Shown here: positions 1 through 64,000 of the stretch, piece by piece
Layout: every line of letters starts with the position of its first letter
How positions within the stretch are numbered: the stretch's first letter is position 1
Source of the DNA: Candidatus Marinarcus aquaticus
Lineage (GTDB): Bacteria; Campylobacterota; Campylobacteria; Campylobacterales; Arcobacteraceae
Direction of reading: 5' to 3'
Length of the DNA: 64,000 nucleotides
NCBI RefSeq assembly: GCF_004116335.1
Contig: NZ_PDKN01000003.1
Location: forward strand, 1-64,000
Translations under genes and position numbers: made by a program
The notes under the pieces: model-generated
Database searches by the model: none
What the model was told of the DNA's origin: nothing
What the model saw: the letters and a program-made list of their open reading frames with translations, nothing else

Positions 1-809
1 CTATCAGATTTTTTAAAAATTTCTTTATTAAAAAAAAGCTTTAATTTATCTATAAATGTTAGATTTTTATAACTTTTAACCGTAATATTTGGTCTAATAT
101 CTCCTGAAAATCCTTGTAAATATGTACATTTAATATTCAATTCTTTTTCAATATTGTTCGTTATTACACCTATAAAATCTGAAGATATTTCATTATTGAC
201 ATTAAACACAGGATGACATGAAAAGTTTATAATCATCTCTTTAATTGTATTGGCAGTGTCATATATAAGAATCAATCGAATTTTATCATCTATTGCTTTA
301 TTAGCATTAGGTAACATGATTGTTTCTTTAGTTACAAATAACTTTCTTATGTTTCTACCTATTTTTCTCCTTGAAATCCAATGTAATTGACTTGTCTGTA
401 AAGTTATAAGTTGTATATCACACTCAATAAACTGAACATTACAAAAAAGAGTTTTTATTTCATTTACTATATACTCCACTATTTCATTATTGATATTTTT
501 ATCAAATTTCTCCTCAACTCCTGGTGCTGAATGAGTATGAGAAGCATTGAAAAATATTTTATTTTTAGACAAATTAAATTCTTTGAATAAAAAATCATAA
601 ATTTGAGAAGCTATTCTTTTAGGTATATATAACAAGTCCATAGAAATTATCAAAAAATGTTCATTATCAGTTAACTTAAACCAACAAACATTTATCATTA
701 ACTGATTTAACCCTAATCGTTCAGTTTCAGTTCGATAAGAAAAGCCTGATAATACTAGAGAGTTAAATTTTTTAAAGTCTAATTCTTTTGATAAAGAATA
801 GTATTTCAA
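1..809 (-). CDS. Neutral ceramidase-like protein, partial (C-terminus beyond window edge)
   Basis: The frame is open from a TTG at 807-809 to the left edge, about 269 codons with no stop. The TTG overlaps the TGA of the upstream glycosyltransferase (TTGA junction) and has an AAAGG Shine-Dalgarno 7 bases before it, so translational coupling is likely. The protein carries ASHTHSAPG near residue 95, followed by SCHPV and QGFSGDIRPN further on. These resemble the histidine-rich metal site of neutral/alkaline ceramidase N-terminal domains (HTHSGP type). It is the last visible gene of a surface polysaccharide operon, so an amidase acting on a glycan or lipid substituent is possible, but the substrate cannot be inferred. 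The C-terminal half is not visible. The assignment rests on motifs recognised by eye. Confidence 0.6.
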   Translation of the reverse strand, partial: MKYYSLSKELDFKKFNSLVLSGFSYRTETERLGLNQLMINVCWFKLTDNEHFLIISMDLLYIPKRIASQIYDFLFKEFNLSKNKIFFNASHTHSAPGVEEKFDKNINNEIVEYIVNEIKTLFCNVQFIECDIQLITLQTSQLHWISRRKIGRNIRKLFVTKETIMLPNANKAIDDKIRLILIYDTANTIKEMIINFSCHPVFNVNNEISSDFIGVITNNIEKELNIKCTYLQGFSGDIRPNITVKSYKNLTFIDKLKLFFNKEIFKKSD

Positions 810-1948
810 CTTAATACCTTTTGATAAACTTCTACTAATTTCTTTGACTCATTATCCCATGTGTCAAATTTTGCAAGTTTCCCTACGTTGCTCTTAAATC
901 TAAGAAATTGTTTTTCATTCTCTAAAAGTCCCATTATTTGATTCTCTAAACTTTTTGCATTATTATCTTCAAAAGACAACCCTATATCATTACCAATTAC
1001 ATATCGATTGAGTTCATACAAGTTTGTTACCACAGGAACTACTCCTGAATGTATATATTCAAATATTTTATTAGGCAAACAATAGTCATGATTCAAACAA
1101 CTATTTGTAATAGCATGAATACCTATATCTGCACTTTTTGTATATTTTAATAAACTACTCTGTTCTACTCTTCCTAGGGTAATTATTCTATTACTTAAAC
1201 CTAAATCTTTTATACTTTTTTTCAATTCATTTAAATAAGGACCTTCTCCTAAAAAAAAGAAATATACGTTCTGCTCTCTACTACAAACATTAATTGCAGC
1301 AGTTAAAATCAACTCTACACCTCTTGATTGACTAATCACTCCTTGATATAAGCAAACTTTTGAGGATTCACTTAATTTAAATTCTTCTCTTAAAATATTA
1401 TATGTTCCTTCATGTGTATATGAAGGAATATTTCTTATTACGGTGATGTCTTCTGTTTTAAAATATTTTTGTAAAAATTCTTTGATGCTATCTGATACAG
1501 TTATTATATATTGTGCTTTTTTTGCAAATTTTTTTTCCACATAAGCAATTGACTTTAATATAAATTTGGAAGAAATAGAGTGATGAGATTCACTCCATAG
1601 TTCATGACTATCATAAATAAATGGCACTCTTTTAATACATGAGATTAAATAAGCTATTGGTAATGCATTTGCATCATGAGCATGTACTAAATCTATCTTT
1701 TTATTTAAAGAGTAAACAAACATAAAAATATAAGCACTTAAAAAGTTTAATAATTTATTACCAACTAATCCAAAACGTATTAAATTAATATTTTCTCTAT
1801 CTTCACTTTTTTTTATTTTATAAGATTTCAAACAATATACATCAACATCATACCCATTTTTATACAACGAATTGGTTTCATTTCTAACTCTTGAATCAAT
1901 TTGATAATCTGTCATTAAAATATGTATAACTTTTTTTTCTTTCTTCAC
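806..1948 (-). CDS. Glycosyltransferase, GT4-like (GT-B fold)
   Basis: A 380-residue protein with the layout of a GT-B glycosyltransferase. The N-terminal half has a Rossmann-like start (IHILMTDYQIDSRVRNE) and DLVHAHDA near residue 88. The C-terminal half has LYQGVISQSRGVE near 202, FFLGEGPYLNEL near 230 and LPNKIFEYIHSGVVPV near 292, where the glutamate of the nucleotide-sugar donor site is expected. It would transfer a sugar from a nucleotide donor to a lipid-linked oligosaccharide on the inner face of the cytoplasmic membrane. The start is GTG with AAGGA upstream. It sits 8 bases after the polymerase gene and overlaps the ceramidase-like gene, consistent with one operon. Donor and linkage are unknown. 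Confidence 0.85.
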   Translation of the reverse strand: MKKEKKVIHILMTDYQIDSRVRNETNSLYKNGYDVDVYCLKSYKIKKSEDRENINLIRFGLVGNKLLNFLSAYIFMFVYSLNKKIDLVHAHDANALPIAYLISCIKRVPFIYDSHELWSESHHSISSKFILKSIAYVEKKFAKKAQYIITVSDSIKEFLQKYFKTEDITVIRNIPSYTHEGTYNILREEFKLSESSKVCLYQGVISQSRGVELILTAAINVCSREQNVYFFFLGEGPYLNELKKSIKDLGLSNRIITLGRVEQSSLLKYTKSADIGIHAITNSCLNHDYCLPNKIFEYIHSGVVPVVTNLYELNRYVIGNDIGLSFEDNNAKSLENQIMGLLENEKQFLRFKSNVGKLAKFDTWDNESKKLVEVYQKVLS

Positions 1949-1956
1949 ATTTTTCC

Positions 1957-3228
1957 TTATAATTTATATTTTATTTTATTATACTTTAATATATATGTTT
2001 TTGCTTCAAACAAGAATAATACTAAAATTGATATAAACAATCCGTGTGTTAATAATGTTGTCAATAAATCTGAACTTATTATTAATGTAAAGATTGGCAT
2101 AAAGACAATAGAATATAAAAAGAATTTATTGAAACAACTTCCTAATAAATTAATAATATTAAATAATATTATAGCAATTATTGTATAAACAAATACCCCT
2201 AAGATTCCAGCATGCATAAAACCATTTCCAATAAAACCAGTATTTGCAGCCATTTTATCTTTACCTAAATATTCTCCAATAAGAAACACAGGTTTTATTT
2301 CATACGGATACTCTATTATATTTTTTAAAATTCCATTTGACCAATATATGTATTCATGTATAGAAAAGAATTCTAAGTATGTATAGTTTAAATGTGTAGG
2401 AACAAATAATAATCTTCTTAAAATCATAGATGAAACTATTGGCATATTTATAACGAAAGATACCAACAAGGTGGTAACAATTAAACTGATAAAAGATATA
2501 AGTAATACTAAGTGGGGTTTTTTAAATTTGAAAAAAACATGAAATCCTAAAACTATTATTAAACTTTGAAAAACTGATTTATGTCCTGATAATAAGAATA
2601 AGAATAAGATACCTACAATGAACAAACAAGTTAAGATTATTTTTCTTCTATGAATTGACCAAGCTAATAAAATAACAATAAATATCTTTGTAACCCAAGA
2701 GTTTAAATAACCAAATATACCAATTGAACTTACATTACCATATTTTTCTCGAAAGTCATATACCTCATATAAATTAAAAACCATATTCCCATCAGTAGAA
2801 AGATAATAATTGGCCAATACAAAAAAAGTTAGAATAAAAGCACTTATCAATACAATAATTTTTCCATAAATAATATTCTGATGATTGTACATTTTCCAAT
2901 CTACAGTAAAATATACAATTGCTAAATAAGGAGATGTTAGTATTAATAAAAACAATACATTTTGATTTGAGAAAGAGAAAAAAACTACAGTTGGAAGGAA
3001 GTAAAGGATAAAAAAAGTCAAATACATTTCATATAAGAGTTGTTTTCTTTTTAAATATAATACTTTATAGCCAACAAAAAATACAATCCAACTAAATATA
3101 TATTTTACTAAAGAAAATTCTAAAATAAAACCATTATATTCAAAATGTTTATGTACAAAAAAGAGATATGACACTTCAATTAAAATTTTTAGAATACTTA
3201 ATAAAACCAAAGTATAGGAAATTTTCAT
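1957..3228 (-). CDS. O-antigen/capsule repeat-unit polymerase (Wzy-like)
   Basis: A 423-residue, very hydrophobic protein with about 11-12 predicted membrane spans and a longer polar stretch around residues 265-330, before the last spans. That is the usual topology of Wzy-type polymerases, which join lipid-linked repeat units in the periplasm. Wzy proteins share almost no sequence, so the call rests on topology and on its place between a Wzx-like flippase and a glycosyltransferase. The gene is strikingly AT-rich, more so than the housekeeping genes to the right, as is usual for exchangeable surface polysaccharide loci. An alternative is a general membrane protein of the EpsG or O-antigen ligase group. 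Confidence 0.65.
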   Translation of the reverse strand: MKISYTLVLLSILKILIEVSYLFFVHKHFEYNGFILEFSLVKYIFSWIVFFVGYKVLYLKRKQLLYEMYLTFFILYFLPTVVFFSFSNQNVLFLLILTSPYLAIVYFTVDWKMYNHQNIIYGKIIVLISAFILTFFVLANYYLSTDGNMVFNLYEVYDFREKYGNVSSIGIFGYLNSWVTKIFIVILLAWSIHRRKIILTCLFIVGILFLFLLSGHKSVFQSLIIVLGFHVFFKFKKPHLVLLISFISLIVTTLLVSFVINMPIVSSMILRRLLFVPTHLNYTYLEFFSIHEYIYWSNGILKNIIEYPYEIKPVFLIGEYLGKDKMAANTGFIGNGFMHAGILGVFVYTIIAIILFNIINLLGSCFNKFFLYSIVFMPIFTLIISSDLLTTLLTHGLFISILVLFLFEAKTYILKYNKIKYKL

Positions 3229-3233
3229 ATATA

Positions 3234-4493
3234 TTACTTTCTTAAGTTTATTGTTAAAAAAAGTAAATAGCCTAAATAATATAAACCATAAACTATAGAA
3301 AATATTATTAAGAAATCTACAATATTATATTTTAAAAAGTGTACTACAATAAAAATACTTATAATAAGAAGCAACATGAAAAATTGAAAATATAAGTCTA
3401 TTTTTACCTTATTTAAAACCATCGGAGTTATAGTCAAAGGAGAAACAATGAATCTACAAAAGTATAAAAACAATAGTATTTTCCCATATTCTCCAGCTAT
3501 CTCCCAATTCTTTCCAAAAACATAAATAAAAATATCAACAATTGCAAAATATAAAAATCCAAATAATAACAAACCTATAATAACCAATTTAAAAACTGTT
3601 TTTAAAAAAAGTTTATAAAAACTCTTATTTTTTTTATATTCAACACATGCTTCTTGATAGTATACTTGACTAACAGATTTTCCAATCAAAGAGGTTGGAA
3701 CACCTAAAATCCTTTCTGCTAAAGAATAAAAACCTAGACTTGTAACATTAAAAATAGTTGCTATAAAGATATTGATAAGATTACCAGATAAAACATTTGC
3801 CAATATTGCAGGAACTGAAAACTTTGGAAAATTATTATATTTTTTCCCTAATACCAAAACTTTTTTATAGGAAATAGCTTTCATTAATTTATCGTCTTTT
3901 AATATATTTTTTAACAGCTTGATATTTGCAAATATTCGAGACATCAATTCTCCAATAATCAAACCAGCTTCTCCATTTTTAAAAAAACCTATAATCAGTT
4001 GGCAGGATGTCAATACTATTGATTTAATAATTGTTGTATGTGAAATATCTTTATAAAACTTTTTTCTATTATTATAATAGTTTAACAAATTAAAAAATCC
4101 AATAAATAAAACTGAAATAGGAACAAAATACAACCAAAATTTTATTTCTTTATTGTTTAATAGTAAAACAATATCTGTAATAAAACAATAAATACCTATA
4201 TAAAGAAATAAAAATATCAATAAATTTATAATTATTCCTAATGCCAATATATTTATTGCATCTTCGTCTTTTTTAGGTAACATTATTGCTAGTTCATATC
4301 GACCTGTAGCAATGCTTGAAAAAATGGATGTTATAGCTACAAATAAAGCAAATACACCAAAATCTTCAGGATTATATATTCGAGTTAAAATCGGACTAAA
4401 CACAACTGGTATTGCTTGTGCTATAGTTGTGCCTGTCATTAAAGTTAAAACATTTCGACTAAAATCCGATTTAGGTTTAAATTTAGTTATCAA
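3234..4493 (-). CDS. Lipid-linked oligosaccharide flippase (Wzx-like, PST family)
   Basis: A 419-residue membrane protein with about 12 predicted spans. The N-terminus is typical of the polysaccharide transporter family: SRNVLTLMTGTTIAQAIPV followed by SPILTRIYNPEDFG. Such proteins move undecaprenyl-linked repeat units across the cytoplasmic membrane to the Wzy polymerase. The start is TTG with AGGA about 9 bases upstream. The gene follows the WbpE-like aminotransferase by 35 bases and precedes the polymerase by 5, so flippase and polymerase are probably co-translated. Very AT-rich, like its neighbours. Confidence 0.85.
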   Translation of the reverse strand: MITKFKPKSDFSRNVLTLMTGTTIAQAIPVVFSPILTRIYNPEDFGVFALFVAITSIFSSIATGRYELAIMLPKKDEDAINILALGIIINLLIFLFLYIGIYCFITDIVLLLNNKEIKFWLYFVPISVLFIGFFNLLNYYNNRKKFYKDISHTTIIKSIVLTSCQLIIGFFKNGEAGLIIGELMSRIFANIKLLKNILKDDKLMKAISYKKVLVLGKKYNNFPKFSVPAILANVLSGNLINIFIATIFNVTSLGFYSLAERILGVPTSLIGKSVSQVYYQEACVEYKKNKSFYKLFLKTVFKLVIIGLLLFGFLYFAIVDIFIYVFGKNWEIAGEYGKILLFLYFCRFIVSPLTITPMVLNKVKIDLYFQFFMLLLIISIFIVVHFLKYNIVDFLIIFSIVYGLYYLGYLLFLTINLRK

Positions 4494-4528
4494 CTATATG
4501 ATTCCTAGATTACTACTATAATTTATCT

Positions 4529-5638
4529 TTAATGGTGACATCTTAATACTTGATCTGATATATACTCTATCTCTTCATCTGTTAAATAAGGATTCATTGG
4601 TAGACTCATAATCTCTTCTGAAACTATTTCAGAGACAGAGAAATCACTTTTTTTATATCCTAAATATTCAAAACACTCTTGAAGATGTAAAGGTTTAGGA
4701 TAATGTACCGCAGTTGGGATTCCTGCTTCTTTTAATTGTTCTTGTACCTTATCTCTATTTTTTACTCTTACAGAATATTGTGCCCAAGCAGAGGTTGCCT
4801 TTTCATCAACACATGGTAAAACTAAATCTTTTCCAGCTAAAGATTTTGTATATTTACTTGCAACTTCTTGTCTTAGAGCTAAATCTTTTTCATAATATTT
4901 TAATTTTACATTTAATATTGCAGCTTGGATAGTATCAAGTCTTCCACCCATACCAATATATTTGTGATGATATCTTTTGCTTTGTCCATGAACTCTTAAT
5001 GATTTCATTTTTTCTGCTAGTTCTTCATTATCAGTAAAAACTGCTCCTCCATCACCAAAACACCCTAGTGGTTTAGCAGGAAAAAAAGATGTAGTTGAAA
5101 TATCCCCCAAAGCAGAATCTGTAATATTATTAAAAGTAGAACCAAAACTTTGTGCTCCATCAATTATCACTTTTAGATTATGCTTATTTGCGATATCTTG
5201 AATTTTTTGCATATCTGCTGGTTGTCCATAAATAGATACAGGGATTATTGCTTTAGTTTTAGAAGTAATTTTCTCTTCAATTAAAGAAGCATCTAAATTA
5301 TAAGTCTTTTCATCAATATCTACAAAAACAGGAGTTGCTCCTAGAAATGCAATTGTTTCAGCAGTTGCAATAAAAGTAAAAGGTGTAGTAATTACTTCAT
5401 CACCAGGTTTAATATCAAGAGCCATCATAGCAAGAAGTAAAGCATCTGTACCAGAACTACATGAGATTGCATATTTTGCACCAGTAAACTCTTGAAGAGA
5501 TCCTTCTAGTTGAGTTATTTCTTCTCCCATAATATAGTTTGATTTATTTAAAACAGTATGAATAGCTTCATCTATTTCTGTTTTGTATAATTGGTATTGA
5601 TCTTGTAATTTTGCAAAATCTATTTTACTACTCATCAT
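4529..5638 (-). CDS. wbpE: UDP-3-keto-GlcNAcA aminotransferase (WbpE type, DegT/DnrJ/EryC1)
   Basis: A 369-residue PLP-dependent sugar aminotransferase of the DegT/DnrJ/EryC1/StrS family at full family length. Visible motifs are the cofactor-site CSSGTDALLLAM near residue 60, DGAQSFGS near 160 and the Schiff-base lysine in SFFPAKPLGCFGDGGA near 185. In the WbpB/WbpE pair of Pseudomonas the enzyme transaminates UDP-3-keto-GlcNAcA to the 3-amino sugar with glutamate as donor. The neighbouring WbpA-, WbpB- and WbpD-like genes make that substrate most likely here. The start ATG at 5638 has GAGG 6 bases upstream. A related 3-amino-sugar product cannot be excluded by sequence reading alone. Confidence 0.85.
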   Translation of the reverse strand: MMSSKIDFAKLQDQYQLYKTEIDEAIHTVLNKSNYIMGEEITQLEGSLQEFTGAKYAISCSSGTDALLLAMMALDIKPGDEVITTPFTFIATAETIAFLGATPVFVDIDEKTYNLDASLIEEKITSKTKAIIPVSIYGQPADMQKIQDIANKHNLKVIIDGAQSFGSTFNNITDSALGDISTTSFFPAKPLGCFGDGGAVFTDNEELAEKMKSLRVHGQSKRYHHKYIGMGGRLDTIQAAILNVKLKYYEKDLALRQEVASKYTKSLAGKDLVLPCVDEKATSAWAQYSVRVKNRDKVQEQLKEAGIPTAVHYPKPLHLQECFEYLGYKKSDFSVSEIVSEEIMSLPMNPYLTDEEIEYISDQVLRCHH

Positions 5639-5685
5639 TTAGTGCCTCGCTTGCATTGTATTTTAATACTTATCACTAGTTTTCC

Positions 5686-6264
5686 TTATTGCTCTAGTAA
5701 TGAAACTTCATTATTTTCTAATTTATATTTTGTATTATCAAAAGTATCTACTGCAATGTTATTTTCGTCAAAGTTTAATCTATTTCCAGCAACAGAAACC
5801 CAACCAATTTGTCTTGCAGGAATACCAACCATAAGTGCAAAATCTTTTATATCTTTATTTACAACGCTTCCTGCACCAATTAGTGCGTATTTACCTATTG
5901 TATTACCACAAACAACAGTTGCATTTGCACCAATAGAACAACCTTTTTTAAGAAGTGTTATTTTAAACTCTTCTTTTCGTACTATAAAAGATCTTGGGTT
6001 AATAACATTTGTAAAAACCATTGAAGGTCCTAAAAAAACATCATCTTCTACTTCAACACCTTCATATATAGAGATATTATTTTGAACTTTAACACCATTT
6101 CCAATATTTACTTTTGGCCCAATAACACAGTTTTGTCCAAAAGAACAATTATTTCCAATTGTTGTACCACTTAATACATGTGAAAAATGCCAAATTTTAG
6201 TATTTTCACCTATTTTTACATTATCATCTACATATGCTGATTCATGGGCAAAATAATTAGACAT
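5686..6264 (-). CDS. wbpD: UDP-3-amino-GlcNAcA N-acetyltransferase (WbpD type, left-handed beta helix)
   Basis: A 192-residue protein with left-handed parallel beta-helix hexapeptide repeats (for example KIGENTKIWHFSHV, NCVIGPKVNIGNGVKV, IGANATVVCGNTIGKYALI). The N-terminal YFAHESAYVDDNVKIG matches the WbpD/WlbB acetyltransferases. It would acetylate the 3-amino group made by the adjacent aminotransferase, giving UDP-GlcNAc(3NAc)A. Its start codon overlaps the stop of the WbpB-like gene (TAATG), so the two are translationally coupled. The 47-base gap before the aminotransferase contains no obvious promoter. Confidence 0.85.
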   Translation of the reverse strand: MSNYFAHESAYVDDNVKIGENTKIWHFSHVLSGTTIGNNCSFGQNCVIGPKVNIGNGVKVQNNISIYEGVEVEDDVFLGPSMVFTNVINPRSFIVRKEEFKITLLKKGCSIGANATVVCGNTIGKYALIGAGSVVNKDIKDFALMVGIPARQIGWVSVAGNRLNFDENNIAVDTFDNTKYKLENNEVSLLEQ

Positions 6265-7229
6265 TAGATAATCTTTTTACAAAAAGGATGATAATCATCT
6301 TTTAATCCAATAGGTGTCATTTTTCTAATTTGAGAAACAATATCTATCGACCCATAGGCTTCATCTAATCCAAATCCATTACCAGCTAAAATCTCTTCAT
6401 AAGATCTTGTATGTAAATCTTTAAATCCACCAGAGAATTCTATCTCTTCACCTTCAACAGTGATTGACCTAAATGTTGTTTGCCCTTGAGCCTTTACTTC
6501 TTCTGGAATGTAATCATAATTTACAGATAAGAACCATCTTACATTTGCATTTTTAAGTCTTAATAATCCTGCATTTGCATCTGGTTGTTTTAAGTGAACA
6601 ATATTCTCTTTTACTTCTCCAAAAATCCAAGCTAGCATATCATAAAAGTGTACACCAATATTAGATGCAATTCCTCCAGATTTTGCTTCATCGCCTTTCC
6701 ATGATACAAAATACCACTTTCCTCGACTTGTAAGGTAAGTTAAATCAATATCATAAATCTTATTTGGATTTTGTTCTAACTCTTTTTGAACTTTCTCTTT
6801 TAAAGTAATAATAGAAGGATGAAGTCTTAGTTGTAAAATATTATTAACTTTTTTACCTGTCTCTTGTTCTATTATTTTTAACTGATCAATATTGTGAGGA
6901 TTTAATACTAAAGGTTTCTCACAAATTGCATCACAACCACTTTTTAATGCAAATCTTATATGTGCATCATGTAAGTAATTTGGTGTAGTGATTCCTATAT
7001 AGTCTATTTTCTTCTCATTTTCTCTATGATACTTATCAATAAACCTATCAAATCTTTCAAACTCAGTAAAAAAACTTGCTTGAGGAAAATGAGAATCCAT
7101 AATTCCTATCCCATCATATGGGTCAAGCGCTGCAATAAGCTCATTTCCTGTATCTGTAATTGCTTTCATATGTCGGGGTGCGATATATCCACTCGCTCCA
7201 ATAAGGGCAAATCTTTTTTTATTTGGCAT
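6264..7229 (-). CDS. wbpB: UDP-GlcNAcA 3-dehydrogenase (WbpB/WlbA type, Gfo/Idh/MocA)
   Basis: A 321-residue NAD-dependent oxidoreductase. The N-terminus has the Rossmann motif ALIGASGYIAPRHM, and CEKPLVLNPHN near residue 120 carries the EKP motif of the Gfo/Idh/MocA family. GGIASNIGVHFYDML near residue 190 holds the catalytic-face histidine. The family oxidises C3 of UDP-GlcNAcA, with 2-oxoglutarate re-oxidising the cofactor in characterised members. It lies 3 bases after the dehydrogenase gene and overlaps the acetyltransferase gene, giving a tight pathway operon. Confidence 0.86.
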   Translation of the reverse strand: MPNKKRFALIGASGYIAPRHMKAITDTGNELIAALDPYDGIGIMDSHFPQASFFTEFERFDRFIDKYHRENEKKIDYIGITTPNYLHDAHIRFALKSGCDAICEKPLVLNPHNIDQLKIIEQETGKKVNNILQLRLHPSIITLKEKVQKELEQNPNKIYDIDLTYLTSRGKWYFVSWKGDEAKSGGIASNIGVHFYDMLAWIFGEVKENIVHLKQPDANAGLLRLKNANVRWFLSVNYDYIPEEVKAQGQTTFRSITVEGEEIEFSGGFKDLHTRSYEEILAGNGFGLDEAYGSIDIVSQIRKMTPIGLKDDYHPFCKKII

Positions 7230-7232
7230 TTA

Positions 7233-8504
7233 TTACAACCTCCATGTAGGATTTTGTACAATCCCTTTTATATCAATTAATATTTCTTTTCCACTACTAA
7301 TATTTTTAAAGTCTTCTTCTCTTAAAGATACAAACTCATTATGTGCAACAGCAATAATTATAGAATCATATTTTTTATCTGATTCAAATGGGTTCTTATC
7401 CAAAAGTTCATGATGAAAATGATGTTTGGTTTCTTCTAAATCAACCCATGGATCATAAATATCTACATTTGCACCATATTCCCTAAGTTCATCTACAATA
7501 TCTGTAACTTTTGTATTTCTTAAATCTGGACAATTTTCTTTAAATGTTACTCCTAATATTAAAATATTGGAGTCTTTTATTTTCTTATCATTCTTGATCA
7601 TTTGTTTTACAGTTTGTTCAGCAATGTATTTTCCCATACCATTATTAATTTGTCTTGCTCCAAGGATTAGGTTTGGTTTATACCCTAATTCTTCAGCTTT
7701 AAAAGTCAAATAGTAAGGATCAACTCCAATACAATGTCCACCTACTAACCCTGGTTTTAATTTTATAAAATTCCATTTAGTAGCCGCTGCATCAATTACC
7801 TCATTAGTATCGATACCAATACTATCAAAAATAAGTGCTAATTCATTAATAAGTGCAATATTTACATCTCTTTGGGTATTTTCAATAACTTTTGCAGCTT
7901 CTGCAACTTTGATTGATGTTGCTTTAAAAGTACCAGCTGTAATAACAGAGGAATATAAATCATCAACAACAGTTGCTATTTCAGGTGTTGAGCCTGAAGT
8001 TACTTTAAGTATTTTAGTAACTGTATGCTCTTTATCTCCTGGATTAATTCTTTCAGGAGAATAACCACAAAAAAAGTCTGTATTAAATTTCATTCCAGAT
8101 TCACGTTCAAGTTCTGGTACACATACTTCTTCCGTAACTCCAGGATAAACTGTAGATTCATAGATAACAATATCATTTTTTTTAAGAACCTTACCTAACA
8201 TTTGTGATGACTTTACAAGAGGTGTTAAGTCTGGTCTATTAGAACTATCAATTGGTGTGGGTACAGTTACGATATAAACATTACAATCTTCAATATCTTT
8301 GATATCTAATGAAAATGTTATGCCATTGTTAAGCGCTTCTTTTAGTTGGATTTCTGATAACTCGAGTGTTCTATCAAATCCTGAATTTAATTCATTTATT
8401 CTAATCTCATTAATATCAAAACCTACTACTCGATATTTTTCACTAAATGCATGGGCAAGTGGTAACCCTACATATCCTAATCCAATTACACATATTTTTG
8501 TCAT
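7233..8504 (-). CDS. wbpA: UDP-N-acetylglucosamine 6-dehydrogenase (WbpA/TviB type)
   Basis: A 423-residue nucleotide-sugar dehydrogenase. [14 protein letters not shown] at the N-terminus binds NAD, and [16 protein letters not shown] near residue 250 contains the catalytic cysteine. The C-terminal domain has [17 protein letters not shown] near 315. These are the signatures of the WbpA/WecC/TviB group, distinct from the Ugd-type enzyme at 10338-11561. It would oxidise UDP-GlcNAc to UDP-GlcNAcA, the first step of the WbpA-B-E-D route. It is the first gene of its transcription unit, with a 185-base upstream region holding a promoter and a palindrome. Confidence 0.88.
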
Positions 8505-8586
8505 TATTGAAAATTTCCTCTGATAATAAAGTTGACTATGATACTAAATTATCACTTTGTAGTGAATTAAAAAGATCTAAAATGAT

Positions 8587-8592
8587 ATTATA
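8587..8592 (-). promoter_or_regulatory. Putative promoter -10 for the wbpA operon
   Basis: On the minus strand TATAAT lies about 83 bases before the wbpA ATG, in an AT-rich, T-rich context. No good -35 hexamer is seen 16-18 bases further upstream, which is common for sigma-70 promoters in Campylobacterota. The intergenic region 8505-8689 holds no gene. Confidence 0.45.
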
Positions 8593-8643
8593 TCAATGAG
8601 TATAAATAATTAATATTGCACTCTATATTGTAAAATACTCTTG

Positions 8644-8661
8644 ACATGATGCAGATCATGT
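8644..8661. promoter_or_regulatory. FNR/CRP-like palindrome upstream of wbpA
   Basis: A perfect 7-bp inverted repeat with a 4-base centre, ACATGAT-GCAG-ATCATGT. Its core TGAT-N4-ATCA is the FNR/CRP-family half-site arrangement, although the outer T/A bases of the TTGAT-N4-ATCAA consensus are swapped. It lies about 50-60 bases upstream of the putative -10, a usual distance for an activator. The identity of any regulator is inference. Confidence 0.4.
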
Positions 8662-8689
8662 AAGTAAATAGTCTAACTCTAAACTTTGA

Positions 8690-9757
8690 TTACAATTTAT
8701 ACTTATTTATTTTATAAAATATTTTATACCACTCTATAAATTTATCAATACCTTCACTCAATTGTGTGTTTGGCTTATAGTGAAAGTCATTCATTAACTC
8801 TTCGGTATCAGCATAAGTTGAAACGACATCACCTGGTTGTATATCCATGAAATTCTTTTTTGCCTTTTTGCCAATTGAATTTTCTAAACATTCAATAAAG
8901 TCTAAAAGTTGTACAGGAGCATTATTACCAATATTATATACACGATATGAAGCTGATGATAAAGATGGATTTGGTTTATTTGCATCAAACTTTTCTGAAG
9001 CTTGTGCAGGATTATCAATCACTTTTATAACCCCATCCACAATATCTTCTACATAGGTAAAATCTCTACTCATATTACCATGATTAAATACTTTTATTTC
9101 TCTGTTATTTGTTATAGCATCAGCAAAAAGCATGGGTGCCATATCAGGACGTCCCCAAGGACCATATACGGTAAAAAAACGTAAACCTGTTGTATGAATT
9201 CCATACAAATGTGCATAGGTGTGAGCCATGAGCTCATTTGATTTTTTCGTTGCAGCATAAAGGCTTACTGGATGGTCTGTATGATCACTTGTTTTAAATG
9301 GTTGTGAACTGTTTAATCCATACACTGAACTCGAACTTGCATAGGCTAAGTTTTTTACATCAAAGTTCCTACATGCTTCTAAAATATTTAAAAATCCCAC
9401 AACATTACTTTGAATATAGACTTCTGGATTTTCAATAGAGTAACGAACTCCAGCTTGAGCTGCCAAGTTACACACTGCATCAAATTTTTCTTCTTGAAAA
9501 ATTTGATTAATAATATTTTGATTTTCTAAATCTGCTTTTATAAACTTGTGTTTAGAAAAACTTTCAGATAACGTAAATTTATTATTTTCTATGTTTTCTT
9601 TTTTAATACCCAATTCATTCAAACGTGCATATTTTAAATTCACATCATAATAATCATTTATATTATCTAATCCAATGACTTCATCTCCACGTTCGAGCAA
9701 CTTTTTAGTTAGATGAAACCCAATAAACCCAGCCGTACCAGTAATTAATATTTTCAT
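8690..9757 (-). CDS. UDP-glucuronate 4-epimerase-like NAD-dependent epimerase
   Basis: A 355-residue extended short-chain dehydrogenase/reductase. Visible are GTAGFIGFHL (NAD binding, residues 7-16), the YxxxK catalytic pair in SLYAATKKSNELMAH near 165, and LRFFTVYGPWGRPDMA near 200. That last motif is typical of the UDP-glucuronate 4-epimerase (LpsL/CapI) group. It would convert UDP-GlcA, made by the Ugd encoded 600 bases upstream in the same direction, to UDP-GalA for the polysaccharide. It lies 1 base from the Wzz-like gene, so the order ugd, wzz-like, epimerase forms one operon. Confidence 0.82.
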   Translation of the reverse strand: MKILITGTAGFIGFHLTKKLLERGDEVIGLDNINDYYDVNLKYARLNELGIKKENIENNKFTLSESFSKHKFIKADLENQNIINQIFQEEKFDAVCNLAAQAGVRYSIENPEVYIQSNVVGFLNILEACRNFDVKNLAYASSSSVYGLNSSQPFKTSDHTDHPVSLYAATKKSNELMAHTYAHLYGIHTTGLRFFTVYGPWGRPDMAPMLFADAITNNREIKVFNHGNMSRDFTYVEDIVDGVIKVIDNPAQASEKFDANKPNPSLSSASYRVYNIGNNAPVQLLDFIECLENSIGKKAKKNFMDIQPGDVVSTYADTEELMNDFHYKPNTQLSEGIDKFIEWYKIFYKINKYKL

Positions 9758-9758
9758 T

Positions 9759-10325
9759 TTACTCTTTTATTTTTTGAATAAATTGATTCAAAAATACAAA
9801 TAAAATAGCCAAAACAACTCCTCCGATAAAAGAAAATATTATAACCGACTTTTTATCTACCTCGTTAATAGGAGTATTTAAAACTTTTATTTCACCAATT
9901 TGTTGTGTCTTAAGTACATTCTTATAAAATTTTGCTTTTTCTTGATGTCGTTCTAATATATATTGAATTATATTCTCAAGTTTAAGCTGAATGTTTTTTT
10001 TGTCTTTATCAATTTTAGATATTACTACTATTTTATTGCTTCTTACTGGAGACGTGGCTTTAAAACCTTGCTGCATTAAAACTGGAATTAAATTTTCAGG
10101 ATAATCTAAAACTTGCGTTCCAAATACTTCGCTCTGTATTTCTCCAATCTCAACTAAAACTTTTCCCTCATAAAGAGGTATCACTTTTTTAAAACTCACA
10201 TAAGCCACTCCACCAAACGTAAAAAGCAAAGTTACTACCACTATAAATATTTTCTTCGCCCAAAGCAGTGAAAAAACCTTTTTTAAATCAATTTCCTCTT
10301 CTTGGATTATATGGTTATCCTTCAT
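9759..10325 (-). CDS. Short Wzz-type chain-length determinant
   Basis: A 188-residue protein with the Wzz layout: a cytoplasmic N-terminus (EEEIDLKKVFSLLWAKK), a first membrane helix at about residues 28-47, a periplasmic segment, and a second helix at about 162-182. The periplasmic part is only about 115 residues, whereas the usual Wzz loop is 250 or more, so most of the long helical region that sets chain length is missing. No frameshift remnant is visible. It may be a minimal Wzz or need a partner. It lies between the ugd and epimerase genes. Confidence 0.75.
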   Translation of the reverse strand: MKDNHIIQEEEIDLKKVFSLLWAKKIFIVVVTLLFTFGGVAYVSFKKVIPLYEGKVLVEIGEIQSEVFGTQVLDYPENLIPVLMQQGFKATSPVRSNKIVVISKIDKDKKNIQLKLENIIQYILERHQEKAKFYKNVLKTQQIGEIKVLNTPINEVDKKSVIIFSFIGGVVLAILFVFLNQFIQKIKE

Positions 10326-10337
10326 CTTCTCACTACC

Positions 10338-11561
10338 TTAACTATCACTATTAAACAAGTCTCTAGTATAGACTTTTGCTTGAACATCTTCAATGTCACT
10401 GCTCAATCGATTAGCCACAATCACGCTGCTTACTTTTTTAAACTCATCCAAACTCTTAATCACTTTTGAGTTAAAGAATTCTTCATCCTCTAAATTTGGT
10501 TCATAAATCACTACAGGAATCCCTTTGGCCTTAATACGTTTCATGATGCCTTGAATTGCACTGCTTCTAAAGTTATCACTTCCACTTTTCATCACAAGTC
10601 TGTAAATCCCTACCACTTTTTGTGTGTGAATATTATCAGGGTTTTGAGCAGTAAGTTCAAGCTTTTTAATGATACTGTCTGCCACAAAATCTTTTCGTGT
10701 TGAGTTGGCATTTACAATGGCTTCAATGATATTTGAAGGCACATCTTTATAATTCGCCAATAACTGTTTCGTATCTTTTGGTAAACAATACCCGCCATAC
10801 CCAAAGCTTGGATTGTTGTAATGTGTTCCTATTCTTGGGTCTAATCCTACACCTTCAATGATTTGTCGTGTATCTAAACCGTGTGCTTCTGCATAAGAAT
10901 CAAGTTCATTAAAGTATGCTACTCTCATTGCTAAGTATGTATTTGAGAAAAGCTTCACCGCTTCTGCTTCGGTACTATTCGTGAAAAGCATATCAATATC
11001 TTTTTTCAAAGCCCCTTGTGCTAAAAGATTGGCAAATATTTTTGCTCGTTCACTTTGCTCTCCCACAATAATTCGACTTGGGTAAAGGTTATCATATAGT
11101 GCCAAACCTTCTCGTAAAAACTCAGGAGAGAAGATAATATTGTTTGTATTAAACTGCTCACTGATGGCTTTAGTGTACCCTACAGGAATCGTTGATTTTA
11201 TGACCATTGTTGCAGTTGGATTGATTTGTAGAACATCTGCAATCACATACTCAATAGATTTGGTGTTAAAATAGTTTGTTTCTGGGTCGTAGTCTGTTGG
11301 CGTAGCAATGATGATAAAATCAGCATTTTCATACGCCTCTTTTTTATCTAAAGTAGCTGTAAAGTTCAGCTCCTCTTTTTTAAGATACTCTTCAATCTCT
11401 TTGTCTTCAATCGGAGAGATTCGTTTTTTCAGCATCTCAACTTTTTCTGGGATAATGTCCAAAGCCACCACTTCATTGTGTTGTGAAAGTAAGACTCCAT
11501 TTGAAAGTCCAACATAACCCGTACCTGCTATGGCTATTTTATATTTTTTTATTTGACTCAT
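10338..11561 (-). CDS. ugd: UDP-glucose 6-dehydrogenase
   Basis: A 407-residue nucleotide-sugar dehydrogenase of the Ugd type. [18 protein letters not shown] binds NAD at the N-terminus, [11 protein letters not shown] is near residue 125, and the catalytic cysteine is in [13 protein letters not shown] near 260. The C-terminal domain has [16 protein letters not shown] near 323. It oxidises UDP-glucose to UDP-glucuronate in the cytoplasm. The product feeds the downstream UDP-GlcA 4-epimerase. It is the first gene of the ugd, wzz-like, epimerase unit; a 121-base gap separates it from the tRNA-Gly gene. Confidence 0.92.
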
Positions 11562-11682
11562 TTGCTACCTAACGATTTAATTCTTCATAATTTAAGGGCA
11601 ATAATATAACATATTTAAGGTGATAGTTTACTTTGAGAGTTTTAATTTAATTTTAAAATGTAAAGGATTAAGTGTTTAAAAG

Positions 11683-11759
11683 TGGAGCGGGAGACGAGAC
11701 TCGAACTCGCGACAATCTGCTTGGAAGGCAGAGGCTCTAGCCAACTGAGCTACTCCCGC
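11683..11759 (-). tRNA. tRNA-Gly (TCC)
   Basis: The minus strand folds to a cloverleaf with acceptor GCGGGAG/CTCCCGC, anticodon loop CTTCCAA and an encoded CCA end. It is the last gene of the five-tRNA cluster. Confidence 0.95.
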
Positions 11760-11772
11760 AAAACTAAATAAA

Positions 11773-11857
11773 TGGTGCGGATGAGAGGACTCGAACCTCC
11801 ACACCGTGAGGCACCAGATCCTAAGTCTGGCGTGTCTACCAATTTCACCACATCCGC
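11773..11857 (-). tRNA. tRNA-Leu (TAG)
   Basis: 85 nt with a long variable arm, as expected for a class II tRNA. Acceptor GCGGATG/CATCCGC, anticodon loop CTTAGGA, and CCA encoded. Confidence 0.95.
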
Positions 11858-11861
11858 ACAA

Positions 11862-11919
11862 AAAGACTCTTTAAAAAAGAGAAAAAAAAAGATTCAGTTG
11901 CAAACAACTTAAATCTTTA
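11862..11919 (-). terminator. Two tandem terminator-like hairpins inside the tRNA cluster
   Basis: Read on the minus strand, a hairpin with arms AAAGAT..AGTTG and CAACT..ATCTTT runs into nine T. It is followed at once by CTCTTT-TTT-AAAGAG and another T run. Both lie between tRNA-Arg and tRNA-Leu. They look like intrinsic terminators or processing sites, so Leu and Gly may be transcribed less, or separately. Confidence 0.5.
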
Positions 11920-11922
11920 AAG

Positions 11923-11999
<77 letters not shown>

Positions 12000-12011
12000 T
12001 TATAAAAGTAA

Positions 12012-12089
12012 TGGGGTAAGTAATGGGATTCGAACCCACGGCCCTCGGAACCACAACCCGATGCTCTAACCAACTGAGCTATACCTACC
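12012..12089 (-). tRNA. tRNA-His (GTG)
   Basis: The anticodon loop contains GTG. Acceptor GTAGGTA/TACTTAC is preceded by the extra G(-1), which faces discriminator C, the hallmark of tRNA-His. CCA is encoded. Coordinates include G(-1). Confidence 0.95.
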
Positions 12090-12098
12090 ATTTTCAAA

Positions 12099-12176
12099 TG
12101 GTCGGGGCGAGAGGATTCGAACCTCCGGCCCCCTGGTCCCAAACCAGGTGCGCTAACCAGACTGCGCTACGCCCCG
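12099..12176 (-). tRNA. tRNA-Pro (TGG)
   Basis: Acceptor CGGGGCG/CGCCCCG, anticodon stem-loop CCTGG-TTTGGGA-CCAGG, and CCA encoded. It is the first tRNA after the cluster promoter. Confidence 0.95.
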
Positions 12177-12209
12177 AATCATTTACTTTTCTTTCAAAAA
12201 GTGGACGGA

Positions 12210-12238
12210 ATTATAATATTTTTTCGCGCAAATGTCAA
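12210..12238 (-). promoter_or_regulatory. Consensus sigma-70 promoter of the tRNA cluster
   Basis: On the minus strand TTGACA (12238-12233) and TATAAT (12215-12210) match the consensus exactly with a 17-base spacer. The -10 lies 33 bases upstream of tRNA-Pro, and AT-rich sequence precedes the -35. It sits between the thiG stop and the tRNAs. Confidence 0.88.
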
Positions 12239-12278
12239 GGGAATTTTGAAGAAATTTTCAAAAACCCCTGAATTTACT

Positions 12279-13058
12279 CTAAAACTGGATTAATCCATCC
12301 ACGGGAGAGCTCGCAGTAGCATATGGTTTTTTAGGAATTCTTCCCGCTTTATAGCCCATTCTACCAGCAATTACAGCGTGTTTCATCGCTTCTGCCATTG
12401 CAATTGGATCTTGTGCTCCAGCAATTGCTGTATTTGTTAAAACAGCTTCTGCTCCAAGCTCCATTGCAATCGCTGCATCACTGGCACATCCAACACCTGC
12501 ATCTACAATAACGGGTACACTCACTGCATCTTTTATAAACGCAACATTGTATCGATTTTGAATTCCAAGTCCTGAACCAATGGGTGCAGCTAATGGCATA
12601 ATAGCATCAGCCCCCGCATCCTCTAATCGTTTGGCAATGATTGGGTCATCATTGGTATACGCCATAATTGTAAAGCCCTCTTTTTTAAGAACATCGCATG
12701 CTTTAATGGTCTCAATCACATCTGGGTACAATGTTTTTTGTGCATCCCCAATCACTTCAAGTTTGATAATATCAATCCCTGTTGCTTCTCTCATCAATCT
12801 GAACGTAGTGATGGCTTCATCTGCTGTAAAACACCCAGCTGAGTTGGGTAAAAGTTTGACATTAGTGTCTTTAAAATAATCTAATAAATTCTCTTCATTT
12901 GGGTTCATGATATTCACACGTCGAATGGCTACAGTAATCAACTCACTTCCACTTGCAAGTGTCGCTTCACGTGTCGTTTGAAAATCTTTATATTTACCGC
13001 TTCCTACGATTAAACGGCTGTTAAACTCATATTTTCCTATTTTTAATACTTCACTCAT
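12279..13058 (-). CDS. thiG: Thiazole synthase
   Basis: 259 residues, full family length. ThiG condenses deoxyxylulose 5-phosphate, dehydroglycine and ThiS thiocarboxylate to the thiazole phosphate of thiamine in the cytoplasm. The Schiff-base lysine is in IIKLEVIGD near residue 100. [14 protein letters not shown] (near 160) and [20 protein letters not shown] form the phosphate-binding part of the TIM barrel. The ATG overlaps the cutA stop by 4 bases. No other thi gene is in the window, so the gene is separated from its pathway. The substrate DXP is also that of dxr at 17331-18398. Confidence 0.95.
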
Positions 13059-13366
13059 TTTGTATTTCCTTCTATAAATTGTAAGTATTCATTGCTTGCA
13101 TTTGAAATGTCTATTGCAACTATTTCTGGCAAATCATAACTATGATTATCTTTAATTTTCCTTTGAATTATCTCAAAGTTTTCTTTTTTAGTTTTAATAC
13201 TGAGTAATACTTCTTTATCTACACACAACTCATTTTTCCACTCATAAACTGACTTGATTTTTTGAAACTGTACACACGCAGCCAACTTCTCTTTGACTAA
13301 AAGTTTGGCAATCTTTTTGGCCTCTTTTTTGCACCCACAGGTGGTTTGTATAATAATGGCTGTCAT
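13055..13366 (-). CDS. cutA: Divalent cation tolerance protein CutA
   Basis: A 103-residue CutA1 family protein at usual length. [18 protein letters not shown] near residues 30-47 and [13 protein letters not shown] near 75 are the family signatures. These proteins form a trimeric ferredoxin-like fold and are linked to copper tolerance, but the molecular role is unsettled. The gene overlaps thiG by 4 bases at one end and nnrDE by 4 at the other, giving a compact operon of unrelated functions. Confidence 0.92.
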
Positions 13367-14748
13367 AATGTTTTCACCTTTTGAATGATGTCTTGTGGAG
13401 TGAGTGCATAGTTATTGCCCTCAAAGCTGTTTGCAGCCAAGGTATGTGCAATAGAAGCACTGATTGTGGCATTCAATGGGTCATACCCTTGCGCAAGTAA
13501 CGAACCAATGAGTCCAGACAGAACATCGCCACTTCCTCCTTTACTCAATACAGCACTTCCTAAAGCATTGACATACAACTTCATATCATACGCAATAATA
13601 GAGTTTGCCCCTTTTAAATACAACACCACCTCAGGAAACTTTGCACTGAACATCAAGGCATATTTAAAGCGATTCTTTTGCAATTCATCCACTTCAATAT
13701 CGGCAATATCACACAGCTTTAATAACGAGCAAAACTCTTTAGGATGTGGGGTTACCACCACCCCTTGTTTTAAATAGCTTTTAATGTTTTCATGATAAAA
13801 AATATCTGCATCAATCACTTTTGGTAAGTCACTTAAAAGCAGACTCTCTATCTCATTGGCTTCACAATTGCCCAATCCCATCCCCAAGGCAAGTGCACTT
13901 GTTTTACATGGCAGTTTATGGCTTTGCATGATATGATACGGTAAATCAATGTTCTCATGTGTAATTGCACTTACTAAAGAACACCCAAAAGCAAACGCTG
14001 CTTCACACGCCAACACGCCTGCCCCTTTTTTCATGCCAACGACCACAGCAAGATGACCAAAATGCCCTTTATTGGTTGATTGACTCATGCGAAGAGGCAG
14101 TTGGATATCCAAAGGTTCCAGTAAAAAAAGGTTACTCTCATTCTCATACAGTGTTCTATCTACTCCCAGTGAAGCGACCTTGATTTTTCCTACATAATCT
14201 TTGACTTCATCACTGTAAAGTGCTGTTTTAAGGGCACCCATGGTGATGGTTGTATTGGCTTTAAAAGCTATTGAAGTAATCTGCCCTTGTTGATTGATAC
14301 CAGAAGGAATATCACACGCAATTTTAAAAGCTCTTATAGAGTTGAGTTTTTGGATGAGTTTGATACTGAGTTCATCCAAACTTCGATTCAAGCCTGAACC
14401 AAAAAGACAATCCACAATCACATCGCAAGGCATAAGTTGTTCAACGGGGTGTATGCCAATCTTTTGAGCACGTTGAAGTTGCAGTTGTGCCATGGGTGAT
14501 TTCACACCAAATGGAATAAAAAGAGAGACTCGATATTGTGGATATAAAAGTCGAGCCAAAGCAATACCATCGGCTCCGTTGTTGCCCATACCACATACAA
14601 TCAAGAGTGATTTATGAGGTTCCACATTTTTTTGAATATAAACAGCCATGCTGTTTGCGGCATGCTCCATTAAAATATCTTCACTTAATCCATACTGTTC
14701 GTAACACCGTCTGTCTAAAGTGTTCACCTCTTCAAAGAGCTTTTGCAT
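13363..14748 (-). CDS. nnrDE: Bifunctional NAD(P)HX epimerase / ADP- or ATP-dependent dehydratase
   Basis: A 461-residue fusion that repairs hydrated NAD(P)H. The N-terminal YjeF domain (about 1-200) epimerises NAD(P)HX, with VCGMGNNGADGIALARLL near residue 51 and IVDCLFGSGLNR near 106. The C-terminal ribokinase-like domain (about 220-461) dehydrates the S epimer, with VVVTPHPKEF near 334 and LSKGGSGDVLSGLIGSLLAQG near 405. The fused arrangement is common in bacteria. It overlaps cutA by 4 bases and lies 26 bases after the SUI1-like gene. Confidence 0.93.
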   Translation of the reverse strand: MQKLFEEVNTLDRRCYEQYGLSEDILMEHAANSMAVYIQKNVEPHKSLLIVCGMGNNGADGIALARLLYPQYRVSLFIPFGVKSPMAQLQLQRAQKIGIHPVEQLMPCDVIVDCLFGSGLNRSLDELSIKLIQKLNSIRAFKIACDIPSGINQQGQITSIAFKANTTITMGALKTALYSDEVKDYVGKIKVASLGVDRTLYENESNLFLLEPLDIQLPLRMSQSTNKGHFGHLAVVVGMKKGAGVLACEAAFAFGCSLVSAITHENIDLPYHIMQSHKLPCKTSALALGMGLGNCEANEIESLLLSDLPKVIDADIFYHENIKSYLKQGVVVTPHPKEFCSLLKLCDIADIEVDELQKNRFKYALMFSAKFPEVVLYLKGANSIIAYDMKLYVNALGSAVLSKGGSGDVLSGLIGSLLAQGYDPLNATISASIAHTLAANSFEGNNYALTPQDIIQKVKTL

Positions 14749-14774
14749 GTTGCCTCCTTAAAAAACTTATCTGT

Positions 14775-15095
14775 TTATTTGAACTTCCAACCACTGCTTT
14801 GCAGAACTGTTTTCACTCGTTCTTTTACATCCCCTTGCAGTTCAATCCACTCCTCTTTGAGTGCACCTCCACACGCAAGTTTTGTCTTTAAAAGTTTTAA
14901 GACCTCTTTTTTCTCTTTCTCTTCACAATAAAATCGCCCCACTAACGTCACGGGTTTACCTTTTCTTTTTTCAAAAGTAAACACCAGTTGGTGCTCTTTT
15001 TTAGGTTTTACCTCTTGTGATGTTTTTTTCTTTTTGTCCTCTTTGGCAGTATCAAACTGGTCACCATTCAATTTTGCACCCATTTCAAAAATCAT
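14775..15095 (-). CDS. SUI1/eIF1-family translation factor (YciH-like)
   Basis: A 106-residue protein with a lysine-rich N-terminus (residues 18-34) and a C-terminal SUI1 domain containing KRKGKPVTLVGRF and LKLLKTKLACGGALK, the conserved core of eIF1/YciH proteins. In E. coli YciH influences start-site selection; the role here is inferred from the family. The start ATG has AAGGA 6 bases upstream. It lies between nnrDE and tsaD. Confidence 0.88.
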   Translation of the reverse strand: MIFEMGAKLNGDQFDTAKEDKKKKTSQEVKPKKEHQLVFTFEKRKGKPVTLVGRFYCEEKEKKEVLKLLKTKLACGGALKEEWIELQGDVKERVKTVLQSSGWKFK

Positions 15096-15106
15096 TGTTC
15101 ATCCTT

Positions 15107-16096
15107 TTAAAATGTCTTAACTCTAGACTGTATATCCAACTCATGCACAGGAGTGAACTCTTGTTTTTCATACTGTTCAACCGCAACTCGTCCAATCATT
15201 GCGGCATTATCACTGCAAAATTTCAGTTCACTTAAAAAAAGTTCTGTTTTGTACTCTTTACACAGTTTCTCTATGGCTTGTCGCAAAAAGATATTGGCAC
15301 TCGCACCTCCCACAATGGCAAAACGTTTTGGGGCATGTTGTTTGAAAAGTTTTTTCATCTTTTGCATGATATGTGTAACGGCTGCTTTTTGAAACGAAGC
15401 ACAGATATTGGCTTTAATTTCTTCACTCAGATTTTTTTCTGCTTCTATGGCCATTCGTACGGCATTTTTTAATCCTGAATATGAAAAGGCAATCTTTGGA
15501 CTTTGACTTAAAGGTACAGGAAAATCATACGCATTTTCATCACCTTTTAAAGCATACTCTTGAACAATGGGACCACCCGGATAACCCAAGTCAAGCATTT
15601 TTGCTACTTTGTCAAAACTCTCACCAAAGCTGTCATCCATTGTGGTTGCAACAATATCCATGCTGTTTAGGCTTTGAGCTTGTATGACTTGAGTGTGACC
15701 ACCTGAGACCAAAAGTACAAGCATAGGTAGCTGTTGCTCTTTTTCAATAAAGAGTGAATATATATGCCCTTTTAAGTGGTTCACTGAAATCAATGGAAGG
15801 TTCAAACTCACACTCAAAGCTTTCGCCATGATGACCCCTTCCATGAGTGTCACTGCAAGTCCCGGTGCTGTTGTAACGGCTATGGCTTTAAGTTGAGAAA
15901 AGTAGCTTTCACACTCTTGCAATATTTTAGGCAATGCTTCCACATGTAATCGTGCAGCCAGTTCAGGTACCACTCCTCCATAGACACTGTGTTGCAGTTC
16001 TTGTGAGATTTTTTTGTGATAAACCAGCTCTTTGGTTTGAATATCTGTAATGGCTATCGAGCTGTCATCACAACTGCTTTCGATGGATAGAATCAT
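15107..16096 (-). CDS. tsaD: tRNA N6-threonylcarbamoyladenosine transferase
   Basis: TsaD (Gcp/YgjD) transfers the threonylcarbamoyl group to A37 of ANN-decoding tRNAs. The protein starts [13 protein letters not shown], the expected N-terminus, so I use the ATG at 16096 rather than an upstream in-frame start that would add 11 foreign residues; this gives 329 residues. The metal-binding HxxxH is in NHLKGHIYS near 100, and ASKH70 features include SGGHTQ near 125, [10 protein letters not shown] near 215 and [12 protein letters not shown] near 260. The start overlaps the stop of the RBBP9-like gene by 4 bases. Confidence 0.95.
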
Positions 16097-16632
16097 TCCA
16101 CTTCTCTTTTTAACCAATCCAATGCACAATCCAATTTTCCAAACCCTGAATCAGCGTTGATATGCCCTGCATTGTTCATGATTTTCATACCCACATTGAG
16201 TTGTTGTTGCAGTTTAATGGCCTCTTCTAAACTCATGTAAGGGTCATTATCAGAAGCTGCAATAATCACTTCACGGCTCTTTAAATCTATTGGAATAGGA
16301 TAGGGAAAGAACTCTTTAATCTCTTCTATATCACACGTTTCACGAACAGGAGCTACGAGCATCAACTTCTCTAAAGCTATATCAAGCTCATCAAGCAAAT
16401 GGAACCATACAATGTTTCCTAAAGAGTGGCACACTACCATATCTGGTTGAAAGTGTTCCACCTCTTTTTTTATAAACGCTTTCCACTCTTTTAGTGTGGG
16501 CAGATCTTTATTGGGCAATTCGGGAAATGAAACGGTGTAATTCTCTTTTATTAAATCACTGGCTAAATGTGCTTGCCAGTGAGGAAAATCACTTCCGCCC
16601 CATCCATGCAATATCAATACTTTTTTATTCAT
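16093..16632 (-). CDS. RBBP9/YdeN-family serine hydrolase
   Basis: A 179-residue alpha/beta hydrolase. [15 protein letters not shown] starts the fold and the nucleophile serine is in VVCHSLGN near residue 68. The acid and histidine are likely in ASDNDPYMS near 130 and [12 protein letters not shown] near 158. HINADSGFG is typical of the RBBP9/YdeN family. Substrate unknown. The start chosen is the ATG directly before [12 protein letters not shown], because an upstream in-frame start would add eight residues with no family support. It overlaps tsaD by 4 bases. Confidence 0.85.
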
Positions 16633-16634
16633 AT

Positions 16635-17069
16635 TTACCTCATCGTTCGTACACATCGTACAAATTTATATACATTTCTGTTATCAAAATAAGCTGTACC
16701 ACTTACAAAGTTCATAAAATCTGCATAAAACCAAAAAGTTCTAAAGTGTGCTTTCAATGCCCAATACCCTTTGGCTTGGTTGTAACGAAATGCACGATGT
16801 ATATAGTTTTTTGTATTTCGTTTATCAACAATTGTTTGAAACTCTTCAATGGTTGGCAACCGCCAATTAGCATACCCCGCATAAAGTAATGTTTCACAAT
16901 AGGGTTTTGCCTCTTTATGCGTAAACCTTTTAGTCACAGTATCTTTATTATCCATCCACATTAAATTATTATCATAGTCCATGACTACTTCATTGCCATT
17001 ATCTCTACTGACTGAAGCAGCATAAAGCGAAGCAATACATATAAGCATGAGTAAAAAGGCTTTCATCAC
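16635..17069 (-). CDS. Secreted DUF1566 (Lcl C-terminal domain-like) protein
   Basis: A 144-residue protein with a signal peptide (MMKAFLLMLICIASLYAAS, cleavage near residue 18). The mature part follows the DUF1566 pattern: DYDNNLMWMD, then YAGYANWRLPTIEEF near 65-80, and a C-terminal VRCVRTM. The fold is lectin-like and found in many secreted or surface proteins. Function unknown. It lies 2 bases from the hydrolase gene and overlaps the next small protein by 4 bases. Confidence 0.82.
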   Translation of the reverse strand: MMKAFLLMLICIASLYAASVSRDNGNEVVMDYDNNLMWMDNKDTVTKRFTHKEAKPYCETLLYAGYANWRLPTIEEFQTIVDKRNTKNYIHRAFRYNQAKGYWALKAHFRTFWFYADFMNFVSGTAYFDNRNVYKFVRCVRTMR

Positions 17070-17341
17070 GACTCCTTTATGTCAAACTTTCCTTGCTCTA
17101 AATTTCGTTGTTGACTCTTTTCGTGTAACTCTATGAAAAGTTTACCATTTTCTTTAAAGATAAGTCCAACAAAAGTTTTTGTTTCCTCTTTTTTGTTACT
17201 TGTAGGATGATGCTCTTTCCACTGTTCATATTTATGTTCATACAACTCCAGCATCTTTTTTTCAAACTGATTACGAGAGTAGATTAAGTAAACCACAATG
17301 GCGACCAAAATACCTAGAGGAAGAAGTAAATCAAGTTCCAC
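17066..17341 (-). CDS. Small membrane-anchored protein of unknown function
   Basis: A 91-residue protein with one N-terminal membrane helix (LLLPLGILVAIVVYLIY, residues 4-20), then a charged, probably helical cytoplasmic tail rich in Lys and Glu. I do not recognise a family. Its start overlaps the end of dxr by 11 bases and its stop overlaps the DUF1566 gene by 4, so it is expressed with both. Confidence 0.75.
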   Translation of the reverse strand: MELDLLLPLGILVAIVVYLIYSRNQFEKKMLELYEHKYEQWKEHHPTSNKKEETKTFVGLIFKENGKLFIELHEKSQQRNLEQGKFDIKES

Positions 17342-18398
17342 AATACACCCTTACTTCTTTATCAATGGCAAAGATATCATCCAGATTTTGAAGTTTTACA
17401 TGATCGAACTTCTCTAACGCTTTCAGTGTTAAAGTTGAAATATCTAAAAAAGCACACTCATTTTTTAAAAATTTTGCCACGGCGACTTCATTGGCTGCAT
17501 TTAGTACCACCCCTAAATGTGGGTTTTGAAGCATATAATCTTTCACTTCCCAAATGGGATAACGATCCGTCTTTATTTCTCGAAACTCTAAACTTCCCAC
17601 TTTGATTAAATCCACAGGTTTGAGCACCTCTTCATTGACCTCTTTTTTGATGGCATAGGCAATAGGCAATTGCATGGATGCATTGGCAATGTGTGCCGTG
17701 GTACTTCCATCTTTAAAATTAATCAAAGCATGAATGAGTGATTTGGTTTCAATGATGGCATCTAAATTCGTCGTATCAAAAAGCCATTTGGCTTCAAGCA
17801 GTTCAAAAAGTTTATTGGTCATAGTGGCACTGTCAATGGTGATTTTATTGCCCATAGACCAGTTAGGGTGATTGAGTGCTTCTTTAACGGTGACACTTTT
17901 TAAGCTCTTTAAAGGGTAGTCCCTAAAAGAACCCCCACTTGCTGTTATCGTCATAGAAGCCACAGCTCTGTCTTGCAATAAATACCACAATCCAAAGTGT
18001 TCACTGTCGATGGGCATCAATTTTGCTTGGTCAATAAATGCCCCTGCAACAACCAATGACTCTTTATTGGCCAAAGCAATTTTTTTACCACACTCAATGG
18101 CTTTAAGCGTTGGTCGAAGACCTAAAAATCCGACCAATGCATTGACCACTGTTTGTGTGGTGGATGTCTCAATGGCTTCTAAAATACCTGCTTCACCAAA
18201 ACTAACATTACGGTGATGCACTTTTGAAACATCCTCTTGTTGTGCAACCACTACTTTAACAGGATTGACGGCTTTGATTTGTTGGTTTAAAAGTTCAATA
18301 TTACTGCCTGCAACCAATACTTCAACATTTAAGTTGAATTTTTTAGCAACTTCTAAAGTATTGACCCCTATAGAACCCGTACTACCAAGCAGTATCAA
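17331..18398 (-). CDS. dxr: 1-deoxy-D-xylulose 5-phosphate reductoisomerase
   Basis: A 355-residue enzyme of the MEP isoprenoid pathway. The NADPH site LLGSTGSIGVNTLEVA is at the N-terminus, ALANKESLVVAG near residue 108, the metal site DSEHFGLWYL near 131, and ITASGGSFRDYPL near 152 with NHPNWSMGNKITIDSATM near 178. All are conserved reductoisomerase blocks. Length is slightly short but within family range for Campylobacterota. The start overlaps the cdsA stop by 4 bases; dxr-cdsA order is common in bacteria. Confidence 0.95.
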   Translation of the reverse strand: MILLGSTGSIGVNTLEVAKKFNLNVEVLVAGSNIELLNQQIKAVNPVKVVVAQQEDVSKVHHRNVSFGEAGILEAIETSTTQTVVNALVGFLGLRPTLKAIECGKKIALANKESLVVAGAFIDQAKLMPIDSEHFGLWYLLQDRAVASMTITASGGSFRDYPLKSLKSVTVKEALNHPNWSMGNKITIDSATMTNKLFELLEAKWLFDTTNLDAIIETKSLIHALINFKDGSTTAHIANASMQLPIAYAIKKEVNEEVLKPVDLIKVGSLEFREIKTDRYPIWEVKDYMLQNPHLGVVLNAANEVAVAKFLKNECAFLDISTLTLKALEKFDHVKLQNLDDIFAIDKEVRVYCGT

Positions 18399-19153
18399 AG
18401 AAGCGACCTTAAAAGAACCAACATAATAATCGCACCAAATAAGTACCCATCTGTTCGGTCTAAAATCCCACCATGACCTGGAAGTAAGTTTCCACTGTCT
18501 TTGACATCGGCTTCCCGTTTTAAATAACTCTCAAACAAATCTCCAAACACAGAGGCAATGGCAACAAAAATTGAAACACCTAAAGCAGCCAAAAATGAAA
18601 GTTCTGAAAAAGCAAAAAAGTATCCCAAAATGGTTGCAACCAATACACCACCCACAACCCCTTCAATGGTCTTATTGGGGCTGGTTTCACAAAATTTTGT
18701 TTTTCCTATACTTTTACCCACAAAGTAAGCCCCCACATCAGCTCCAGCTACTACAACCAGTAACCACAACAAGGCTTGCATACCAAACTCGGTGTATAAA
18801 GCAAATAAGAACAGAAATGAAGCCGTGGGATACATCAACACTAAGAAGAGCTTTTTATCTAAGTTTTTCGTATAGGCTAAAATGGATGCATAGACCACAC
18901 CCACTACAAAAATCAAATCTTCTGGCGTGGGATAAAAATAAGCCACCATCCATAAAACAGCCACACTGTAATAGACAAACGTGCTTTTCATATCAAACAG
19001 TTTCATGGCTTCATGAATGGCTCCAGCTAATAACGCTCCAAAAAAAAGCCACATTACCCAGTAAAGATCAATATAACCAATTGCTATAATTGCAATTAAA
19101 AGCACAACCCCTGTTTTTATTCGAGTTGCACTTGACGAGATAATTCCTGACAT
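18395..19153 (-). CDS. cdsA: Phosphatidate cytidylyltransferase
   Basis: A 252-residue integral membrane enzyme with about 7-8 spans that makes CDP-diacylglycerol from phosphatidic acid and CTP at the cytoplasmic membrane. The family signature is at the C-terminus: SVFGDLFESYLKREADVKDSGNLLPGHGGILDRTD split across residues 198-235, with the metal-binding aspartates in DVKDSG and GGILDRTD. GADVGAYFVGKSIGKTKF near 138 is also conserved. It is the first gene of the cdsA-dxr unit. Confidence 0.95.
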   Translation of the reverse strand: MSGIISSSATRIKTGVVLLIAIIAIGYIDLYWVMWLFFGALLAGAIHEAMKLFDMKSTFVYYSVAVLWMVAYFYPTPEDLIFVVGVVYASILAYTKNLDKKLFLVLMYPTASFLFLFALYTEFGMQALLWLLVVVAGADVGAYFVGKSIGKTKFCETSPNKTIEGVVGGVLVATILGYFFAFSELSFLAALGVSIFVAIASVFGDLFESYLKREADVKDSGNLLPGHGGILDRTDGYLFGAIIMLVLLRSLL

Positions 19154-19280
19154 ACATCATCCTAATCAAATTTAATCATTGATTTTACCATTTTAAGGCT
19201 TGTAGCTTTATAAGGATGGCTAACATCGATTTAAGCTTAGTTTGTTAAAGTAACTTTACCAAAACATTTAAAGGAGAGAC

Positions 19281-20927
19281 ATGGAGATTGCAACTACTGG
19301 AATATTCAAAGGCATGAACAAAACTATGTCCATTTTCTCATTGTTTGTTATTTTAGTCAGTGTGAGTCTGACGGGTTACTTTCCTGAAAAAAGCAGTCAA
19401 TTTTTAGTCGCTTTACGTGAATATCTTACCCCTTTTTTAGAGTGGTATTATGTTTTATTGGTCGCTTTTTTACTCTTTTTTATGATTTGGTTGGGCATGG
19501 GACGGTACCGCAATGTAAGACTGGGTGGCGATCTAGAGCAACCAGAATTCACCTTTTTCTCTTGGATTTCGATGCTCTTTGCTGCTGGTACAGGAGTGGG
19601 GATACTTTTTTGGTCGGTGGCTCAACCCATTATCCAGTTCCAAAACAACCCTTTTACACAAAACGATATGTCCCCCGAGTCGGCCATTGTAGGAATGAGT
19701 CTGACCTACTTTCACTGGGGGTTAAATGGCTGGGCCATTTTCTCCTTTATTGCTATAACTATGGCTTACTTCTCATATAGACACGACTACCCTTTAACCA
19801 TTCGCTCTTCTTTATACCCTATTTTAGAAAAACTGGTCGATGGATTTGCAGGTCGCTTTGTTGATGTACTTGCAGTATTTGGTACAGTCTTTGGCATTGC
19901 AACAACCTTAGGCTTAGGAGTAGAACAAATGAATGCCGGACTAAAGGAAGTGTTGCACATTCAACCTTCTCAAACACTGCAACTCCTTGTGATGAGCATC
20001 ATCATGCTTATTGCAACTTTTTCTGTTGTTTCGGGTGTGAGTAAAGGAGTCAAACTGCTCTCTGAAGCAAACTTTTGGTTAAGTATTTTGGTGCTGTTAT
20101 TCTTGCTGTTTTTTGGACCCACACAGTATCTTATTGGAGTAACCATTGAATCCACAGGACACTATATTCAAAATATTTTACGTCTGACCTTTCATACCAA
20201 TGTAACTCATGACACCAATTGGCAAGCTGTTTGGACTGTCTTTTTTTGGGGTTGGTGGATTGCATGGTCACCGTTTGTGGGAATGTTTATTGCCAGAATT
20301 TCACGTGGACGGACCTTTGGGGAGTTTGTTTTAGGTGTACTTTTAACGCCAACGCTCATTACCATTATCTGGATTGGTCTGTTTGGTGGAACAGCCTTGT
20401 ACGAACAACTTTTTATGAACAAAGACATTATTGGTGCCGTCAACCAAGACATCTCTGCGGCACTTTTTATCATGATTGAAAGTTTGGATATGGGAATGTT
20501 GGGCAGTTTTATCTCATTTATGATGATTGTTCTTATTGCCACGTATTTGATCACTTCAGCCAATGCAGGTACCTTGGTGATTACGACCATCTTAGCTTCA
20601 GGTTCCACGACTCCACCTACGGCTCATCGTATCTTATGGGGTCTGATTTTAACACTTTTAACAGGGGTATTGATTGTAGCTGGAGGTTTAGAGACACTTC
20701 AAGCAGCCGTCATTGCAGCAGCCCTTCCTTTTTCGGTGGTGATTATCATCATGATGTTTGGATTAGTAAAAAGTCTGAGTTTAGAGCAAACGCCTGTTCG
20801 TTCAGGAAATGAGTCTATCAGTGTCCGTGAACCTTGGATTTTAGAAAAAGACACAGGAGAAGAGCCTACCATTATTGATGAACTTAATCCCAATATTAAA
20901 GATATAGAGGAACCTGAGTATAAATAA
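19281..20927 (+). CDS. BCCT-family betaine/carnitine/choline transporter
   Basis: A 548-residue membrane protein with about 12 spans and a hydrophilic C-terminal tail of about 50 acidic residues. The BCCT signature is clear: AAGTGVGILFWSVAQP near residue 95 (glycine-rich TM3) and FFWGWWIAWSPFVGMFIARI near 320 (the tryptophan box), followed by SRGRTFGEF. Such carriers import osmoprotectants with sodium or proton. The exact substrate is not readable. It is a single gene with AAAGGAGAG before the ATG and lies divergent from cdsA. Its stop meets the stop of the hydrolase gene on the other strand. Confidence 0.93.
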   Translation: MEIATTGIFKGMNKTMSIFSLFVILVSVSLTGYFPEKSSQFLVALREYLTPFLEWYYVLLVAFLLFFMIWLGMGRYRNVRLGGDLEQPEFTFFSWISMLFAAGTGVGILFWSVAQPIIQFQNNPFTQNDMSPESAIVGMSLTYFHWGLNGWAIFSFIAITMAYFSYRHDYPLTIRSSLYPILEKLVDGFAGRFVDVLAVFGTVFGIATTLGLGVEQMNAGLKEVLHIQPSQTLQLLVMSIIMLIATFSVVSGVSKGVKLLSEANFWLSILVLLFLLFFGPTQYLIGVTIESTGHYIQNILRLTFHTNVTHDTNWQAVWTVFFWGWWIAWSPFVGMFIARISRGRTFGEFVLGVLLTPTLITIIWIGLFGGTALYEQLFMNKDIIGAVNQDISAALFIMIESLDMGMLGSFISFMMIVLIATYLITSANAGTLVITTILASGSTTPPTAHRILWGLILTLLTGVLIVAGGLETLQAAVIAAALPFSVVIIIMMFGLVKSLSLEQTPVRSGNESISVREPWILEKDTGEEPTIIDELNPNIKDIEEPEYK

Positions 20928-22223
20928 CTAAAAGGTTTCTCCTTTATTTATGCTCACCAGTTCATGTAGAGTATTCTCATTTAAAGTGCATAAAGAGAAA
21001 AGCACGTTTTGTGCTTTTTGAGTACTTAGGTTTTGAAACAAATACGTGGGTGTTGTAATAATTACACCTGCAAAATCTATATTACTGTTGAGTATCTCTA
21101 TTCCTGTAGTCTCTAAATCTGTCGCTGTTACCGTTAATGTAGAGTTTAAAATCTCTGTTTTATTTTTTAAAAGCAGTTGTGAGTTTACAATATCCACACT
21201 GGAATTCTCAATAATCAAATCTTCAATCTTGGCATCTTGGATACGTATATTCGTACTGTTTTTTATAACCAAGTGTCCTATTCTTCCTGTAAGCGTAACA
21301 CCATTTTCCCCCTCAACCACTCGTTCTTTTTCGATCACGTCGTATACCGGCAGTTGTTTTGTATAAGCATCATGCAACAGATGCTCTTGCAGGGTTTTTA
21401 AAAAGAGTTGTGGTGCATCCTTAATGGGAACATGTCCTGCATTTTGTACACTCATAAACTTTGAATGGGGTATGAGTTTATGCAACACATAGCCTGTTCG
21501 AATGGGTGCCACTTTATCTTTTTCTCCCCACATAATAAGTGTATTCACATCAATATTTTGTGGTACATTAGAATAGTCTGTTTCCACTAAAGCGGTTGCA
21601 GCAATAGTGGAAGGGTTTGAACGAAAAAGCAGTTTTCGTGACGTATTATTTTGCAAAGCAGGTGATAAATCCAGAGGCAAGATGGAGTTCAAGGCTTTAG
21701 GTAAACCTTTGACAAAATCAATAATACCTTCATTCTCTGTCATTTTTTCTGTCTTCTCTTTTAAAATAAATTGGCTGTACGCAATTTTATTTAATATGCC
21801 TGCTGCATCAATGAGCATCAAACTTTTTATATCCGCAAACATCGAAGCATATTTTAAACTGATAGCTGCACCCATAGAATGTCCCACTAAATGAAACGGC
21901 TTTTGTATAAAGTGTTGTGCTAAATAATTGATAAAATAGGCATAATTTTTAGGAGAGTAGAGTTTATTGGCCTTATCTGAACGTCCAAAGCCCGGCAAGT
22001 CAAACATCAAAATAAAGTAATCGTCTTCTAAAGCAAGCGCACTCTCTTCCCAAAGTTGTGCGCCTTCATCGCCTAAACCATGCACAAACACAATCGCTTC
22101 ATTTTCGGGGTTTCCATAAGTTTTGACAAACGTGACTTGATTAAAAGTAGGTTCTTTGATATAGTGAACTTGAGCACACACAAAGGAGTAACAGCATAAT
22201 AAGATGATCAATACTCTTTGCAT
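20928..22223 (-). CDS. Secreted alpha/beta hydrolase with C-terminal beta-helix-like tail
   Basis: 431 residues from the ATG at 22223, which has AAGGAG 6 bases upstream. A signal peptide (MQRVLIILLCCYSFVCAQ) is followed by an alpha/beta hydrolase: FVHGLGDEG (oxyanion), nucleophile in VGHSMGAAISL near 135, acid in WGEKDKVAP and histidine in NAGHVPIKD. After about residue 300 a distinct domain has repeated short strands (LVIKNST, IRIQDAKIEDLIIENS, VDIVNSQLLLKNKTEILNSTL), like a right-handed beta helix. It is the last gene of the minus arm of the polyketide cluster, 24 bases after the dehydratase gene, so it may act on the exported ester product. That role is inference. Confidence 0.8.
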   Translation of the reverse strand: MQRVLIILLCCYSFVCAQVHYIKEPTFNQVTFVKTYGNPENEAIVFVHGLGDEGAQLWEESALALEDDYFILMFDLPGFGRSDKANKLYSPKNYAYFINYLAQHFIQKPFHLVGHSMGAAISLKYASMFADIKSLMLIDAAGILNKIAYSQFILKEKTEKMTENEGIIDFVKGLPKALNSILPLDLSPALQNNTSRKLLFRSNPSTIAATALVETDYSNVPQNIDVNTLIMWGEKDKVAPIRTGYVLHKLIPHSKFMSVQNAGHVPIKDAPQLFLKTLQEHLLHDAYTKQLPVYDVIEKERVVEGENGVTLTGRIGHLVIKNSTNIRIQDAKIEDLIIENSSVDIVNSQLLLKNKTEILNSTLTVTATDLETTGIEILNSNIDFAGVIITTPTYLFQNLSTQKAQNVLFSLCTLNENTLHELVSINKGETF

Positions 22224-22247
22224 GGTTTGCTCCTTTTTTATCAATCC

Positions 22248-22601
22248 TTATTGTGAAAGCATCACAGTAAATGAACCTTGCGCCAACTTCGTCTGCATGG
22301 ATGCATCATATGCCATAAATGAAAATTCACACACTGCACCCAATTCAACCTCTTTTTTAACTTCAAGTACTGCCGTTTGCTCTCGCATTTTATTCAACAG
22401 TTGAATCGCTTTTAAAGAGATGACAAAACCAATCTTAGCTTCACCATCTTGTGCAAAGGCTGCACTGCTTTGAGCCGCAGCTTCAAAAAACATGCTCAAT
22501 GTAGGTATGGAGGGAAACTCACATTTTACTGTCGCATGGCTTTGCTCACATGCAATAATACTTTGAGCAAAACGTACAGGATCTAAATGAGGCAATTTCA
22601 C
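22248..22601 (-). CDS. Hotdog-fold dehydratase of aryl polyene type (ApeP-like)
   Basis: A 117-residue single-domain protein. IPTLSMFFEAAAQSSAAF near residues 32-49 resembles the central helix of FabZ/FabA-like hotdog enzymes, followed by beta-rich sequence (KIGFVISLKAIQLL, AVCEFSFMAYD, LAQGSFTVML). In characterised aryl polyene clusters a pair of small hotdog proteins dehydrates the 3-hydroxyacyl-ACP; the second candidate here is at 25994-26314. It overlaps the chain-length factor gene by 4 bases. The catalytic histidine is not obvious by eye, so function rests on size and context. Confidence 0.7.
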   Translation of the reverse strand: MKLPHLDPVRFAQSIIACEQSHATVKCEFPSIPTLSMFFEAAAQSSAAFAQDGEAKIGFVISLKAIQLLNKMREQTAVLEVKKEVELGAVCEFSFMAYDASMQTKLAQGSFTVMLSQ

Positions 22602-23236
22602 AGTTTAACCTCTATGATGTGTCGTTGATTTGGATCGAATGTTTGTGCAATTCCTATCAACAACTCAAGTGAAGCGGGTACTTTTTCTTTGCATTTTTTA
22701 ATTACATGTGTCGCTTCATCTTGTGTTACTTTCACTTTTAAAACCACAGCACACTCTAAAAAATCAATGCACTCATTGACCTCTTCAATTTTAACAATAT
22801 TCAAAGTCTCCGTTGCTAAAAGCAAAATTTCATCCCCATCTAAAGCTTTGATGGCACCGAGTTTTAACAACCTATCTGAACTGTTGTCCCCACACGAGAT
22901 GGTCAAAATTTCATGTTTGTTATTTTGTAAAATTGAAGCATATGAAACAGGCGTATTATAAACAGAGTTTTGAAAATCTGTAGGAGAAATACCCTCTTGA
23001 TGTAAAATGGCATGCAAGATATTCGCCGTTGCAGGCAGTTCTCCAAAAGCACTGGCATACATAATACGCCCTTGCTCAAATTTCACTTTATCAATTAATT
23101 CTACTACAAACTTCGCGGCTTTAGTCAGACGTCGTCTAAAGACCATTTTAGGTACCAACTCTTTGGTACGAAGTTCTTCAATGCACTCTTTGTCCATCAT
23201 ATATGCGGCATTGGTTATCTCTAAATTAATTTTCAT
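22598..23236 (-). CDS. Ketosynthase-like chain-length factor
   Basis: 212 residues from the ATG at 23236, which has GGA 7 bases upstream and overlaps the ketosynthase stop by 11 bases; an upstream in-frame start would add 15 residues that lie inside the ketosynthase gene. The protein resembles the truncated beta-ketoacyl-synthase N-terminal family found beside the APE ketosynthase (ASAFGELPATANILHAI, NSVYNTPVSYASI). It lacks the active-site cysteine, having SVYNTPVSYAS where TACTSS stands in the partner. In known aryl polyene systems KS and CLF form a heterodimer that limits the number of extensions. Confidence 0.8.
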   Translation of the reverse strand: MKINLEITNAAYMMDKECIEELRTKELVPKMVFRRRLTKAAKFVVELIDKVKFEQGRIMYASAFGELPATANILHAILHQEGISPTDFQNSVYNTPVSYASILQNNKHEILTISCGDNSSDRLLKLGAIKALDGDEILLLATETLNIVKIEEVNECIDFLECAVVLKVKVTQDEATHVIKKCKEKVPASLELLIGIAQTFDPNQRHIIEVKL

Positions 23237-24344
23237 TGCAACGTCCAAAAAGCAGACTTGTGTTATTCCCACCAAAAGCAAATGAGTTGCTTAATACATA
23301 GTTCAACTCTTTTGAAATGGGTTCATTGCTGTATGCCACATTCTCATTTTCAATATTTACAATATCTTTACTTGGAGGGATGATATTTTTAGCAATGGCC
23401 AAACATGCAATGATCGCTTCAATAGCACCTGCAGCTCCCAGCGTATGTCCTGTAAAGGATTTGGTTGAACTCACATAGGGTTTGTTTTGGATAAATAAAG
23501 CCTCAATCGCATTGAGCTCTGAAGTATCATTGGCCATGGTTCCTGTACCGTGCGCATTGATATAACCTATGAGGTTTTTATCCACTTGTGCATCATTGAT
23601 GGCATTTTCCATGGCTTGTTTTGCACCCAAACCTTGCGGGTGAGGTTGGGTCATATGGTGTGCATCTGAGCTGTATCCCACACCACAAATCTCTACAGAG
23701 TGTTTGCTTTTCTTATTTTGCACCAACAACACTGCAATACCTTCAGAGACATTCATGCCTTCTCTGTTTTTTTCAAACGGCGTACACGGTTTGCTTGAAA
23801 GCACACTCAATGCATGAAAACCACACACCGTAGTGTAGGATAAAGAATCTACTCCTACAACCAAGACATTCTCATAAATGCCTTTGTTGATTACCTCTTT
23901 GGCATAACCCAACGCATTTGCACTGGAAGTACACGCTGTTGAAAACGAGATGTCATCATAAAACTTAAAATATTTTTTGAGTTTATGCGCAATGGCATCA
24001 ATAGGGTGATGTTTATAATCAATGTTTTTATACGATTTATCTTGAAAAAATATCTTTTCCGTTTGCGCCATTCCACCTACTGAGGAACCTATTACAAGCA
24101 GTGTATTAGAAAAATCTTTCAAGTTAGAGTTTTCCAATACATTTTGACAAGTATTTACAAGCAGGCCTTCAAATGGAACTTGAGTATTGATTTGCCCTAT
24201 GGCCACAATGTTGTCTTTGACATAATGATTGTTTAAAGTGATGGTCTCTTTTTTTTCGCAGATAGTTGTAAAGAGCTCTTCACTGCTTTGACCCGCACAG
24301 CAAATCGAGTCAAAACAGTTGATGTATGCTTTATTTGTTTTCAT
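23226..24344 (-). CDS. Beta-ketoacyl-ACP synthase (aryl polyene KS, FabF-like)
   Basis: A 372-residue type II ketosynthase with an intact triad: cysteine in FSTACTSSANAL near residue 138, histidine in NAHGTGTMANDTSE near 265, and histidine in SFTGHTLGAAG near 298. SNSFAFGGNNTSLLF ends the fold. It would extend the aryl-primed polyene by malonyl units together with the chain-length factor encoded next to it. The start overlaps the ACP stop by 14 bases, so ACP, KS and CLF are translationally linked. This is one of two ketosynthases with TACTSS in the cluster. Confidence 0.9.
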   Translation of the reverse strand: MKTNKAYINCFDSICCAGQSSEELFTTICEKKETITLNNHYVKDNIVAIGQINTQVPFEGLLVNTCQNVLENSNLKDFSNTLLVIGSSVGGMAQTEKIFFQDKSYKNIDYKHHPIDAIAHKLKKYFKFYDDISFSTACTSSANALGYAKEVINKGIYENVLVVGVDSLSYTTVCGFHALSVLSSKPCTPFEKNREGMNVSEGIAVLLVQNKKSKHSVEICGVGYSSDAHHMTQPHPQGLGAKQAMENAINDAQVDKNLIGYINAHGTGTMANDTSELNAIEALFIQNKPYVSSTKSFTGHTLGAAGAIEAIIACLAIAKNIIPPSKDIVNIENENVAYSNEPISKELNYVLSNSFAFGGNNTSLLFGRCNEN

Positions 24345-24585
24345 TGATATATTTTAATAAATTCTCAACTGAAGCAAAAATTTCATTGTACAGTTCCGGA
24401 TTTTGAATCTTTACACCATACTCTTTTTCAATGATTAAAACCAATTCAATTGAGTCAACTGAATCCAGTCCCAATCCCTCATCACCAAAAAGTGCATCAG
24501 TGTCACCAATCTCATCCACTGTGATGTCTTCAAGCTTTAATCCATCGATTAAAACCTGTTTAAACTCATCGCTTCCAATCGCCAT
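24331..24585 (-). CDS. Acyl carrier protein 1 of the polyketide cluster
   Basis: 84 residues from the ATG at 24585 (GAAGGAA upstream); a TTG 18 bases earlier is a weaker alternative. The phosphopantetheine serine is in GLGLDSVDSIELVLIIE near residue 38, the classic DSxxxxE/DSL motif. It is acidic, as carrier proteins are. It precedes the ketosynthase of the minus arm and would carry the growing polyene. A second carrier protein is at 37914-38180. Confidence 0.9.
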   Translation of the reverse strand: MAIGSDEFKQVLIDGLKLEDITVDEIGDTDALFGDEGLGLDSVDSIELVLIIEKEYGVKIQNPELYNEIFASVENLLKYINENK

Positions 24586-24618
24586 TTTATCCCATTCCTT
24601 CAATAATATTTAGTGCAG

Positions 24619-24624
24619 ATTATA
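24619..24624 (-). promoter_or_regulatory. Putative -10 of the ACP-KS-CLF unit
   Basis: Minus-strand TATAAT lies in the 97-base gap between the halogenase-like gene and the ACP, 34 bases before the ACP ATG. It suggests a second, internal start site of the minus arm. There is no clear -35. Confidence 0.4.
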
Positions 24625-24682
24625 CCCTTTAAGTACTTTTAAATCTCTTAGTGCTTTTTAAGGTAAAAAAGTAAACCATTGT

Positions 24683-25897
24683 TTACTCAATCATGCTCAC
24701 GAGTGCATCAATTTTTTGTCGAGTATCTTTCACAAAATAATTGTTCTCATCCCACACATATCCTGAAAGAATTGAACTGATGGATTGTTGTATTTTTTCA
24801 GATTTGTGTGCACTGAAGAAAATTTTTCTCAGTTTGCCTTCATACCAAGCATATACAAACTCTCTGAACACGTTAATTCCAATCATCATATAATCTTCAT
24901 AATCTTTTTGCCAGTCAACTTTTTCACCCTTTAACTCTTTGATAATGAGTTCTGCAACTTTATTTGAAGACTCCAATGCCAATGTTACTCCAGAAGAGAA
25001 AACTGGGTCTAAAAACTCTGTTGCATTGCCACTTAAAGCAAACCCTTTTCCATACATTTTTTTAATGGCTGCTGAGTAACCATTGATGATACCCACTGGT
25101 GCAATCTTTTCCGCTTTTTCAAATTTCTCTTTAAGGTACTTATGGTCACTGATAACTTTATCAAAAAATGCCTCTTTACTTAATCCTGTTTTTGTGAAAT
25201 ACTCCTCTTCACATACCACACCAAAAGAGGTTGTTCCATCACTGAAAGGTATGACCCAAAGCCATGCTTGGTTGTCATCATGAATCACAATATCAATAAA
25301 CCCTTCTGCATCTCCATCTCGTCTGAACTCCCCTTTCACACGAGTAAAAATTGCATTTCTTAGTTTTAAATCTGAAGGAATATCCAAATCCATCAATTTT
25401 GGTAAAACTCGTCCATATCCAGAAGCATCCAATACAAATCGAGCTTCAAACTCTTGGATATTTCCCTCTCTGTCTTTTGCAGTGATTTGGTTCTTGTCAT
25501 TATCATATGCCATTACTTCATAGCCATGTCGTACATCTGCACCCAATTTTTTTGCACTTTCTAAAAGTACGTTATCAAACTCTTCTCGTTTGACTTGAAA
25601 ACTGGTACCCCATTTTTGTCCCAAGTTATTTCTAAAATCAATATATTGCTCTTTTTTCTCTTCATTGATAAAAATGGCTCCACCTTTGACCATATAATTT
25701 TGAGATTCAATGGTATTTATAAGATCATTTTCATCTAAAATCTGATTACATCTTGGTAACAGTGATTCCCCAATAACAAATCGAGGGAAGTCTAATTTTT
25801 CTAAAATCGTTACACTGAATCCCGCATTTAACAGCTTACACGCCGCAACAGAACCACTTGGTCCCCCACCAATAATTAAAACGTCACATTTTTCCAC
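24683..25897 (-). CDS. FAD-dependent oxidoreductase, flavin-halogenase-like (WxWxIP)
   Basis: A 404-residue flavoprotein. The FAD motif GGGPSGSVAACKLL is at residues 11-24, and AWLWVIPFSDG near 213 matches WxWxIP, the signature of flavin-dependent halogenases and their relatives. FALSGNATEFLDPVFSSGV near 288 binds the FAD ribityl/phosphate. Related flavoproteins occur in flexirubin- and xanthomonadin-type pigment clusters. It could halogenate or hydroxylate the aryl ring, or be a non-halogenating monooxygenase; which one cannot be read. The start is GTG with AAGGAG upstream. It is the first gene of the minus arm. Confidence 0.82.
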   Translation of the reverse strand: MEKCDVLIIGGGPSGSVAACKLLNAGFSVTILEKLDFPRFVIGESLLPRCNQILDENDLINTIESQNYMVKGGAIFINEEKKEQYIDFRNNLGQKWGTSFQVKREEFDNVLLESAKKLGADVRHGYEVMAYDNDKNQITAKDREGNIQEFEARFVLDASGYGRVLPKLMDLDIPSDLKLRNAIFTRVKGEFRRDGDAEGFIDIVIHDDNQAWLWVIPFSDGTTSFGVVCEEEYFTKTGLSKEAFFDKVISDHKYLKEKFEKAEKIAPVGIINGYSAAIKKMYGKGFALSGNATEFLDPVFSSGVTLALESSNKVAELIIKELKGEKVDWQKDYEDYMMIGINVFREFVYAWYEGKLRKIFFSAHKSEKIQQSISSILSGYVWDENNYFVKDTRQKIDALVSMIE

Positions 25898-25923
25898 TAC
25901 TTCTCCTTGGAATTGATGGCATT

Positions 25924-25960
25924 ATTATATACTTAGTTAACTTTTGATAAAATATCAAAA
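25924..25960. promoter_or_regulatory. Divergent promoter region of the cluster with central palindrome
   Basis: Only 96 bases separate the two arms. The minus strand has TATAAT at 25929-25924, before the GTG of the halogenase-like gene. The plus strand has TAAAAT at 25948-25953 in an extended context (TTTTGATAAAAT). A perfect 8-bp inverted repeat, TTTTGATA-AAA-TATCAAAA at 25942-25960, overlaps the plus -10 and lies just upstream of the minus -10. It could be an operator controlling both arms, or partly just the extended -10. Confidence 0.55.
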
Positions 25961-25993
25961 ATTAATTTTAGTAATATTTAGGAGTATTTTTCA

Positions 25994-26314
25994 TTGGACA
26001 ATTTGTACTTGACTCTCGATAAAAGAGTCTCTGAAGATTTAATGGAGTTTGATATCCAATTTGCAGATGAAAAACATCCTATCTTTCAAGCACACTTTCC
26101 AAGCAACAGCCTTTTGCCTGGCTTTTTACACATTGATGTTGCCGCTGAACTTTTAGGTACAACCATCCTTGAAATTCCCAAAGCGAAATTCATCCAACCC
26201 ATTTTACCTCAAGATACCATTCAGTTTATCATTAAGAAAAAAGAGTCAAGCTATTTGGTCACCACAAAAAAAGATAATAAAAAATGCAGCGAGTTTACTT
26301 TTGTCACAGAATAG
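25994..26314 (+). CDS. FabZ-like 3-hydroxyacyl-ACP dehydratase (ApeI-like)
   Basis: A 106-residue hotdog protein. HPIFQAHFPSNSLLPGFLHI near residues 28-47 matches the FabZ/FabA block HFPxxPxxPG, including the catalytic histidine; a glutamate follows in DVAAELLG. It would dehydrate the 3-hydroxyacyl-ACP so that double bonds accumulate along the polyene. The start is TTG with AGGAG 9 bases upstream; no ATG is available. It is the first gene of the long plus arm. Confidence 0.85.
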   Translation: MDNLYLTLDKRVSEDLMEFDIQFADEKHPIFQAHFPSNSLLPGFLHIDVAAELLGTTILEIPKAKFIQPILPQDTIQFIIKKKESSYLVTTKKDNKKCSEFTFVTE

Positions 26315-27008
26315 AAAAATAATTGTTGTTATTCCAACTTATAATAATCCCAAAACCATTGCAAAAGTCGCTCAAGATGTTTTAGACAGTGGCTATGAAC
26401 TTATCATTGTGGATGATGGTTCCACACAAAAAGTAAGCGAGCTGGTTGAAAAAAATAACCAACTCACTATCCTGCGTCATGAGACCAATTTGGGTAAAGG
26501 GCAAGCCATCTTAACAGGTGCACAACAAGCCAAAGAGTTTGGTTATGAGTATTTTGTCAGCATGGATGGAGACGGTCAACATTTGGCTTCTGAAATTCAT
26601 AAACTAAGTGACGCCATTGATTCACACCACCAACTCATTGTGGGGTCACGAAACTTTGAAATCAAGAATGTCCCAACCAAATCAAAAGTGGGTCGAGCTT
26701 TTCATAACTTTTGGATAAAACTCAACAGTGGGTATGATATTACCGATTCTTTGACAGGTTTCAGACTCTATCCTGTGAGTATTTTAGATTTAAACCTGCA
26801 AAGTAAACGCTTTAACTTTGAAGCTGAAGTTTTAGTTAAACACTTTTGGAAACATAAAAACATGAAAGATATTACCATCGAGTGTTACTACCCAACTCCT
26901 GAAGAGAGAGTAAGCCACTTTGATAACTGTACAGATACGGTCTCTATTACCCTGTTACATCTGAGACTTTTCATGCAACGTGTTTTTTTACTTAAAGGGA
27001 TTTTTTAA
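26301..27008 (+). CDS. Family 2 glycosyltransferase (polyprenyl-phosphate mannosyltransferase-like)
   Basis: About 235 residues. The GT-A core is clear: IIVVIPTYNNPKTI, IIVDDGSTQK, then SMDGDGQHLASEI with the DxD-type metal site, and GSRNFEIKNVPTKSKVGR. The frame is open further upstream, but that part lies inside the dehydratase gene and has no family similarity, so I take the TTG at 26301, which overlaps the dehydratase by 14 bases. Similar glycosyltransferases are regular members of APE clusters; the sugar acceptor is unknown. Confidence 0.82.
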   Translation: MSQNRKIIVVIPTYNNPKTIAKVAQDVLDSGYELIIVDDGSTQKVSELVEKNNQLTILRHETNLGKGQAILTGAQQAKEFGYEYFVSMDGDGQHLASEIHKLSDAIDSHHQLIVGSRNFEIKNVPTKSKVGRAFHNFWIKLNSGYDITDSLTGFRLYPVSILDLNLQSKRFNFEAEVLVKHFWKHKNMKDITIECYYPTPEERVSHFDNCTDTVSITLLHLRLFMQRVFLLKGIF

Positions 27009-27009
27009 A

Positions 27010-27876
27010 ATGTCAGCCAAACAACGTGTGGGTGGTCCAGTTGTAAAGACCCTTTACAGACTCTATAAACTCTTTGGATACCACAGTGTCTACTACTCAC
27101 TTTATTTGGTCGTATTGTACTACTTTTTATTTGCGAAAAATGTGCGAATTGCGCTGAAAGATTACTACAAACATTTGGGCGTTGCCTTTAGTAATAAAAA
27201 CTTTTTTAAACACCTATTTAACTATGCCATTGCCACAAGTGACCGTTTCATTTCAAAAGCACATCCTGAGCACTATGATTTTATTAACCAAAACAGAGAA
27301 CTGCTTTTAAGTGAGATACAAAACGGTGCCATCTTACTTTCCAATCACTTTGGAGGGTGGGCCGTTGCAAGCAACTATTTCAATGCTTCAAATGTCAAAG
27401 TCAATGTCGTGATGAATGAAGCGATGATTCAAAATGCCAAAGAGTTTGAATCCATGATCAGCAAAAAAAATGAAGCGTGCGTACAAATTATTGATTTATC
27501 CAAAGGAAACATCGCTACTTCTATTGCGATTGGAAATGCACTGTTAAACAATGAATCTGTTGCTTTTATGGGGGATAGAGCTTTAAATGAAAAATATGAA
27601 CACTCTGTAAACTTTTTTAATGAACCAGCAAATTTTAATAAAAACCCTTTTTTAATTGCTTATAAAACACAAAAACCCATCATGGTCATTTTTGTGGTCT
27701 ATAAAAAAATCAGAACCTATGAAATGGTATTTGAAAAAATTGAACTTGATTATACTTTACGTGAAAATGAGGCCATCAATAAAGGAGTCGAACAGTACGT
27801 GCACATCTTAAGTGACATGCTGAAACAACACCCAGACCAATGGTTTAATTTTTATAAATTTTGGGAGAAAAAATGA
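27010..27876 (+). CDS. LpxL/HtrB-like lysophospholipid acyltransferase
   Basis: 288 residues from the ATG after the glycosyltransferase stop (AAAGGGA upstream). An N-terminal hydrophobic helix (YYSLYLVVLYYFLF) anchors it to the membrane. ILLSNHFGGWAVASNYF near residue 108 is the acyltransferase motif I. The usual HX4D/E reads HFGGWA, so the acidic partner is replaced by alanine. FMGDRALNE near 180 is the usual later block. Such enzymes are constant in APE clusters and are thought to attach the acyl product to a membrane anchor. It overlaps the lyase start (ATGA). Confidence 0.82.
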   Translation: MSAKQRVGGPVVKTLYRLYKLFGYHSVYYSLYLVVLYYFLFAKNVRIALKDYYKHLGVAFSNKNFFKHLFNYAIATSDRFISKAHPEHYDFINQNRELLLSEIQNGAILLSNHFGGWAVASNYFNASNVKVNVVMNEAMIQNAKEFESMISKKNEACVQIIDLSKGNIATSIAIGNALLNNESVAFMGDRALNEKYEHSVNFFNEPANFNKNPFLIAYKTQKPIMVIFVVYKKIRTYEMVFEKIELDYTLRENEAINKGVEQYVHILSDMLKQHPDQWFNFYKFWEKK

Positions 27877-29393
27877 ACCTATCAATTGACAAGAGATACA
27901 TCACTTTAGATGAGATTATCCAAGCATCGCAAGTAAATATCTCAACTGACCAAGTATTTTTAGACTATATCAACAAAACACACGACTTTTTGATGAATCA
28001 AATTCGTGATGGTAAGCCTATTTATGGAATTACAACAGGATATGGTGCCAGCGGTAAAAACTACGTTACGTTTGAAGACAGTAAAACCTTACAAAAAAAT
28101 CTTTTCAGATTTCATGGTTGTGGTATTGGGAAAAACCTTTCTCATAAAGTATGCCGATATGCAGTAATCATGAGAACCATCTCATTGAGTAAAGCACGTT
28201 CGGGAGTGAGCGTTGAACTGCTTCACCGACTTGAAATGCTGGTACAAAAAGATATTATCCCAGTAATTCCATCTCAGGGTTCAGTGGGAGCAAGTGGTGA
28301 TTTAACGCCGCTTTCATATATTGCAGCTGTTATTGCAGGTGAGCGAGAAGTATACTATCAAGGTGAGATTAAACCTGCCATTGAAGTGTATGAGAGTTTA
28401 GGCATAACTCCCTATGAGTTTAAACCTAAAGAAGCGTTAGCCATCATGAATGGTACAACCATCATGAGTGCCATTGCTTTAGCAGCCATTGAAGAGTTTG
28501 AAGTCATTTTAGACTCAATGGAATCATATGTTGCAGGGATGTTTGAAGTGCTTTTAGGAGATGATACGCCTGTTGCAGACTTTGTACATGACTCAAAACC
28601 ATTCAGTGGTCAAATTGCCACGGCAAAAAACATCCAAAACAAAATTGCTGGGTCTAAACTCACTCACGGAAGAGATGACCGATACGATAAATTCTTTGCA
28701 GATAATGATTTAAATATCCAAGACAACTACTCAATGCGTTGTGCACCACAAGTTTTAGGTGTGGTTCGAGATAATTTAGACATCTCTAAAAAATGGGTGG
28801 AAACAGAGATTAATTCCGTCAATGATAACCCGCTTATTGATGGAGAGAATGAAAAAATCTATACTTCTGGAAACTTCTATGGTGGATATGTTGCACACGC
28901 AATGGATACCCTTAAAATTTGTGCAGCTAATTTAGCAGACTTATTGGATAAAGAGTTTGCTCTGTTAGTTGACCACAAGTTTAACCGAGGATTAGGGGAG
29001 AACTTAAAACTCTCTCATGAACCATTTTACCATGGATTTAAAGCAATGCAAATCAGCTTAAGTTCTTTAAGTGCTGATGTGATTAAAAATACAACGGCTG
29101 CTTCCATTCACTCACGACCAACCGAGTCATTGAACCAAGATAAAGTCTCAATGGGTACCACTGCGGCGAATGATTTTGCTAAAATGATTCCAGAACTTTA
29201 TAACATGCTCTCCATAGCATTTATTGGTATGGCACAAGCCGTGGATATTCGAGGAAATGACCAAGTATCTCCACACCTTAAAAATATCTACAATGCAACG
29301 CGAGAGATTGTTAAACCTTTATATGAAGACAGAAGAATGGACATTGATATTGTAGAGATGTACAAACTTTTAGAAGCTGGAACATTCAAATAA
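27873..29393 (+). CDS. Aromatic amino acid ammonia-lyase (HAL/TAL family)
   Basis: 506 residues from the ATG at 27873 (GGGAGA upstream; overlaps the acyltransferase stop). The MIO cofactor triad Ala-Ser-Gly is in GSVGASGDLTPLSY near 142. YGITTGYGASGKN near 50 holds the catalytic tyrosine, and NDNPLIDGE and QDNYSMRCAPQ are conserved later. It would deaminate tyrosine (or histidine/phenylalanine) to an aryl acrylate. Context points to 4-coumarate as the starter of an aryl polyene: there is no hut operon, and a ligase, KS and ACPs follow. The selectivity region reads FRFHGCG, not the SH of typical histidases. Confidence 0.9.
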   Translation: MNLSIDKRYITLDEIIQASQVNISTDQVFLDYINKTHDFLMNQIRDGKPIYGITTGYGASGKNYVTFEDSKTLQKNLFRFHGCGIGKNLSHKVCRYAVIMRTISLSKARSGVSVELLHRLEMLVQKDIIPVIPSQGSVGASGDLTPLSYIAAVIAGEREVYYQGEIKPAIEVYESLGITPYEFKPKEALAIMNGTTIMSAIALAAIEEFEVILDSMESYVAGMFEVLLGDDTPVADFVHDSKPFSGQIATAKNIQNKIAGSKLTHGRDDRYDKFFADNDLNIQDNYSMRCAPQVLGVVRDNLDISKKWVETEINSVNDNPLIDGENEKIYTSGNFYGGYVAHAMDTLKICAANLADLLDKEFALLVDHKFNRGLGENLKLSHEPFYHGFKAMQISLSSLSADVIKNTTAASIHSRPTESLNQDKVSMGTTAANDFAKMIPELYNMLSIAFIGMAQAVDIRGNDQVSPHLKNIYNATREIVKPLYEDRRMDIDIVEMYKLLEAGTFK

Positions 29394-29404
29394 AAGAGGT
29401 TGTC

Positions 29405-30109
29405 ATGGAAAGAAAAAGAGTATTAGTCACAGGAGCAACAGGAAGTATTGGGGAAGCCATCGTTAAAGAGTATGCCCAAAATGGTTACTTTGTTATCATC
29501 CACTACAACAGCAATCAAGAAAAAGCACAAGCACTGCTTGAAAGCATTGATAATGTGGGTGAACTTATTACGTTTAACATGCAAGATAAGGCTTCGATTA
29601 AATCTGCTTTAGAAGATATCACCGTGGATGTGTTAATCAATAATGCAGGTATTATAAAAGACAACCTCTTTTTCTTTATGAGTGATGATGAGTGGGAAGA
29701 TGTGATTAACACCAACCTTACAGGAATGTACTACGTTACGAAGATGATTTCAAAAAACATGATGATGCAAAAGAGTGGAAGCATTGTTAATGTGGCTTCG
29801 ATTTCAGGTCTGGGAGGCAATGCAGGGCAAGCCAACTACAGTGCAAGCAAAGGAGGCGTGATTGCCTTTACAAAAACGCTTTCAATTGAACTTGGACGAT
29901 ACAACATTCGAGTGAATGCACTCGCCCCAGGTATCATTGAATCAGAAATGATTGAGAACATTCCAAACACCAAAGAGTTAAAAAAAGGAATTCCTTTAGG
30001 ACGATTTGGACAAGCACAAGAAGTAGCACAATGTGCTTACTTTATAGGAAACAGTGCAACCTATGTCAGTGGAGAGGTTCTGAATATCAGTGGGGCAATG
30101 GTGCGTTAA
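29405..30109 (+). CDS. 3-oxoacyl-ACP reductase (FabG-like, SDR)
   Basis: A 234-residue classical short-chain dehydrogenase. Visible are VTGATGSIGEAIV (cofactor), NNAGIIKD near 76, NVASISG with the catalytic serine near 130, and YSASKGG with the Tyr-Lys pair near 144. It would reduce the 3-oxoacyl-ACP after each condensation, before dehydration, as the ketoreductase of aryl polyene clusters does. It lies 11 bases after the lyase gene and 3 bases before the membrane protein gene. Confidence 0.92.
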   Translation: MERKRVLVTGATGSIGEAIVKEYAQNGYFVIIHYNSNQEKAQALLESIDNVGELITFNMQDKASIKSALEDITVDVLINNAGIIKDNLFFFMSDDEWEDVINTNLTGMYYVTKMISKNMMMQKSGSIVNVASISGLGGNAGQANYSASKGGVIAFTKTLSIELGRYNIRVNALAPGIIESEMIENIPNTKELKKGIPLGRFGQAQEVAQCAYFIGNSATYVSGEVLNISGAMVR

Positions 30110-30112
30110 CGC

Positions 30113-30652
30113 ATGAATACCCTACTGGCAATTGTTTATGCACCATTGGTTTTTTATGCCTTAAAAACCTTTGATATCAAAATGGTCTCAGTGGCCATCA
30201 TGATTGCCAGTTTACTTTGGACACTTGCTTTAATCAAAAAAGGATTCAAAGCAATTTTATACCCTCTTTTGTACCTCATCGTAGGATTAATGACTTTTCT
30301 TTTAGATGATTTTATGGTTCTAAAAATCTTACCTTTACTTATCACTGCATTTATTACAGCTGTTATTACGCTTTCATACATTAAAAAAGAGTCCATTATT
30401 TTGCACTTTGTCAAACGTTTCTCAAAAAAAGAGTTCAATGAACAACAAGAGGTCTATATAGAGCGTTCCACTCTTTTTTGGGTGATGGTATCGCTTCTTA
30501 ATCTTGGGCTTCATTTATACGCATATCTGAGTGTTGATATCAACTTTTGGGTATTTTACAGCTCCATTGGAGGTTATGCCCTGCTTTTATTAGCTGGACT
30601 GTTTCAGTTTTTACATAAAACATTTATTTTTGATAAAAGAGTGAATGGCTGA
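30113..30652 (+). CDS. COG4648-type membrane protein of APE clusters
   Basis: A 179-residue membrane protein with about six spans. A central soluble segment (KRFSKKEFNEQQEVYIERSTLFW region, about residues 100-122) is typical of the COG4648 group that accompanies aryl polyene genes; its biochemical role is unknown. It starts 3 bases after the ketoreductase and its stop overlaps the radical SAM start by one base. Confidence 0.75.
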   Translation: MNTLLAIVYAPLVFYALKTFDIKMVSVAIMIASLLWTLALIKKGFKAILYPLLYLIVGLMTFLLDDFMVLKILPLLITAFITAVITLSYIKKESIILHFVKRFSKKEFNEQQEVYIERSTLFWVMVSLLNLGLHLYAYLSVDINFWVFYSSIGGYALLLLAGLFQFLHKTFIFDKRVNG

Positions 30653-32079
30653 TGGATATTATATTTGTAAATCCCCCGTATGAACAGATTGCCAAAGGGT
30701 TTGATTGTGTACGACATATCTCAAACCAATCACCCTCTTTAGGGCTTTTACATTTAGCAGCACAAGTGATTGAAGATGGTTTTTCTTGCTCTATCATTGA
30801 GTGTGCGATTGAAAGACTCAGTATTGAAGAAACCGTTGAGAAAATCTTAGAACACAATCCAAAATTTGTGGGCATCACACTTTTTACAGTGGGAGTACAC
30901 AATGCCAACTTGATTGCCAAAGCTTTGAAAGAAAAAGCACCTCATATCACCATCTTAGTTGGGGGTCCTCACATCTCATCGATGGGAATGGAAACCATGG
31001 AGCGTTTTCAAAGTTTTGATATTGCGGTGATGAATGAAGGAGAAATCACTCTTTCTAAACTCTTACCCGCACTTAAAAACAACCAAGACATCTCTAATGT
31101 AGAAGACATCATTTACAGAGACCAAAATCAACTTGTTCAAACAACCAACAGAACAATACAAATAGAACTGGATGACCTGCCTCTGCCTTCTTGGCATTTG
31201 TTGCCTAACTTTCCAAAAGGGTATCCTTTAACAGTTTTTGATTATCCCAAAGGACCCGTGGCTACTTTTTCTGCTTCAAGAGGCTGTCCATTTAAATGCG
31301 AGTTTTGTGATACCTCTACATTTGGAGCAAAGATTCGGTACTACTCGCCACAAAAAGTGTTTGAAATCATGCAGTATCTTCAAAACACTTATGGCATCAC
31401 GCATCTGCAATTTGTGGATGATTTGTTTGTGGCCAGTAAAAAACGTATTTTAAAACTGTGCGAACTCATCATTGAAAGCAATTTTAAAATGACATGGAGT
31501 TGTACGGCACGTGTTGACAGCATTAACCCTGAAATTCTTCATCAAATGAAAAAAGCGGGATGTTGGGAAATCAGCTACGGTTTGGAATCAGGAAGTGATG
31601 CCATGCTTAAAAATATGCGAAAAGCCACCAAAACAGAGCAAGCACGTAATGCGGTGCAATGGACACATGACGCGGGTATTCGATGCAAAGGACTTTTAAT
31701 GTTGGGGTATCCAGGTGAAGATGAAAGCACTATTGCACAGACCAAAGCCTTTGTTAAAGAGTTGCCATTGACAACCATGAATCTCTCAAAATTCACACCT
31801 TATCCAGGCTCCCCTATTTATATCAAACTCTATGGTACCTCTATGAGAGATGAGGATTGGGACAGAATGAACGGGATGAACTTCATCTATGAACCTGAAC
31901 ATGTGAGTATGGAAAAACTGCACTTTGAGTATCGAAATATTTTAGAAGGTTTTTACCAACGTCCTCAAATTGCGCATCACTATGTTAAAATGATATTGAG
32001 ATATCCAACGCATCTTATGCGATTGCTCAAATTTGGCTTGTGTTCTTTTAAAGCCAAATATCTCAAAAAGGCACGATAA
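30652..32079 (+). CDS. B12-binding domain radical SAM protein
   Basis: A 475-residue enzyme. The N-terminal half is a cobalamin-binding Rossmann fold (DIIFVNPPYEQIAKG, GLLHLAAQVIEDG, ILVGGPHISS), without the DxHxxG lower-ligand motif. The radical SAM barrel has its 4Fe-4S ligands in RGCPFKCEFCDT near residue 210, followed by FVDDLFVASKKRI and YGLESGSDAMLK. Class B enzymes of this layout methylate unreactive carbons or carry out rearrangements. No ordinary methyltransferase is present in the cluster, so ring C-methylation is a reasonable inference. It is embedded between two APE genes. Confidence 0.88.
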   Translation: MDIIFVNPPYEQIAKGFDCVRHISNQSPSLGLLHLAAQVIEDGFSCSIIECAIERLSIEETVEKILEHNPKFVGITLFTVGVHNANLIAKALKEKAPHITILVGGPHISSMGMETMERFQSFDIAVMNEGEITLSKLLPALKNNQDISNVEDIIYRDQNQLVQTTNRTIQIELDDLPLPSWHLLPNFPKGYPLTVFDYPKGPVATFSASRGCPFKCEFCDTSTFGAKIRYYSPQKVFEIMQYLQNTYGITHLQFVDDLFVASKKRILKLCELIIESNFKMTWSCTARVDSINPEILHQMKKAGCWEISYGLESGSDAMLKNMRKATKTEQARNAVQWTHDAGIRCKGLLMLGYPGEDESTIAQTKAFVKELPLTTMNLSKFTPYPGSPIYIKLYGTSMRDEDWDRMNGMNFIYEPEHVSMEKLHFEYRNILEGFYQRPQIAHHYVKMILRYPTHLMRLLKFGLCSFKAKYLKKAR

Positions 32080-32544
32080 ATGTTTAAAGCACTGTTGATA
32101 TATATTTTCTTACTTCAAGCACTCTATGCACAAACGATTGCATTTAAAGAGGAGCGTTTTTTTCAAGCTTTGAATAACTCTGTGTATAAAACAGGCGTCA
32201 TCACCTTTGAAAAAAAGAGCATACAACTTCAATACGATAACTCACCACAAATTTTTATATTTAAGAACAATCAACTGATTGAAACGTCAACCAATACCAT
32301 CATCAAAAATCAAGCATCCATTATCTATTTTACCATTTTACAAGCTCTTTTTAATGAGGACTCAACGACTTTAAAGTACTACTTTACACTTGATAAAAAA
32401 GAAAAGATCCATCTACTTATTCCAAAAGAGCAAATCAGAAACTCTATTGATAAAATAGAGTATGAGAAAAAAGAGCACCAGTTACAACAACTTCGTGTCA
32501 TTTTAAAAAACAGCGATAGGATTGTCATTGAACCTCTTTATTAA
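32080..32544 (+). CDS. LolA-like periplasmic carrier
   Basis: 154 residues with a signal peptide (MFKALLIYIFLLQALYAQ). The mature part is beta-rich (SVYKTGVITFEKKSIQLQY, QIFIFKNNQLIE) and has the LolA-like pattern of an outer membrane lipoprotein carrier. APE clusters usually contain such a protein next to an MMPL exporter, which suggests that it carries a hydrophobic product across the periplasm. Its start is directly after the radical SAM stop. Confidence 0.75.
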   Translation: MFKALLIYIFLLQALYAQTIAFKEERFFQALNNSVYKTGVITFEKKSIQLQYDNSPQIFIFKNNQLIETSTNTIIKNQASIIYFTILQALFNEDSTTLKYYFTLDKKEKIHLLIPKEQIRNSIDKIEYEKKEHQLQQLRVILKNSDRIVIEPLY

Positions 32545-34639
32545 ACGTCTTAACCTTATTGTCTTACTCATTTGTGCAACTCTTTTTTTCACGCAAGGGT
32601 ACCATCATCACATCAGCAACTCTGTTCTCTCTATTTTACCTAAAGGGGAAAACAAAGAGTTGCTTAAACACTATGACCAGTTTCAAAACAGTAAAACGCT
32701 GTTGGTTGCGTATAAAGGATTGGATGAGGCTTCATTTAAAGCTTTTCAAACGCTACAAGAAAAACTGCTGTCTTTAAAAGAGCTCACCCTTCAGACGGTT
32801 GAACCCAATGAAGCTTTTGAAGCGTATAAAAAAGAGTATGCACTTTATTACCAGACATTTAACCAAGAGAAGTTTCAAACCCTCAATACCCAACAAGAAC
32901 TTCAACAACTCTACACGCAACTGACTCAAAGTTTTTTTGCGCCACACATAAATACTCGGGACCCTTTTGGTCTTTTTAAAAACAGTACCACTGCAAACTC
33001 ACTTCAAATTCGAAACAATCAATTAAGTGTTTCCAACTATGGTTATGTGGCTGTTTTTAATATTGATTCAAATGTCAATACACTCAAAGCATATCAATCA
33101 CTTTATAAAACTTTACATGAACTCGTACCTCCCAATGAAAATATTAAAATGTTCAGTACACTTTTTTATTATGTTGAAAATGAACACGCCATCAAAAGCG
33201 ATGTGAATATCATCATCACGTTAGCTTTGCTTGTGCTGATTATTTTGTATGTCATCATTGTACGCAACATTCAACTGCTTTTTCATACGTTAACTGCCCT
33301 TCTTACTTCAACCGTAGTGGCCATGCTTTTTATTACTGTTGTTTATGAAGAGGTCTCTGTTTTTGTGATTGTCTTTGGGGTGTCCATCAGCTCTGTAGCA
33401 ATTGATTATATGTTTCACCACTACATGCATGACTACTACACTTCAAATAAAGGTTTTAACCAAGAGGTCTTTTATGGTTTTATGACCACCTTTATTGCTT
33501 TTTTTGTGGTCAGTTTTATCTCTTTTGATTTGATCAAACAGATTTCACTTTTTACGTTGGTTGCGCTTTGTATCTCTTATATTCAATTCGCATTTCTTTT
33601 TCCTATCATCAAGTTTAAAGCACCCAAGTGTCTGCCATTTGCCTTTGTCAACTACTCACTGCCTTCAAAATATATTCTTCTTTTTTCTGTTGTAGGGATT
33701 ATGGTAGGTACGTTTTTTATACGTTTAGATACCAACTTAAAAAATCTGGATTATGATAATAAGACACTTAAAGCACAAGAACAGTTTTTCAAACATCTCT
33801 TTGAACAACAACCCTCTCTTCCTTTAATTCTTACAGCAAATAATGTTGAAGCGTTGCTTGAAAATTTTGCTCAACTTCAAAAGCACTATACAACGGTGCA
33901 ATCTAAACTGGCTATGGTTGTGACCGCCCAACAATTTAAACAAACCAATGCACTGCTTCAAAGCAAAGCCTTTCAAATACTAAAAGAAGATATTCAAAAA
34001 AATGCCGTAACTTATGGATTTAATCCTGAATTTTTTAAAGCAAGTTATCAAAGCACAACCAAAGTGCCTCACTGGTCACTTGAAAAACTTCAAAGTATGG
34101 GCTTTGATATATTACAAGTCAATGACCAACTTGCCACATTGGTCACCGTCTCACAAAAAGAGTTTGCACAAAAATCCACACTAGAGTTTGCAAAACCATT
34201 GAGTTTGCGACTGATGTTTGAAGAGGCATTAAAAGCAATTCAACAGCAACTCATATTCTTAGGGGCCATTACTGTGATGATTATTTTTATACTTTTAGCC
34301 CTGATTACTCGTAAATCGTTTTTTAAAGCAGTAAACTTTTTACTCTTTCCATTAAGTATGATCATGCTCTTTAGTCTTACGACACCGTTTAATGTACTGC
34401 ACTTGTTTATGCTTTTTATTATTATGGCATTATGTATTGATTATGCGATTTATACCGCAAAGAGTCTGGATACTCAAACAAAAAAAGCTATAATATACTC
34501 ACTTTTAAGTACCTTTGCAGGATTTGGGGTACTGGTCTTCAGTCACATAAATGCCCTGCAATCTATTGGAAGTATTGCAACCATTGCGGTACTCTCACTT
34601 TTTATACTCTTAATTTTTTCAAAAAGGTTTTCTCAATGA
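32522..34639 (+). CDS. MMPL/RND-family exporter
   Basis: A 705-residue protein with two MMPL-type repeats. A first membrane helix (residues 10-25) is followed by a large periplasmic domain, then five to six spans around 230-370 and again around 575-700. VSISSVAIDYMFHHYMHDYY near 288 and LCIDYAIYTAKSLD near 636 are the matching TM4 motifs of each repeat. It would export the polyene lipid from the cytoplasmic membrane, handing it to the LolA-like carrier. The start is TTG inside the carrier gene (23-base overlap); its stop overlaps the ligase start. Confidence 0.88.
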   Translation: MSLNLFIKRLNLIVLLICATLFFTQGYHHHISNSVLSILPKGENKELLKHYDQFQNSKTLLVAYKGLDEASFKAFQTLQEKLLSLKELTLQTVEPNEAFEAYKKEYALYYQTFNQEKFQTLNTQQELQQLYTQLTQSFFAPHINTRDPFGLFKNSTTANSLQIRNNQLSVSNYGYVAVFNIDSNVNTLKAYQSLYKTLHELVPPNENIKMFSTLFYYVENEHAIKSDVNIIITLALLVLIILYVIIVRNIQLLFHTLTALLTSTVVAMLFITVVYEEVSVFVIVFGVSISSVAIDYMFHHYMHDYYTSNKGFNQEVFYGFMTTFIAFFVVSFISFDLIKQISLFTLVALCISYIQFAFLFPIIKFKAPKCLPFAFVNYSLPSKYILLFSVVGIMVGTFFIRLDTNLKNLDYDNKTLKAQEQFFKHLFEQQPSLPLILTANNVEALLENFAQLQKHYTTVQSKLAMVVTAQQFKQTNALLQSKAFQILKEDIQKNAVTYGFNPEFFKASYQSTTKVPHWSLEKLQSMGFDILQVNDQLATLVTVSQKEFAQKSTLEFAKPLSLRLMFEEALKAIQQQLIFLGAITVMIIFILLALITRKSFFKAVNFLLFPLSMIMLFSLTTPFNVLHLFMLFIIMALCIDYAIYTAKSLDTQTKKAIIYSLLSTFAGFGVLVFSHINALQSIGSIATIAVLSLFILLIFSKRFSQ

Positions 34640-35853
34640 ATCTGATCGTTTATCACGATGACTTATCTGTAACCAAACACGCTTTAGAAAAAGAGCACTT
34701 TCATAATCCTTCCATTCAAAACAAAGTAGGATATATCGGTTCAGATAAAAAAGAGAACAATGCCTTGCAATTTTTTGAAAGTTTTTACAATGATGGCAAA
34801 GCCATCTTGTTTGACCATACCAATAAAGTCATCTCACAAAAACTACAAACACTGGGTATACAACCTTTTGGTTCAAAGACTCCTACACCCACTATTTTTG
34901 ATGAGAAAGATTTTTCAATGATGTACTTTACAAGTGGAAGTACAGGAGAGTCTGTGGGCGCACTCAAAACCAAACAGCATCTTTTAGAAGAGATCAAAGT
35001 CTTAACGCAACTCTTTAGCAGTAAAAAAATCAAACGTGTGGTGGTCACCGTTCCATTTATTCATATTTACGGTACGTTGTTTGGTCTTTTGTATCCTTTG
35101 TTAAATGGTTTGGATATTATTTTAAAAGAGCATTTTTTACCGCATGATTTACTTCACTTAATTGATGAACACTCACTTGTGGTAACAACACCTTTATACA
35201 TCAAAGCACTAAATAAAATTGGGGAGCACAAAGATCTTTCAAACAGTACATTTGTGAGCTCCACTGGGCCATTGGATGCACAAAGTGCAGTGACCTTTTC
35301 TCAAAAGTTTAACACCGATGTCATCCAAATATTTGGTTCAACGGAAACAGGTGGAATTGCCTATAAAACAAACGATGAAACACTTTGGACGCCTTTAGAG
35401 AGTGTAAAGGTATCCACGAATGAGCAAAGTGAACTTCAAATTGCGTCTGCATTTGTATCAGATGAGTTGTATGAAAATGGTTTTAAAACCATCAATGGTG
35501 TGGTTCAAAGTTTTGACTATGTCGAACTCAATGCGCATAACCAGTTCAAACTCATTGGTCGCAGTTCTCAGATTTTAAAGATTGCAGGTAAACGTTACTC
35601 CACCATACAAATAGAGCACATTTTAGAAGAGCAAGAGGATATTGCCAAAGCCTTGGTTTTTGTAGAGCATGTGGATGATGCCTTAAAAGATGAAATTTTG
35701 GATATCACCTTAGAGACAAAAACGCCTTATACAACCAAACAGATTAAACAAATTTTGCAACACAATCTATCGAATTTGAAGTTTTCCATAAAACTCACAC
35801 TTGTAGAGCATATCCCCACTTCAAGTGTGGGTAAAAAATTGAAAATAACCTAA
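34636..35853 (+). CDS. AMP-dependent acyl/aryl-ACP ligase
   Basis: A 405-residue adenylate-forming enzyme. FTSGSTGESVGALKT near residue 97 is the ATP-binding P-loop, QIFGSTETGGIAYKT near 233 is the A5 region, and IGRSSQILKIAGKRYSTIQIE near 310 is the hinge. Length is shorter than most acyl-CoA ligases but fits the ApeH-like ligases of aryl polyene clusters. It would activate the aryl acrylate made by the ammonia-lyase and load it on an ACP. It overlaps the exporter by 4 bases. Confidence 0.88.
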   Translation: MNLIVYHDDLSVTKHALEKEHFHNPSIQNKVGYIGSDKKENNALQFFESFYNDGKAILFDHTNKVISQKLQTLGIQPFGSKTPTPTIFDEKDFSMMYFTSGSTGESVGALKTKQHLLEEIKVLTQLFSSKKIKRVVVTVPFIHIYGTLFGLLYPLLNGLDIILKEHFLPHDLLHLIDEHSLVVTTPLYIKALNKIGEHKDLSNSTFVSSTGPLDAQSAVTFSQKFNTDVIQIFGSTETGGIAYKTNDETLWTPLESVKVSTNEQSELQIASAFVSDELYENGFKTINGVVQSFDYVELNAHNQFKLIGRSSQILKIAGKRYSTIQIEHILEEQEDIAKALVFVEHVDDALKDEILDITLETKTPYTTKQIKQILQHNLSNLKFSIKLTLVEHIPTSSVGKKLKIT

Positions 35854-35854
35854 G

Positions 35855-35873
35855 TTTTGATATACTTTCAAAA
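35855..35873 (+). promoter_or_regulatory. Putative internal promoter/operator before the ABC transporter
   Basis: The 35-base gap between ligase and ABC ATPase holds TTTTGATATACTTTCAAAA. TATACT is a good extended -10, and the 19-base block is nearly the same as the palindrome at 25942-25960 (8-base identical left arm, 7 of 8 in the right arm). It suggests a second start point for the right half of the plus arm under the same control. Confidence 0.4.
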
Positions 35874-35888
35874 ATTTAAAGAGAGAAA

Positions 35889-36752
35889 ATGTCCATAAAA
35901 ATAGAGAACTTGAAGAAGTCTTATGACCAACAAACCATTTTAAACAATCTGAGCCTCACTATTGAAGAGGGTTCTGTATTTGGTCTTTTAGGTCCCAATG
36001 GTGCAGGAAAAACCACCTTGGTCTCTATTTTAAATTTTCTGATTCCTAAAAACAGTGGACAGATTTCTGTTTGTGGTTACGATTTGGACCATCATGCCAA
36101 AGAGATTAAACAAATTTGCAGTTATGTACCACAAACTTATGCCTTTTATCCCAAGCTTACCACGTATGAAAACCTTGAGTTTTTTGGTGCCTTGTATGGT
36201 TTAAAAAACCAAGCCTTAAAAGATAAAATTGATGAGTGCATCGAAGCCACCTCTTTACAAAACTATGTGAACAAACAAGCACATACGTATTCAGGAGGAC
36301 TGAAACGTCGTCTTAATATTGCCATTGGACTTTTAAATGACCCCAAAGTTTTATATTTGGACGAACCCACTGTTGGTATTGACCCACAATCTCGAAACTA
36401 TATTTTAAATGTGATTAAAAACATCAACAAAGAGAAAAACACAACGATTATTTATACCTCGCACTACATGGAAGAGGTGGAATTTTTGTGTGATGATATC
36501 GCTATTTTAGACCATGGAGAGATTATATTGCATGAAAAAAAAGAGCAACTGATACAACAAAGTGCACAAATACACATTGAGCTTGAAACGGGTGAAAAGA
36601 GATCCATAGAGACTCAAAATGGGTTTAATGCCCTTGTGGATTACTGCAGTGAACTGAAATTGCATAATCAAAACATCAAGCACATTGAGTTTGGACATAA
36701 AAATTTAGAAGCGATGTTTTTATCATTGACAAAACAGGATTTAAGAGACTGA
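35889..36752 (+). CDS. ABC transporter ATP-binding protein
   Basis: A 287-residue ABC-2-type ATPase. The Walker A motif is LGPNGAGKTTLVS near 34, the Q-loop VPQTYAFYP near 80, the signature YSGGLKRRLNIAIGLL near 136 and the Walker B motif VLYLDEPTVGIDPQ near 155, with the H-loop in YTSHYMEEV. It is followed without a gap by its permease (1-base overlap). In this cluster it may move the product or a precursor across the inner membrane, or protect the cell. Confidence 0.92.
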   Translation: MSIKIENLKKSYDQQTILNNLSLTIEEGSVFGLLGPNGAGKTTLVSILNFLIPKNSGQISVCGYDLDHHAKEIKQICSYVPQTYAFYPKLTTYENLEFFGALYGLKNQALKDKIDECIEATSLQNYVNKQAHTYSGGLKRRLNIAIGLLNDPKVLYLDEPTVGIDPQSRNYILNVIKNINKEKNTTIIYTSHYMEEVEFLCDDIAILDHGEIILHEKKEQLIQQSAQIHIELETGEKRSIETQNGFNALVDYCSELKLHNQNIKHIEFGHKNLEAMFLSLTKQDLRD

Positions 36753-37912
36753 TGTTTAGCTACCTATTAAAAAAAGAGTTTACCCTAATACTGAGAGACA
36801 TTCATGCACTTTTAGTGCTTTTTATTATGCCCACACTCTTTATACTTATCATGTCACTGGCACTTAAAAACAGCTACTCCAATACCATTGATGTAAAACT
36901 CAAAGTAGCGGTACAAAGTAGCACTCAAACCCAAGTCGTCACCAAACTCATAGAAAGCATCAATCAAAACAGCTTTTTTGACGCTCGTTTTGTGCAACAA
37001 AATGAAGCCAAAGAGAGGCTTTACAGAGACCACTACGATTTTGTACTGAATGTGCCTGAAGCCTTTATCTCTGAAATCAAAGAGCAAAAAGAAGATTTTA
37101 ACATTGAGATTTTCACCACGCCAGATATGCAACAACAAAAGAGTGCTGTGCTTAAAAGTTTGATTGCTTCATACAGTACAAAAACCATTTTAGATGAACT
37201 TTTGAGCATGCAAAATATCAGCAATGATAAGCTTGATTCACTCTCTTCTAATATCACAGTGACCACACTTGCAAAAGATGAAAACTTTAACATCACACCC
37301 ACTTCCGTACAACAAAGTGTACCTGCGTGGTTGGTTTTTTCAATGTTTTTTATTCTTATTCCTATTTCCAATACCTTTATCAATGAGAAAAATTTTGGAA
37401 CCATCAGTCGAATACGAAGCATTAATGTATCACTTTTACCCATTTTAATCAGTAAAATTTTTCCTTATTTTATCATCAATCAAATCCAAGTGGTATGTAT
37501 GATACTTGTGGGGATGTACATTGTGCCACTGTTGGGAGGCGATACTTTAGAGATTTCAGGTAACTATGGTATGATATTTTTAGTATCGAGTGTAGTGAGT
37601 TTGGGCTCAATTTCATTTGCACTTTTAATTGCAAATATTGCTAAAACCACCGAAGAAGCGACGACTTACGGCGGTATATCCAATATTATTTTAGCAGCCC
37701 TTGGGGGTATCATGGTACCCAAATTTGTCATGCCAAAATTCATGCAAGATGCCACAGATTTCTCACCCATGTCATGGGGACTAGAGAGCTTCTTAGAAGT
37801 GTTTGTTCGTGGTGGGTCGTTCAGTGATATTTCCCATTATGTTTATAACATGGTATTTTTTGCTATAATCTGTTTAATATTGGCATATATTTTATTACAA
37901 AAGAGGAGTTAG
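36752..37912 (+). CDS. ABC-2 type transporter permease
   Basis: A 386-residue permease. One N-terminal helix (LLVLFIMPTLFILIMSLAL) is followed by an extracytoplasmic region of about 150 residues, then five spans from about residue 190. FINEKNFGTISRIRSINVS after the second helix is the usual coupling segment of ABC-2 permeases. It pairs with the ATPase directly upstream. ABC-2 pairs occur in flexirubin-type clusters in Bacteroidota but are not a constant part of plain APE clusters. Confidence 0.88.
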   Translation: MFSYLLKKEFTLILRDIHALLVLFIMPTLFILIMSLALKNSYSNTIDVKLKVAVQSSTQTQVVTKLIESINQNSFFDARFVQQNEAKERLYRDHYDFVLNVPEAFISEIKEQKEDFNIEIFTTPDMQQQKSAVLKSLIASYSTKTILDELLSMQNISNDKLDSLSSNITVTTLAKDENFNITPTSVQQSVPAWLVFSMFFILIPISNTFINEKNFGTISRIRSINVSLLPILISKIFPYFIINQIQVVCMILVGMYIVPLLGGDTLEISGNYGMIFLVSSVVSLGSISFALLIANIAKTTEEATTYGGISNIILAALGGIMVPKFVMPKFMQDATDFSPMSWGLESFLEVFVRGGSFSDISHYVYNMVFFAIICLILAYILLQKRS

Positions 37913-37913
37913 G

Positions 37914-38180
37914 TTGATAGGTTCACAAGACGATCAATTAAAATTAGAGTTAAAACAATTAATTATAGAAGAGTGCGATAAAGATATAGAACCTCAACAA
38001 ATAACCGATGATGAAGTTTTGTTTGGAAGTGATTCCCAACTTGAATTAGACTCAATGGATGCATTACAAATCTCAATGGCTTTACACAAAAAGTATGGTA
38101 TCAATACCAACGACAGTAAAGTATTACGAAAAATTATGGAATCCATTAATACTTTAGCAGACTACATCCAACCCAAATAG
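37914..38180 (+). CDS. Acyl carrier protein 2 of the polyketide cluster
   Basis: An 88-residue acidic carrier protein. The phosphopantetheine serine is in LELDSMDALQISMAL near 44. The start is TTG with GAGGAG upstream, 1 base after the permease stop; the next gene begins directly after its own stop. It probably serves the adjacent second ketosynthase. Its helix 2 differs from ACP 1 (DSMDALQ against DSVDSIEL), which suggests different partners. Confidence 0.88.
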   Translation: MIGSQDDQLKLELKQLIIEECDKDIEPQQITDDEVLFGSDSQLELDSMDALQISMALHKKYGINTNDSKVLRKIMESINTLADYIQPK

Positions 38181-39338
38181 ATGAACGCATACATTACTGG
38201 AAAATCTTTAGTTTGTACTTTAGGAGATGACAAACAATCTATCATCTCTTCGGTGCAAAACCTCAAACAAGAGAACTACTTATCTCATCTGCAATCGATG
38301 TTTCAAGAGCGTCTTTTTTATCCCATTAAATCATTTGATAACCACTCCAATGTAGAGCGTTACCACGCTATTTTAGACAAAGTGGTCTTTGATGCCTTAA
38401 AAGATGCGAAGATTACTCAAAAAGAGCAAAAGGAGTTGCATATCTTTATTGGTTCAACTTCAATGGAGATGGGAAGCAATGAAGAGGTACGTTCACACAG
38501 TATAAATGATACCACCCAACCTCTTTTTAAAGATATTGGAAATGGTTCTATTGGAGAGTATGTGGAGCAACTCATTGGTTCAAAGTATAAAGCTCTGCTT
38601 TTTACAACGGCTTGTACCTCCAGTGTCAATGCTTTGTCATATGCTTCAAGGATGATTGAGTCAGGAAAAATCAAACGTGCCATTGTAATTGGCTTAGAGC
38701 TTTTTAACCAATCCACTTTGGGTGGCTTTTCCTCTTTAATGTTGCTTTCGCAAAGTCAAATTTACCGACCTTTTGATAAAAACAGTGATGGTATCATTTT
38801 AGGAGAAGGGTGTTCCGCTGTTGTGGTTGAAGCAAACCCAAAAAGAGATACTGATTTTAGATATTGTGGTTTTACGAATGTGTGTGATAACTACTCTGAG
38901 ACCACCAGTGACCCTTCAGGAGTACCAATCTTTAAAACCATGCAAAGCTGTTTAGAAAAAGCCAATCTCTCATTACAAGATGTCACCTGTATTAAAGCCC
39001 ATGCAACAGGCAGTGAAAACAATAATCTCTCAGAAGCCAGAGCATTACACCAACTGTTTGAGAAACATCAACAACAAACATCAGTGACTTCACTCAAACC
39101 TCTTCTAGGGCACACTTTGGGTGCATGTGGTACCAATGAAATTGTCTTGATGCTCTATTGTGTAGAGTCGGGCTTTCTGCCTGCTACTTTCGGCTTTGAA
39201 ACCCCAGCAGAAGATGTGGTATTTACACCATTACAACAACACACCTCGTGTGATCACAAAGCTACGTTGCTTTTTAACTATGTTGCCTTTGGTGGAAACA
39301 ACAGTGCCATTATTTTAACGAATAAAGAAGGTAAGTGA
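38181..39338 (+). CDS. Beta-ketoacyl-ACP synthase (second KS)
   Basis: A 385-residue ketosynthase with a complete triad: cysteine in FTTACTSSVNALSYA near 140, histidine in IKAHATGSENNNLSEA near 273, and histidine in KPLLGHTLGACG near 307; NYVAFGGNNSAII ends the fold. The second histidine block reads HATG where the usual form is HGTG. It pairs with the ketosynthase-like protein that follows. It may act at a different elongation stage from the KS at 23226-24344. Confidence 0.88.
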   Translation: MNAYITGKSLVCTLGDDKQSIISSVQNLKQENYLSHLQSMFQERLFYPIKSFDNHSNVERYHAILDKVVFDALKDAKITQKEQKELHIFIGSTSMEMGSNEEVRSHSINDTTQPLFKDIGNGSIGEYVEQLIGSKYKALLFTTACTSSVNALSYASRMIESGKIKRAIVIGLELFNQSTLGGFSSLMLLSQSQIYRPFDKNSDGIILGEGCSAVVVEANPKRDTDFRYCGFTNVCDNYSETTSDPSGVPIFKTMQSCLEKANLSLQDVTCIKAHATGSENNNLSEARALHQLFEKHQQQTSVTSLKPLLGHTLGACGTNEIVLMLYCVESGFLPATFGFETPAEDVVFTPLQQHTSCDHKATLLFNYVAFGGNNSAIILTNKEGK

Positions 39339-40165
39339 TGTATTTACATGCCACTTCACATGTTTTAAATCCTCTTTTAGACATCAAAGCGTATCGAACT
39401 TTATTAAAGCCTCTTACAAACATCAACTTAAGACGTTCAAGCAAGTTTAATATTCTGGCTGTTTACGGTGCTTTGCTGTGCATGAATGAGGTGAAAAGTT
39501 CACAACAATTTGGAGTTTATGTGGCTACTGAGTATGGTCCCATTATGGATGTGCATAATGTTTTAAATACGGTGAATATGGATGACTCTATTATCATGCC
39601 TTTTGACTTTTTAAACATCAACAGTAACAACGTCAGTTTTTATGTCTCAAAAGCATTGGACGCTTTTGGTAAAAACATGGTTTTAACCAGCGAAGAGGTC
39701 TCCTTTGAAAAAGCTTTACAGCTTGCGCTCTTTGATTTGGAAACAAAGGATGTACAAGATGTTCTTGTTGGCGCAGTCGATGAATCTTTAGAACAAATCC
39801 CTCATTATGCACAATACACTTCAGATGTACTTAAACAACCAAGTTGTGATGGCAGTTTCTGGCTATACGGTAACTTAAAAAAAGAGCATGCCGTAGCACA
39901 AATAGTTTGTATCAAAGAGTATGAAAATGTTGAATGCTTCTTAAAAGAGGTTAATCTAAATGGCACCACTGTTTCATGCAATCAATTTGCAGCATGCAAT
40001 GAAGCGTTAAAAAAGGCTGCACAAACAGTTTTAACACCTAAAGCGTTTTTTGGTTGTGATGGGGCAGTTACTTTTTTTGAACTTCTTGAATATAAAGGAG
40101 AAGTTTACCATATTGCTCAAGATAAACACGGTAAACTCATAGTTATTACACTCAGAGTGTTTTAA
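39335..40165 (+). CDS. Ketosynthase-like partner without catalytic residues (second CLF candidate)
   Basis: A 276-residue protein with traces of a ketosynthase fold: LAVYGALLCMNEVKSSQQFGVYVATEYGP near the N-terminus, NINSNNVSFYVSKALDAFG where the nucleophile region should be, and VLVGAVDESLEQIPHY. There is no TACxS cysteine and no HGTG or GH block. It overlaps the active KS by 4 bases, which is the usual arrangement of KS and chain-length factor. The C-terminal third is hard to align by eye. Confidence 0.65.
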   Translation: MMYLHATSHVLNPLLDIKAYRTLLKPLTNINLRRSSKFNILAVYGALLCMNEVKSSQQFGVYVATEYGPIMDVHNVLNTVNMDDSIIMPFDFLNINSNNVSFYVSKALDAFGKNMVLTSEEVSFEKALQLALFDLETKDVQDVLVGAVDESLEQIPHYAQYTSDVLKQPSCDGSFWLYGNLKKEHAVAQIVCIKEYENVECFLKEVNLNGTTVSCNQFAACNEALKKAAQTVLTPKAFFGCDGAVTFFELLEYKGEVYHIAQDKHGKLIVITLRVF

Positions 40166-41141
40166 GAATCTTACACGCCTTCTCTTCAAACATTGATGCT
40201 TCAATCAATTTTTCTGAGATGGCTTGTGGGCTAAACTTCTGCGTTTTTTTACTTGATTCTACACATAAAAGAGCAAACTCTCTTAACGCATTTCCAGATT
40301 TTACAAAAAGTTCTGATGCTTCTTGAAGTTTGCTTTCATCTAATCCATACCCCTTAGCCTCTTGTAAAAATGCAGCGTACAAAAATCTAAAACCTCCCCC
40401 ACCGGTTCCTATCTCCTCTTGCATACGAACAATGTGCGTTAAAAAGTTTTTTACATATCTTTCATTGTTATCAAGTTTGAGTTTGGCAATCTTTTTAGCT
40501 AAGGTGCGCATCCCTTTTACTCCCGCATAAGGAAAAGGCGTTAAAAGAGTCTTGGCATTTTTAATGATGGCTTTTTTAATCACCTTACCTAAATCGATGT
40601 TTTCAGGTATGTGTTGGGGATAGTATAAGAACCCTTTTGGAGCAAATATTCCTCGTGCAAATCGAGCTTTGGTAAGCTCTTTTTCATCACACGTCACCAA
40701 ATCTTCAAACACGGGGTCTGAAATGGTGTAATCACTTCCCTCTTTACCTACAACTAAAAGGTTATGTGCATTAAAGTGAAACCGCATATCTTTAGGGAAA
40801 TATGGCAGATAAAAAACCGATGTTTGAAGACCAACGAGTTGATTCTCTTCAACAAATTTGGTTAAATCAGCGTTGGCTTCCAATGGATTTTTATAGTGCT
40901 TTTTTACCATGGTTATACCCAAAACTTTTGAGATATTTCGAATGATATTTTTAGGCAAGTTTCTGTAAGCAATCAAAGGCATGTTGCTGATTTTTACCAC
41001 AGGCAAATAGACAAAAGAGAGAGAACTGGTGATTCCAAATGCCATAGGCTCACTGATTTTAAGTCCATAACTGGTCAATAGGGTTGAAATCACTCCACTT
41101 TCACAATGTGCAAACTGTGAGTGTTCAAATGTTCTGCTCAT
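40152..41141 (-). CDS. BtrH N-terminal domain-like acyltransferase/peptidase-fold protein
   Basis: A 329-residue protein starting with SQFAHCESGVISTLLTSYGL, the cysteine-containing N-terminus of the BtrH family (papain/C39-like fold). FNAHNLLVVGKEGSDYTISDPVF near residue 123 supplies the expected histidine and aspartate. In butirosin biosynthesis BtrH moves an acyl group from a carrier protein to an amine; relatives occur in flexirubin-type clusters. Here it could join the polyene acyl-ACP to the resorcinol. It is the last gene of the convergent Dar operon and its 3' end overlaps the opposite-strand gene by 14 bases. Confidence 0.75.
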   Translation of the reverse strand: MSRTFEHSQFAHCESGVISTLLTSYGLKISEPMAFGITSSLSFVYLPVVKISNMPLIAYRNLPKNIIRNISKVLGITMVKKHYKNPLEANADLTKFVEENQLVGLQTSVFYLPYFPKDMRFHFNAHNLLVVGKEGSDYTISDPVFEDLVTCDEKELTKARFARGIFAPKGFLYYPQHIPENIDLGKVIKKAIIKNAKTLLTPFPYAGVKGMRTLAKKIAKLKLDNNERYVKNFLTHIVRMQEEIGTGGGGFRFLYAAFLQEAKGYGLDESKLQEASELFVKSGNALREFALLCVESSKKTQKFSPQAISEKLIEASMFEEKACKILKTL

Positions 41142-41533
41142 GCTTTAAATTCCTTTAGCTCTTGAAGTCTTATATCAAATGCTTCACAATAGCGTTGCAA
41201 GATTTTGTCATTGAGTTTTTTAAAATGCTTCATTTTCAAGTGTCGTTTTACTCGAAAGGCAAACATACCCACTACGGAGCAAAGCGTGGGTAAATCCATT
41301 CGATTTTTATACATAAAAAACTCAATCGGAGAGCTTTCATTGTTTTTAATTCTTTCCAAACTCTCTTTACAGAGTTGTTCAAACTCTTCTACTGCAACTT
41401 GTGTCGCAAACTCTTCCGCACTGCTTCCATATTTTTGACGTTCAAAGTGACCACTCTCATCGGTGACATACATCACTTTACGTTGACCTTCAAGAATTTT
41501 ATTCTCTTCTTGTGGTATCTCTATTTTTTCCAT
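41138..41533 (-). CDS. Conserved small protein of the DAR operon, unknown function
   Basis: A 131-residue soluble, charged, mostly helical protein. PIEFFMYKNRMDLPTLCSVVGMF near the middle is the only hydrophobic stretch and is too polar for a membrane span; KRHLKMKHFKKLNDKILQRY follows. I recognise no enzyme motif. Small proteins of this size accompany BtrH-like genes in flexirubin-type clusters, as far as I recall. It overlaps both neighbours (by 4 bases and by 1), so it is probably needed in fixed ratio with them. Confidence 0.7.
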   Translation of the reverse strand: MEKIEIPQEENKILEGQRKVMYVTDESGHFERQKYGSSAEEFATQVAVEEFEQLCKESLERIKNNESSPIEFFMYKNRMDLPTLCSVVGMFAFRVKRHLKMKHFKKLNDKILQRYCEAFDIRLQELKEFKA

Positions 41534-42672
41534 TACACCACTTCTAAATACATAAAGGCTGTAGAGAAACGTCCACTTTCAGGGATATAACAAAGCAGTT
41601 TCTCCCCTTTTTTGAGTTTCCTGCTGTTGAAAAGCTCTTCAAGCATGATATACATCGATGCACTTCCAGTATTCCCAAACTCGACTAAGTTGGTGAACCA
41701 TTGCTCAAAAGGTATTTCAAAGTCGGCCTTTTTCATCCCTTCATAGACTTTTTCTCTGAAAAAAGTTGAAGAGTAGTGAGGCAAGAAGTAATCAACATCA
41801 TCGATTTTCAAACCACGTTTTTCAATAATCTTTTTCATGGGTTTGGTCACAGTGTACTCAATGATATTTTCATTGAGTAATTTGACGTTTTGTTTGATAC
41901 CCAACAAGGATTTTTGCATCACCTCTTTTTGCTCGTATGCTCTCCATGAAGTTGCTTTGTCATTTTCGTCCACATGACATCCACTGTACATGCAAATTGG
42001 CATTTCACCTGCATAAGAGTAAATATCAATCCACTTCACTTCCAGTGAGAGTCCTGAACTGTTTGGTCTGTTTTGAAGCAACATTGCTCCTGCACCATCT
42101 GAAAGCATCCAACGTAAAAAGTCTTTTTCAAACTCTATTCCAGGATTTTTCTCTAACTCTTTATGGTCAGACTCCTCTTTAAAGTTTCGTGCACTTAACA
42201 CCATGGATGAGACTTCAGACCCTGTTGAGATTCCATTTTCAAGCTCACCTGCTTTAATTCCATAGTAGATGTATTTTAATGCATTGATTCCACTTAAACA
42301 AATCCCTGAAGCACTGATGGTCTCAATTTCAGAGATACCCAACTCCCCTTGAACCATCAAAGTGTGGTTGGGCATAAGTTGGTCGGGTGTTGTTGTACCA
42401 CATGAAAGCGTTTGTAACTGTGAGAGTTTAAAATCTTCATTCTCAAGCTGTTTTACTGCATTGGCTGTAATTTCTGCATTTGAAAAAAGAGGGTTTTGTG
42501 TCCCTTTTTCCATCACATAGAATCGTCGTTTGATTCCATTGCTTCTTAAAACAATACTTTTGGCTTTTGATTTTTTGCCACCAATATATCCCAGATACTC
42601 CTCCATCTCCGCATTACTTACGGGTTCATTTGGCATAAATTTCTGTATATTATTAATAAATACCCTATTCAT
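41533..42672 (-). CDS. darB: Dialkylresorcinol ketosynthase DarB (KAS III-like)
   Basis: A 379-residue thiolase-fold condensing enzyme. The catalytic cysteine is in ISASGICLSGINALKYI near 130, histidine in YFLPHYSSTF near 297, and asparagine in VEFGNTGSASMYIML near 335. The N-terminus (FMPNEPVSNAEMEEYLG, KAKSIVLRSNGIKRRFY) closely resembles DarB proteins of flexirubin clusters. DarB condenses two acyl thioesters and cyclises them to a 1,3-cyclohexanedione. It overlaps darA by 8 bases and the small protein gene by 1. Confidence 0.87.
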   Translation of the reverse strand: MNRVFINNIQKFMPNEPVSNAEMEEYLGYIGGKKSKAKSIVLRSNGIKRRFYVMEKGTQNPLFSNAEITANAVKQLENEDFKLSQLQTLSCGTTTPDQLMPNHTLMVQGELGISEIETISASGICLSGINALKYIYYGIKAGELENGISTGSEVSSMVLSARNFKEESDHKELEKNPGIEFEKDFLRWMLSDGAGAMLLQNRPNSSGLSLEVKWIDIYSYAGEMPICMYSGCHVDENDKATSWRAYEQKEVMQKSLLGIKQNVKLLNENIIEYTVTKPMKKIIEKRGLKIDDVDYFLPHYSSTFFREKVYEGMKKADFEIPFEQWFTNLVEFGNTGSASMYIMLEELFNSRKLKKGEKLLCYIPESGRFSTAFMYLEVV

Positions 42673-43621
42673 TTGTTAAAAATTCCTTCATTCTTTCATC
42701 GCCATTACCCGAAGGTAATTCATAAAATTCTTTTTGTTTTATTACTTTTTGTTTATTAATTTTTCGTAAAATGGTTTGTATAATCATATTTAAAGGCACA
42801 ATTGTCAAAATAATCAACAATAAAAAAACAACATACAACATCACAACAGGACGTCGTTTTTTGCTTCCAAATGGTCCCATTTTTCGTATGAGTTTTCCCC
42901 ATATCTTAAAACTTTTGGTTGCAATTTGTTCACTTTTAATGAGTTTCACATCCACATCCACAGCTTGAAGACCTTGACATAAAGGAGCGAGCTTTTTTTC
43001 TTTATCGTTTTGAAGTGCTTGTTTAATGGCTTCACCAAAACGCACTGATTTTCTTAAATCCTCTTTGGCAATCCCCGCTTTTGGAAAGACTCCCCACAAT
43101 CTGTTTTTTTTACCTGTGAGCATCCATCGAGGCGTTGTTACAAATGTGGCCAAAGAGTTTCCTTGGTCAATGAGAACAATATTGTCAATGAGCGTTGCTT
43201 CTAGTTTCTCTAAAAGCATTTTCACCTTCTCTTGCGCCATAACCCACATGTTTCGGCAACCAATCACTGTAATGACAGGTTTACCTTTGAGTTTCTTTTT
43301 CGCATACTCACTTTTTAAAAATGCCGTAATGGGCAAAGAGGGTGATAAAAACCATACTTGATAAGGTAAGATGACCAAGTCATACTCATTGTCATCCTCT
43401 TCAATCGGTTTTATTTCAGGTGGGTCTAAATAGACAGACTCTGGGAAAGCATCCATAAAGGTCATAAAATCCCAAGGAAAAGGGTAAGGGGTCACGGGTT
43501 CAATTTTCTTAACCGTCACCTCTATGCCTTCTGTTTTCTCTAATGGTAAAATAATATTATGAGTCAATTCATCGAGTTGACCCGTTTGAGAATAGGATAT
43601 AACTAATATTTTTTTATTCAA
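42665..43621 (-). CDS. darA: Dialkylresorcinol-forming DarA (flavodoxin-like aromatase)
   Basis: A 318-residue protein with a flavodoxin-like N-terminal domain: LVISYSQTGQLDEL binds the FMN phosphate, PYQVWFLSPSLPITAFL near 86 and VIGCRNMWVMAQEKV near 118 follow the flavin fold. RWMLTGKKNRLWGVFPKAG near 168 and a C-terminal membrane helix (VVMLYVVFLLLIILTIVPLN) match DarA proteins of flexirubin clusters. It is thought to aromatise the cyclohexanedione made by DarB to a resorcinol. The start is TTG. It is the first gene of the minus-strand DAR operon. Confidence 0.85.
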   Translation of the reverse strand: MNKKILVISYSQTGQLDELTHNIILPLEKTEGIEVTVKKIEPVTPYPFPWDFMTFMDAFPESVYLDPPEIKPIEEDDNEYDLVILPYQVWFLSPSLPITAFLKSEYAKKKLKGKPVITVIGCRNMWVMAQEKVKMLLEKLEATLIDNIVLIDQGNSLATFVTTPRWMLTGKKNRLWGVFPKAGIAKEDLRKSVRFGEAIKQALQNDKEKKLAPLCQGLQAVDVDVKLIKSEQIATKSFKIWGKLIRKMGPFGSKKRRPVVMLYVVFLLLIILTIVPLNMIIQTILRKINKQKVIKQKEFYELPSGNGDERMKEFLTNE

Positions 43622-43652
43622 TGTTTTCTCTCATGTTATTAAAAAATATTAT

Positions 43653-43658
43653 ATTATA
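43653..43658 (-). promoter_or_regulatory. Putative -10 of the DAR operon
   Basis: Minus-strand TATAAT in a run GGTATAATATAATATT, 32 bases before the darA TTG and just after the lipoprotein stop. It indicates that darA-darB-BtrH is an independent unit from the lipoprotein gene upstream. Confidence 0.5.
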
Positions 43659-43670
43659 CCAAACGTATTA

Positions 43671-44642
43671 TTAATATCGGATTCGGCTTGCATCACCAAG
43701 CATTGCATTGTCCATTGGGCTAAAGAGCCAACCTGCGACATCTTTTCCTAAAGTATCCACTGTTCGGACTAAAACTGAACACGACCCTTTATACGCACCC
43801 CAAAAACCTCCACCAGAGATTCTTGCTGCTTTAAATGATCCAAAACTCTTTTTTCCTTGTACTAAAACACCTGAAATAGCTGTGTATTTATTGTGTCCTC
43901 TGAATGCTCCACCTTGACTGATGGCATCATCAATTTGAACTTTTAAATATAAATCATTACTTCCAATATTGTTTTTAAATTTCACTGTTAGCCCTTGTTG
44001 CATTGCATATTGTTGAATAAACTCGGCTAACTGTTTATCAATTTGACACTCTTGTTTGATATTTGGGGCAATTCGATTCCCTTTAGCGTACGGGATAATG
44101 CTTTTCATATAGATGGTTTTTCCATTGGTATTAATGCTTGCACTGCTTTTAGAGTAATTGCTGGTATTCAGTGACGTCGAAGCAGTAGTACTACTGCTTG
44201 ACGAAATTGTTGTTACATTTCTGGCTGATTCATTTCCCATTACACCAATTTTAGATAACTCGTAGTTGATGTCTCTCTCTAAGTTTGCAACCCATTTGTT
44301 GTAGTTTGGATGGATTTTATTGGTTTGTGGATCATATTTTAAGTTTTGACTCTCTTTATACATGATTTTATATCCTCTTGTATCAAAAGAGATATTCAAT
44401 ACAACCAAATATCTTCCACGAACGTTGTTTCTTACTTCGAGTAATCCTGGTTTAATTCGTTTACTGATCCACCCTCGTCTCATTGCACCTTTTTTGATGG
44501 TTGCTTCCACTTTTGACAGACTCAGTTTTTTATCACTGATATAACCACTGTTGTCAATATTTTGAACCAATGCTCCACCGCAACCTGTAGCAATAAGTAC
44601 AACTAACGTCACTAATGCCGTTAAGCTTAAGATTTTTTTCAC
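43671..44642 (-). CDS. Two-domain outer membrane lipoprotein, unknown function
   Basis: 323 residues starting at GTG with AAGGAGG upstream. The lipobox is LIATGCGG with the modified cysteine at about residue 21. A first domain (about 40-133: IKKGAMRRGWISKRIKPG through YNKWVANLERDI) resembles small lipoproteins of unknown function in Proteobacteria. A low-complexity linker rich in Ser/Thr (about 143-172) leads to a second domain of about 130 residues with glycine-rich strands (AARISGGGFWGAYKGSCSVLV). No enzyme motif is seen. It lies next to the DAR operon but appears to have its own promoter region. Confidence 0.8.
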   Translation of the reverse strand: MKKILSLTALVTLVVLIATGCGGALVQNIDNSGYISDKKLSLSKVEATIKKGAMRRGWISKRIKPGLLEVRNNVRGRYLVVLNISFDTRGYKIMYKESQNLKYDPQTNKIHPNYNKWVANLERDINYELSKIGVMGNESARNVTTISSSSSTTASTSLNTSNYSKSSASINTNGKTIYMKSIIPYAKGNRIAPNIKQECQIDKQLAEFIQQYAMQQGLTVKFKNNIGSNDLYLKVQIDDAISQGGAFRGHNKYTAISGVLVQGKKSFGSFKAARISGGGFWGAYKGSCSVLVRTVDTLGKDVAGWLFSPMDNAMLGDASRIRY

Positions 44643-44743
44643 ATTTCCCTCCTTAAGTAGCTTAAGTGTAAGATTGTAGCAATGCTGAAGTTACAACTTC
44701 TTTAAATAACACTTGAGTTTATTTTATAATTATAAATTCGTCA

Positions 44744-46078
44744 CTATTGTAAACTTACTGAAAGTGTTTGATAAGGGTTGTACAATACATTTGCTCCACT
44801 TTGAATTTTTACATTACGTCTTTGGGTAAAATCGACCAAATATTTCCCCGCATAATCCACTGAAAATTGTGCACACAGTTTTGCTGCTTGTTCAATGACT
44901 TCTTGTGGCAACTCTTTTTTTGTGTTTTGCACAATCACATGACACGAAGTTCGGTCTTTTAAATGGAACCAAAAATCACTTGCTTTACTGTTTTGCAGTA
45001 CATAGACATTCTCTCGCTCACTCTTACCCAAAAGAATTTTATACCCTTTATAAAAGAAACTTTCACACAACTCTTGTTTTTTTGTTTTGGTCTGATTTTT
45101 CTGCTTTTTAGGCATTAAGAACTCAAGTTCATCGCTGTTTGAAGATGCATTGATTTGTTCAATCATACGCTCTAAAAAGGCTTGTTTTTGTTCAAGATTG
45201 TCTCTTTCAATGTGAATATATTTCGCTCGTTGTTTTGCTTTTTTTGCTTTAGAAAAGAGATGGTTGGCATAACTTGAAGGCGTGGGATAATTGGTATCCA
45301 ACACCACTTCTATTTCATTGCCTGAAAAATCCGTTAACACCACTTTGCTTTCATACGCTTTGATATTATGAAGATTACTTAAAATCAAATTGGCTTTTTC
45401 GTACAAAGTATTGGCTTGTTCATACAGTGACTCTTCAGACGAGAGCGATGTTAAGAGTTTTTTGATTTTTGAGAGTTGTTTAAAAAGTTGTTGCACCTTT
45501 TGCTTTTTTAGCTGCTGTAACAGTTGTGCCTCTTTTTGTTCATAGTTGGCATACAAAAAAGCCTCAATATCATCTATTTTTTCATGTTTAAAATCAAAAT
45601 TTGGCTTTGGAACCGCCTCTAACTTTTGTCCGACTTTCACAATACGAGAAGAGGAAAACTCATCAATGTGTCGCAGTGCTTCTAATACAATTTCATTTTC
45701 ATCTAAAATAATACCGTTGGTATTTTTCCCCGTAAACTCAAACTGCATGGAGCCTTTGAGTGCTTTATACGAGGATTGTGATACCACATCAAACCGTAAC
45801 ACTTTATCCTCATTGACTAACACTATGTCCTCTACTTTTACATTCATAAATCGTTTTTGAAGCACCACATCAAAAGGAGCATTAAACTCTCTTTTTGAAT
45901 TAACATGTCCCTCTTTTTTATAAATGAGTGCATTTCCTTTGGTCATATCAAAATAGAGTATATTTTTATCGTTAAATTCCACACTTAAAAGATTGTTATC
46001 CAAACGTTTCATTCTTTTAATTGTTTTTGCATTTTCTTTTAAATATTTTACAATCTCTTTTAATTCATAATATTTCAT
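44744..46078 (-). CDS. NFACT-family protein (RqcH/FbpA-like ribosome-rescue factor)
   Basis: A 444-residue protein with NFACT layout: an N-terminal domain (about 1-180, LLSVEFNDKNILYFDM), a long coiled coil (about 185-310, EKQ/KQL-rich), and a C-terminal NFACT-R/DUF814 domain with SDFWFHLKDRTSCHVIVQN near 350 and QRRNVKIQSGANVLY at the end. RqcH adds alanine tails to stalled nascent chains on 50S subunits. The length is shorter than Firmicutes RqcH (about 570) but fits campylobacterial members. It is divergent from the small periplasmic protein gene. Confidence 0.88.
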   Translation of the reverse strand: MKYYELKEIVKYLKENAKTIKRMKRLDNNLLSVEFNDKNILYFDMTKGNALIYKKEGHVNSKREFNAPFDVVLQKRFMNVKVEDIVLVNEDKVLRFDVVSQSSYKALKGSMQFEFTGKNTNGIILDENEIVLEALRHIDEFSSSRIVKVGQKLEAVPKPNFDFKHEKIDDIEAFLYANYEQKEAQLLQQLKKQKVQQLFKQLSKIKKLLTSLSSEESLYEQANTLYEKANLILSNLHNIKAYESKVVLTDFSGNEIEVVLDTNYPTPSSYANHLFSKAKKAKQRAKYIHIERDNLEQKQAFLERMIEQINASSNSDELEFLMPKKQKNQTKTKKQELCESFFYKGYKILLGKSERENVYVLQNSKASDFWFHLKDRTSCHVIVQNTKKELPQEVIEQAAKLCAQFSVDYAGKYLVDFTQRRNVKIQSGANVLYNPYQTLSVSLQ

Positions 46079-46104
46079 CTGTCCACTTCTTTAAGAGTTT
46101 TATA

Positions 46105-46119
46105 GTCATAACTTATGAC
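46105..46119. promoter_or_regulatory. Perfect 15-base palindrome in a divergent intergenic region
   Basis: GTCATAA-C-TTATGAC lies 26 bases upstream of the NFACT gene and 117 bases upstream of the small periplasmic protein gene. It could be an operator for either; no regulator gene is adjacent. Confidence 0.3.
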
Positions 46120-46196
46120 AAGTATCATTTTAAGTAATATAAGTTTTTTTAATATTTTTACTCTTATTTTTTCAGAGTTATTTTATATTCCTTTGA

Positions 46197-46202
46197 TATA
46201 AT
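46197..46202 (+). promoter_or_regulatory. Extended -10 promoter of the small periplasmic protein gene
   Basis: TATAAT in the context TTTGATATAAT, 35 bases before the ATG, behind a T-rich tract. AGGAG follows at 46224-46228, 8 bases before the ATG. Confidence 0.6.
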
Positions 46203-46236
46203 TGTAGCAAAATTAATATTTCTAGGAGAATAATCG

Positions 46237-46560
46237 ATGTCAAAATTATTGAAAATTGTAATGGCAAGTTCATTAGTATTAGGTTTAGCAGCCTCAACAG
46301 CGTCAGCGGATGCAGTTAAAGGTCAAAAACTTTTTTCTAAAAAATTAAAAAAACCATGCGGTATGACAGGAGCAAAATTTGCAGCAAAACACTCTCAAGA
46401 TGAATGGGAAGCAATCAAAGAAGCAGGTAACTTTGAAGCTGAAATCATTAAAATTTGTCCAGCTGTAAAAGAGGGATATATCAAAGAGTCTTGGCAAGAA
46501 GATATTTATGATTTCTCATATGAGTATGCAAACGATTCTGGAAACGTTCCATCTTGTTAA
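46237..46560 (+). CDS. Small periplasmic protein, cytochrome-c-like without CXXCH
   Basis: 107 residues with a signal peptide (cleaved after STASA near residue 23). The mature part starts DAVKGQKLFSKKLKKPCG and ends YEYANDSGNVPSC, a pattern I associate with proteins annotated as cytochrome c in Campylobacterota. No CXXCH haem motif is present; three single cysteines remain (in KKPCGM, KICPAV and VPSC). The protein may be a haem-free relative or a disulfide-containing protein. It is a single-gene unit with its own promoter and a strong terminator, suggesting high expression. Confidence 0.8.
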   Translation: MSKLLKIVMASSLVLGLAASTASADAVKGQKLFSKKLKKPCGMTGAKFAAKHSQDEWEAIKEAGNFEAEIIKICPAVKEGYIKESWQEDIYDFSYEYANDSGNVPSC

Positions 46561-46580
46561 TCATATTTTAAAGCGAATAA

Positions 46581-46608
46581 AGGCGGCAGTGTTCTGTCGC
46601 CTTTTTTT
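46581..46608 (+). terminator. Intrinsic terminator
   Basis: GGCGGCAG-TGTT-CTGTCGCC (8-bp stem, one G-T pair) followed by seven T, 22 bases after the stop of the small periplasmic protein gene. Confidence 0.9.
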
Positions 46609-46640
46609 AGTTATAATTAATATAAGAAAAAGTAATACAA

Positions 46641-46675
46641 TTTTAAGATATGCTTAAAATTTAGAGGCGTATAAT
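46641..46675 (+). promoter_or_regulatory. Promoter and overlapping operator of the outer membrane protein gene
   Basis: TATAAT at 46670-46675 lies 25 bases before the ATG. An inverted repeat TTTTAAG-ATATG-CTTAAAA at 46641-46659 covers the -35 position. AAGGAG sits directly before the start codon region. The palindrome position would suit a repressor or sigma-contact activator. Confidence 0.5.
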
Positions 46676-46700
46676 CATTTATAGGGAAAAAGGAGTCTAT

Positions 46701-48221
46701 ATGATAAAAAAACAACTGCTTGCTTTAAGTGCGGTAGCAGCACTGAGCACAACATCATATGCAGCTACGGATGCAGATGTATTAAAGCAACTTGAAGCTT
46801 TAAAAGCTCAAATTGCACAACTGGAAGCAAAACTGAACAATCAAAATAAAAAACTGGAGGATCAACTTAAAAACCAAGATAAAAAATTGGTCAAAGTTGA
46901 AAAAAAAGTTAAGAAGAATAAAGAGAACATCACTGATGTAAAAATCCATGATGCCGGGGATAACATCAAATGGGATGTTGACTTTAGAACTCAAGTGGAC
47001 AATGTATCATACAAATTGGCCAATGGTGAAAAACGAACCAATGATGGAATCATGTCAAACCGATTGTGGTTAAACATGAAATTCCAAGCAGATGAAAATT
47101 CATCGTTCTTTGGTACATTATCGTATAACAAACTTTATGGTGATAACCGAGCGGATATTACAAATGCAGGTGGAACTGCAAACAATGCAAGCTTTGACTG
47201 GATCACCAATGAAGCGGCAACCAATGACAATGAAGTTAAGGTAAAAGAAGCTTTCTGGTTATACTCTAACAGTTCATTTTTAGGTAATGATGATATTTCA
47301 TGGACTGCATCTGTGGGTCGACGACCTTCAACAGACGGTTTAGGAATCAATTATCGAGCGGATCAAGAGAGAAAATCTGCTCTTTCTCATACGGTTAACG
47401 TAGAGTTTGATGGATTAAGTGCTCGATTTAACTTAGATAAAATCACAGGGGTACCTGGGATGTGGTTGAAGTTTTGTGCCGGTCGAGGGTTGACCAATGC
47501 GAAACTTCGATTCTCTTCTGATGGAACAGACTACTTAGAAGATAATGACACCGCTGAAAATGTAGACATGGCGGGAATCATTTTTGTCCCTTATGACGAT
47601 GGTCAATACTCTGTTCACATGAACTATGCAAAAGCATGGAACTTAATTGGTAACAAAGACCGAAATGGTGATGGAATGGCAGATGAAAACGGTAAATTCT
47701 ATAACTTCGGTGATATTGAGTTAGCCACTGTGATGTTCAAAGCATTTGGTATTGGAAATGGTATCTCTGACTTTTTAGATGATACGACTTTCTTTGCTTC
47801 TTATGCCATGAGTAAAACAGACCCTGACTCAGGAGAGATGATGTTAGGTTCAAGCAACACAGAGCGTGGTCACTCATACCTTTTAGGACTTAATATGCCT
47901 TGTCCCATCACCGATGATGCACGAATTGGTGTTGAGTGGAACAAAGGGAGTAAATATTGGCGTTCAATCACGTATGGTGAAGACACAATGGTCGGAAGTA
48001 AAATTGCCGCACGTGGTACAGCGTGGGAAGTTTACAGACACCAAAAGTTAACGGATGCGTTAAGTTTTACACTTCGATATACAAAAATTGATTACGATTA
48101 TACAGGAAGTAATGGATTCTTTGGAGACTATGGTACCCCAATGTCAATGGGAAATCCACAAGCTGCAACAGCAGTTGAAGAAGCTGAAAACTTTACAGCA
48201 AATATTCGATACCGGTTCTAA
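46701..48221 (+). CDS. Outer membrane beta-barrel protein (DUF3373-type porin)
   Basis: 506 residues. A signal peptide ending SYA-A is followed by a lysine-rich coiled coil at about residues 25-78 (LEALKAQIAQLEAKLNNQNK, then KKLVKVEKKVKKNKE), then a beta-rich barrel from about 88 (WDVDFRTQVDNVSYKL) that ends in IRYRF with terminal phenylalanine, the usual outer membrane assembly signal. This matches the DUF3373 family of Campylobacterota outer membrane proteins; the coiled coil suggests peptidoglycan contact or a trimer stalk. Solute specificity is unknown. It is a single gene between a strong promoter and a bidirectional terminator. Confidence 0.85.
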   Translation: MIKKQLLALSAVAALSTTSYAATDADVLKQLEALKAQIAQLEAKLNNQNKKLEDQLKNQDKKLVKVEKKVKKNKENITDVKIHDAGDNIKWDVDFRTQVDNVSYKLANGEKRTNDGIMSNRLWLNMKFQADENSSFFGTLSYNKLYGDNRADITNAGGTANNASFDWITNEAATNDNEVKVKEAFWLYSNSSFLGNDDISWTASVGRRPSTDGLGINYRADQERKSALSHTVNVEFDGLSARFNLDKITGVPGMWLKFCAGRGLTNAKLRFSSDGTDYLEDNDTAENVDMAGIIFVPYDDGQYSVHMNYAKAWNLIGNKDRNGDGMADENGKFYNFGDIELATVMFKAFGIGNGISDFLDDTTFFASYAMSKTDPDSGEMMLGSSNTERGHSYLLGLNMPCPITDDARIGVEWNKGSKYWRSITYGEDTMVGSKIAARGTAWEVYRHQKLTDALSFTLRYTKIDYDYTGSNGFFGDYGTPMSMGNPQAATAVEEAENFTANIRYRF

Positions 48222-48252
48222 TAAAAAAGGGAGTTCTACTCTCTTTTTTATA
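48222..48252. terminator. Bidirectional intrinsic terminator
   Basis: AAAAAAGGGAG-TTCTA-CTCTCTTTTTT directly after the porin stop; the T-rich arm on each strand serves the porin gene and the convergent gene that ends at 48248. Confidence 0.85.
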
Positions 48253-48760
48253 CAAACTTATACTGTTCTAATTCCCAAATAATTTTTTCTGCAATATTGA
48301 TCATGGAGACGTTGAGTGCTTTAAACTCTTTATCTTTGATATTAATTAACAATTTATCATACACATTGGCATACGGGTAAATAATAAAATAGATGTACTC
48401 TTTACTGCGAGATTCTTTTTGCAGTTCCGCAAACCATGTTGCCAACATAGAGAAGTAAAGCATCGAAGGGTTAAAGGGTTTTCCATCCTTTAACTCTTTA
48501 CTTAAGGATTTGTTGATATGCTCATATGAAAGCAAAATCGCTTTAATACGAGAGTTGTCTCGATTAGTTAAATAGTATTCGTGTGATTTCGTCAGGTTTT
48601 CAAGTTGTTGTAAAATATCATGGGTCATAGAATTGATGTAATGATGTGTCTCTTCATTTACATCAAAAGAGAATTCATCGGCATCTTGATAAGTTAAAAT
48701 AATGTCTTTACAAAAAAGCAGTAAAGCTTCTGTTTTTATTTTTGATATATTGAGAATCAT
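48248..48760 (-). CDS. Conserved protein of unknown function
   Basis: About 170 residues from the ATG at 48760; an in-frame extension upstream is possible but has no Shine-Dalgarno. Soluble, helical and acidic (LNISKIKTEALLLFCKDIIL, HINKSLSKELKDG, MLATWFAELQKESRSKEY). I recognise no domain. It is divergent from thrS, with the start codons about 120 bases apart, and shares the terminator with the porin gene. Confidence 0.7.
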   Translation of the reverse strand: MILNISKIKTEALLLFCKDIILTYQDADEFSFDVNEETHHYINSMTHDILQQLENLTKSHEYYLTNRDNSRIKAILLSYEHINKSLSKELKDGKPFNPSMLYFSMLATWFAELQKESRSKEYIYFIIYPYANVYDKLLINIKDKEFKALNVSMINIAEKIIWELEQYKFV

Positions 48761-48847
48761 AACGACTATTGTAACCAAAATATAATTACAGCACAATTTT
48801 TTAAGTCTTATTAAGCTAAAATAGTGTTATTTTATGAAAAAATCATC

Positions 48848-48853
48848 TATAAT
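48848..48853 (+). promoter_or_regulatory. Putative -10 of the thrS operon
   Basis: TATAAT 30 bases before the thrS start, behind an AT-rich tract; there is no clear -35. No T-box-like leader is present in the short 5' region. Confidence 0.5.
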
Positions 48854-48883
48854 GATAAAAGAAAAAGAAAAGAAAGGAACTTA

Positions 48884-50692
48884 TTGGAACCAATTGGTGT
48901 ATTAAAAGATGGTCAAATTTATGACCTTCAGACTGCGGATGCCTTGAATATCCAAGGTGAAGAGATAAAAGCCGATGACTCAAAAGAGGCTTTAGAAATC
49001 TTAAGACACTCTTGTGCTCATCTCATGGCTCAAGCCATTAAAGAACTCTATCCAGAAGCTAAATTTTTCGTAGGTCCAGTAGTAAACGAAGGGTTTTACT
49101 ATGACTTTAAAGTCGATTCAAAAATCAGTGAAGAAGATCTTCCTAAAATTGAAAAGAAAATGAAAGAGTTAGCTGGGGAAAAATTTCCTATTGAACGGCA
49201 AGAGTATACACGAGCACAAATTGAAGAAAAATTTGCAGGCGATGAACTTAAGCAAGCTGTACTAAAAAATATCGATTCAGATTCACTGACAATTTATAAA
49301 CAAGGTGATTTTGAAGATTTATGTCGAGGACCTCATGTTCCAAATACCAGAATGGTAAGAACCTTTAAGCTCACAAGAATTGCTGGAGCGTATGTAGGCG
49401 GGGATGAAGAAAATGAGATGATCACGCGAATCTATGGAATTGCTTTTTTTGATAAAGCAAAACTCAAAGAGTATGTAACACAACTTGAAGAGGCAAAAAA
49501 ACGAGACCATAGAAAACTGGGAACAGAGTTAGAACTCTTTACCTTTAATGACGATATTGGTGCAGGATTACCACTTTGGCTTCCAAATGGAGCACGACTT
49601 CGAGGTAAAATCGAACAACTTTTATACAAAGCACACCGTATCAGAGGTTATGAACCCGTACGTGGTCCTGAGATTTTAAAAGCCAACCAATGGGTAAAAT
49701 CTGGTCACTATGCCAACTATAAAGAGAACATGTATTTCACTGAAATTGATGGTCAAGAGTATGGTATTAAACCTATGAACTGTGTGGGACACATTCAAAT
49801 CTTTAAAAACTCACTGGTTTCATATAAAGATTTACCGTTGAAGTTTTTTGAGTATGGAGTGGTTCACAGACATGAAAAATCAGGTGTAATGCACGGATTA
49901 TTCAGAGTAAGAGAGTTTACTCAAGATGATGCTCATATTTTTTGTACACCAACTCAAATCAAAGAGGTTATTTTTGATGTTCTTAGTTTTGTTGACAGTT
50001 TAATGAACCTATTTGAGTTCAAATATGAAATGGAAGTATCCACCAAACCTAAAAAGGCTATTGGGGATGATACATTTTGGGAAACAACCACTAAAGGTAT
50101 CATGGATGCTTTAGATGAAAATGGTTACAGCTATGGCATTGATGAAGGTGGAGGAGCCTTTTATGGTCCAAAAATTGACATCAAAATCCTTGATGCCATT
50201 GGACGAAAATGGCAATGTGGTACGGTTCAAGTAGATATGAACTTACCAGAGCGATTTGATGTTGAATATGTGAATGAAAATGGTGAAAAAGAGCGACCAG
50301 TGATGATTCACCGAGCCATCCTTGGTTCATTTGAACGATTCATTGGTATTTTAACAGAGCATTATGCCGGGGAGTTCCCATTTGTTATTGCACCAACACA
50401 AGTCATTTTCATACCAATTGCAGAGCAACACAATGCGTATGCACAACAACTTCAAAATGAGTTATTACAATTAGAGATTGACAGTAAAATCTTTAATAAA
50501 AACGAGAGTTTGAATAAACGTATTCGAACCGCAGAGAAACAGAGAGTTCCGATGATTGTTGTTATTGGCGATGCAGAAGTTGAAAATCAACGAATTGCCT
50601 TGCGAGACAGAAGAAAACGAGAGCAATCTGAATTAAGTAAAGATGAGTTTATCTCACTATTAAAAGAAATCAAAAATGGGAGTGAAGTTTGA
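48884..50692 (+). CDS. thrS: Threonyl-tRNA synthetase
   Basis: 602 residues from the TTG at 48884, which has AGGA 5 bases upstream. The open frame starts 60 bases earlier, but that segment spans the promoter. Domains are a short N-terminal TGS-like part, the editing domain with [11 protein letters not shown] near 50 and the zinc-site CRGPHV near 145, and the class II core with motif 2 [21 protein letters not shown] near 345 (first part) and motif 3 near 495 ([19 protein letters not shown]). The C-terminal anticodon domain follows. It charges tRNA-Thr in the cytoplasm. It overlaps infC by 4 bases in the classic thrS-infC-rpmI-rplT order. Confidence 0.96.
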
Positions 50693-51228
50693 GTAGACAA
50701 ACAAAAAAAGACGATGCAATAATGAATGAGGACATTACTGCAAAAGAAGTAAGGTGTATGAATGATGATGGTACCAACTATGGTATCATCCCAACAAGAG
50801 ATGCATTAAAAATGGCAGAAGACGATGGATTAGATCTTGTTCTTATTGCACCAGATGCACAACCTCCAGTAGCTAAAATCATGGATTATGGTAAATTTAA
50901 ATACCAACAAGAGAAAAAGAAAAAAGAGGCAAAGAAAAAGCAAAAAGTGATTGTGGTTAAAGAGATTAAACTCTCTGTTAAAATTGCAGACAACGACATC
51001 AACTATAAAGTCAAACATGCCCGAGAGTTCTTAGAAGCAGGGAACCATGTAAAATTCAGAGTTTTCTTAAAAGGTCGAGAGATGGCTCACCCTGAATCTG
51101 GTGTGGAAGTTCTTGAAAAAGTATGGCCAATGGTTGAAGACATTGCAGTTATGGACAAAGCTCCAAAACTTGAAGGTCGATACGTTAATATGATGGCATT
51201 ACCTAAAAAAGAAGAGAAGAAAAACTAA
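50689..51228 (+). CDS. infC: Translation initiation factor IF-3
   Basis: 179 residues, full length. The N-domain has [20 protein letters not shown] and [19 protein letters not shown]; the C-domain has [19 protein letters not shown] and [12 protein letters not shown]-3 binds the 30S subunit and checks start codons. The start is TTG (not AUU as in E. coli), overlapping the thrS stop, with GGGAG upstream. A non-AUG start is consistent with the autoregulation known for infC. Confidence 0.95.
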
Positions 51229-51240
51229 CTCCCACCTCAC

Positions 51241-51267
51241 AGATGTCTGATTTTTTATCAGGCATCT
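51241..51267 (+). terminator. Hairpin after infC (weak terminator or attenuator)
   Basis: AGATGTCTGA-TTTTTTA-TCAGGCATCT, a 10-bp stem with one G-T pair, 12 bases after the infC stop. The downstream sequence is only moderately T-rich, so read-through into rpmI is likely. Confidence 0.5.
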
Positions 51268-51336
51268 TTCCTATGTTCAAATAACTTAACCAAATATAAA
51301 GCTTATTTTAAGTAAAATCACAAACTTTTTCTATAA

Positions 51337-51393
51337 AGGGTACCTCTAAGAATTAATAATATTCATAGAAAGAAAAATTTTTAGAGGTGCCCT
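51337..51393 (+). promoter_or_regulatory. Long stem-loop in the rpmI leader
   Basis: Bases 51337-51354 pair with 51376-51393 over about 18 bp (AGGGTACCTCTAA against TTAGAGGTGCCCT, continued by A-T pairs, with two wobble pairs). The loop is 21 bases. It lies 38 bases before the rpmI ATG. Candidate r-protein (L20) control element; known leaders of rpmI-rplT operons in other phyla support the idea but I cannot match the structure. Confidence 0.5.
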
Positions 51394-51431
51394 AAATAAA
51401 GAAATTGCAAATTTAAAAGGAGGAATCCAAG

Positions 51432-51629
51432 ATGCCAAAGATGAAATCTAACAGTGGAGCTTTAAAAAGATTTAAAGTGAAAAAAAATGGTTCTATTAAA
51501 TGTGGATCAGCGTTTAGAAGTCACATTTTAACTAAAAAGTCACCTAAAAGAAAAAGAAATCTTAGAAACCCACAAACTATTGCTGATGTTGATTCAACAA
51601 GAGTTAAAAGAATGTTAAACCAAGCGTAA
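51432..51629 (+). CDS. rpmI: 50S ribosomal protein L35
   Basis: 65 residues, very basic, starting [20 protein letters not shown], the family signature of bL35. AGGAGG stands 6 bases before the ATG, the strongest Shine-Dalgarno in the region. It lies between infC and rplT as in most bacteria. Confidence 0.97.
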
Positions 51630-51651
51630 TTATACTTTCGTATAGTTGCAT

Positions 51652-51693
51652 GTCCCTCCACAAAATGTGGACAAGTTCGATGGAAACATCGAC
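51652..51693 (+). promoter_or_regulatory. Structured leader between rpmI and rplT
   Basis: The 101-base gap holds two hairpins: CCACA-AAA-TGTGG (51659-51671), with an alternative outer pairing TGTCC/GGACA, and TCGATG-GAAA-CATCGA (51678-51693) closed by a GNRA-type GAAA tetraloop. Ribosomal protein gene leaders often mimic rRNA helices; L20 binding is an inference from position. Confidence 0.45.
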
Positions 51694-51730
51694 ACCTATT
51701 ATTGGAAAAATATACGGTAAAGGAAGATAG

Positions 51731-52090
51731 ATGCCTAGAGTAAAAACGGGTGTAGTTCGAAGAAGAAGACACAAAAAAGTATTAAAAGCTGCTAGAGGAT
51801 TTTTTAGCGGTAGAAGAAAACACTTTAGAAAAGCGAAAGAGCAATTAGAGCACTCTTTAGTATACGCTTACAGAGACAGAAGACAGAAAAAAAGAGATAT
51901 CAGAAAGCTTTGGATTGTAAGAATCAATGCGGCTTGTAGATTAAATGATATCAACTATTCAAGATTCATGAACGGTATTAAATTAGCGGGAATTGATTTA
52001 GATAGAAAAATCTTAGCAGACATGGCAATGAATGATGCTGCTGCATTTACTACTGTTGTAGAAGCTGCAAAAGCTGCATTAAACAAATAA
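51731..52090 (+). CDS. rplT: 50S ribosomal protein L20
   Basis: 119 residues, basic, starting [28 protein letters not shown] in the usual form (first and second halves), with [20 protein letters not shown] near 60, the bL20 signature. It is needed early in 50S assembly and is the autoregulator of its operon in E. coli and Bacillus. GGAAG stands before the ATG. Confidence 0.97.
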
Positions 52091-52110
52091 TTTTAAATTT
52101 GCAACTTATA

Positions 52111-52144
52111 AAAAAAGGGTTATAGGAGACTATGACCCTTTTTT
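52111..52144 (+). terminator. Intrinsic terminator of the thrS-infC-rpmI-rplT operon
   Basis: AAAAAAGGGTTATA-GGAGAC-TATGACCCTTTTTT, a 14-bp stem with one G-T pair and a T tract, 20 bases after the rplT stop. Confidence 0.92.
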
Positions 52145-52175
52145 ATTGCTCGTAACAAAAACCCAGAAATTATTC

Positions 52176-52406
52176 CTATTTATTTTTAGAGCTTCTTTTA
52201 ATTAACCTATAGATACCTCTTGGTACCCAACCCATCACATACACAACCAATGTAAACACCAATGGATGTATGGCTCCTATACCATATGCTCCCGCATTTG
52301 GAAGATGTTGCAGATGCTCTATGGGGTGTGAAAACCACTCCTTATGATGCATACCCAACGTTAAAATAAGGAATATTCCTACAAATATTATCAGCTCTCT
52401 TTTCAT
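52176..52406 (-). CDS. Small two-helix membrane protein, unknown function
   Basis: 76 residues. Two predicted membrane helices (LIIFVGIFLILTLGMHH, residues 5-21, and HPLVFTLVVYVMGWVP, about 47-62) are joined by a histidine-rich loop (HHKEWFSHPIEHLQHLP). The basic C-terminus (KRSSKNK) should face the cytoplasm. I do not recognise a family. The histidine-rich loop could bind metal. It stands alone, downstream of the terminator of the SQR gene. Confidence 0.75.
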   Translation of the reverse strand: MKRELIIFVGIFLILTLGMHHKEWFSHPIEHLQHLPNAGAYGIGAIHPLVFTLVVYVMGWVPRGIYRLIKRSSKNK

Positions 52407-52417
52407 TTTCCCTCAAT

Positions 52418-52453
52418 AAAAAAGCCCCAAACTTTTCTGTTTGAGGCTTTTTG
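52418..52453 (-). terminator. Intrinsic terminator after the SQR gene
   Basis: On the minus strand AAAAAGCCTCAAAC-AGAAAA-GTTTGGGGCTTTTTT forms a stem of about 15 bp with one mismatch or wobble, ending in a T run, 17 bases after the stop of the oxidoreductase. Confidence 0.88.
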
Positions 52454-52469
52454 TTATTCAAAATTTGAA

Positions 52470-53936
52470 TTATGCTTTTCCAGAAAGCATACCGTACATT
52501 GTCATTGGTTTTAACATATACACTTTTAATATCCACCAGATATATCTCTCTTGAGTTGGATCTAATGGGAATGAAGGTGTTGGTTTTTTTGTCCAGTTAA
52601 ACTCTGCAAGCATAACTTTTCCAATATCCGTAATCAATGGACAAACAGTATACCCTTCATATTTCGAAGTTAATGGTTTACCTTCCATTGCTGCAACTAA
52701 GTTATCCACCAATACTTTATATTGTTTTCTAACACTTCCACCCGTTTTCCCCATAGGAACAGCTGCAATATCTCCAATTGAGAAAATGTTATCATATTTA
52801 ACGTGTTGCAGTGTCTCTTTATTTACTGGTACCCAACCTTTAGCTGAACCAATAGGAGAGTTACCAATCTCATCTGGAGCTTTCATTGGAGGTGTGATGT
52901 GTAAGAAGTCAAATGGCACTTCAACATTTTCATGTTTTGTAACCATTGAGTACTCTTCTAAATCTACATCATATTCACCTTTTTCTTTCCAGTGGTGGTC
53001 AAATGTAGCAATCTTCTTCTCTAAATCCACACCTGTTAAGTTGTGGTTATAGTTCCATTTCATATCTCTTGCTTTAAATTGATTAACAATGGCTTCATGA
53101 TATTCTGGTACACCAAACATGGTTCCACCATTTGGATAGAATGTTAATTCTGCATTTTTTCTTGCACCTGCTTCAACCAATCTAGAATTTGTTAGGTACA
53201 TGATTTTCTTTGGAGCTCCACCACATTTAATTGAAGTATTAGGGTGTGTAAATACACCTTTTACTTGTTTTCCTGCTTTGGCATCGTTCACAAATTTTTG
53301 CATGTTTTCCCAAGTAGCCACAGCACCATCTGTTGAATAAATTGAAGAGACACCTGAGTTAGCAAATGTCTTTAAAATTTTAGAAGCATCACCTAAAGTA
53401 TACGCTTCTCCAATTGACTCTAATCCAGCAATTTGTCCAAAGTTGAGTTTTAATCCTGCTGCAACAATTAAAAAGTCATAATTAACCACTTGACCTTTTT
53501 CAGTTGTTAACTTATTGTTTTCAGGATCAAACTCTACGGCTTTATCTTGAATCATTGTTACACCACTTGGTACGAAATCTTTTGTATCGTACATGATATC
53601 ATCTTTTGTATACACACCTGAAGCAATCAATGTATTACCTGGTTGGTAAGAGACTGATTTTGGGTTTGGCTCAATAATCGTAATATCTGGGTTAGATAAC
53701 GTGTTGGTTAATCTCGCTGCAGTAGCAATACCCGATAATCCCCCACCAACAATAACAATTTTAGCTTTTGCATCACTTGCTTGCGCAGAAGTTGCAGCTT
53801 CCGCTTCGCTTCCATTTAATAAAAATGCAGCTGAACCAATACCAGCAACTTTCAGTGCATCCCTTCTTGACAATCCTTGTTTTTTCAATTCATTGTCAAT
53901 AATCTCTAAAGACTCTTGAAGATCCTTCTTTAACAT
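52470..53936 (-). CDS. sqr: Tat-exported sulfide:quinone oxidoreductase (type II SQR-like)
   Basis: 488 residues from the ATG at 53936 (AAGGA 6 bases upstream). A twin-arginine signal (LSRRDALKVAGIGSAAFLL, near residue 25-43) precedes the FAD domain (KIVIVGGGLSGIATAARLT). IKCGGAPKKIMYL near 240 and GYTVCPLITDIGKVMLAEFNW (split) near 440 hold the two redox cysteines that type II SQRs use. IFSIGDIAAVPMGKTGGSVRKQ near 385 binds FAD. It would oxidise sulfide at the periplasmic face and pass electrons to quinone. No cytochrome partner gene is adjacent, so flavocytochrome c sulfide dehydrogenase is less likely. Confidence 0.85.
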   Translation of the reverse strand: MLKKDLQESLEIIDNELKKQGLSRRDALKVAGIGSAAFLLNGSEAEAATSAQASDAKAKIVIVGGGLSGIATAARLTNTLSNPDITIIEPNPKSVSYQPGNTLIASGVYTKDDIMYDTKDFVPSGVTMIQDKAVEFDPENNKLTTEKGQVVNYDFLIVAAGLKLNFGQIAGLESIGEAYTLGDASKILKTFANSGVSSIYSTDGAVATWENMQKFVNDAKAGKQVKGVFTHPNTSIKCGGAPKKIMYLTNSRLVEAGARKNAELTFYPNGGTMFGVPEYHEAIVNQFKARDMKWNYNHNLTGVDLEKKIATFDHHWKEKGEYDVDLEEYSMVTKHENVEVPFDFLHITPPMKAPDEIGNSPIGSAKGWVPVNKETLQHVKYDNIFSIGDIAAVPMGKTGGSVRKQYKVLVDNLVAAMEGKPLTSKYEGYTVCPLITDIGKVMLAEFNWTKKPTPSFPLDPTQERYIWWILKVYMLKPMTMYGMLSGKA

Positions 53937-54025
53937 TTGAATTCCTTTTACATTTTTCGGTTGTTTGTAGGGTAACAAAAAAGAAATAATATGAAACTTA
54001 AAAATTACTTAATATTCTTATTTTA

Positions 54026-54043
54026 ATTATAAGTATTACTTAT
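54026..54043. promoter_or_regulatory. Promoter -10 and palindrome upstream of the SQR gene
   Basis: A perfect 15-base palindrome ATAAGTA-T-TACTTAT at 54029-54043 overlaps a minus-strand TATAAT at 54031-54026, about 90 bases before the SQR start. The overlap with the -10 fits a repressor site, for example of a sulfide-sensing ArsR-type regulator; that identity is speculation. Confidence 0.45.
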
Positions 54044-54060
54044 ATAAAGAGATTTTAAAT

Positions 54061-54678
54061 TTACTTATTAGTCAGACTTATACGTGCCAGCGCGGCTTTG
54101 TAGTCATCGGGGGTGTTCATATTGAGAAACTCTTCTTCATTTTCGCACTTTAAGTAGTTTGTACGTGAGTGTTTCAATAAGTAACCAACTTTGTGTATAT
54201 TTTTTCTAAGCATGTTTTTAATAAAAGATAAAACATTCTTAGAAAAGACACCACAAAGATTATGCTCTCTATTTGATGTTGTTGCAATCGTAATATCAGA
54301 AGCCAAAGATGCATTGATGAGTTTATTAATCGTTACTGTTGTTATCAATGGTGTATCAACCGTAATAATACAGACTTTTTCACTTTTGAGTGTTTCAAAG
54401 ATAGTTTGTAAAGCAACGATAGGCGAGTACTCTTCATCTTTGTCATAAATAATATCCTCATGCTTTGAATCTAAGAAATCAAATTTATGCTTTTTAGTAG
54501 AGATATATACATCAGTAAACTCAGATTTGAGTCGTTCATATTGATATTGGATGAGCGAAGTATAGTCATTAAATGGCAGAAGAGATTTATCCCGTTGCAT
54601 TCGTGAACTCTTCCCACCGCACAAAATAACGATGGGAGTGTTCTTGTTATTCGTAAGCGTTGAAGTGACGTTATTCAT
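54061..54678 (-). CDS. mobA: Molybdenum cofactor guanylyltransferase
   Basis: A 205-residue protein with the MobA signature VILCGGKSSRMQRDKSLLPF at the N-terminus (GTP binding) and TVDTPLITTVTINKLI near 100 with the metal-binding aspartate. It attaches GMP to molybdopterin in the cytoplasm, making the guanine dinucleotide form used by DMSO-reductase-family enzymes. It lies 14 bases after leuC in the same direction. The sequence is fairly divergent but the key residues are present. Confidence 0.88.
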   Translation of the reverse strand: MNNVTSTLTNNKNTPIVILCGGKSSRMQRDKSLLPFNDYTSLIQYQYERLKSEFTDVYISTKKHKFDFLDSKHEDIIYDKDEEYSPIVALQTIFETLKSEKVCIITVDTPLITTVTINKLINASLASDITIATTSNREHNLCGVFSKNVLSFIKNMLRKNIHKVGYLLKHSRTNYLKCENEEEFLNMNTPDDYKAALARISLTNK

Positions 54679-54692
54679 CGCTTACACTGCTT

Positions 54693-55961
54693 TTATAAGC
54701 TTCTTGGGTCAGTGATGTAACCTGAGATTGCTGAAGCAGCTGCCACAGCAGAGTTGGCTAAGTAGATTTTAGAGCTTCGTGAACCCATTCGTCCCACAAA
54801 ATTTCTGTTTGTAGTAGAGATACACACTTCATCATCTCCCAAAATCCCCATGTATCCACCTAAACATGCTCCACAGGTAGGATTAGAAACCACTGCACCT
54901 GCATCTACTAATGTATCAATGTATCCCAGTTTTGTCGCATCTCTTAAGATTTTTTGAGTCCCTGGTGTTAAAATCAATCGTACATGTCGAGCCACTTTTT
55001 TATCTTTTAGAATCTCTGCAGCGATTTTAAAGTCACTCAATCGTCCGTTGGTACAGCTTCCAATAAATACTTGGTCTACTCTGATTTCATCCGCAACTGC
55101 TTGAGAAACAGAGTGGCCATTAGATGGTAAAAATGGGTATGCAATCACTGGCTCTAATTTTTCTACATCAATTTCAATGACTTGACAGTAGTTTGCATCG
55201 TCATCAGAGTAATGAATTTTTGGTTCAGCTCGTAAAGAGTCTCTTGAATCTAAAAACTCTTTTGTGATTTCATCGTATGCCACAATACCGTTTTTAGCTC
55301 CTGCTTCAATGGCCATATTACATAAACTGAATCGGTCATCCATGCTTAAGTATTGGATGGCATCTCCTGTAAACTCCAATGCTTTATACAAGGCACCATC
55401 TACACCTAAAATTCGTATAATCTCTAAGATCAAATCTTTCCCTGTAACAAACTCAGATGGTTTTCCTTTAAAGATTACTTTAATTGACTCAGGTACTTTA
55501 AACCAGTTTCCACCTGTGATCATTCCAAATGAGATATCGGTACTTCCCATTCCTGTAGAAAATGCTCCTAGCGCACCATGTGTACAGGTGTGTGAATCTG
55601 CACCAATGATGACATCTCCTGGTAATACCAACCCTTTCTCTGGTAAAAGTGCATGTTCAATACCCATATCTTTTTCATCAAAAAAGTATTTTAAGTCGTG
55701 CTTCATTGCAAAATCTCTCGAGATTTTTGCTTGGTTTGCAGATGCAATATCTTTTGCAGGAATAAAGTGATCCAGTACAATAGCAAATCCTTCAGGGTTG
55801 GCCAGTTTTTCAAAACCACCCTCTTCGAAGGCTTTAATAGAGATTGGCGTTGTAATGTCATTTCCAATAACCATATCAATTGGACTTCGAACAATCTCAC
55901 CTGCGTAGACCTCTCTTCCAACGTGTTCACTGAATATTTTTTCTGTAATAGTTTGTCCCAT
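54693..55961 (-). CDS. leuC: 3-isopropylmalate dehydratase large subunit
   Basis: 422 residues from the ATG at 55961, which has AGG 7 bases upstream and begins MGQTITEKIFSEHVGR as in homologues; an ATG 21 bases earlier has no Shine-Dalgarno. The 4Fe-4S ligands are in FIGSCTNGR near 295 and SNPTCGACLGGYMG near 355. GADSHTCTHGALGAFSTGMG near 120 binds substrate. It isomerises 2-isopropylmalate in leucine synthesis. The small subunit gene leuD is not adjacent. Confidence 0.92.
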   Translation of the reverse strand: MGQTITEKIFSEHVGREVYAGEIVRSPIDMVIGNDITTPISIKAFEEGGFEKLANPEGFAIVLDHFIPAKDIASANQAKISRDFAMKHDLKYFFDEKDMGIEHALLPEKGLVLPGDVIIGADSHTCTHGALGAFSTGMGSTDISFGMITGGNWFKVPESIKVIFKGKPSEFVTGKDLILEIIRILGVDGALYKALEFTGDAIQYLSMDDRFSLCNMAIEAGAKNGIVAYDEITKEFLDSRDSLRAEPKIHYSDDDANYCQVIEIDVEKLEPVIAYPFLPSNGHSVSQAVADEIRVDQVFIGSCTNGRLSDFKIAAEILKDKKVARHVRLILTPGTQKILRDATKLGYIDTLVDAGAVVSNPTCGACLGGYMGILGDDEVCISTTNRNFVGRMGSRSSKIYLANSAVAAASAISGYITDPRSL

Positions 55962-56019
55962 GTGTTTACCTATATTTTTCATTTTTAATTAATTTTGAGC
56001 GATTATATCTAAAATTTTT

Positions 56020-56499
56020 TTAAGAGCCCAAATGCGTGTTGTTTTTTTCTGCTTTTTCTTTTTTAGAAGATTTAAACTGAAACCATATGATTAATACCAC
56101 TGCCAAGTCGATAATCACATCAGCTAAGTTGAAAATAGCAAATTCAAATCCACAATGCCAATAGACATAATCCACCACCGCTCCATGTACAAATCGATCA
56201 ATAATATTCCCGATACCACCAGCGTACAGAAGTGCTACAGGTAACAAGTAGTAGTTTAAAACCGATTTATTAAGCAGCAGATAAATCGCCCCACCTAATA
56301 AAAGTGCAATTTGTATGTATTTTAAATACTCTGCTAAAAATGCGAACATTGAAAATGCCACACCATAATTGTATGCCAAAACAAAAGAGAGACACTCTCC
56401 TTCATACTCTAAACCATTGACAAACAACATCTTGACGTATTGGTCAATGATTAAAATTGCTACAAACAGAAGTATTGCAACAAGGTATCGTTGTTTCAT
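56020..56499 (-). CDS. lspA: Lipoprotein signal peptidase
   Basis: A 159-residue membrane protein with four spans. The two catalytic aspartates are in [18 protein letters not shown] near 100 and [13 protein letters not shown] near 130. [12 protein letters not shown] near 43 is the third conserved block. It cleaves diacylglyceryl-modified prolipoproteins such as the lipoprotein at 43671-44642. It overlaps glmM by 4 bases, an arrangement common in Campylobacterota. Confidence 0.95.
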
Positions 56500-57830
56500 A
56501 TTTTACTTTGAATAAACGCTACGAGTTTGTCCATAGCTTTTTTCACTTCTTTTTCATCTTTACCTTCTAAAAGCAATCGCATTTTATTCTCTGTTCCTGA
56601 GTATCGAATAAGGTCTCGAATACCTTGAGATCGAATGCTTTCAAGCTCTTCTTCTAAACCTTCAATTTGATCAAGTGGCAGTTTTTGACTCACATTCAAG
56701 TTCACCAAAAGTTGTGGATAGAGTTCAAATGCATTGAGTACTTCACTCGCTTTTTTACCGCTTTTAATCAGCATGGCCAATACTTGAAGCGCTGAAGCCA
56801 GACCATCTCCAGTTTTTGCCACATCACCAAAAATGATGTGCCCACTTTGCTCACCACCAAAGTTCAAGTCATTATCTTTCATATCCATCAAAATATATTT
56901 ATCACCCACATCCGTACGGTTGAGTTTAAGCTCATACCTTTGCAGATAATCTTCCAATGCTTTATTACTCATGACCGTTGCCACGCAAGTTTGTCCTTTG
57001 AGCAATTTTTCTTGATGCAAATAGACACACAACGCACCAATAAGTTTATCCCCGTGTACGACTTCACCATTTTCATCAACAATCACCAGTCTATCGGCAT
57101 CTCCATCTAAAGCAATTCCAATATCTGCACGTACTTCTTGTACGATTTTCCCCACATTTTTAGGATGCAGCGCACCACAATCTTCGTTGATGTTGTATCC
57201 ATTGGGTTTATTGTTAATGGTAATCACTTCAGCCCCAAGCTCTTCAAGAATCGTTGGTCCTACTTTATAAGCTGCTCCATTGGCACAATCAAGGACAATT
57301 CTCATGCCATTAAGCGATAAATCTTTAGGAAAAGAGCTCTTAATTGAGACGATGTATCGTCCTATAACATCATCAATTCTTTTTGAAGCGCCAATTTGTT
57401 TTCCAGTTACTTGTGAGCTTTTAATAAGTTCATCGTTATAAAAGATTTTCTCTATCTCTGCTTCACATCCTGTACCCAACTTATCTCCGTTTTTGTTAAA
57501 AAATTTAATTCCATTGTCATCAAAGGGATTATGAGAAGCTGAAAGCATGATTCCTGCATCACATCGCATGCTCTCTGTTAAGTAAGCAATCGCAGGTGTG
57601 GGCATAGGACCAATTTGAATCACGTCATATCCCACTGCGGTTAAACCACTGACCAATGCGTTTTCTATCATGTATCCACTACGTCTGGTATCTTTACCCA
57701 CTAAAATTTTGTTCGTATATGACTGTTTTCTAAAAAATATTCCTGCTGCCATTGCCAATTTCATAGCGGTCATTGCATCTAGGAATTCGCCCGCTTTTCC
57801 CCGTACTCCGTCGGTACCGAATAGTTTCAT
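56496..57830 (-). CDS. glmM: Phosphoglucosamine mutase
   Basis: 444 residues from the ATG at 57830 (AGGA 7 bases upstream, [14 protein letters not shown] as in homologues). The phosphoserine is in [18 protein letters not shown] near 97, the metal loop in [13 protein letters not shown] near 240, the sugar-binding [10 protein letters not shown] near 323 and the phosphate-binding [12 protein letters not shown] near 410. It converts glucosamine-6-phosphate to the 1-phosphate for UDP-GlcNAc, the precursor that the WbpA-B-E-D route in this window uses. Confidence 0.96.
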
Positions 57831-57916
57831 TACCACTTCCTAAGTTTAAACTTTCTTTAAAGATATTTTCTGTAGTATTCTACCCTTAAAAATTTTATAA
57901 AGAGGTTAAAATTAAA

Positions 57917-58177
57917 ATGGCAAATCACAAATCTGCTGAGAAAAGAGCACGACAAACTAAGGTTAGAACTGAGCGAAACAGATTCTACAAAACAAGAATT
58001 AAAAACATCACAAAAGATGTTTTATCTGCGGTAGAGGCTGCTGATAAAGATAAAGCTTTAGAAGCAATGAAAACAGCGAATAAATACCTTCACCACTGCG
58101 TTGCAAAAGGTGTATTAAAAAAAGGTAATGCTGCTAGAAAAGTAAGTAGATTACAAGTAAAAGTGAACGCACTATAA
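57917..58177 (+). CDS. rpsT: 30S ribosomal protein S20
   Basis: 86 basic residues starting [21 protein letters not shown] (first 20 shown in part), the bS20 signature, with [16 protein letters not shown] near the C-terminus. It lies divergent from glmM and 21 bases before prfA, the usual rpsT-prfA order in Campylobacterota. Confidence 0.96.
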
Positions 58178-58198
58178 TCGACTTAACCGTACAAATAT

Positions 58199-59266
58199 AT
58201 GTTACAAGATAAACTTCAACCCTTTCTTGATCGTTATGAAGAGATCAATAATTTATTGGTTTCTCCAGACATCACAACAAATATCAAAAAGATGACGGAG
58301 CTTTCAAAAGAGCAATCGAGTCTTGAAGCAATTGTAAATGCTGCAAAAGAGTATTTACAAGTTATTCATGATATCGAAGAGAACAAACAACTTTTAGAAG
58401 ACAGCGAATTAGGTGAATTGGCAAAAGAGGAACTTAAAGAGTTAGAACCTAAAAAAATAGAACTTGAGTCTGAGATCAAAATTTTACTTGTACCCAAAGA
58501 TCCAAATGATGATAAAAACATCTATTTGGAACTTCGTGCTGGTACAGGTGGTGATGAAGCTGCCATTTTCGTAGGGGATTTATTTAGAGCCTATTTACGA
58601 TATGCAGAACTTAAGGGTTGGAAAGTAGAAGTCATGAGCTCAAGTGAGAGTGAAGCTGGTGGCTATAAAGAGATGGTTTTTCTCGTAAAAGGTGATCAGG
58701 TCTACAGTCGATTAAAATTCGAAGGTGGAACACACCGAGTTCAAAGGGTACCAGCAACAGAGTCACAAGGAAGAGTTCATACTTCAGCAATCACAGTAGC
58801 AGTGATGCCAGAAATTGATGATGTTGAAATTGAAATTAACCCAAATGATTTAAAAATAGATGTAATGCGTTCATCTGGTTGTGGTGGTCAGTCTGTAAAT
58901 ACAACAGACAGTGCGGTTCGAATCACTCACTTACCAACAGGTATAGTGGTGACTAACCAAGACCAAAAATCACAACACAAAAACAAAGAGAAAGCAATGA
59001 AGGTTTTAAAAGCAAGGCTATATGACCTTCAGATGCAAGAACAACAAGAGAAAGAGGGTGCCAACCGAAAAGAGCAAGTGGGTACCGGTGATAGAAGTGG
59101 ACGAATTCGTACCTATAACTATCCTCAAAACCGAGTGAGTGATCATCGTATTAACTTGACACTCTATCGTTTAGAAAACATAATGGAAGATGGGGTTTTT
59201 GATGAAATCATTGACCCACTCATTGCCAATCACCAAGCTCAACTTATGGAAGCCAGTGGACTATAA
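58199..59266 (+). CDS. prfA: Peptide chain release factor 1
   Basis: 355 residues, full length. The GGQ loop is in [20 protein letters not shown] near 230, and the stop-codon recognition region shows [18 protein letters not shown] near 188, with the RF1-type PxT motif. It releases peptides at UAA and UAG codons. It follows rpsT and precedes the phosphate-regulated unit at 59299. Confidence 0.96.
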
Positions 59267-59298
59267 GTCCCTTGGCTTTTCTTATATAAACCATTCCA

Positions 59299-59342
59299 CG
59301 TAATCATACTGTAACCATAATACTCTACAATTTCACATCTGT
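59299..59342 (+). promoter_or_regulatory. Putative Pho box array upstream of the EAL-CBS-GGDEF gene
   Basis: Four consecutive 11-base units start at 59299, 59310, 59321 and 59332: CGTAATCATAC, TGTAACCATAA, TACTCTACAAT, TTCACATCTGT. The string TGTAAC-N11-ACAATTTCAC inside them recurs with the same spacing upstream of pstS (61185-61228). The 11-base period is that of PhoB-type direct repeats. A -10 candidate TAATAT follows at 59346-59351. Confidence 0.65.
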
Positions 59343-59364
59343 TTCTAATATTTAGAGATGTCTG

Positions 59365-59430
59365 ATTTTATAATTAGATCTTCCTCTGTTTTAAGCGCGA
59401 ACAAAATAGTCCAAGATCTAATTATAAAAT
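59365..59430. repeat. Perfect 18-bp inverted repeat in the leader of the EAL-CBS-GGDEF gene
   Basis: ATTTTATAATTAGATCTT (59365-59382) is followed after 30 bases by its exact reverse complement (59413-59430). It lies downstream of the Pho box and -10 candidate and ends 22 bases before the ATG, so the transcript would carry the hairpin just before the ribosome site. No T tract follows, so it is not a usual terminator. Confidence 0.75.
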
Positions 59431-59452
59431 ACCTAACTTATAAAGGATTTAT

Positions 59453-61189
59453 ATGTTAGAAAAATGGATTAATATACTTAATAAGTTAGATTTCGCTTTT
59501 CAACCCATTATCCACACCTATACTGGAAAGATTTATGGCGTAGAAGCACTTCTTAGAAATGTGGAGATTGCAACAGAATACCACAACATACAAAATCTTT
59601 TTGATTGTGCTTTTGAAGATGACCTTCTTTATCAAGTCGATTTAGAGCTTCGAAAAAAAGCGATTAAAAAACTCAAAATGCTTGATATTGAAAATGTCAA
59701 ACTCTTTTATAACTTAGATAATCGAATCATCTACAGTAAGAACTGTCCACAAGGACAAACAGCCAAACTGCTTGAAGAGAATGGGTTAAAAAAAGATGCC
59801 ATCTGTTTTGAACTGAGTGAAAAGGGAAGCATGATAGAACAAAGTGCTCTTTCCTCTATGATTCAAAAGTATAAAAAAGATGGTTACAGCATTGCCATTG
59901 ATGATTTTGGTATTGGAGTATCGGGTCTAAAACTTCTTTATTACAGTGAAGCCAATATCATCAAACTCGATCGTTTTTTTATTACGAATATTCATAATGA
60001 CTCAAAGAAAAAGCTTTTTTGTACTTCCATAATTGACATGGCGCACACCATGGGAATGAAAGTGGTTGCTGAAGGGATTGAGAAAAAAGAGGAGTATTAT
60101 ACGTGTAAAGATATGGGTGTGGATTTTATTCAAGGCTTTTTGGTACAAAAACCCACCATCAAAGTCAAACAAATTGAACCCATATATAAAAACATCCTCA
60201 AACTCTTAAAACAAGACCGACGAGATGAAAACAAAAACAATATTGATTCCAGTTTCATTGAATACATCAAACCCATCAATATCAATACATCACTGCATGA
60301 TCTTTTTTTATACTTTAAAAACCAACCTCATAATACGTTTGTACCCATTGTTGATAATTATGACCACTTAAAAGGGGTCATTTATGAAGTGGATATTAAA
60401 AAAATATCCTACTCTCAATATGGTTTGTCATTGGCCAAAAATGTGTCGTACAGCAGTAACTTGTGTAAGTTTTTAAAACCAGCACTTTGTGTAGAAGCGA
60501 CATGGGGAATTGATAAAACATTAGAAATATACAATATGAATCAAGATCACTCCCGAGGAATTTTTGTCACCAAAGCCAATAAGTATCATGGCTTTATCAA
60601 TGTCAACTCTTTGCTTTCACTTTCACATAAACGTACCATTGAGATTGCAAAAAATCAAAACCCATTAACCAAACTTCCTGGGAACAACCAAATTGAAGAG
60701 TATATCTATAAAAGTTTCAAACAACTCAGAAATGAGATGGGCTTTCATATGCTCTATTTCGATTTCAATGATTTTAAACCCTTTAATGATTCGTATGGTT
60801 TCAGACAAGGAGATCGTGCCATTTTAATCTTTTCAGAACTGCTTCAAAAACTGCTGCCAAGCGATGTCTTTATTGGACACATTGGAGGAGATGATTTCTT
60901 TATTGGCTTTAAAGAGTATGATTATGAAACCGTATATGAATTTGCACATACCATTCAAAGAGAGTTTGAATCCTCCGTTGCCAATCTTTACAACAAAGAA
61001 GATCGTGAAAGAGAATTCATGGTGTGCACTGACCGATTTAATATTCAACGAGAGTTCAAACTGCTCTCTGTGGCTTGTGCCATTGTAGAAATTGGTCCAA
61101 AAACAGTTAAAAAGAACTTCGATTTTACATTAGGAAAAATCAAAAAAGTCTCTAAAAAAGCCACCAATCCTATCGGAGTGTGCTTGTAA
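59453..61189 (+). CDS. EAL-CBS-GGDEF cyclic-di-GMP enzyme
   Basis: A 578-residue cytoplasmic protein. The EAL domain (about 10-240) has the complete metal and substrate set: YGVEALLRN, FYNLDNR, FELSEKG, IDDFGIG, IIKLDRFFI, VVAEGIEKKEE and FIQGFLVQKP, so phosphodiesterase activity is likely. A CBS pair follows (about 260-390; IVDNYDHLKGVIYEV, IFVTKANKYHGFINV). The C-terminal GGDEF domain (about 400-578) has HIGGDDFFIGF, a GGDDF variant that may bind or make c-di-GMP weakly. No transmembrane helix is seen. A Pho-box-like array lies upstream and pstS follows. Confidence 0.92.
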   Translation: MLEKWINILNKLDFAFQPIIHTYTGKIYGVEALLRNVEIATEYHNIQNLFDCAFEDDLLYQVDLELRKKAIKKLKMLDIENVKLFYNLDNRIIYSKNCPQGQTAKLLEENGLKKDAICFELSEKGSMIEQSALSSMIQKYKKDGYSIAIDDFGIGVSGLKLLYYSEANIIKLDRFFITNIHNDSKKKLFCTSIIDMAHTMGMKVVAEGIEKKEEYYTCKDMGVDFIQGFLVQKPTIKVKQIEPIYKNILKLLKQDRRDENKNNIDSSFIEYIKPININTSLHDLFLYFKNQPHNTFVPIVDNYDHLKGVIYEVDIKKISYSQYGLSLAKNVSYSSNLCKFLKPALCVEATWGIDKTLEIYNMNQDHSRGIFVTKANKYHGFINVNSLLSLSHKRTIEIAKNQNPLTKLPGNNQIEEYIYKSFKQLRNEMGFHMLYFDFNDFKPFNDSYGFRQGDRAILIFSELLQKLLPSDVFIGHIGGDDFFIGFKEYDYETVYEFAHTIQREFESSVANLYNKEDREREFMVCTDRFNIQREFKLLSVACAIVEIGPKTVKKNFDFTLGKIKKVSKKATNPIGVCL

Positions 61190-61228
61190 CCAAAGTGTAA
61201 CTGACGTGTCTTACAATTTCACCATAGA
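61185..61228 (+). promoter_or_regulatory. Putative Pho box array upstream of pstS
   Basis: Four 11-base direct units start at 61185, 61196, 61207 and 61218: TGTAACCAAAG, TGTAACTGACG, TGTCTTACAAT, TTCACCATAGA. The first overlaps the stop codon of the EAL-CBS-GGDEF gene. This tandem arrangement resembles the double Pho box of pst promoters in other bacteria. It ends 21 bases before the pstS ATG. Confidence 0.72.
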
Positions 61229-61249
61229 AATTAACACACGGAGTTGAAA

Positions 61250-62287
61250 ATGAATTTAAGAAAATCTGCTTTAGCATTAATTGCTGCTGCTACTGTTGCT
61301 TCATCTTTAGGAGCAAATGATCAAATTAGAATTGTTGGGTCATCTACTGTTTACCCATTTACAAGTTACGTTGCTGAAGAATTTGGTGCGACAACGGGTT
61401 TTAAAACACCTGTCGTTGAATCAACTGGTTCAGGTGGTGGTATGAAAATTTTCTGTGCAGGTGCAGGAGTTGATACTCCAAGTTTTACAAATGCTTCACG
61501 ACCAATGAAAGATAAAGAGTTCGCAACGTGTCAAAAAAATGGTGTAAAAGAGATCACTGGTTTCATGGTAGGATATGATGGGATTGCAATTGCTCAAAGC
61601 AATGACAATGCTCCATTAAACTTAACAAAAGAGCAAATTTTCTTAGCATTAGCACAAGAAGTTCCTTCAAAAGATGGTAAAAAATTGATCCCTAACCCAT
61701 ATAAAAAATGGAGTGATATTGACCCTTCATTACCAAACAGAGAAATCAGAATGATTGGTGCTCCAACAACATCTGGAACAAGAGACTCATTTGATGAAAT
61801 GGTGATGGAACACGCTTCTAAAAACTTTAAAATCTATGGTGGGAAATACAAAAAAATCAGAACGGATGGTGCATATATCCCTGGTGGTGAAAACGACAAT
61901 TTAATCGTTCAACAATTAACACAAGATAAAGCCGCTTTAGGTTACTTCGGTTACAGCTTCTTAGAAGAGAACCATGACAAAATCAATGGTGTGACTTTAA
62001 ATGGAATTGCGCCAACTGCTGAAAATATTGCAAACGGGAAATACCCAGTATCAAGAAGTCTGTTTATGTATATGAAAAATGGGCACATTGGAAAAGTTAA
62101 AGGTGTTGCTGAGTTCTTAGATCTTTATGCTACAAAAGCAATGATTGGACCAAAAGGTGTTTTAAGAAACATTGGTTTAATCCCTATGCAAGACAAAATG
62201 CTTAAAGAGGTTCAAGCTTCTGTAAAAGCAAGAACACTTTTAACTGCTGATATGGTTAAACACAAAACAGTTCTACCAGTAAAATAA
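61250..62287 (+). CDS. pstS: Phosphate ABC transporter substrate-binding protein
   Basis: 345 residues from the ATG at 61250, which has CGGAG 6 bases upstream; a TTG six bases earlier would touch the Shine-Dalgarno and is rejected. A signal peptide (cleavage after SLGA, near residue 24) precedes a periplasmic binding fold: IVGSSTVYPFTSYVAEEFG, VVESTGSGGGMKIFCAGAG (phosphate-binding serine loop) and GTRDSFDEMV near 180. It binds inorganic phosphate and delivers it to PstC/PstA. A Pho box array precedes it and an attenuator-like hairpin follows. Confidence 0.95.
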   Translation: MNLRKSALALIAAATVASSLGANDQIRIVGSSTVYPFTSYVAEEFGATTGFKTPVVESTGSGGGMKIFCAGAGVDTPSFTNASRPMKDKEFATCQKNGVKEITGFMVGYDGIAIAQSNDNAPLNLTKEQIFLALAQEVPSKDGKKLIPNPYKKWSDIDPSLPNREIRMIGAPTTSGTRDSFDEMVMEHASKNFKIYGGKYKKIRTDGAYIPGGENDNLIVQQLTQDKAALGYFGYSFLEENHDKINGVTLNGIAPTAENIANGKYPVSRSLFMYMKNGHIGKVKGVAEFLDLYATKAMIGPKGVLRNIGLIPMQDKMLKEVQASVKARTLLTADMVKHKTVLPVK

Positions 62288-62313
62288 ATAGAACATTATT
62301 AAAATAAAATCCT

Positions 62314-62347
62314 ATAAAACCTCTGCTTATTTAAGTAGAGGTTTTAT
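62314..62347 (+). terminator. Attenuating terminator between pstS and pstC
   Basis: ATAAAACCTCTGCTTA-TT-TAAGTAGAGGTTTTAT forms a 16-bp stem with one G-T pair. Partial termination here would give more PstS than membrane subunits, as is common for binding-protein-dependent transporters. Confidence 0.85.
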
Positions 62348-62371
62348 TAGTTAGAAAAGAAAGGTTATTCT

Positions 62372-63628
62372 ATGTCAAATGACTCTTTATATTTGATATT
62401 CTTTGGAGGGCTTATTCCACTCATCTTTATTGCCTATATGATTGGAAAAAATAAAGCTCAAGTCATATCAAATAAAGGCATTCATATAAACTCTCAACCT
62501 GAGCAATATGGATGGTTTACCGCACTTTATACAGGGCTTCCTGTGATCATGCTTTTAGTGACTGTAATGTTTTTATATCTGTTTGGACTAAAATCTGTTC
62601 CACCCATGCTTATTGTTATTTCATCTTTAGCTTTAGGGGCCATTTCACTTATTTTTGTTGTTAAACGTTTAAGCCCAACTACAAAAGCTCGTGACTCTAT
62701 TGAGTCTTTTATTCGAATTGTTCTTATCTTCGCTTCACTTATTTCAGTATTGACCACTTTTGGTATTCTTTTTTCAATTATTTTCGAATCAATTCATTTT
62801 TTCCAACGTGAAAGCTTTTTTGGATTTATTTTTGGTACCGATTGGAATCCTGATACAGCCTTTTTAGAGGGTGCTGGACGAGCAACTGAAGGTGTTGCCC
62901 AAGCACAATTTGGTGCAGTGCCTATTTTTGCTGGTACCTTTTATATTACTCTTATTGCGATGGCTGTAGCAGTACCTATTGGTATTTTAAGTGCGGTGTT
63001 TATGTCAGAGTATGCGAGCAAGAAAGTGCGAAATACGATTAAACCCACTCTTGAGATTTTAGCAGGTATTCCAACCGTTGTGTATGGATTCTTTGCGGCC
63101 ATTACTGTGGCACCTTTTATTGTGAATGTTTTCAGTGCTTTGGGTATTGATGCATCATATCGAAGTGCATTGGGTGCAGGTGTGGTGATGGGGATCATGA
63201 TTATTCCTATTATTTCCAGTTTAAGTGATGACGTTATCAGCTCTGTGCCACAAAACATTCGAAACGGTTCATTAGCCCTTGGAATGAACAAAGCAGAAAC
63301 GATTATGTTTGTTGTTATTCCTTCAGCCATGCCAGGGATTATTGCTGCTGTGTTATTGGGTATTTCAAGAGCATTGGGTGAAACCATGATTGTTGTAATG
63401 GCAGCAAGTTTACGACCAAACTTAACCATGAACCCTTTAGAAGATATGACCACCGTTACAGTTAAAATCGTAGAGTCTCTTGTAGGGGACCAAGAATTTG
63501 ACAGTTCATTAACGCTTTCAGCCTTTGCGCTTGGTTTGGTTCTATTTGTTGTAACTCTTATTATTAATATTATTTCAATTACAACCATTAGAAAATTCCA
63601 CCAAAAATATAAAATTTCGAATCTGTAA
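62372..63628 (+). CDS. pstC: Phosphate ABC transporter permease PstC
   Basis: A 418-residue permease. The N-terminal extension of about 110 residues holds two to three extra spans (LIFFGGLIPLIFIAYMIG; LYTGLPVIMLLVTVMFLYLFG), after which the usual PstC core begins near 115. FGAVPIFAGTFYITLIAMAV and EILAGIPTVVYGFFA are conserved, and ALGMNKAETIMFVVIPSAMPG near 310 is the EAA-type loop that contacts the ATPase. It is larger than E. coli PstC (319). Confidence 0.94.
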   Translation: MSNDSLYLIFFGGLIPLIFIAYMIGKNKAQVISNKGIHINSQPEQYGWFTALYTGLPVIMLLVTVMFLYLFGLKSVPPMLIVISSLALGAISLIFVVKRLSPTTKARDSIESFIRIVLIFASLISVLTTFGILFSIIFESIHFFQRESFFGFIFGTDWNPDTAFLEGAGRATEGVAQAQFGAVPIFAGTFYITLIAMAVAVPIGILSAVFMSEYASKKVRNTIKPTLEILAGIPTVVYGFFAAITVAPFIVNVFSALGIDASYRSALGAGVVMGIMIIPIISSLSDDVISSVPQNIRNGSLALGMNKAETIMFVVIPSAMPGIIAAVLLGISRALGETMIVVMAASLRPNLTMNPLEDMTTVTVKIVESLVGDQEFDSSLTLSAFALGLVLFVVTLIINIISITTIRKFHQKYKISNL

Positions 63629-63634
63629 GGCAGC

Positions 63635-64000
63635 ATGATGAAAAAAACAAACGACTTTTACATACCACAAATTGCACAACGAAACAGAAAAGCCAAACGC
63701 TTTATGTATATTACAATGGCAGCCGTGATTCTTTCACTCTCTTTTTTAGGTTTTTTCTTGTTTGATATTGTTAAAAATGGTTACCCTGCATTTCAACAAT
63801 CTTATATCAAAGTTGATGTGACCATCGATGAAGAGGCTGCTGAAAACCCTTACGGTATTTTTGATCGTGACATGAGTCAAATCATCAGCCGTGCTTGGTT
63901 ACGAAGCCTTCCTCAAGAAATCAGAGAAAATCCAGAATGGATGGGAACCACTCAAACATTTTGGGCATTAACCAATGCAGAAGCAGACCAACATGTCAAA
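63635..64000 (+). CDS. pstA: Phosphate ABC transporter permease PstA, partial
   Basis: The reading frame starts at ATGATG (63635 or 63638; AAGG at 63627-63630 suits the second slightly better) and runs to the right edge, 122 codons. One membrane helix (FMYITMAAVILSLSFLGFFLFDIV) is followed by a long hydrophilic segment (YIKVDVTIDEEAAENPYGIFD and beyond), an insertion after TM1 that longer PstA proteins carry. The permease core lies outside the window. It follows pstC by 6 bases. Confidence 0.85.
   Translation, partial: MMKKTNDFYIPQIAQRNRKAKRFMYITMAAVILSLSFLGFFLFDIVKNGYPAFQQSYIKVDVTIDEEAAENPYGIFDRDMSQIISRAWLRSLPQEIRENPEWMGTTQTFWALTNAEADQHVK

Follow-up and report, generated by a model that had tools for sequence, protein, structure and literature searches.

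Two matching Pho-type promoters at a pst locus of Candidatus Marinarcus aquaticus predict a phosphate-starvation regulon that includes a cyclic-di-GMP enzyme

The window, the whole stretch of DNA analysed, comprises 64,000 nucleotides of the genome of Candidatus Marinarcus aquaticus; the locus described here lies close to its downstream end. A gene for an EAL-CBS-GGDEF protein (EAL gene) is followed by pstS, pstC and pstA, the last of which continues beyond the window; one predicted Pho-type promoter precedes the EAL gene, a second precedes pstS, and the leader of the EAL gene contains a long hairpin. Features are given below in positions of the window, the remainder of the operon in contig coordinates.

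59300-59331, + strand: P1, predicted Pho-type promoter before the EAL gene; half-sites GTAATC (59300-59305) and GTAACC (59311-59316), -10 box TACAAT (59326-59331).
59365-59430, + strand: leader hairpin of the EAL gene; 66 nt, stem of about 25 bp, loop CGCGAACAA at 59396-59404.
59433-59459, + strand: short inverted repeat CTAACTTATAAA-GGA-TTTATATGTTAG; 12-nt arms, 92%; a tentative feature, found in the window only.
59453-61189, + strand: EAL-CBS-GGDEF gene encoding 578 aa; the product has a GGDDF domain and is predicted to be an active c-di-GMP phosphodiesterase (Pfam, orthologue alignment).
61186-61217, + strand: P2, predicted Pho-type promoter before pstS; half-sites GTAACC (61186-61191) and GTAACT (61197-61202), -10 box TACAAT (61212-61217).
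61250-62287, + strand: pstS, phosphate-binding protein; PF12849 at 157 bits, TIGR02136 at 172 bits (below its cut-off of 206.6).
62372-63628, + strand: pstC, phosphate permease; assigned from position and from orthologues in pst operons.
63635-64000, + strand: pstA, continuing beyond the window.
About C3:64982-68946, outside the window: pstB, phoU, psiE, phosR and phosS, following pstA.

An earlier note on this DNA had reported that TGTAAC-N11-ACAATTTCAC occurs before both the EAL gene and pstS, with identical spacing and about 1.9 kb apart. Both copies were recovered on the + strand (59310-59336 and 61196-61222; 1886 bp between copies) and are the only two matches with fewer than two mismatches in the 2.53-Mb genome (20 contigs); all 16 fixed bases are identical between the sites, and the sequence outside the fixed bases differs. 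The reported overlap of the pstS-side site with the preceding gene was likewise found, the TAA stop codon of the EAL gene (61187-61189) lying within the first half-site of P2. Scanned over the whole genome at three mismatches, the 27-mer of the earlier note gave 69 matches versus 79 for the reversed control, i.e. no excess; at that tolerance it is too loose, and a refined motif with an exact or profile search is required. The refined motif, GTAAYY-N5-GTAAYY-N9-TANNNT (32 bp), consists of two 6-base half-sites at an 11-bp period and a -10 box; its design was derived by comparing, across about 35 relatives, the DNA that precedes pstS and the EAL gene (GTAAYC, 5 bases, GTAAYC, 9 bases, TANNNT). 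It is found twice in the window, compared with a mean of 0.00 and a maximum of 0 in 100 dinucleotide shuffles. The shared ACAATTTCAC corresponds to the -10 box (TACAAT) and the start region.

The pho box of Escherichia coli is built from 11-base direct repeats, and its half-site consensus varies between species (PMC4415409). The phoA promoter of E. coli MG1655 (GTCATA-N5-GTCACG-N9-TATAGT) has spacing identical to that of the box described here: in both, the -35 element is replaced by two half-sites with an 11-bp period, and the -10 box follows at a fixed distance of 9 bp. The half-site core differs by one base (GTAA, within GTAAYC, versus GTCA in E. coli; C to A). As expected of PhoB-type promoters, the boxes are located before known phosphate-starvation genes (pstS, pstC, olsF, phoX).

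The regulator encoded at the end of the operon scores best, among NCBIfam families, with the PhoB family TIGR02154, at 179.8 bits and thus below the cut-off of 296.2; it is called PhosR-like here, not PhoB. Aligned to E. coli PhoB (34% overall), its recognition helix retains T194, V195, V197, R201 and L202 and carries the changes R193K, D196N, H198A and R203K; in this alignment the changes are consistent with the altered half-site. In Campylobacter jejuni, which belongs to the same order (Campylobacterales), PhosS/PhosR control pstSCAB and phoX (excerpts of PMC3197622 and PMC6250842, citing Wosten 2006); the excerpts mention no c-di-GMP gene in that regulon.

Exact matches to the refined pattern number four in the 2.53-Mb genome (before the EAL gene, pstS, olsF and the gene of an 833-aa methyl-accepting chemotaxis protein, MCP), all intergenic or at a gene end and about 20-125 bp from a start codon. 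The two located elsewhere in the genome are as follows.

G000:C4:30941-30972: predicted Pho promoter before olsF (exact refined pattern).
G000:C2:135912-135943: predicted Pho promoter before the 833-aa MCP gene (exact refined pattern).

The olsF product, a bifunctional synthase of ornithine lipid, which contains no phosphorus, scores 826.2 bits against NF052615 (cut-off 620). A matrix scan of the genome, suggested by the earlier note, was made with a profile of sequence alone, for which 49 sites of other genomes were used and the window's own sites left out. The same four genes came out on top: the EAL gene (29.9 bits, E 1.5e-6), pstS (26.2 bits, E 2.2e-5), olsF (23.4 bits, E 1.7e-4) and the MCP gene (15.9 bits, E 0.04), the last being weaker, level with a gene-internal site (E 0.045). 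Lower matches (C5:172072, C1:428468, C1:353724 and others) lie inside genes or not before plausible genes and were rejected as noise; no Pho site was found before phosR in this genome.

OlsF of Vibrio cholerae, an ornithine-lipid synthase, is induced at low phosphate via PhoBR (PMC12186959), and the chemoreceptor gene tlp2 of C. jejuni is co-transcribed with phoX and affects phosphate taxis (excerpt of PMC6250842). Because of these two precedents, all four target genes would, by analogy, make sense at low phosphate; olsF of the present genome, with its predicted box, would be controlled like olsF of V. cholerae. The genome-wide ranking, the sites at phosphate genes in relatives described below and the presence of phosRS in the same operon support the membership of the EAL gene in the Pho regulon, as the earlier note had proposed; the Pho-regulon reading of both sites is strongly supported on these grounds, and binding by PhosR and induction at low phosphate are predicted.

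Across 61 Arcobacteraceae genomes the strict box has 73 matches versus 0 for the reversed control; the EAL gene accounts for 56 of the 73. Orthologues of the EAL gene number 42 in these genomes: 33 are linked to pstC; 34 have a strict box at most 1.7 kb upstream; 22 have one 0-28 bp downstream, usually preceding pstC. The usual order is prfA / box-pstS-EAL-box-pstC-pstA-pstB-phoU-psiE-phosR-phosS. Among relatives, exact sites stand before the EAL gene, pstS, pstC and olsF, and also before genes labelled PhoX-like and second pstS by reading their protein sequences, not by a family search; 27 of 28 regions upstream of olsF carry a site 16-27 bp before the ATG with at most two mismatches to the wider pattern. 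The strict box is present in 96 of 299 Campylobacterales genomes, again with 0 matches for the reversed control; the sample consists of species representatives, and the strict pattern misses degenerate boxes. The suggestion of a lineage-specific site is not upheld: the box is order-wide, since it occurs in so many Campylobacterales genomes and before many phosphate genes with a control of 0, and it has E. coli geometry.

The EAL gene also keeps company with phosphate genes where the usual order is broken. In loci that lack pstCAB (L042/G042, L193/G035, L196) it stays with phoU, with boxes on both sides, and with psiE-phosR-phosS where these are covered; outside the pst operon it lies beside olsF (with boxes in L044/L188; also in L053), behind phosS, from which a 1-mismatch box separates it (L052), or downstream of an MCP gene (L059, L078, L187), and has its own box in L043 and L054. 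Where it accompanies olsF, phosS, phoU or an MCP gene, a box is upstream in most cases. No box with at most one mismatch was found directly upstream of the EAL gene in L059, L078, L053, L187 and G031, and no strict box in G049 and G057, in which the gene is nevertheless pst-linked. That it recurs next to different phosphate genes argues strongly, from gene neighbourhood, for a shared function, and the EAL gene is on this comparison a predicted core member of the Pho regulon. We found no report in the literature of an EAL gene in the pst operon of Arcobacter or its relatives. In other Arcobacteraceae (L152, L153, L155), strict Pho boxes also stand before genes for a PotD-like binding protein and a GntR-type regulator; these are possible further regulon members, e.g. 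for phosphonate use.

The protein encoded by the EAL gene matches EAL (PF00563) at 163 bits and GGDEF at 53.5 bits in Pfam; the CBS domain scores 23.3 bits, against a gathering cut-off of 24, and 27.3 and 24.9 bits in the orthologues L052 and L063. The closest orthologues are from Epsilonproteobacteria bacterium UBA4036 (84%) and Arcobacter sp. EP1 (77%). Ten EAL residues, which make up the complete catalytic-motif set (E31, N87, E120, E123, D150, D151, K171, E207, E210, Q227), are invariant in 33 orthologues; in the same set the GGDEF signature is invariantly GGDDF, which departs from the GG[DE]EF of cyclases, and an RxxD I-site is absent. From these motifs the protein is expected to be an active c-di-GMP phosphodiesterase with the GGDDF and CBS domains as nucleotide sensors, and the GGDDF domain may be regulatory. 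The direction of the change in c-di-GMP is one that we infer, because the GGDDF domain could add cyclase activity.

Gene order and identities suggest how the two promoters came to lie 1.9 kb apart. The window and its sister genome have the order box-EAL-box-pstS-pstC. The pstS, pstC and pstA of the window are 71, 78 and 77% identical to those of a distant genus of the family (G001) versus only 52-57, 59-67 and 65-67% to those of sister lineages, which the EAL gene (77% to L033), pstB and psiE resemble. Part of the pst operon (pstS, pstC, pstA) has thus likely been replaced. On the simplest reading, drawn from identities and not from a tree, the locus lost its old pstS and received a foreign-type pstSCA block behind P2, and this would be why two near-identical promoters now stand so close together. 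For pstS of relatives, a 5' hairpin in which CCAT would pair with the ribosome-binding site was also considered and rejected, as arms swapped between species paired as well (1832 of 2000 permutations).

Taken together, both arrays are very probably promoters of one phosphate-starvation locus that are activated by PhosR, a PhoB-type regulator, in the following manner. Low phosphate would activate PhosS/PhosR, whose genes close this operon; PhosR would then bind as two molecules, head-to-tail, on the GTAAYC half-sites 11 bp apart, in place of a -35 element and 9 bp before the -10 box; P1 would drive the EAL-CBS-GGDEF gene, and P2, placed over the EAL stop codon, pstS-pstC-pstA-pstB-phoU-psiE-phosR-phosS. 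The EAL enzyme would degrade c-di-GMP and so favour motility over attachment; at the same time the regulon would raise phosphate uptake, exchange phospholipid for ornithine lipid (olsF) and provide the chemoreceptor. The ancestral order would have been P1-pstS-EAL-P2-pstC, and the likeness of the arrays would go back to their shared past as pst-operon promoters; in the window's genus the old pstS would have been lost, P1 then facing the EAL gene, with the foreign-type pstS-pstC-pstA block behind P2. The conserved hairpin in the EAL leader would add control at the RNA level.

Precedent for Pho control of a c-di-GMP phosphodiesterase is provided by RapA of Pseudomonas fluorescens, which is PhoB-controlled and has a pho box upstream; at low phosphate c-di-GMP falls and biofilm detaches (PMC3032545). 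The EAL gene is set apart by its place within the pst operon in most Arcobacteraceae and by its conserved leader hairpin; the domains of its product stand in the order EAL-CBS-GGDEF. The c-di-GMP enzymes AcgAB of V. cholerae, proposed to be under PhoB (PMC12351708), are encoded by different genes in a different context. Pho control of c-di-GMP was previously known from such single cases as RapA; throughout a whole family of mostly environmental bacteria, its gene now proves to be part of the pst operon or linked to other Pho genes, and the choice between remaining attached and leaving appears to be wired directly to phosphate supply. A further outcome is a concrete, order-wide model of the predicted PhosR binding site that can be used for scanning.

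Each array had been described in the earlier note as four successive 11-base units, and four tandem PhoB-type units with two PhosR dimers per promoter would be the corresponding reading. Tandem pho boxes are present at E. coli pstS, and unit 3 of the pstS site (GTCTTA) retains 3 of the 6 bases of GTAAYC; unit 3 of the EAL site (ACTCTA) matches at 1 of 6, and unit 4 reads TCACAT (EAL site) or TCACCA (pstS site). Only units 1 and 2 repeat, units 3 and 4 being spacer, -10 box and start region. In 55 sites of relatives, which were selected with half-sites and -10 box fixed and are informative only for the absence of signal in unselected columns, information content is about 1.1-2.6 bits per column in the near-invariant units 1 and 2 and about 0-0.25 bit in unit 3 except at the -10 hexamer, so that the four-unit reading was rejected as very improbable. 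The boxes might instead be bound by another OmpR-family regulator, or respond mainly to another stress, the link to pst being co-regulation only; the differences of PhosR from E. coli PhoB in the recognition helix and the presence of an MCP among the targets would agree with this. The targets in relatives are, on the other hand, the classic phosphate set (pstS, pstC, phoX, olsF), and phosRS, located in the same operon, stay with the EAL gene where pstCAB is lost; we consider another regulator unlikely, if somewhat less so than the four-unit array. That the match merely reflects a recent local duplication of a promoter-sized piece, devoid of regulatory meaning, would suit the identity at 16 of 16 fixed bases over a distance of 1.9 kb; sequence outside these bases differs, the sister genome (L032) carries both boxes with different spacers, its P1 equivalent being retained despite this, and both boxes are widespread in Arcobacteraceae, so that a duplication is already contradicted by the family-wide comparison and has a negligible probability. 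Control of both sites by PhosR is preferred over all three.

In 23 aligned EAL leaders compensatory changes are found in 18 of 19 stem pairs of the hairpin, and a near-invariant loop, GCGAAC, sits on a stem whose sequence drifts; covariation scores 0.659 versus 0.258 +/- 0.021 in shuffles and at most 0.18 with the arms slid. G.U pairs exceed A.C mismatches (37 versus 13; in 15 sequences versus 2), an excess that points to a sense-strand RNA rather than DNA, the p-value being only indicative as the sequences are related. The 9-mer CGCGAACAA is confined, in 882 kb of fetched sequence, to EAL leaders plus one alphaproteobacterial locus. A covariance model run over the 61 genomes matched the EAL leader in 23, at 5-69 nt before the match start; many of these leaders also built the model, and the informative part is the absence of other strong matches, one convincing second copy in the window's genus excepted. 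No hairpin was detected outside Arcobacteraceae across Campylobacterales, nor in 19 EAL leaders of the 61-genome sample, and because of the latter it is not essential for the EAL gene. A dispersed mobile repeat was rejected, as each genome has a single strong copy and, apart from that second copy, all are at the EAL gene. Rfam gave chance-level matches and none at gathering score, and a known riboswitch was therefore rejected; like the cis-RNAs and riboswitches of Rfam, the hairpin is a covarying cis element before one gene, but it has no match there. A published scan of Arcobacter sp. L left several genus-restricted motifs unnamed (excerpt of PMC6429828) and may, judging from that excerpt, already have touched this element.

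The hairpin is thus a candidate new, previously uncatalogued cis-regulatory RNA, a covarying leader absent from Rfam and attached to one signalling gene. There is about an even chance that it represents a new class, read by a protein, small RNA or ligand and gating translation or stability, which would place the EAL gene under double control together with PhosR. Somewhat below even, and compatible with the PhosR reading of the promoters, we place a general element of mRNA stability or processing that sets the plentiful pstS message apart from the remaining operon mRNA: the hairpin directly follows pstS in most relatives, the second copy follows a transporter gene, and the stem, through its length and near-perfect pairing, would suit RNase III or a protective role against decay. 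The hairpin is, however, kept where no pstS precedes it (window, L032, L042, L146, L193), and stability alone does not explain a nearly invariant GCGAAC loop on a drifting stem. In three loci (L146, L149, L193; genomes G014, G027, G035) the 3' arm of the hairpin includes the EAL ribosome-binding site, so that translation could be controlled there. In the short inverted repeat of the window (59433-59459) the ribosome-binding site is near the loop and the EAL start codon in an arm; a separate fold differs, and the structure is uncertain. The second copy of the hairpin (L206 2774-2848, i.e. G000:C1:64273-64347, - strand; L207 3142-3218) is situated between a sodium:solute symporter gene and a cNMP-CBS-DUF294 gene; the genes that follow the two hairpins, in the EAL leader and here, both encode CBS-type signalling proteins.
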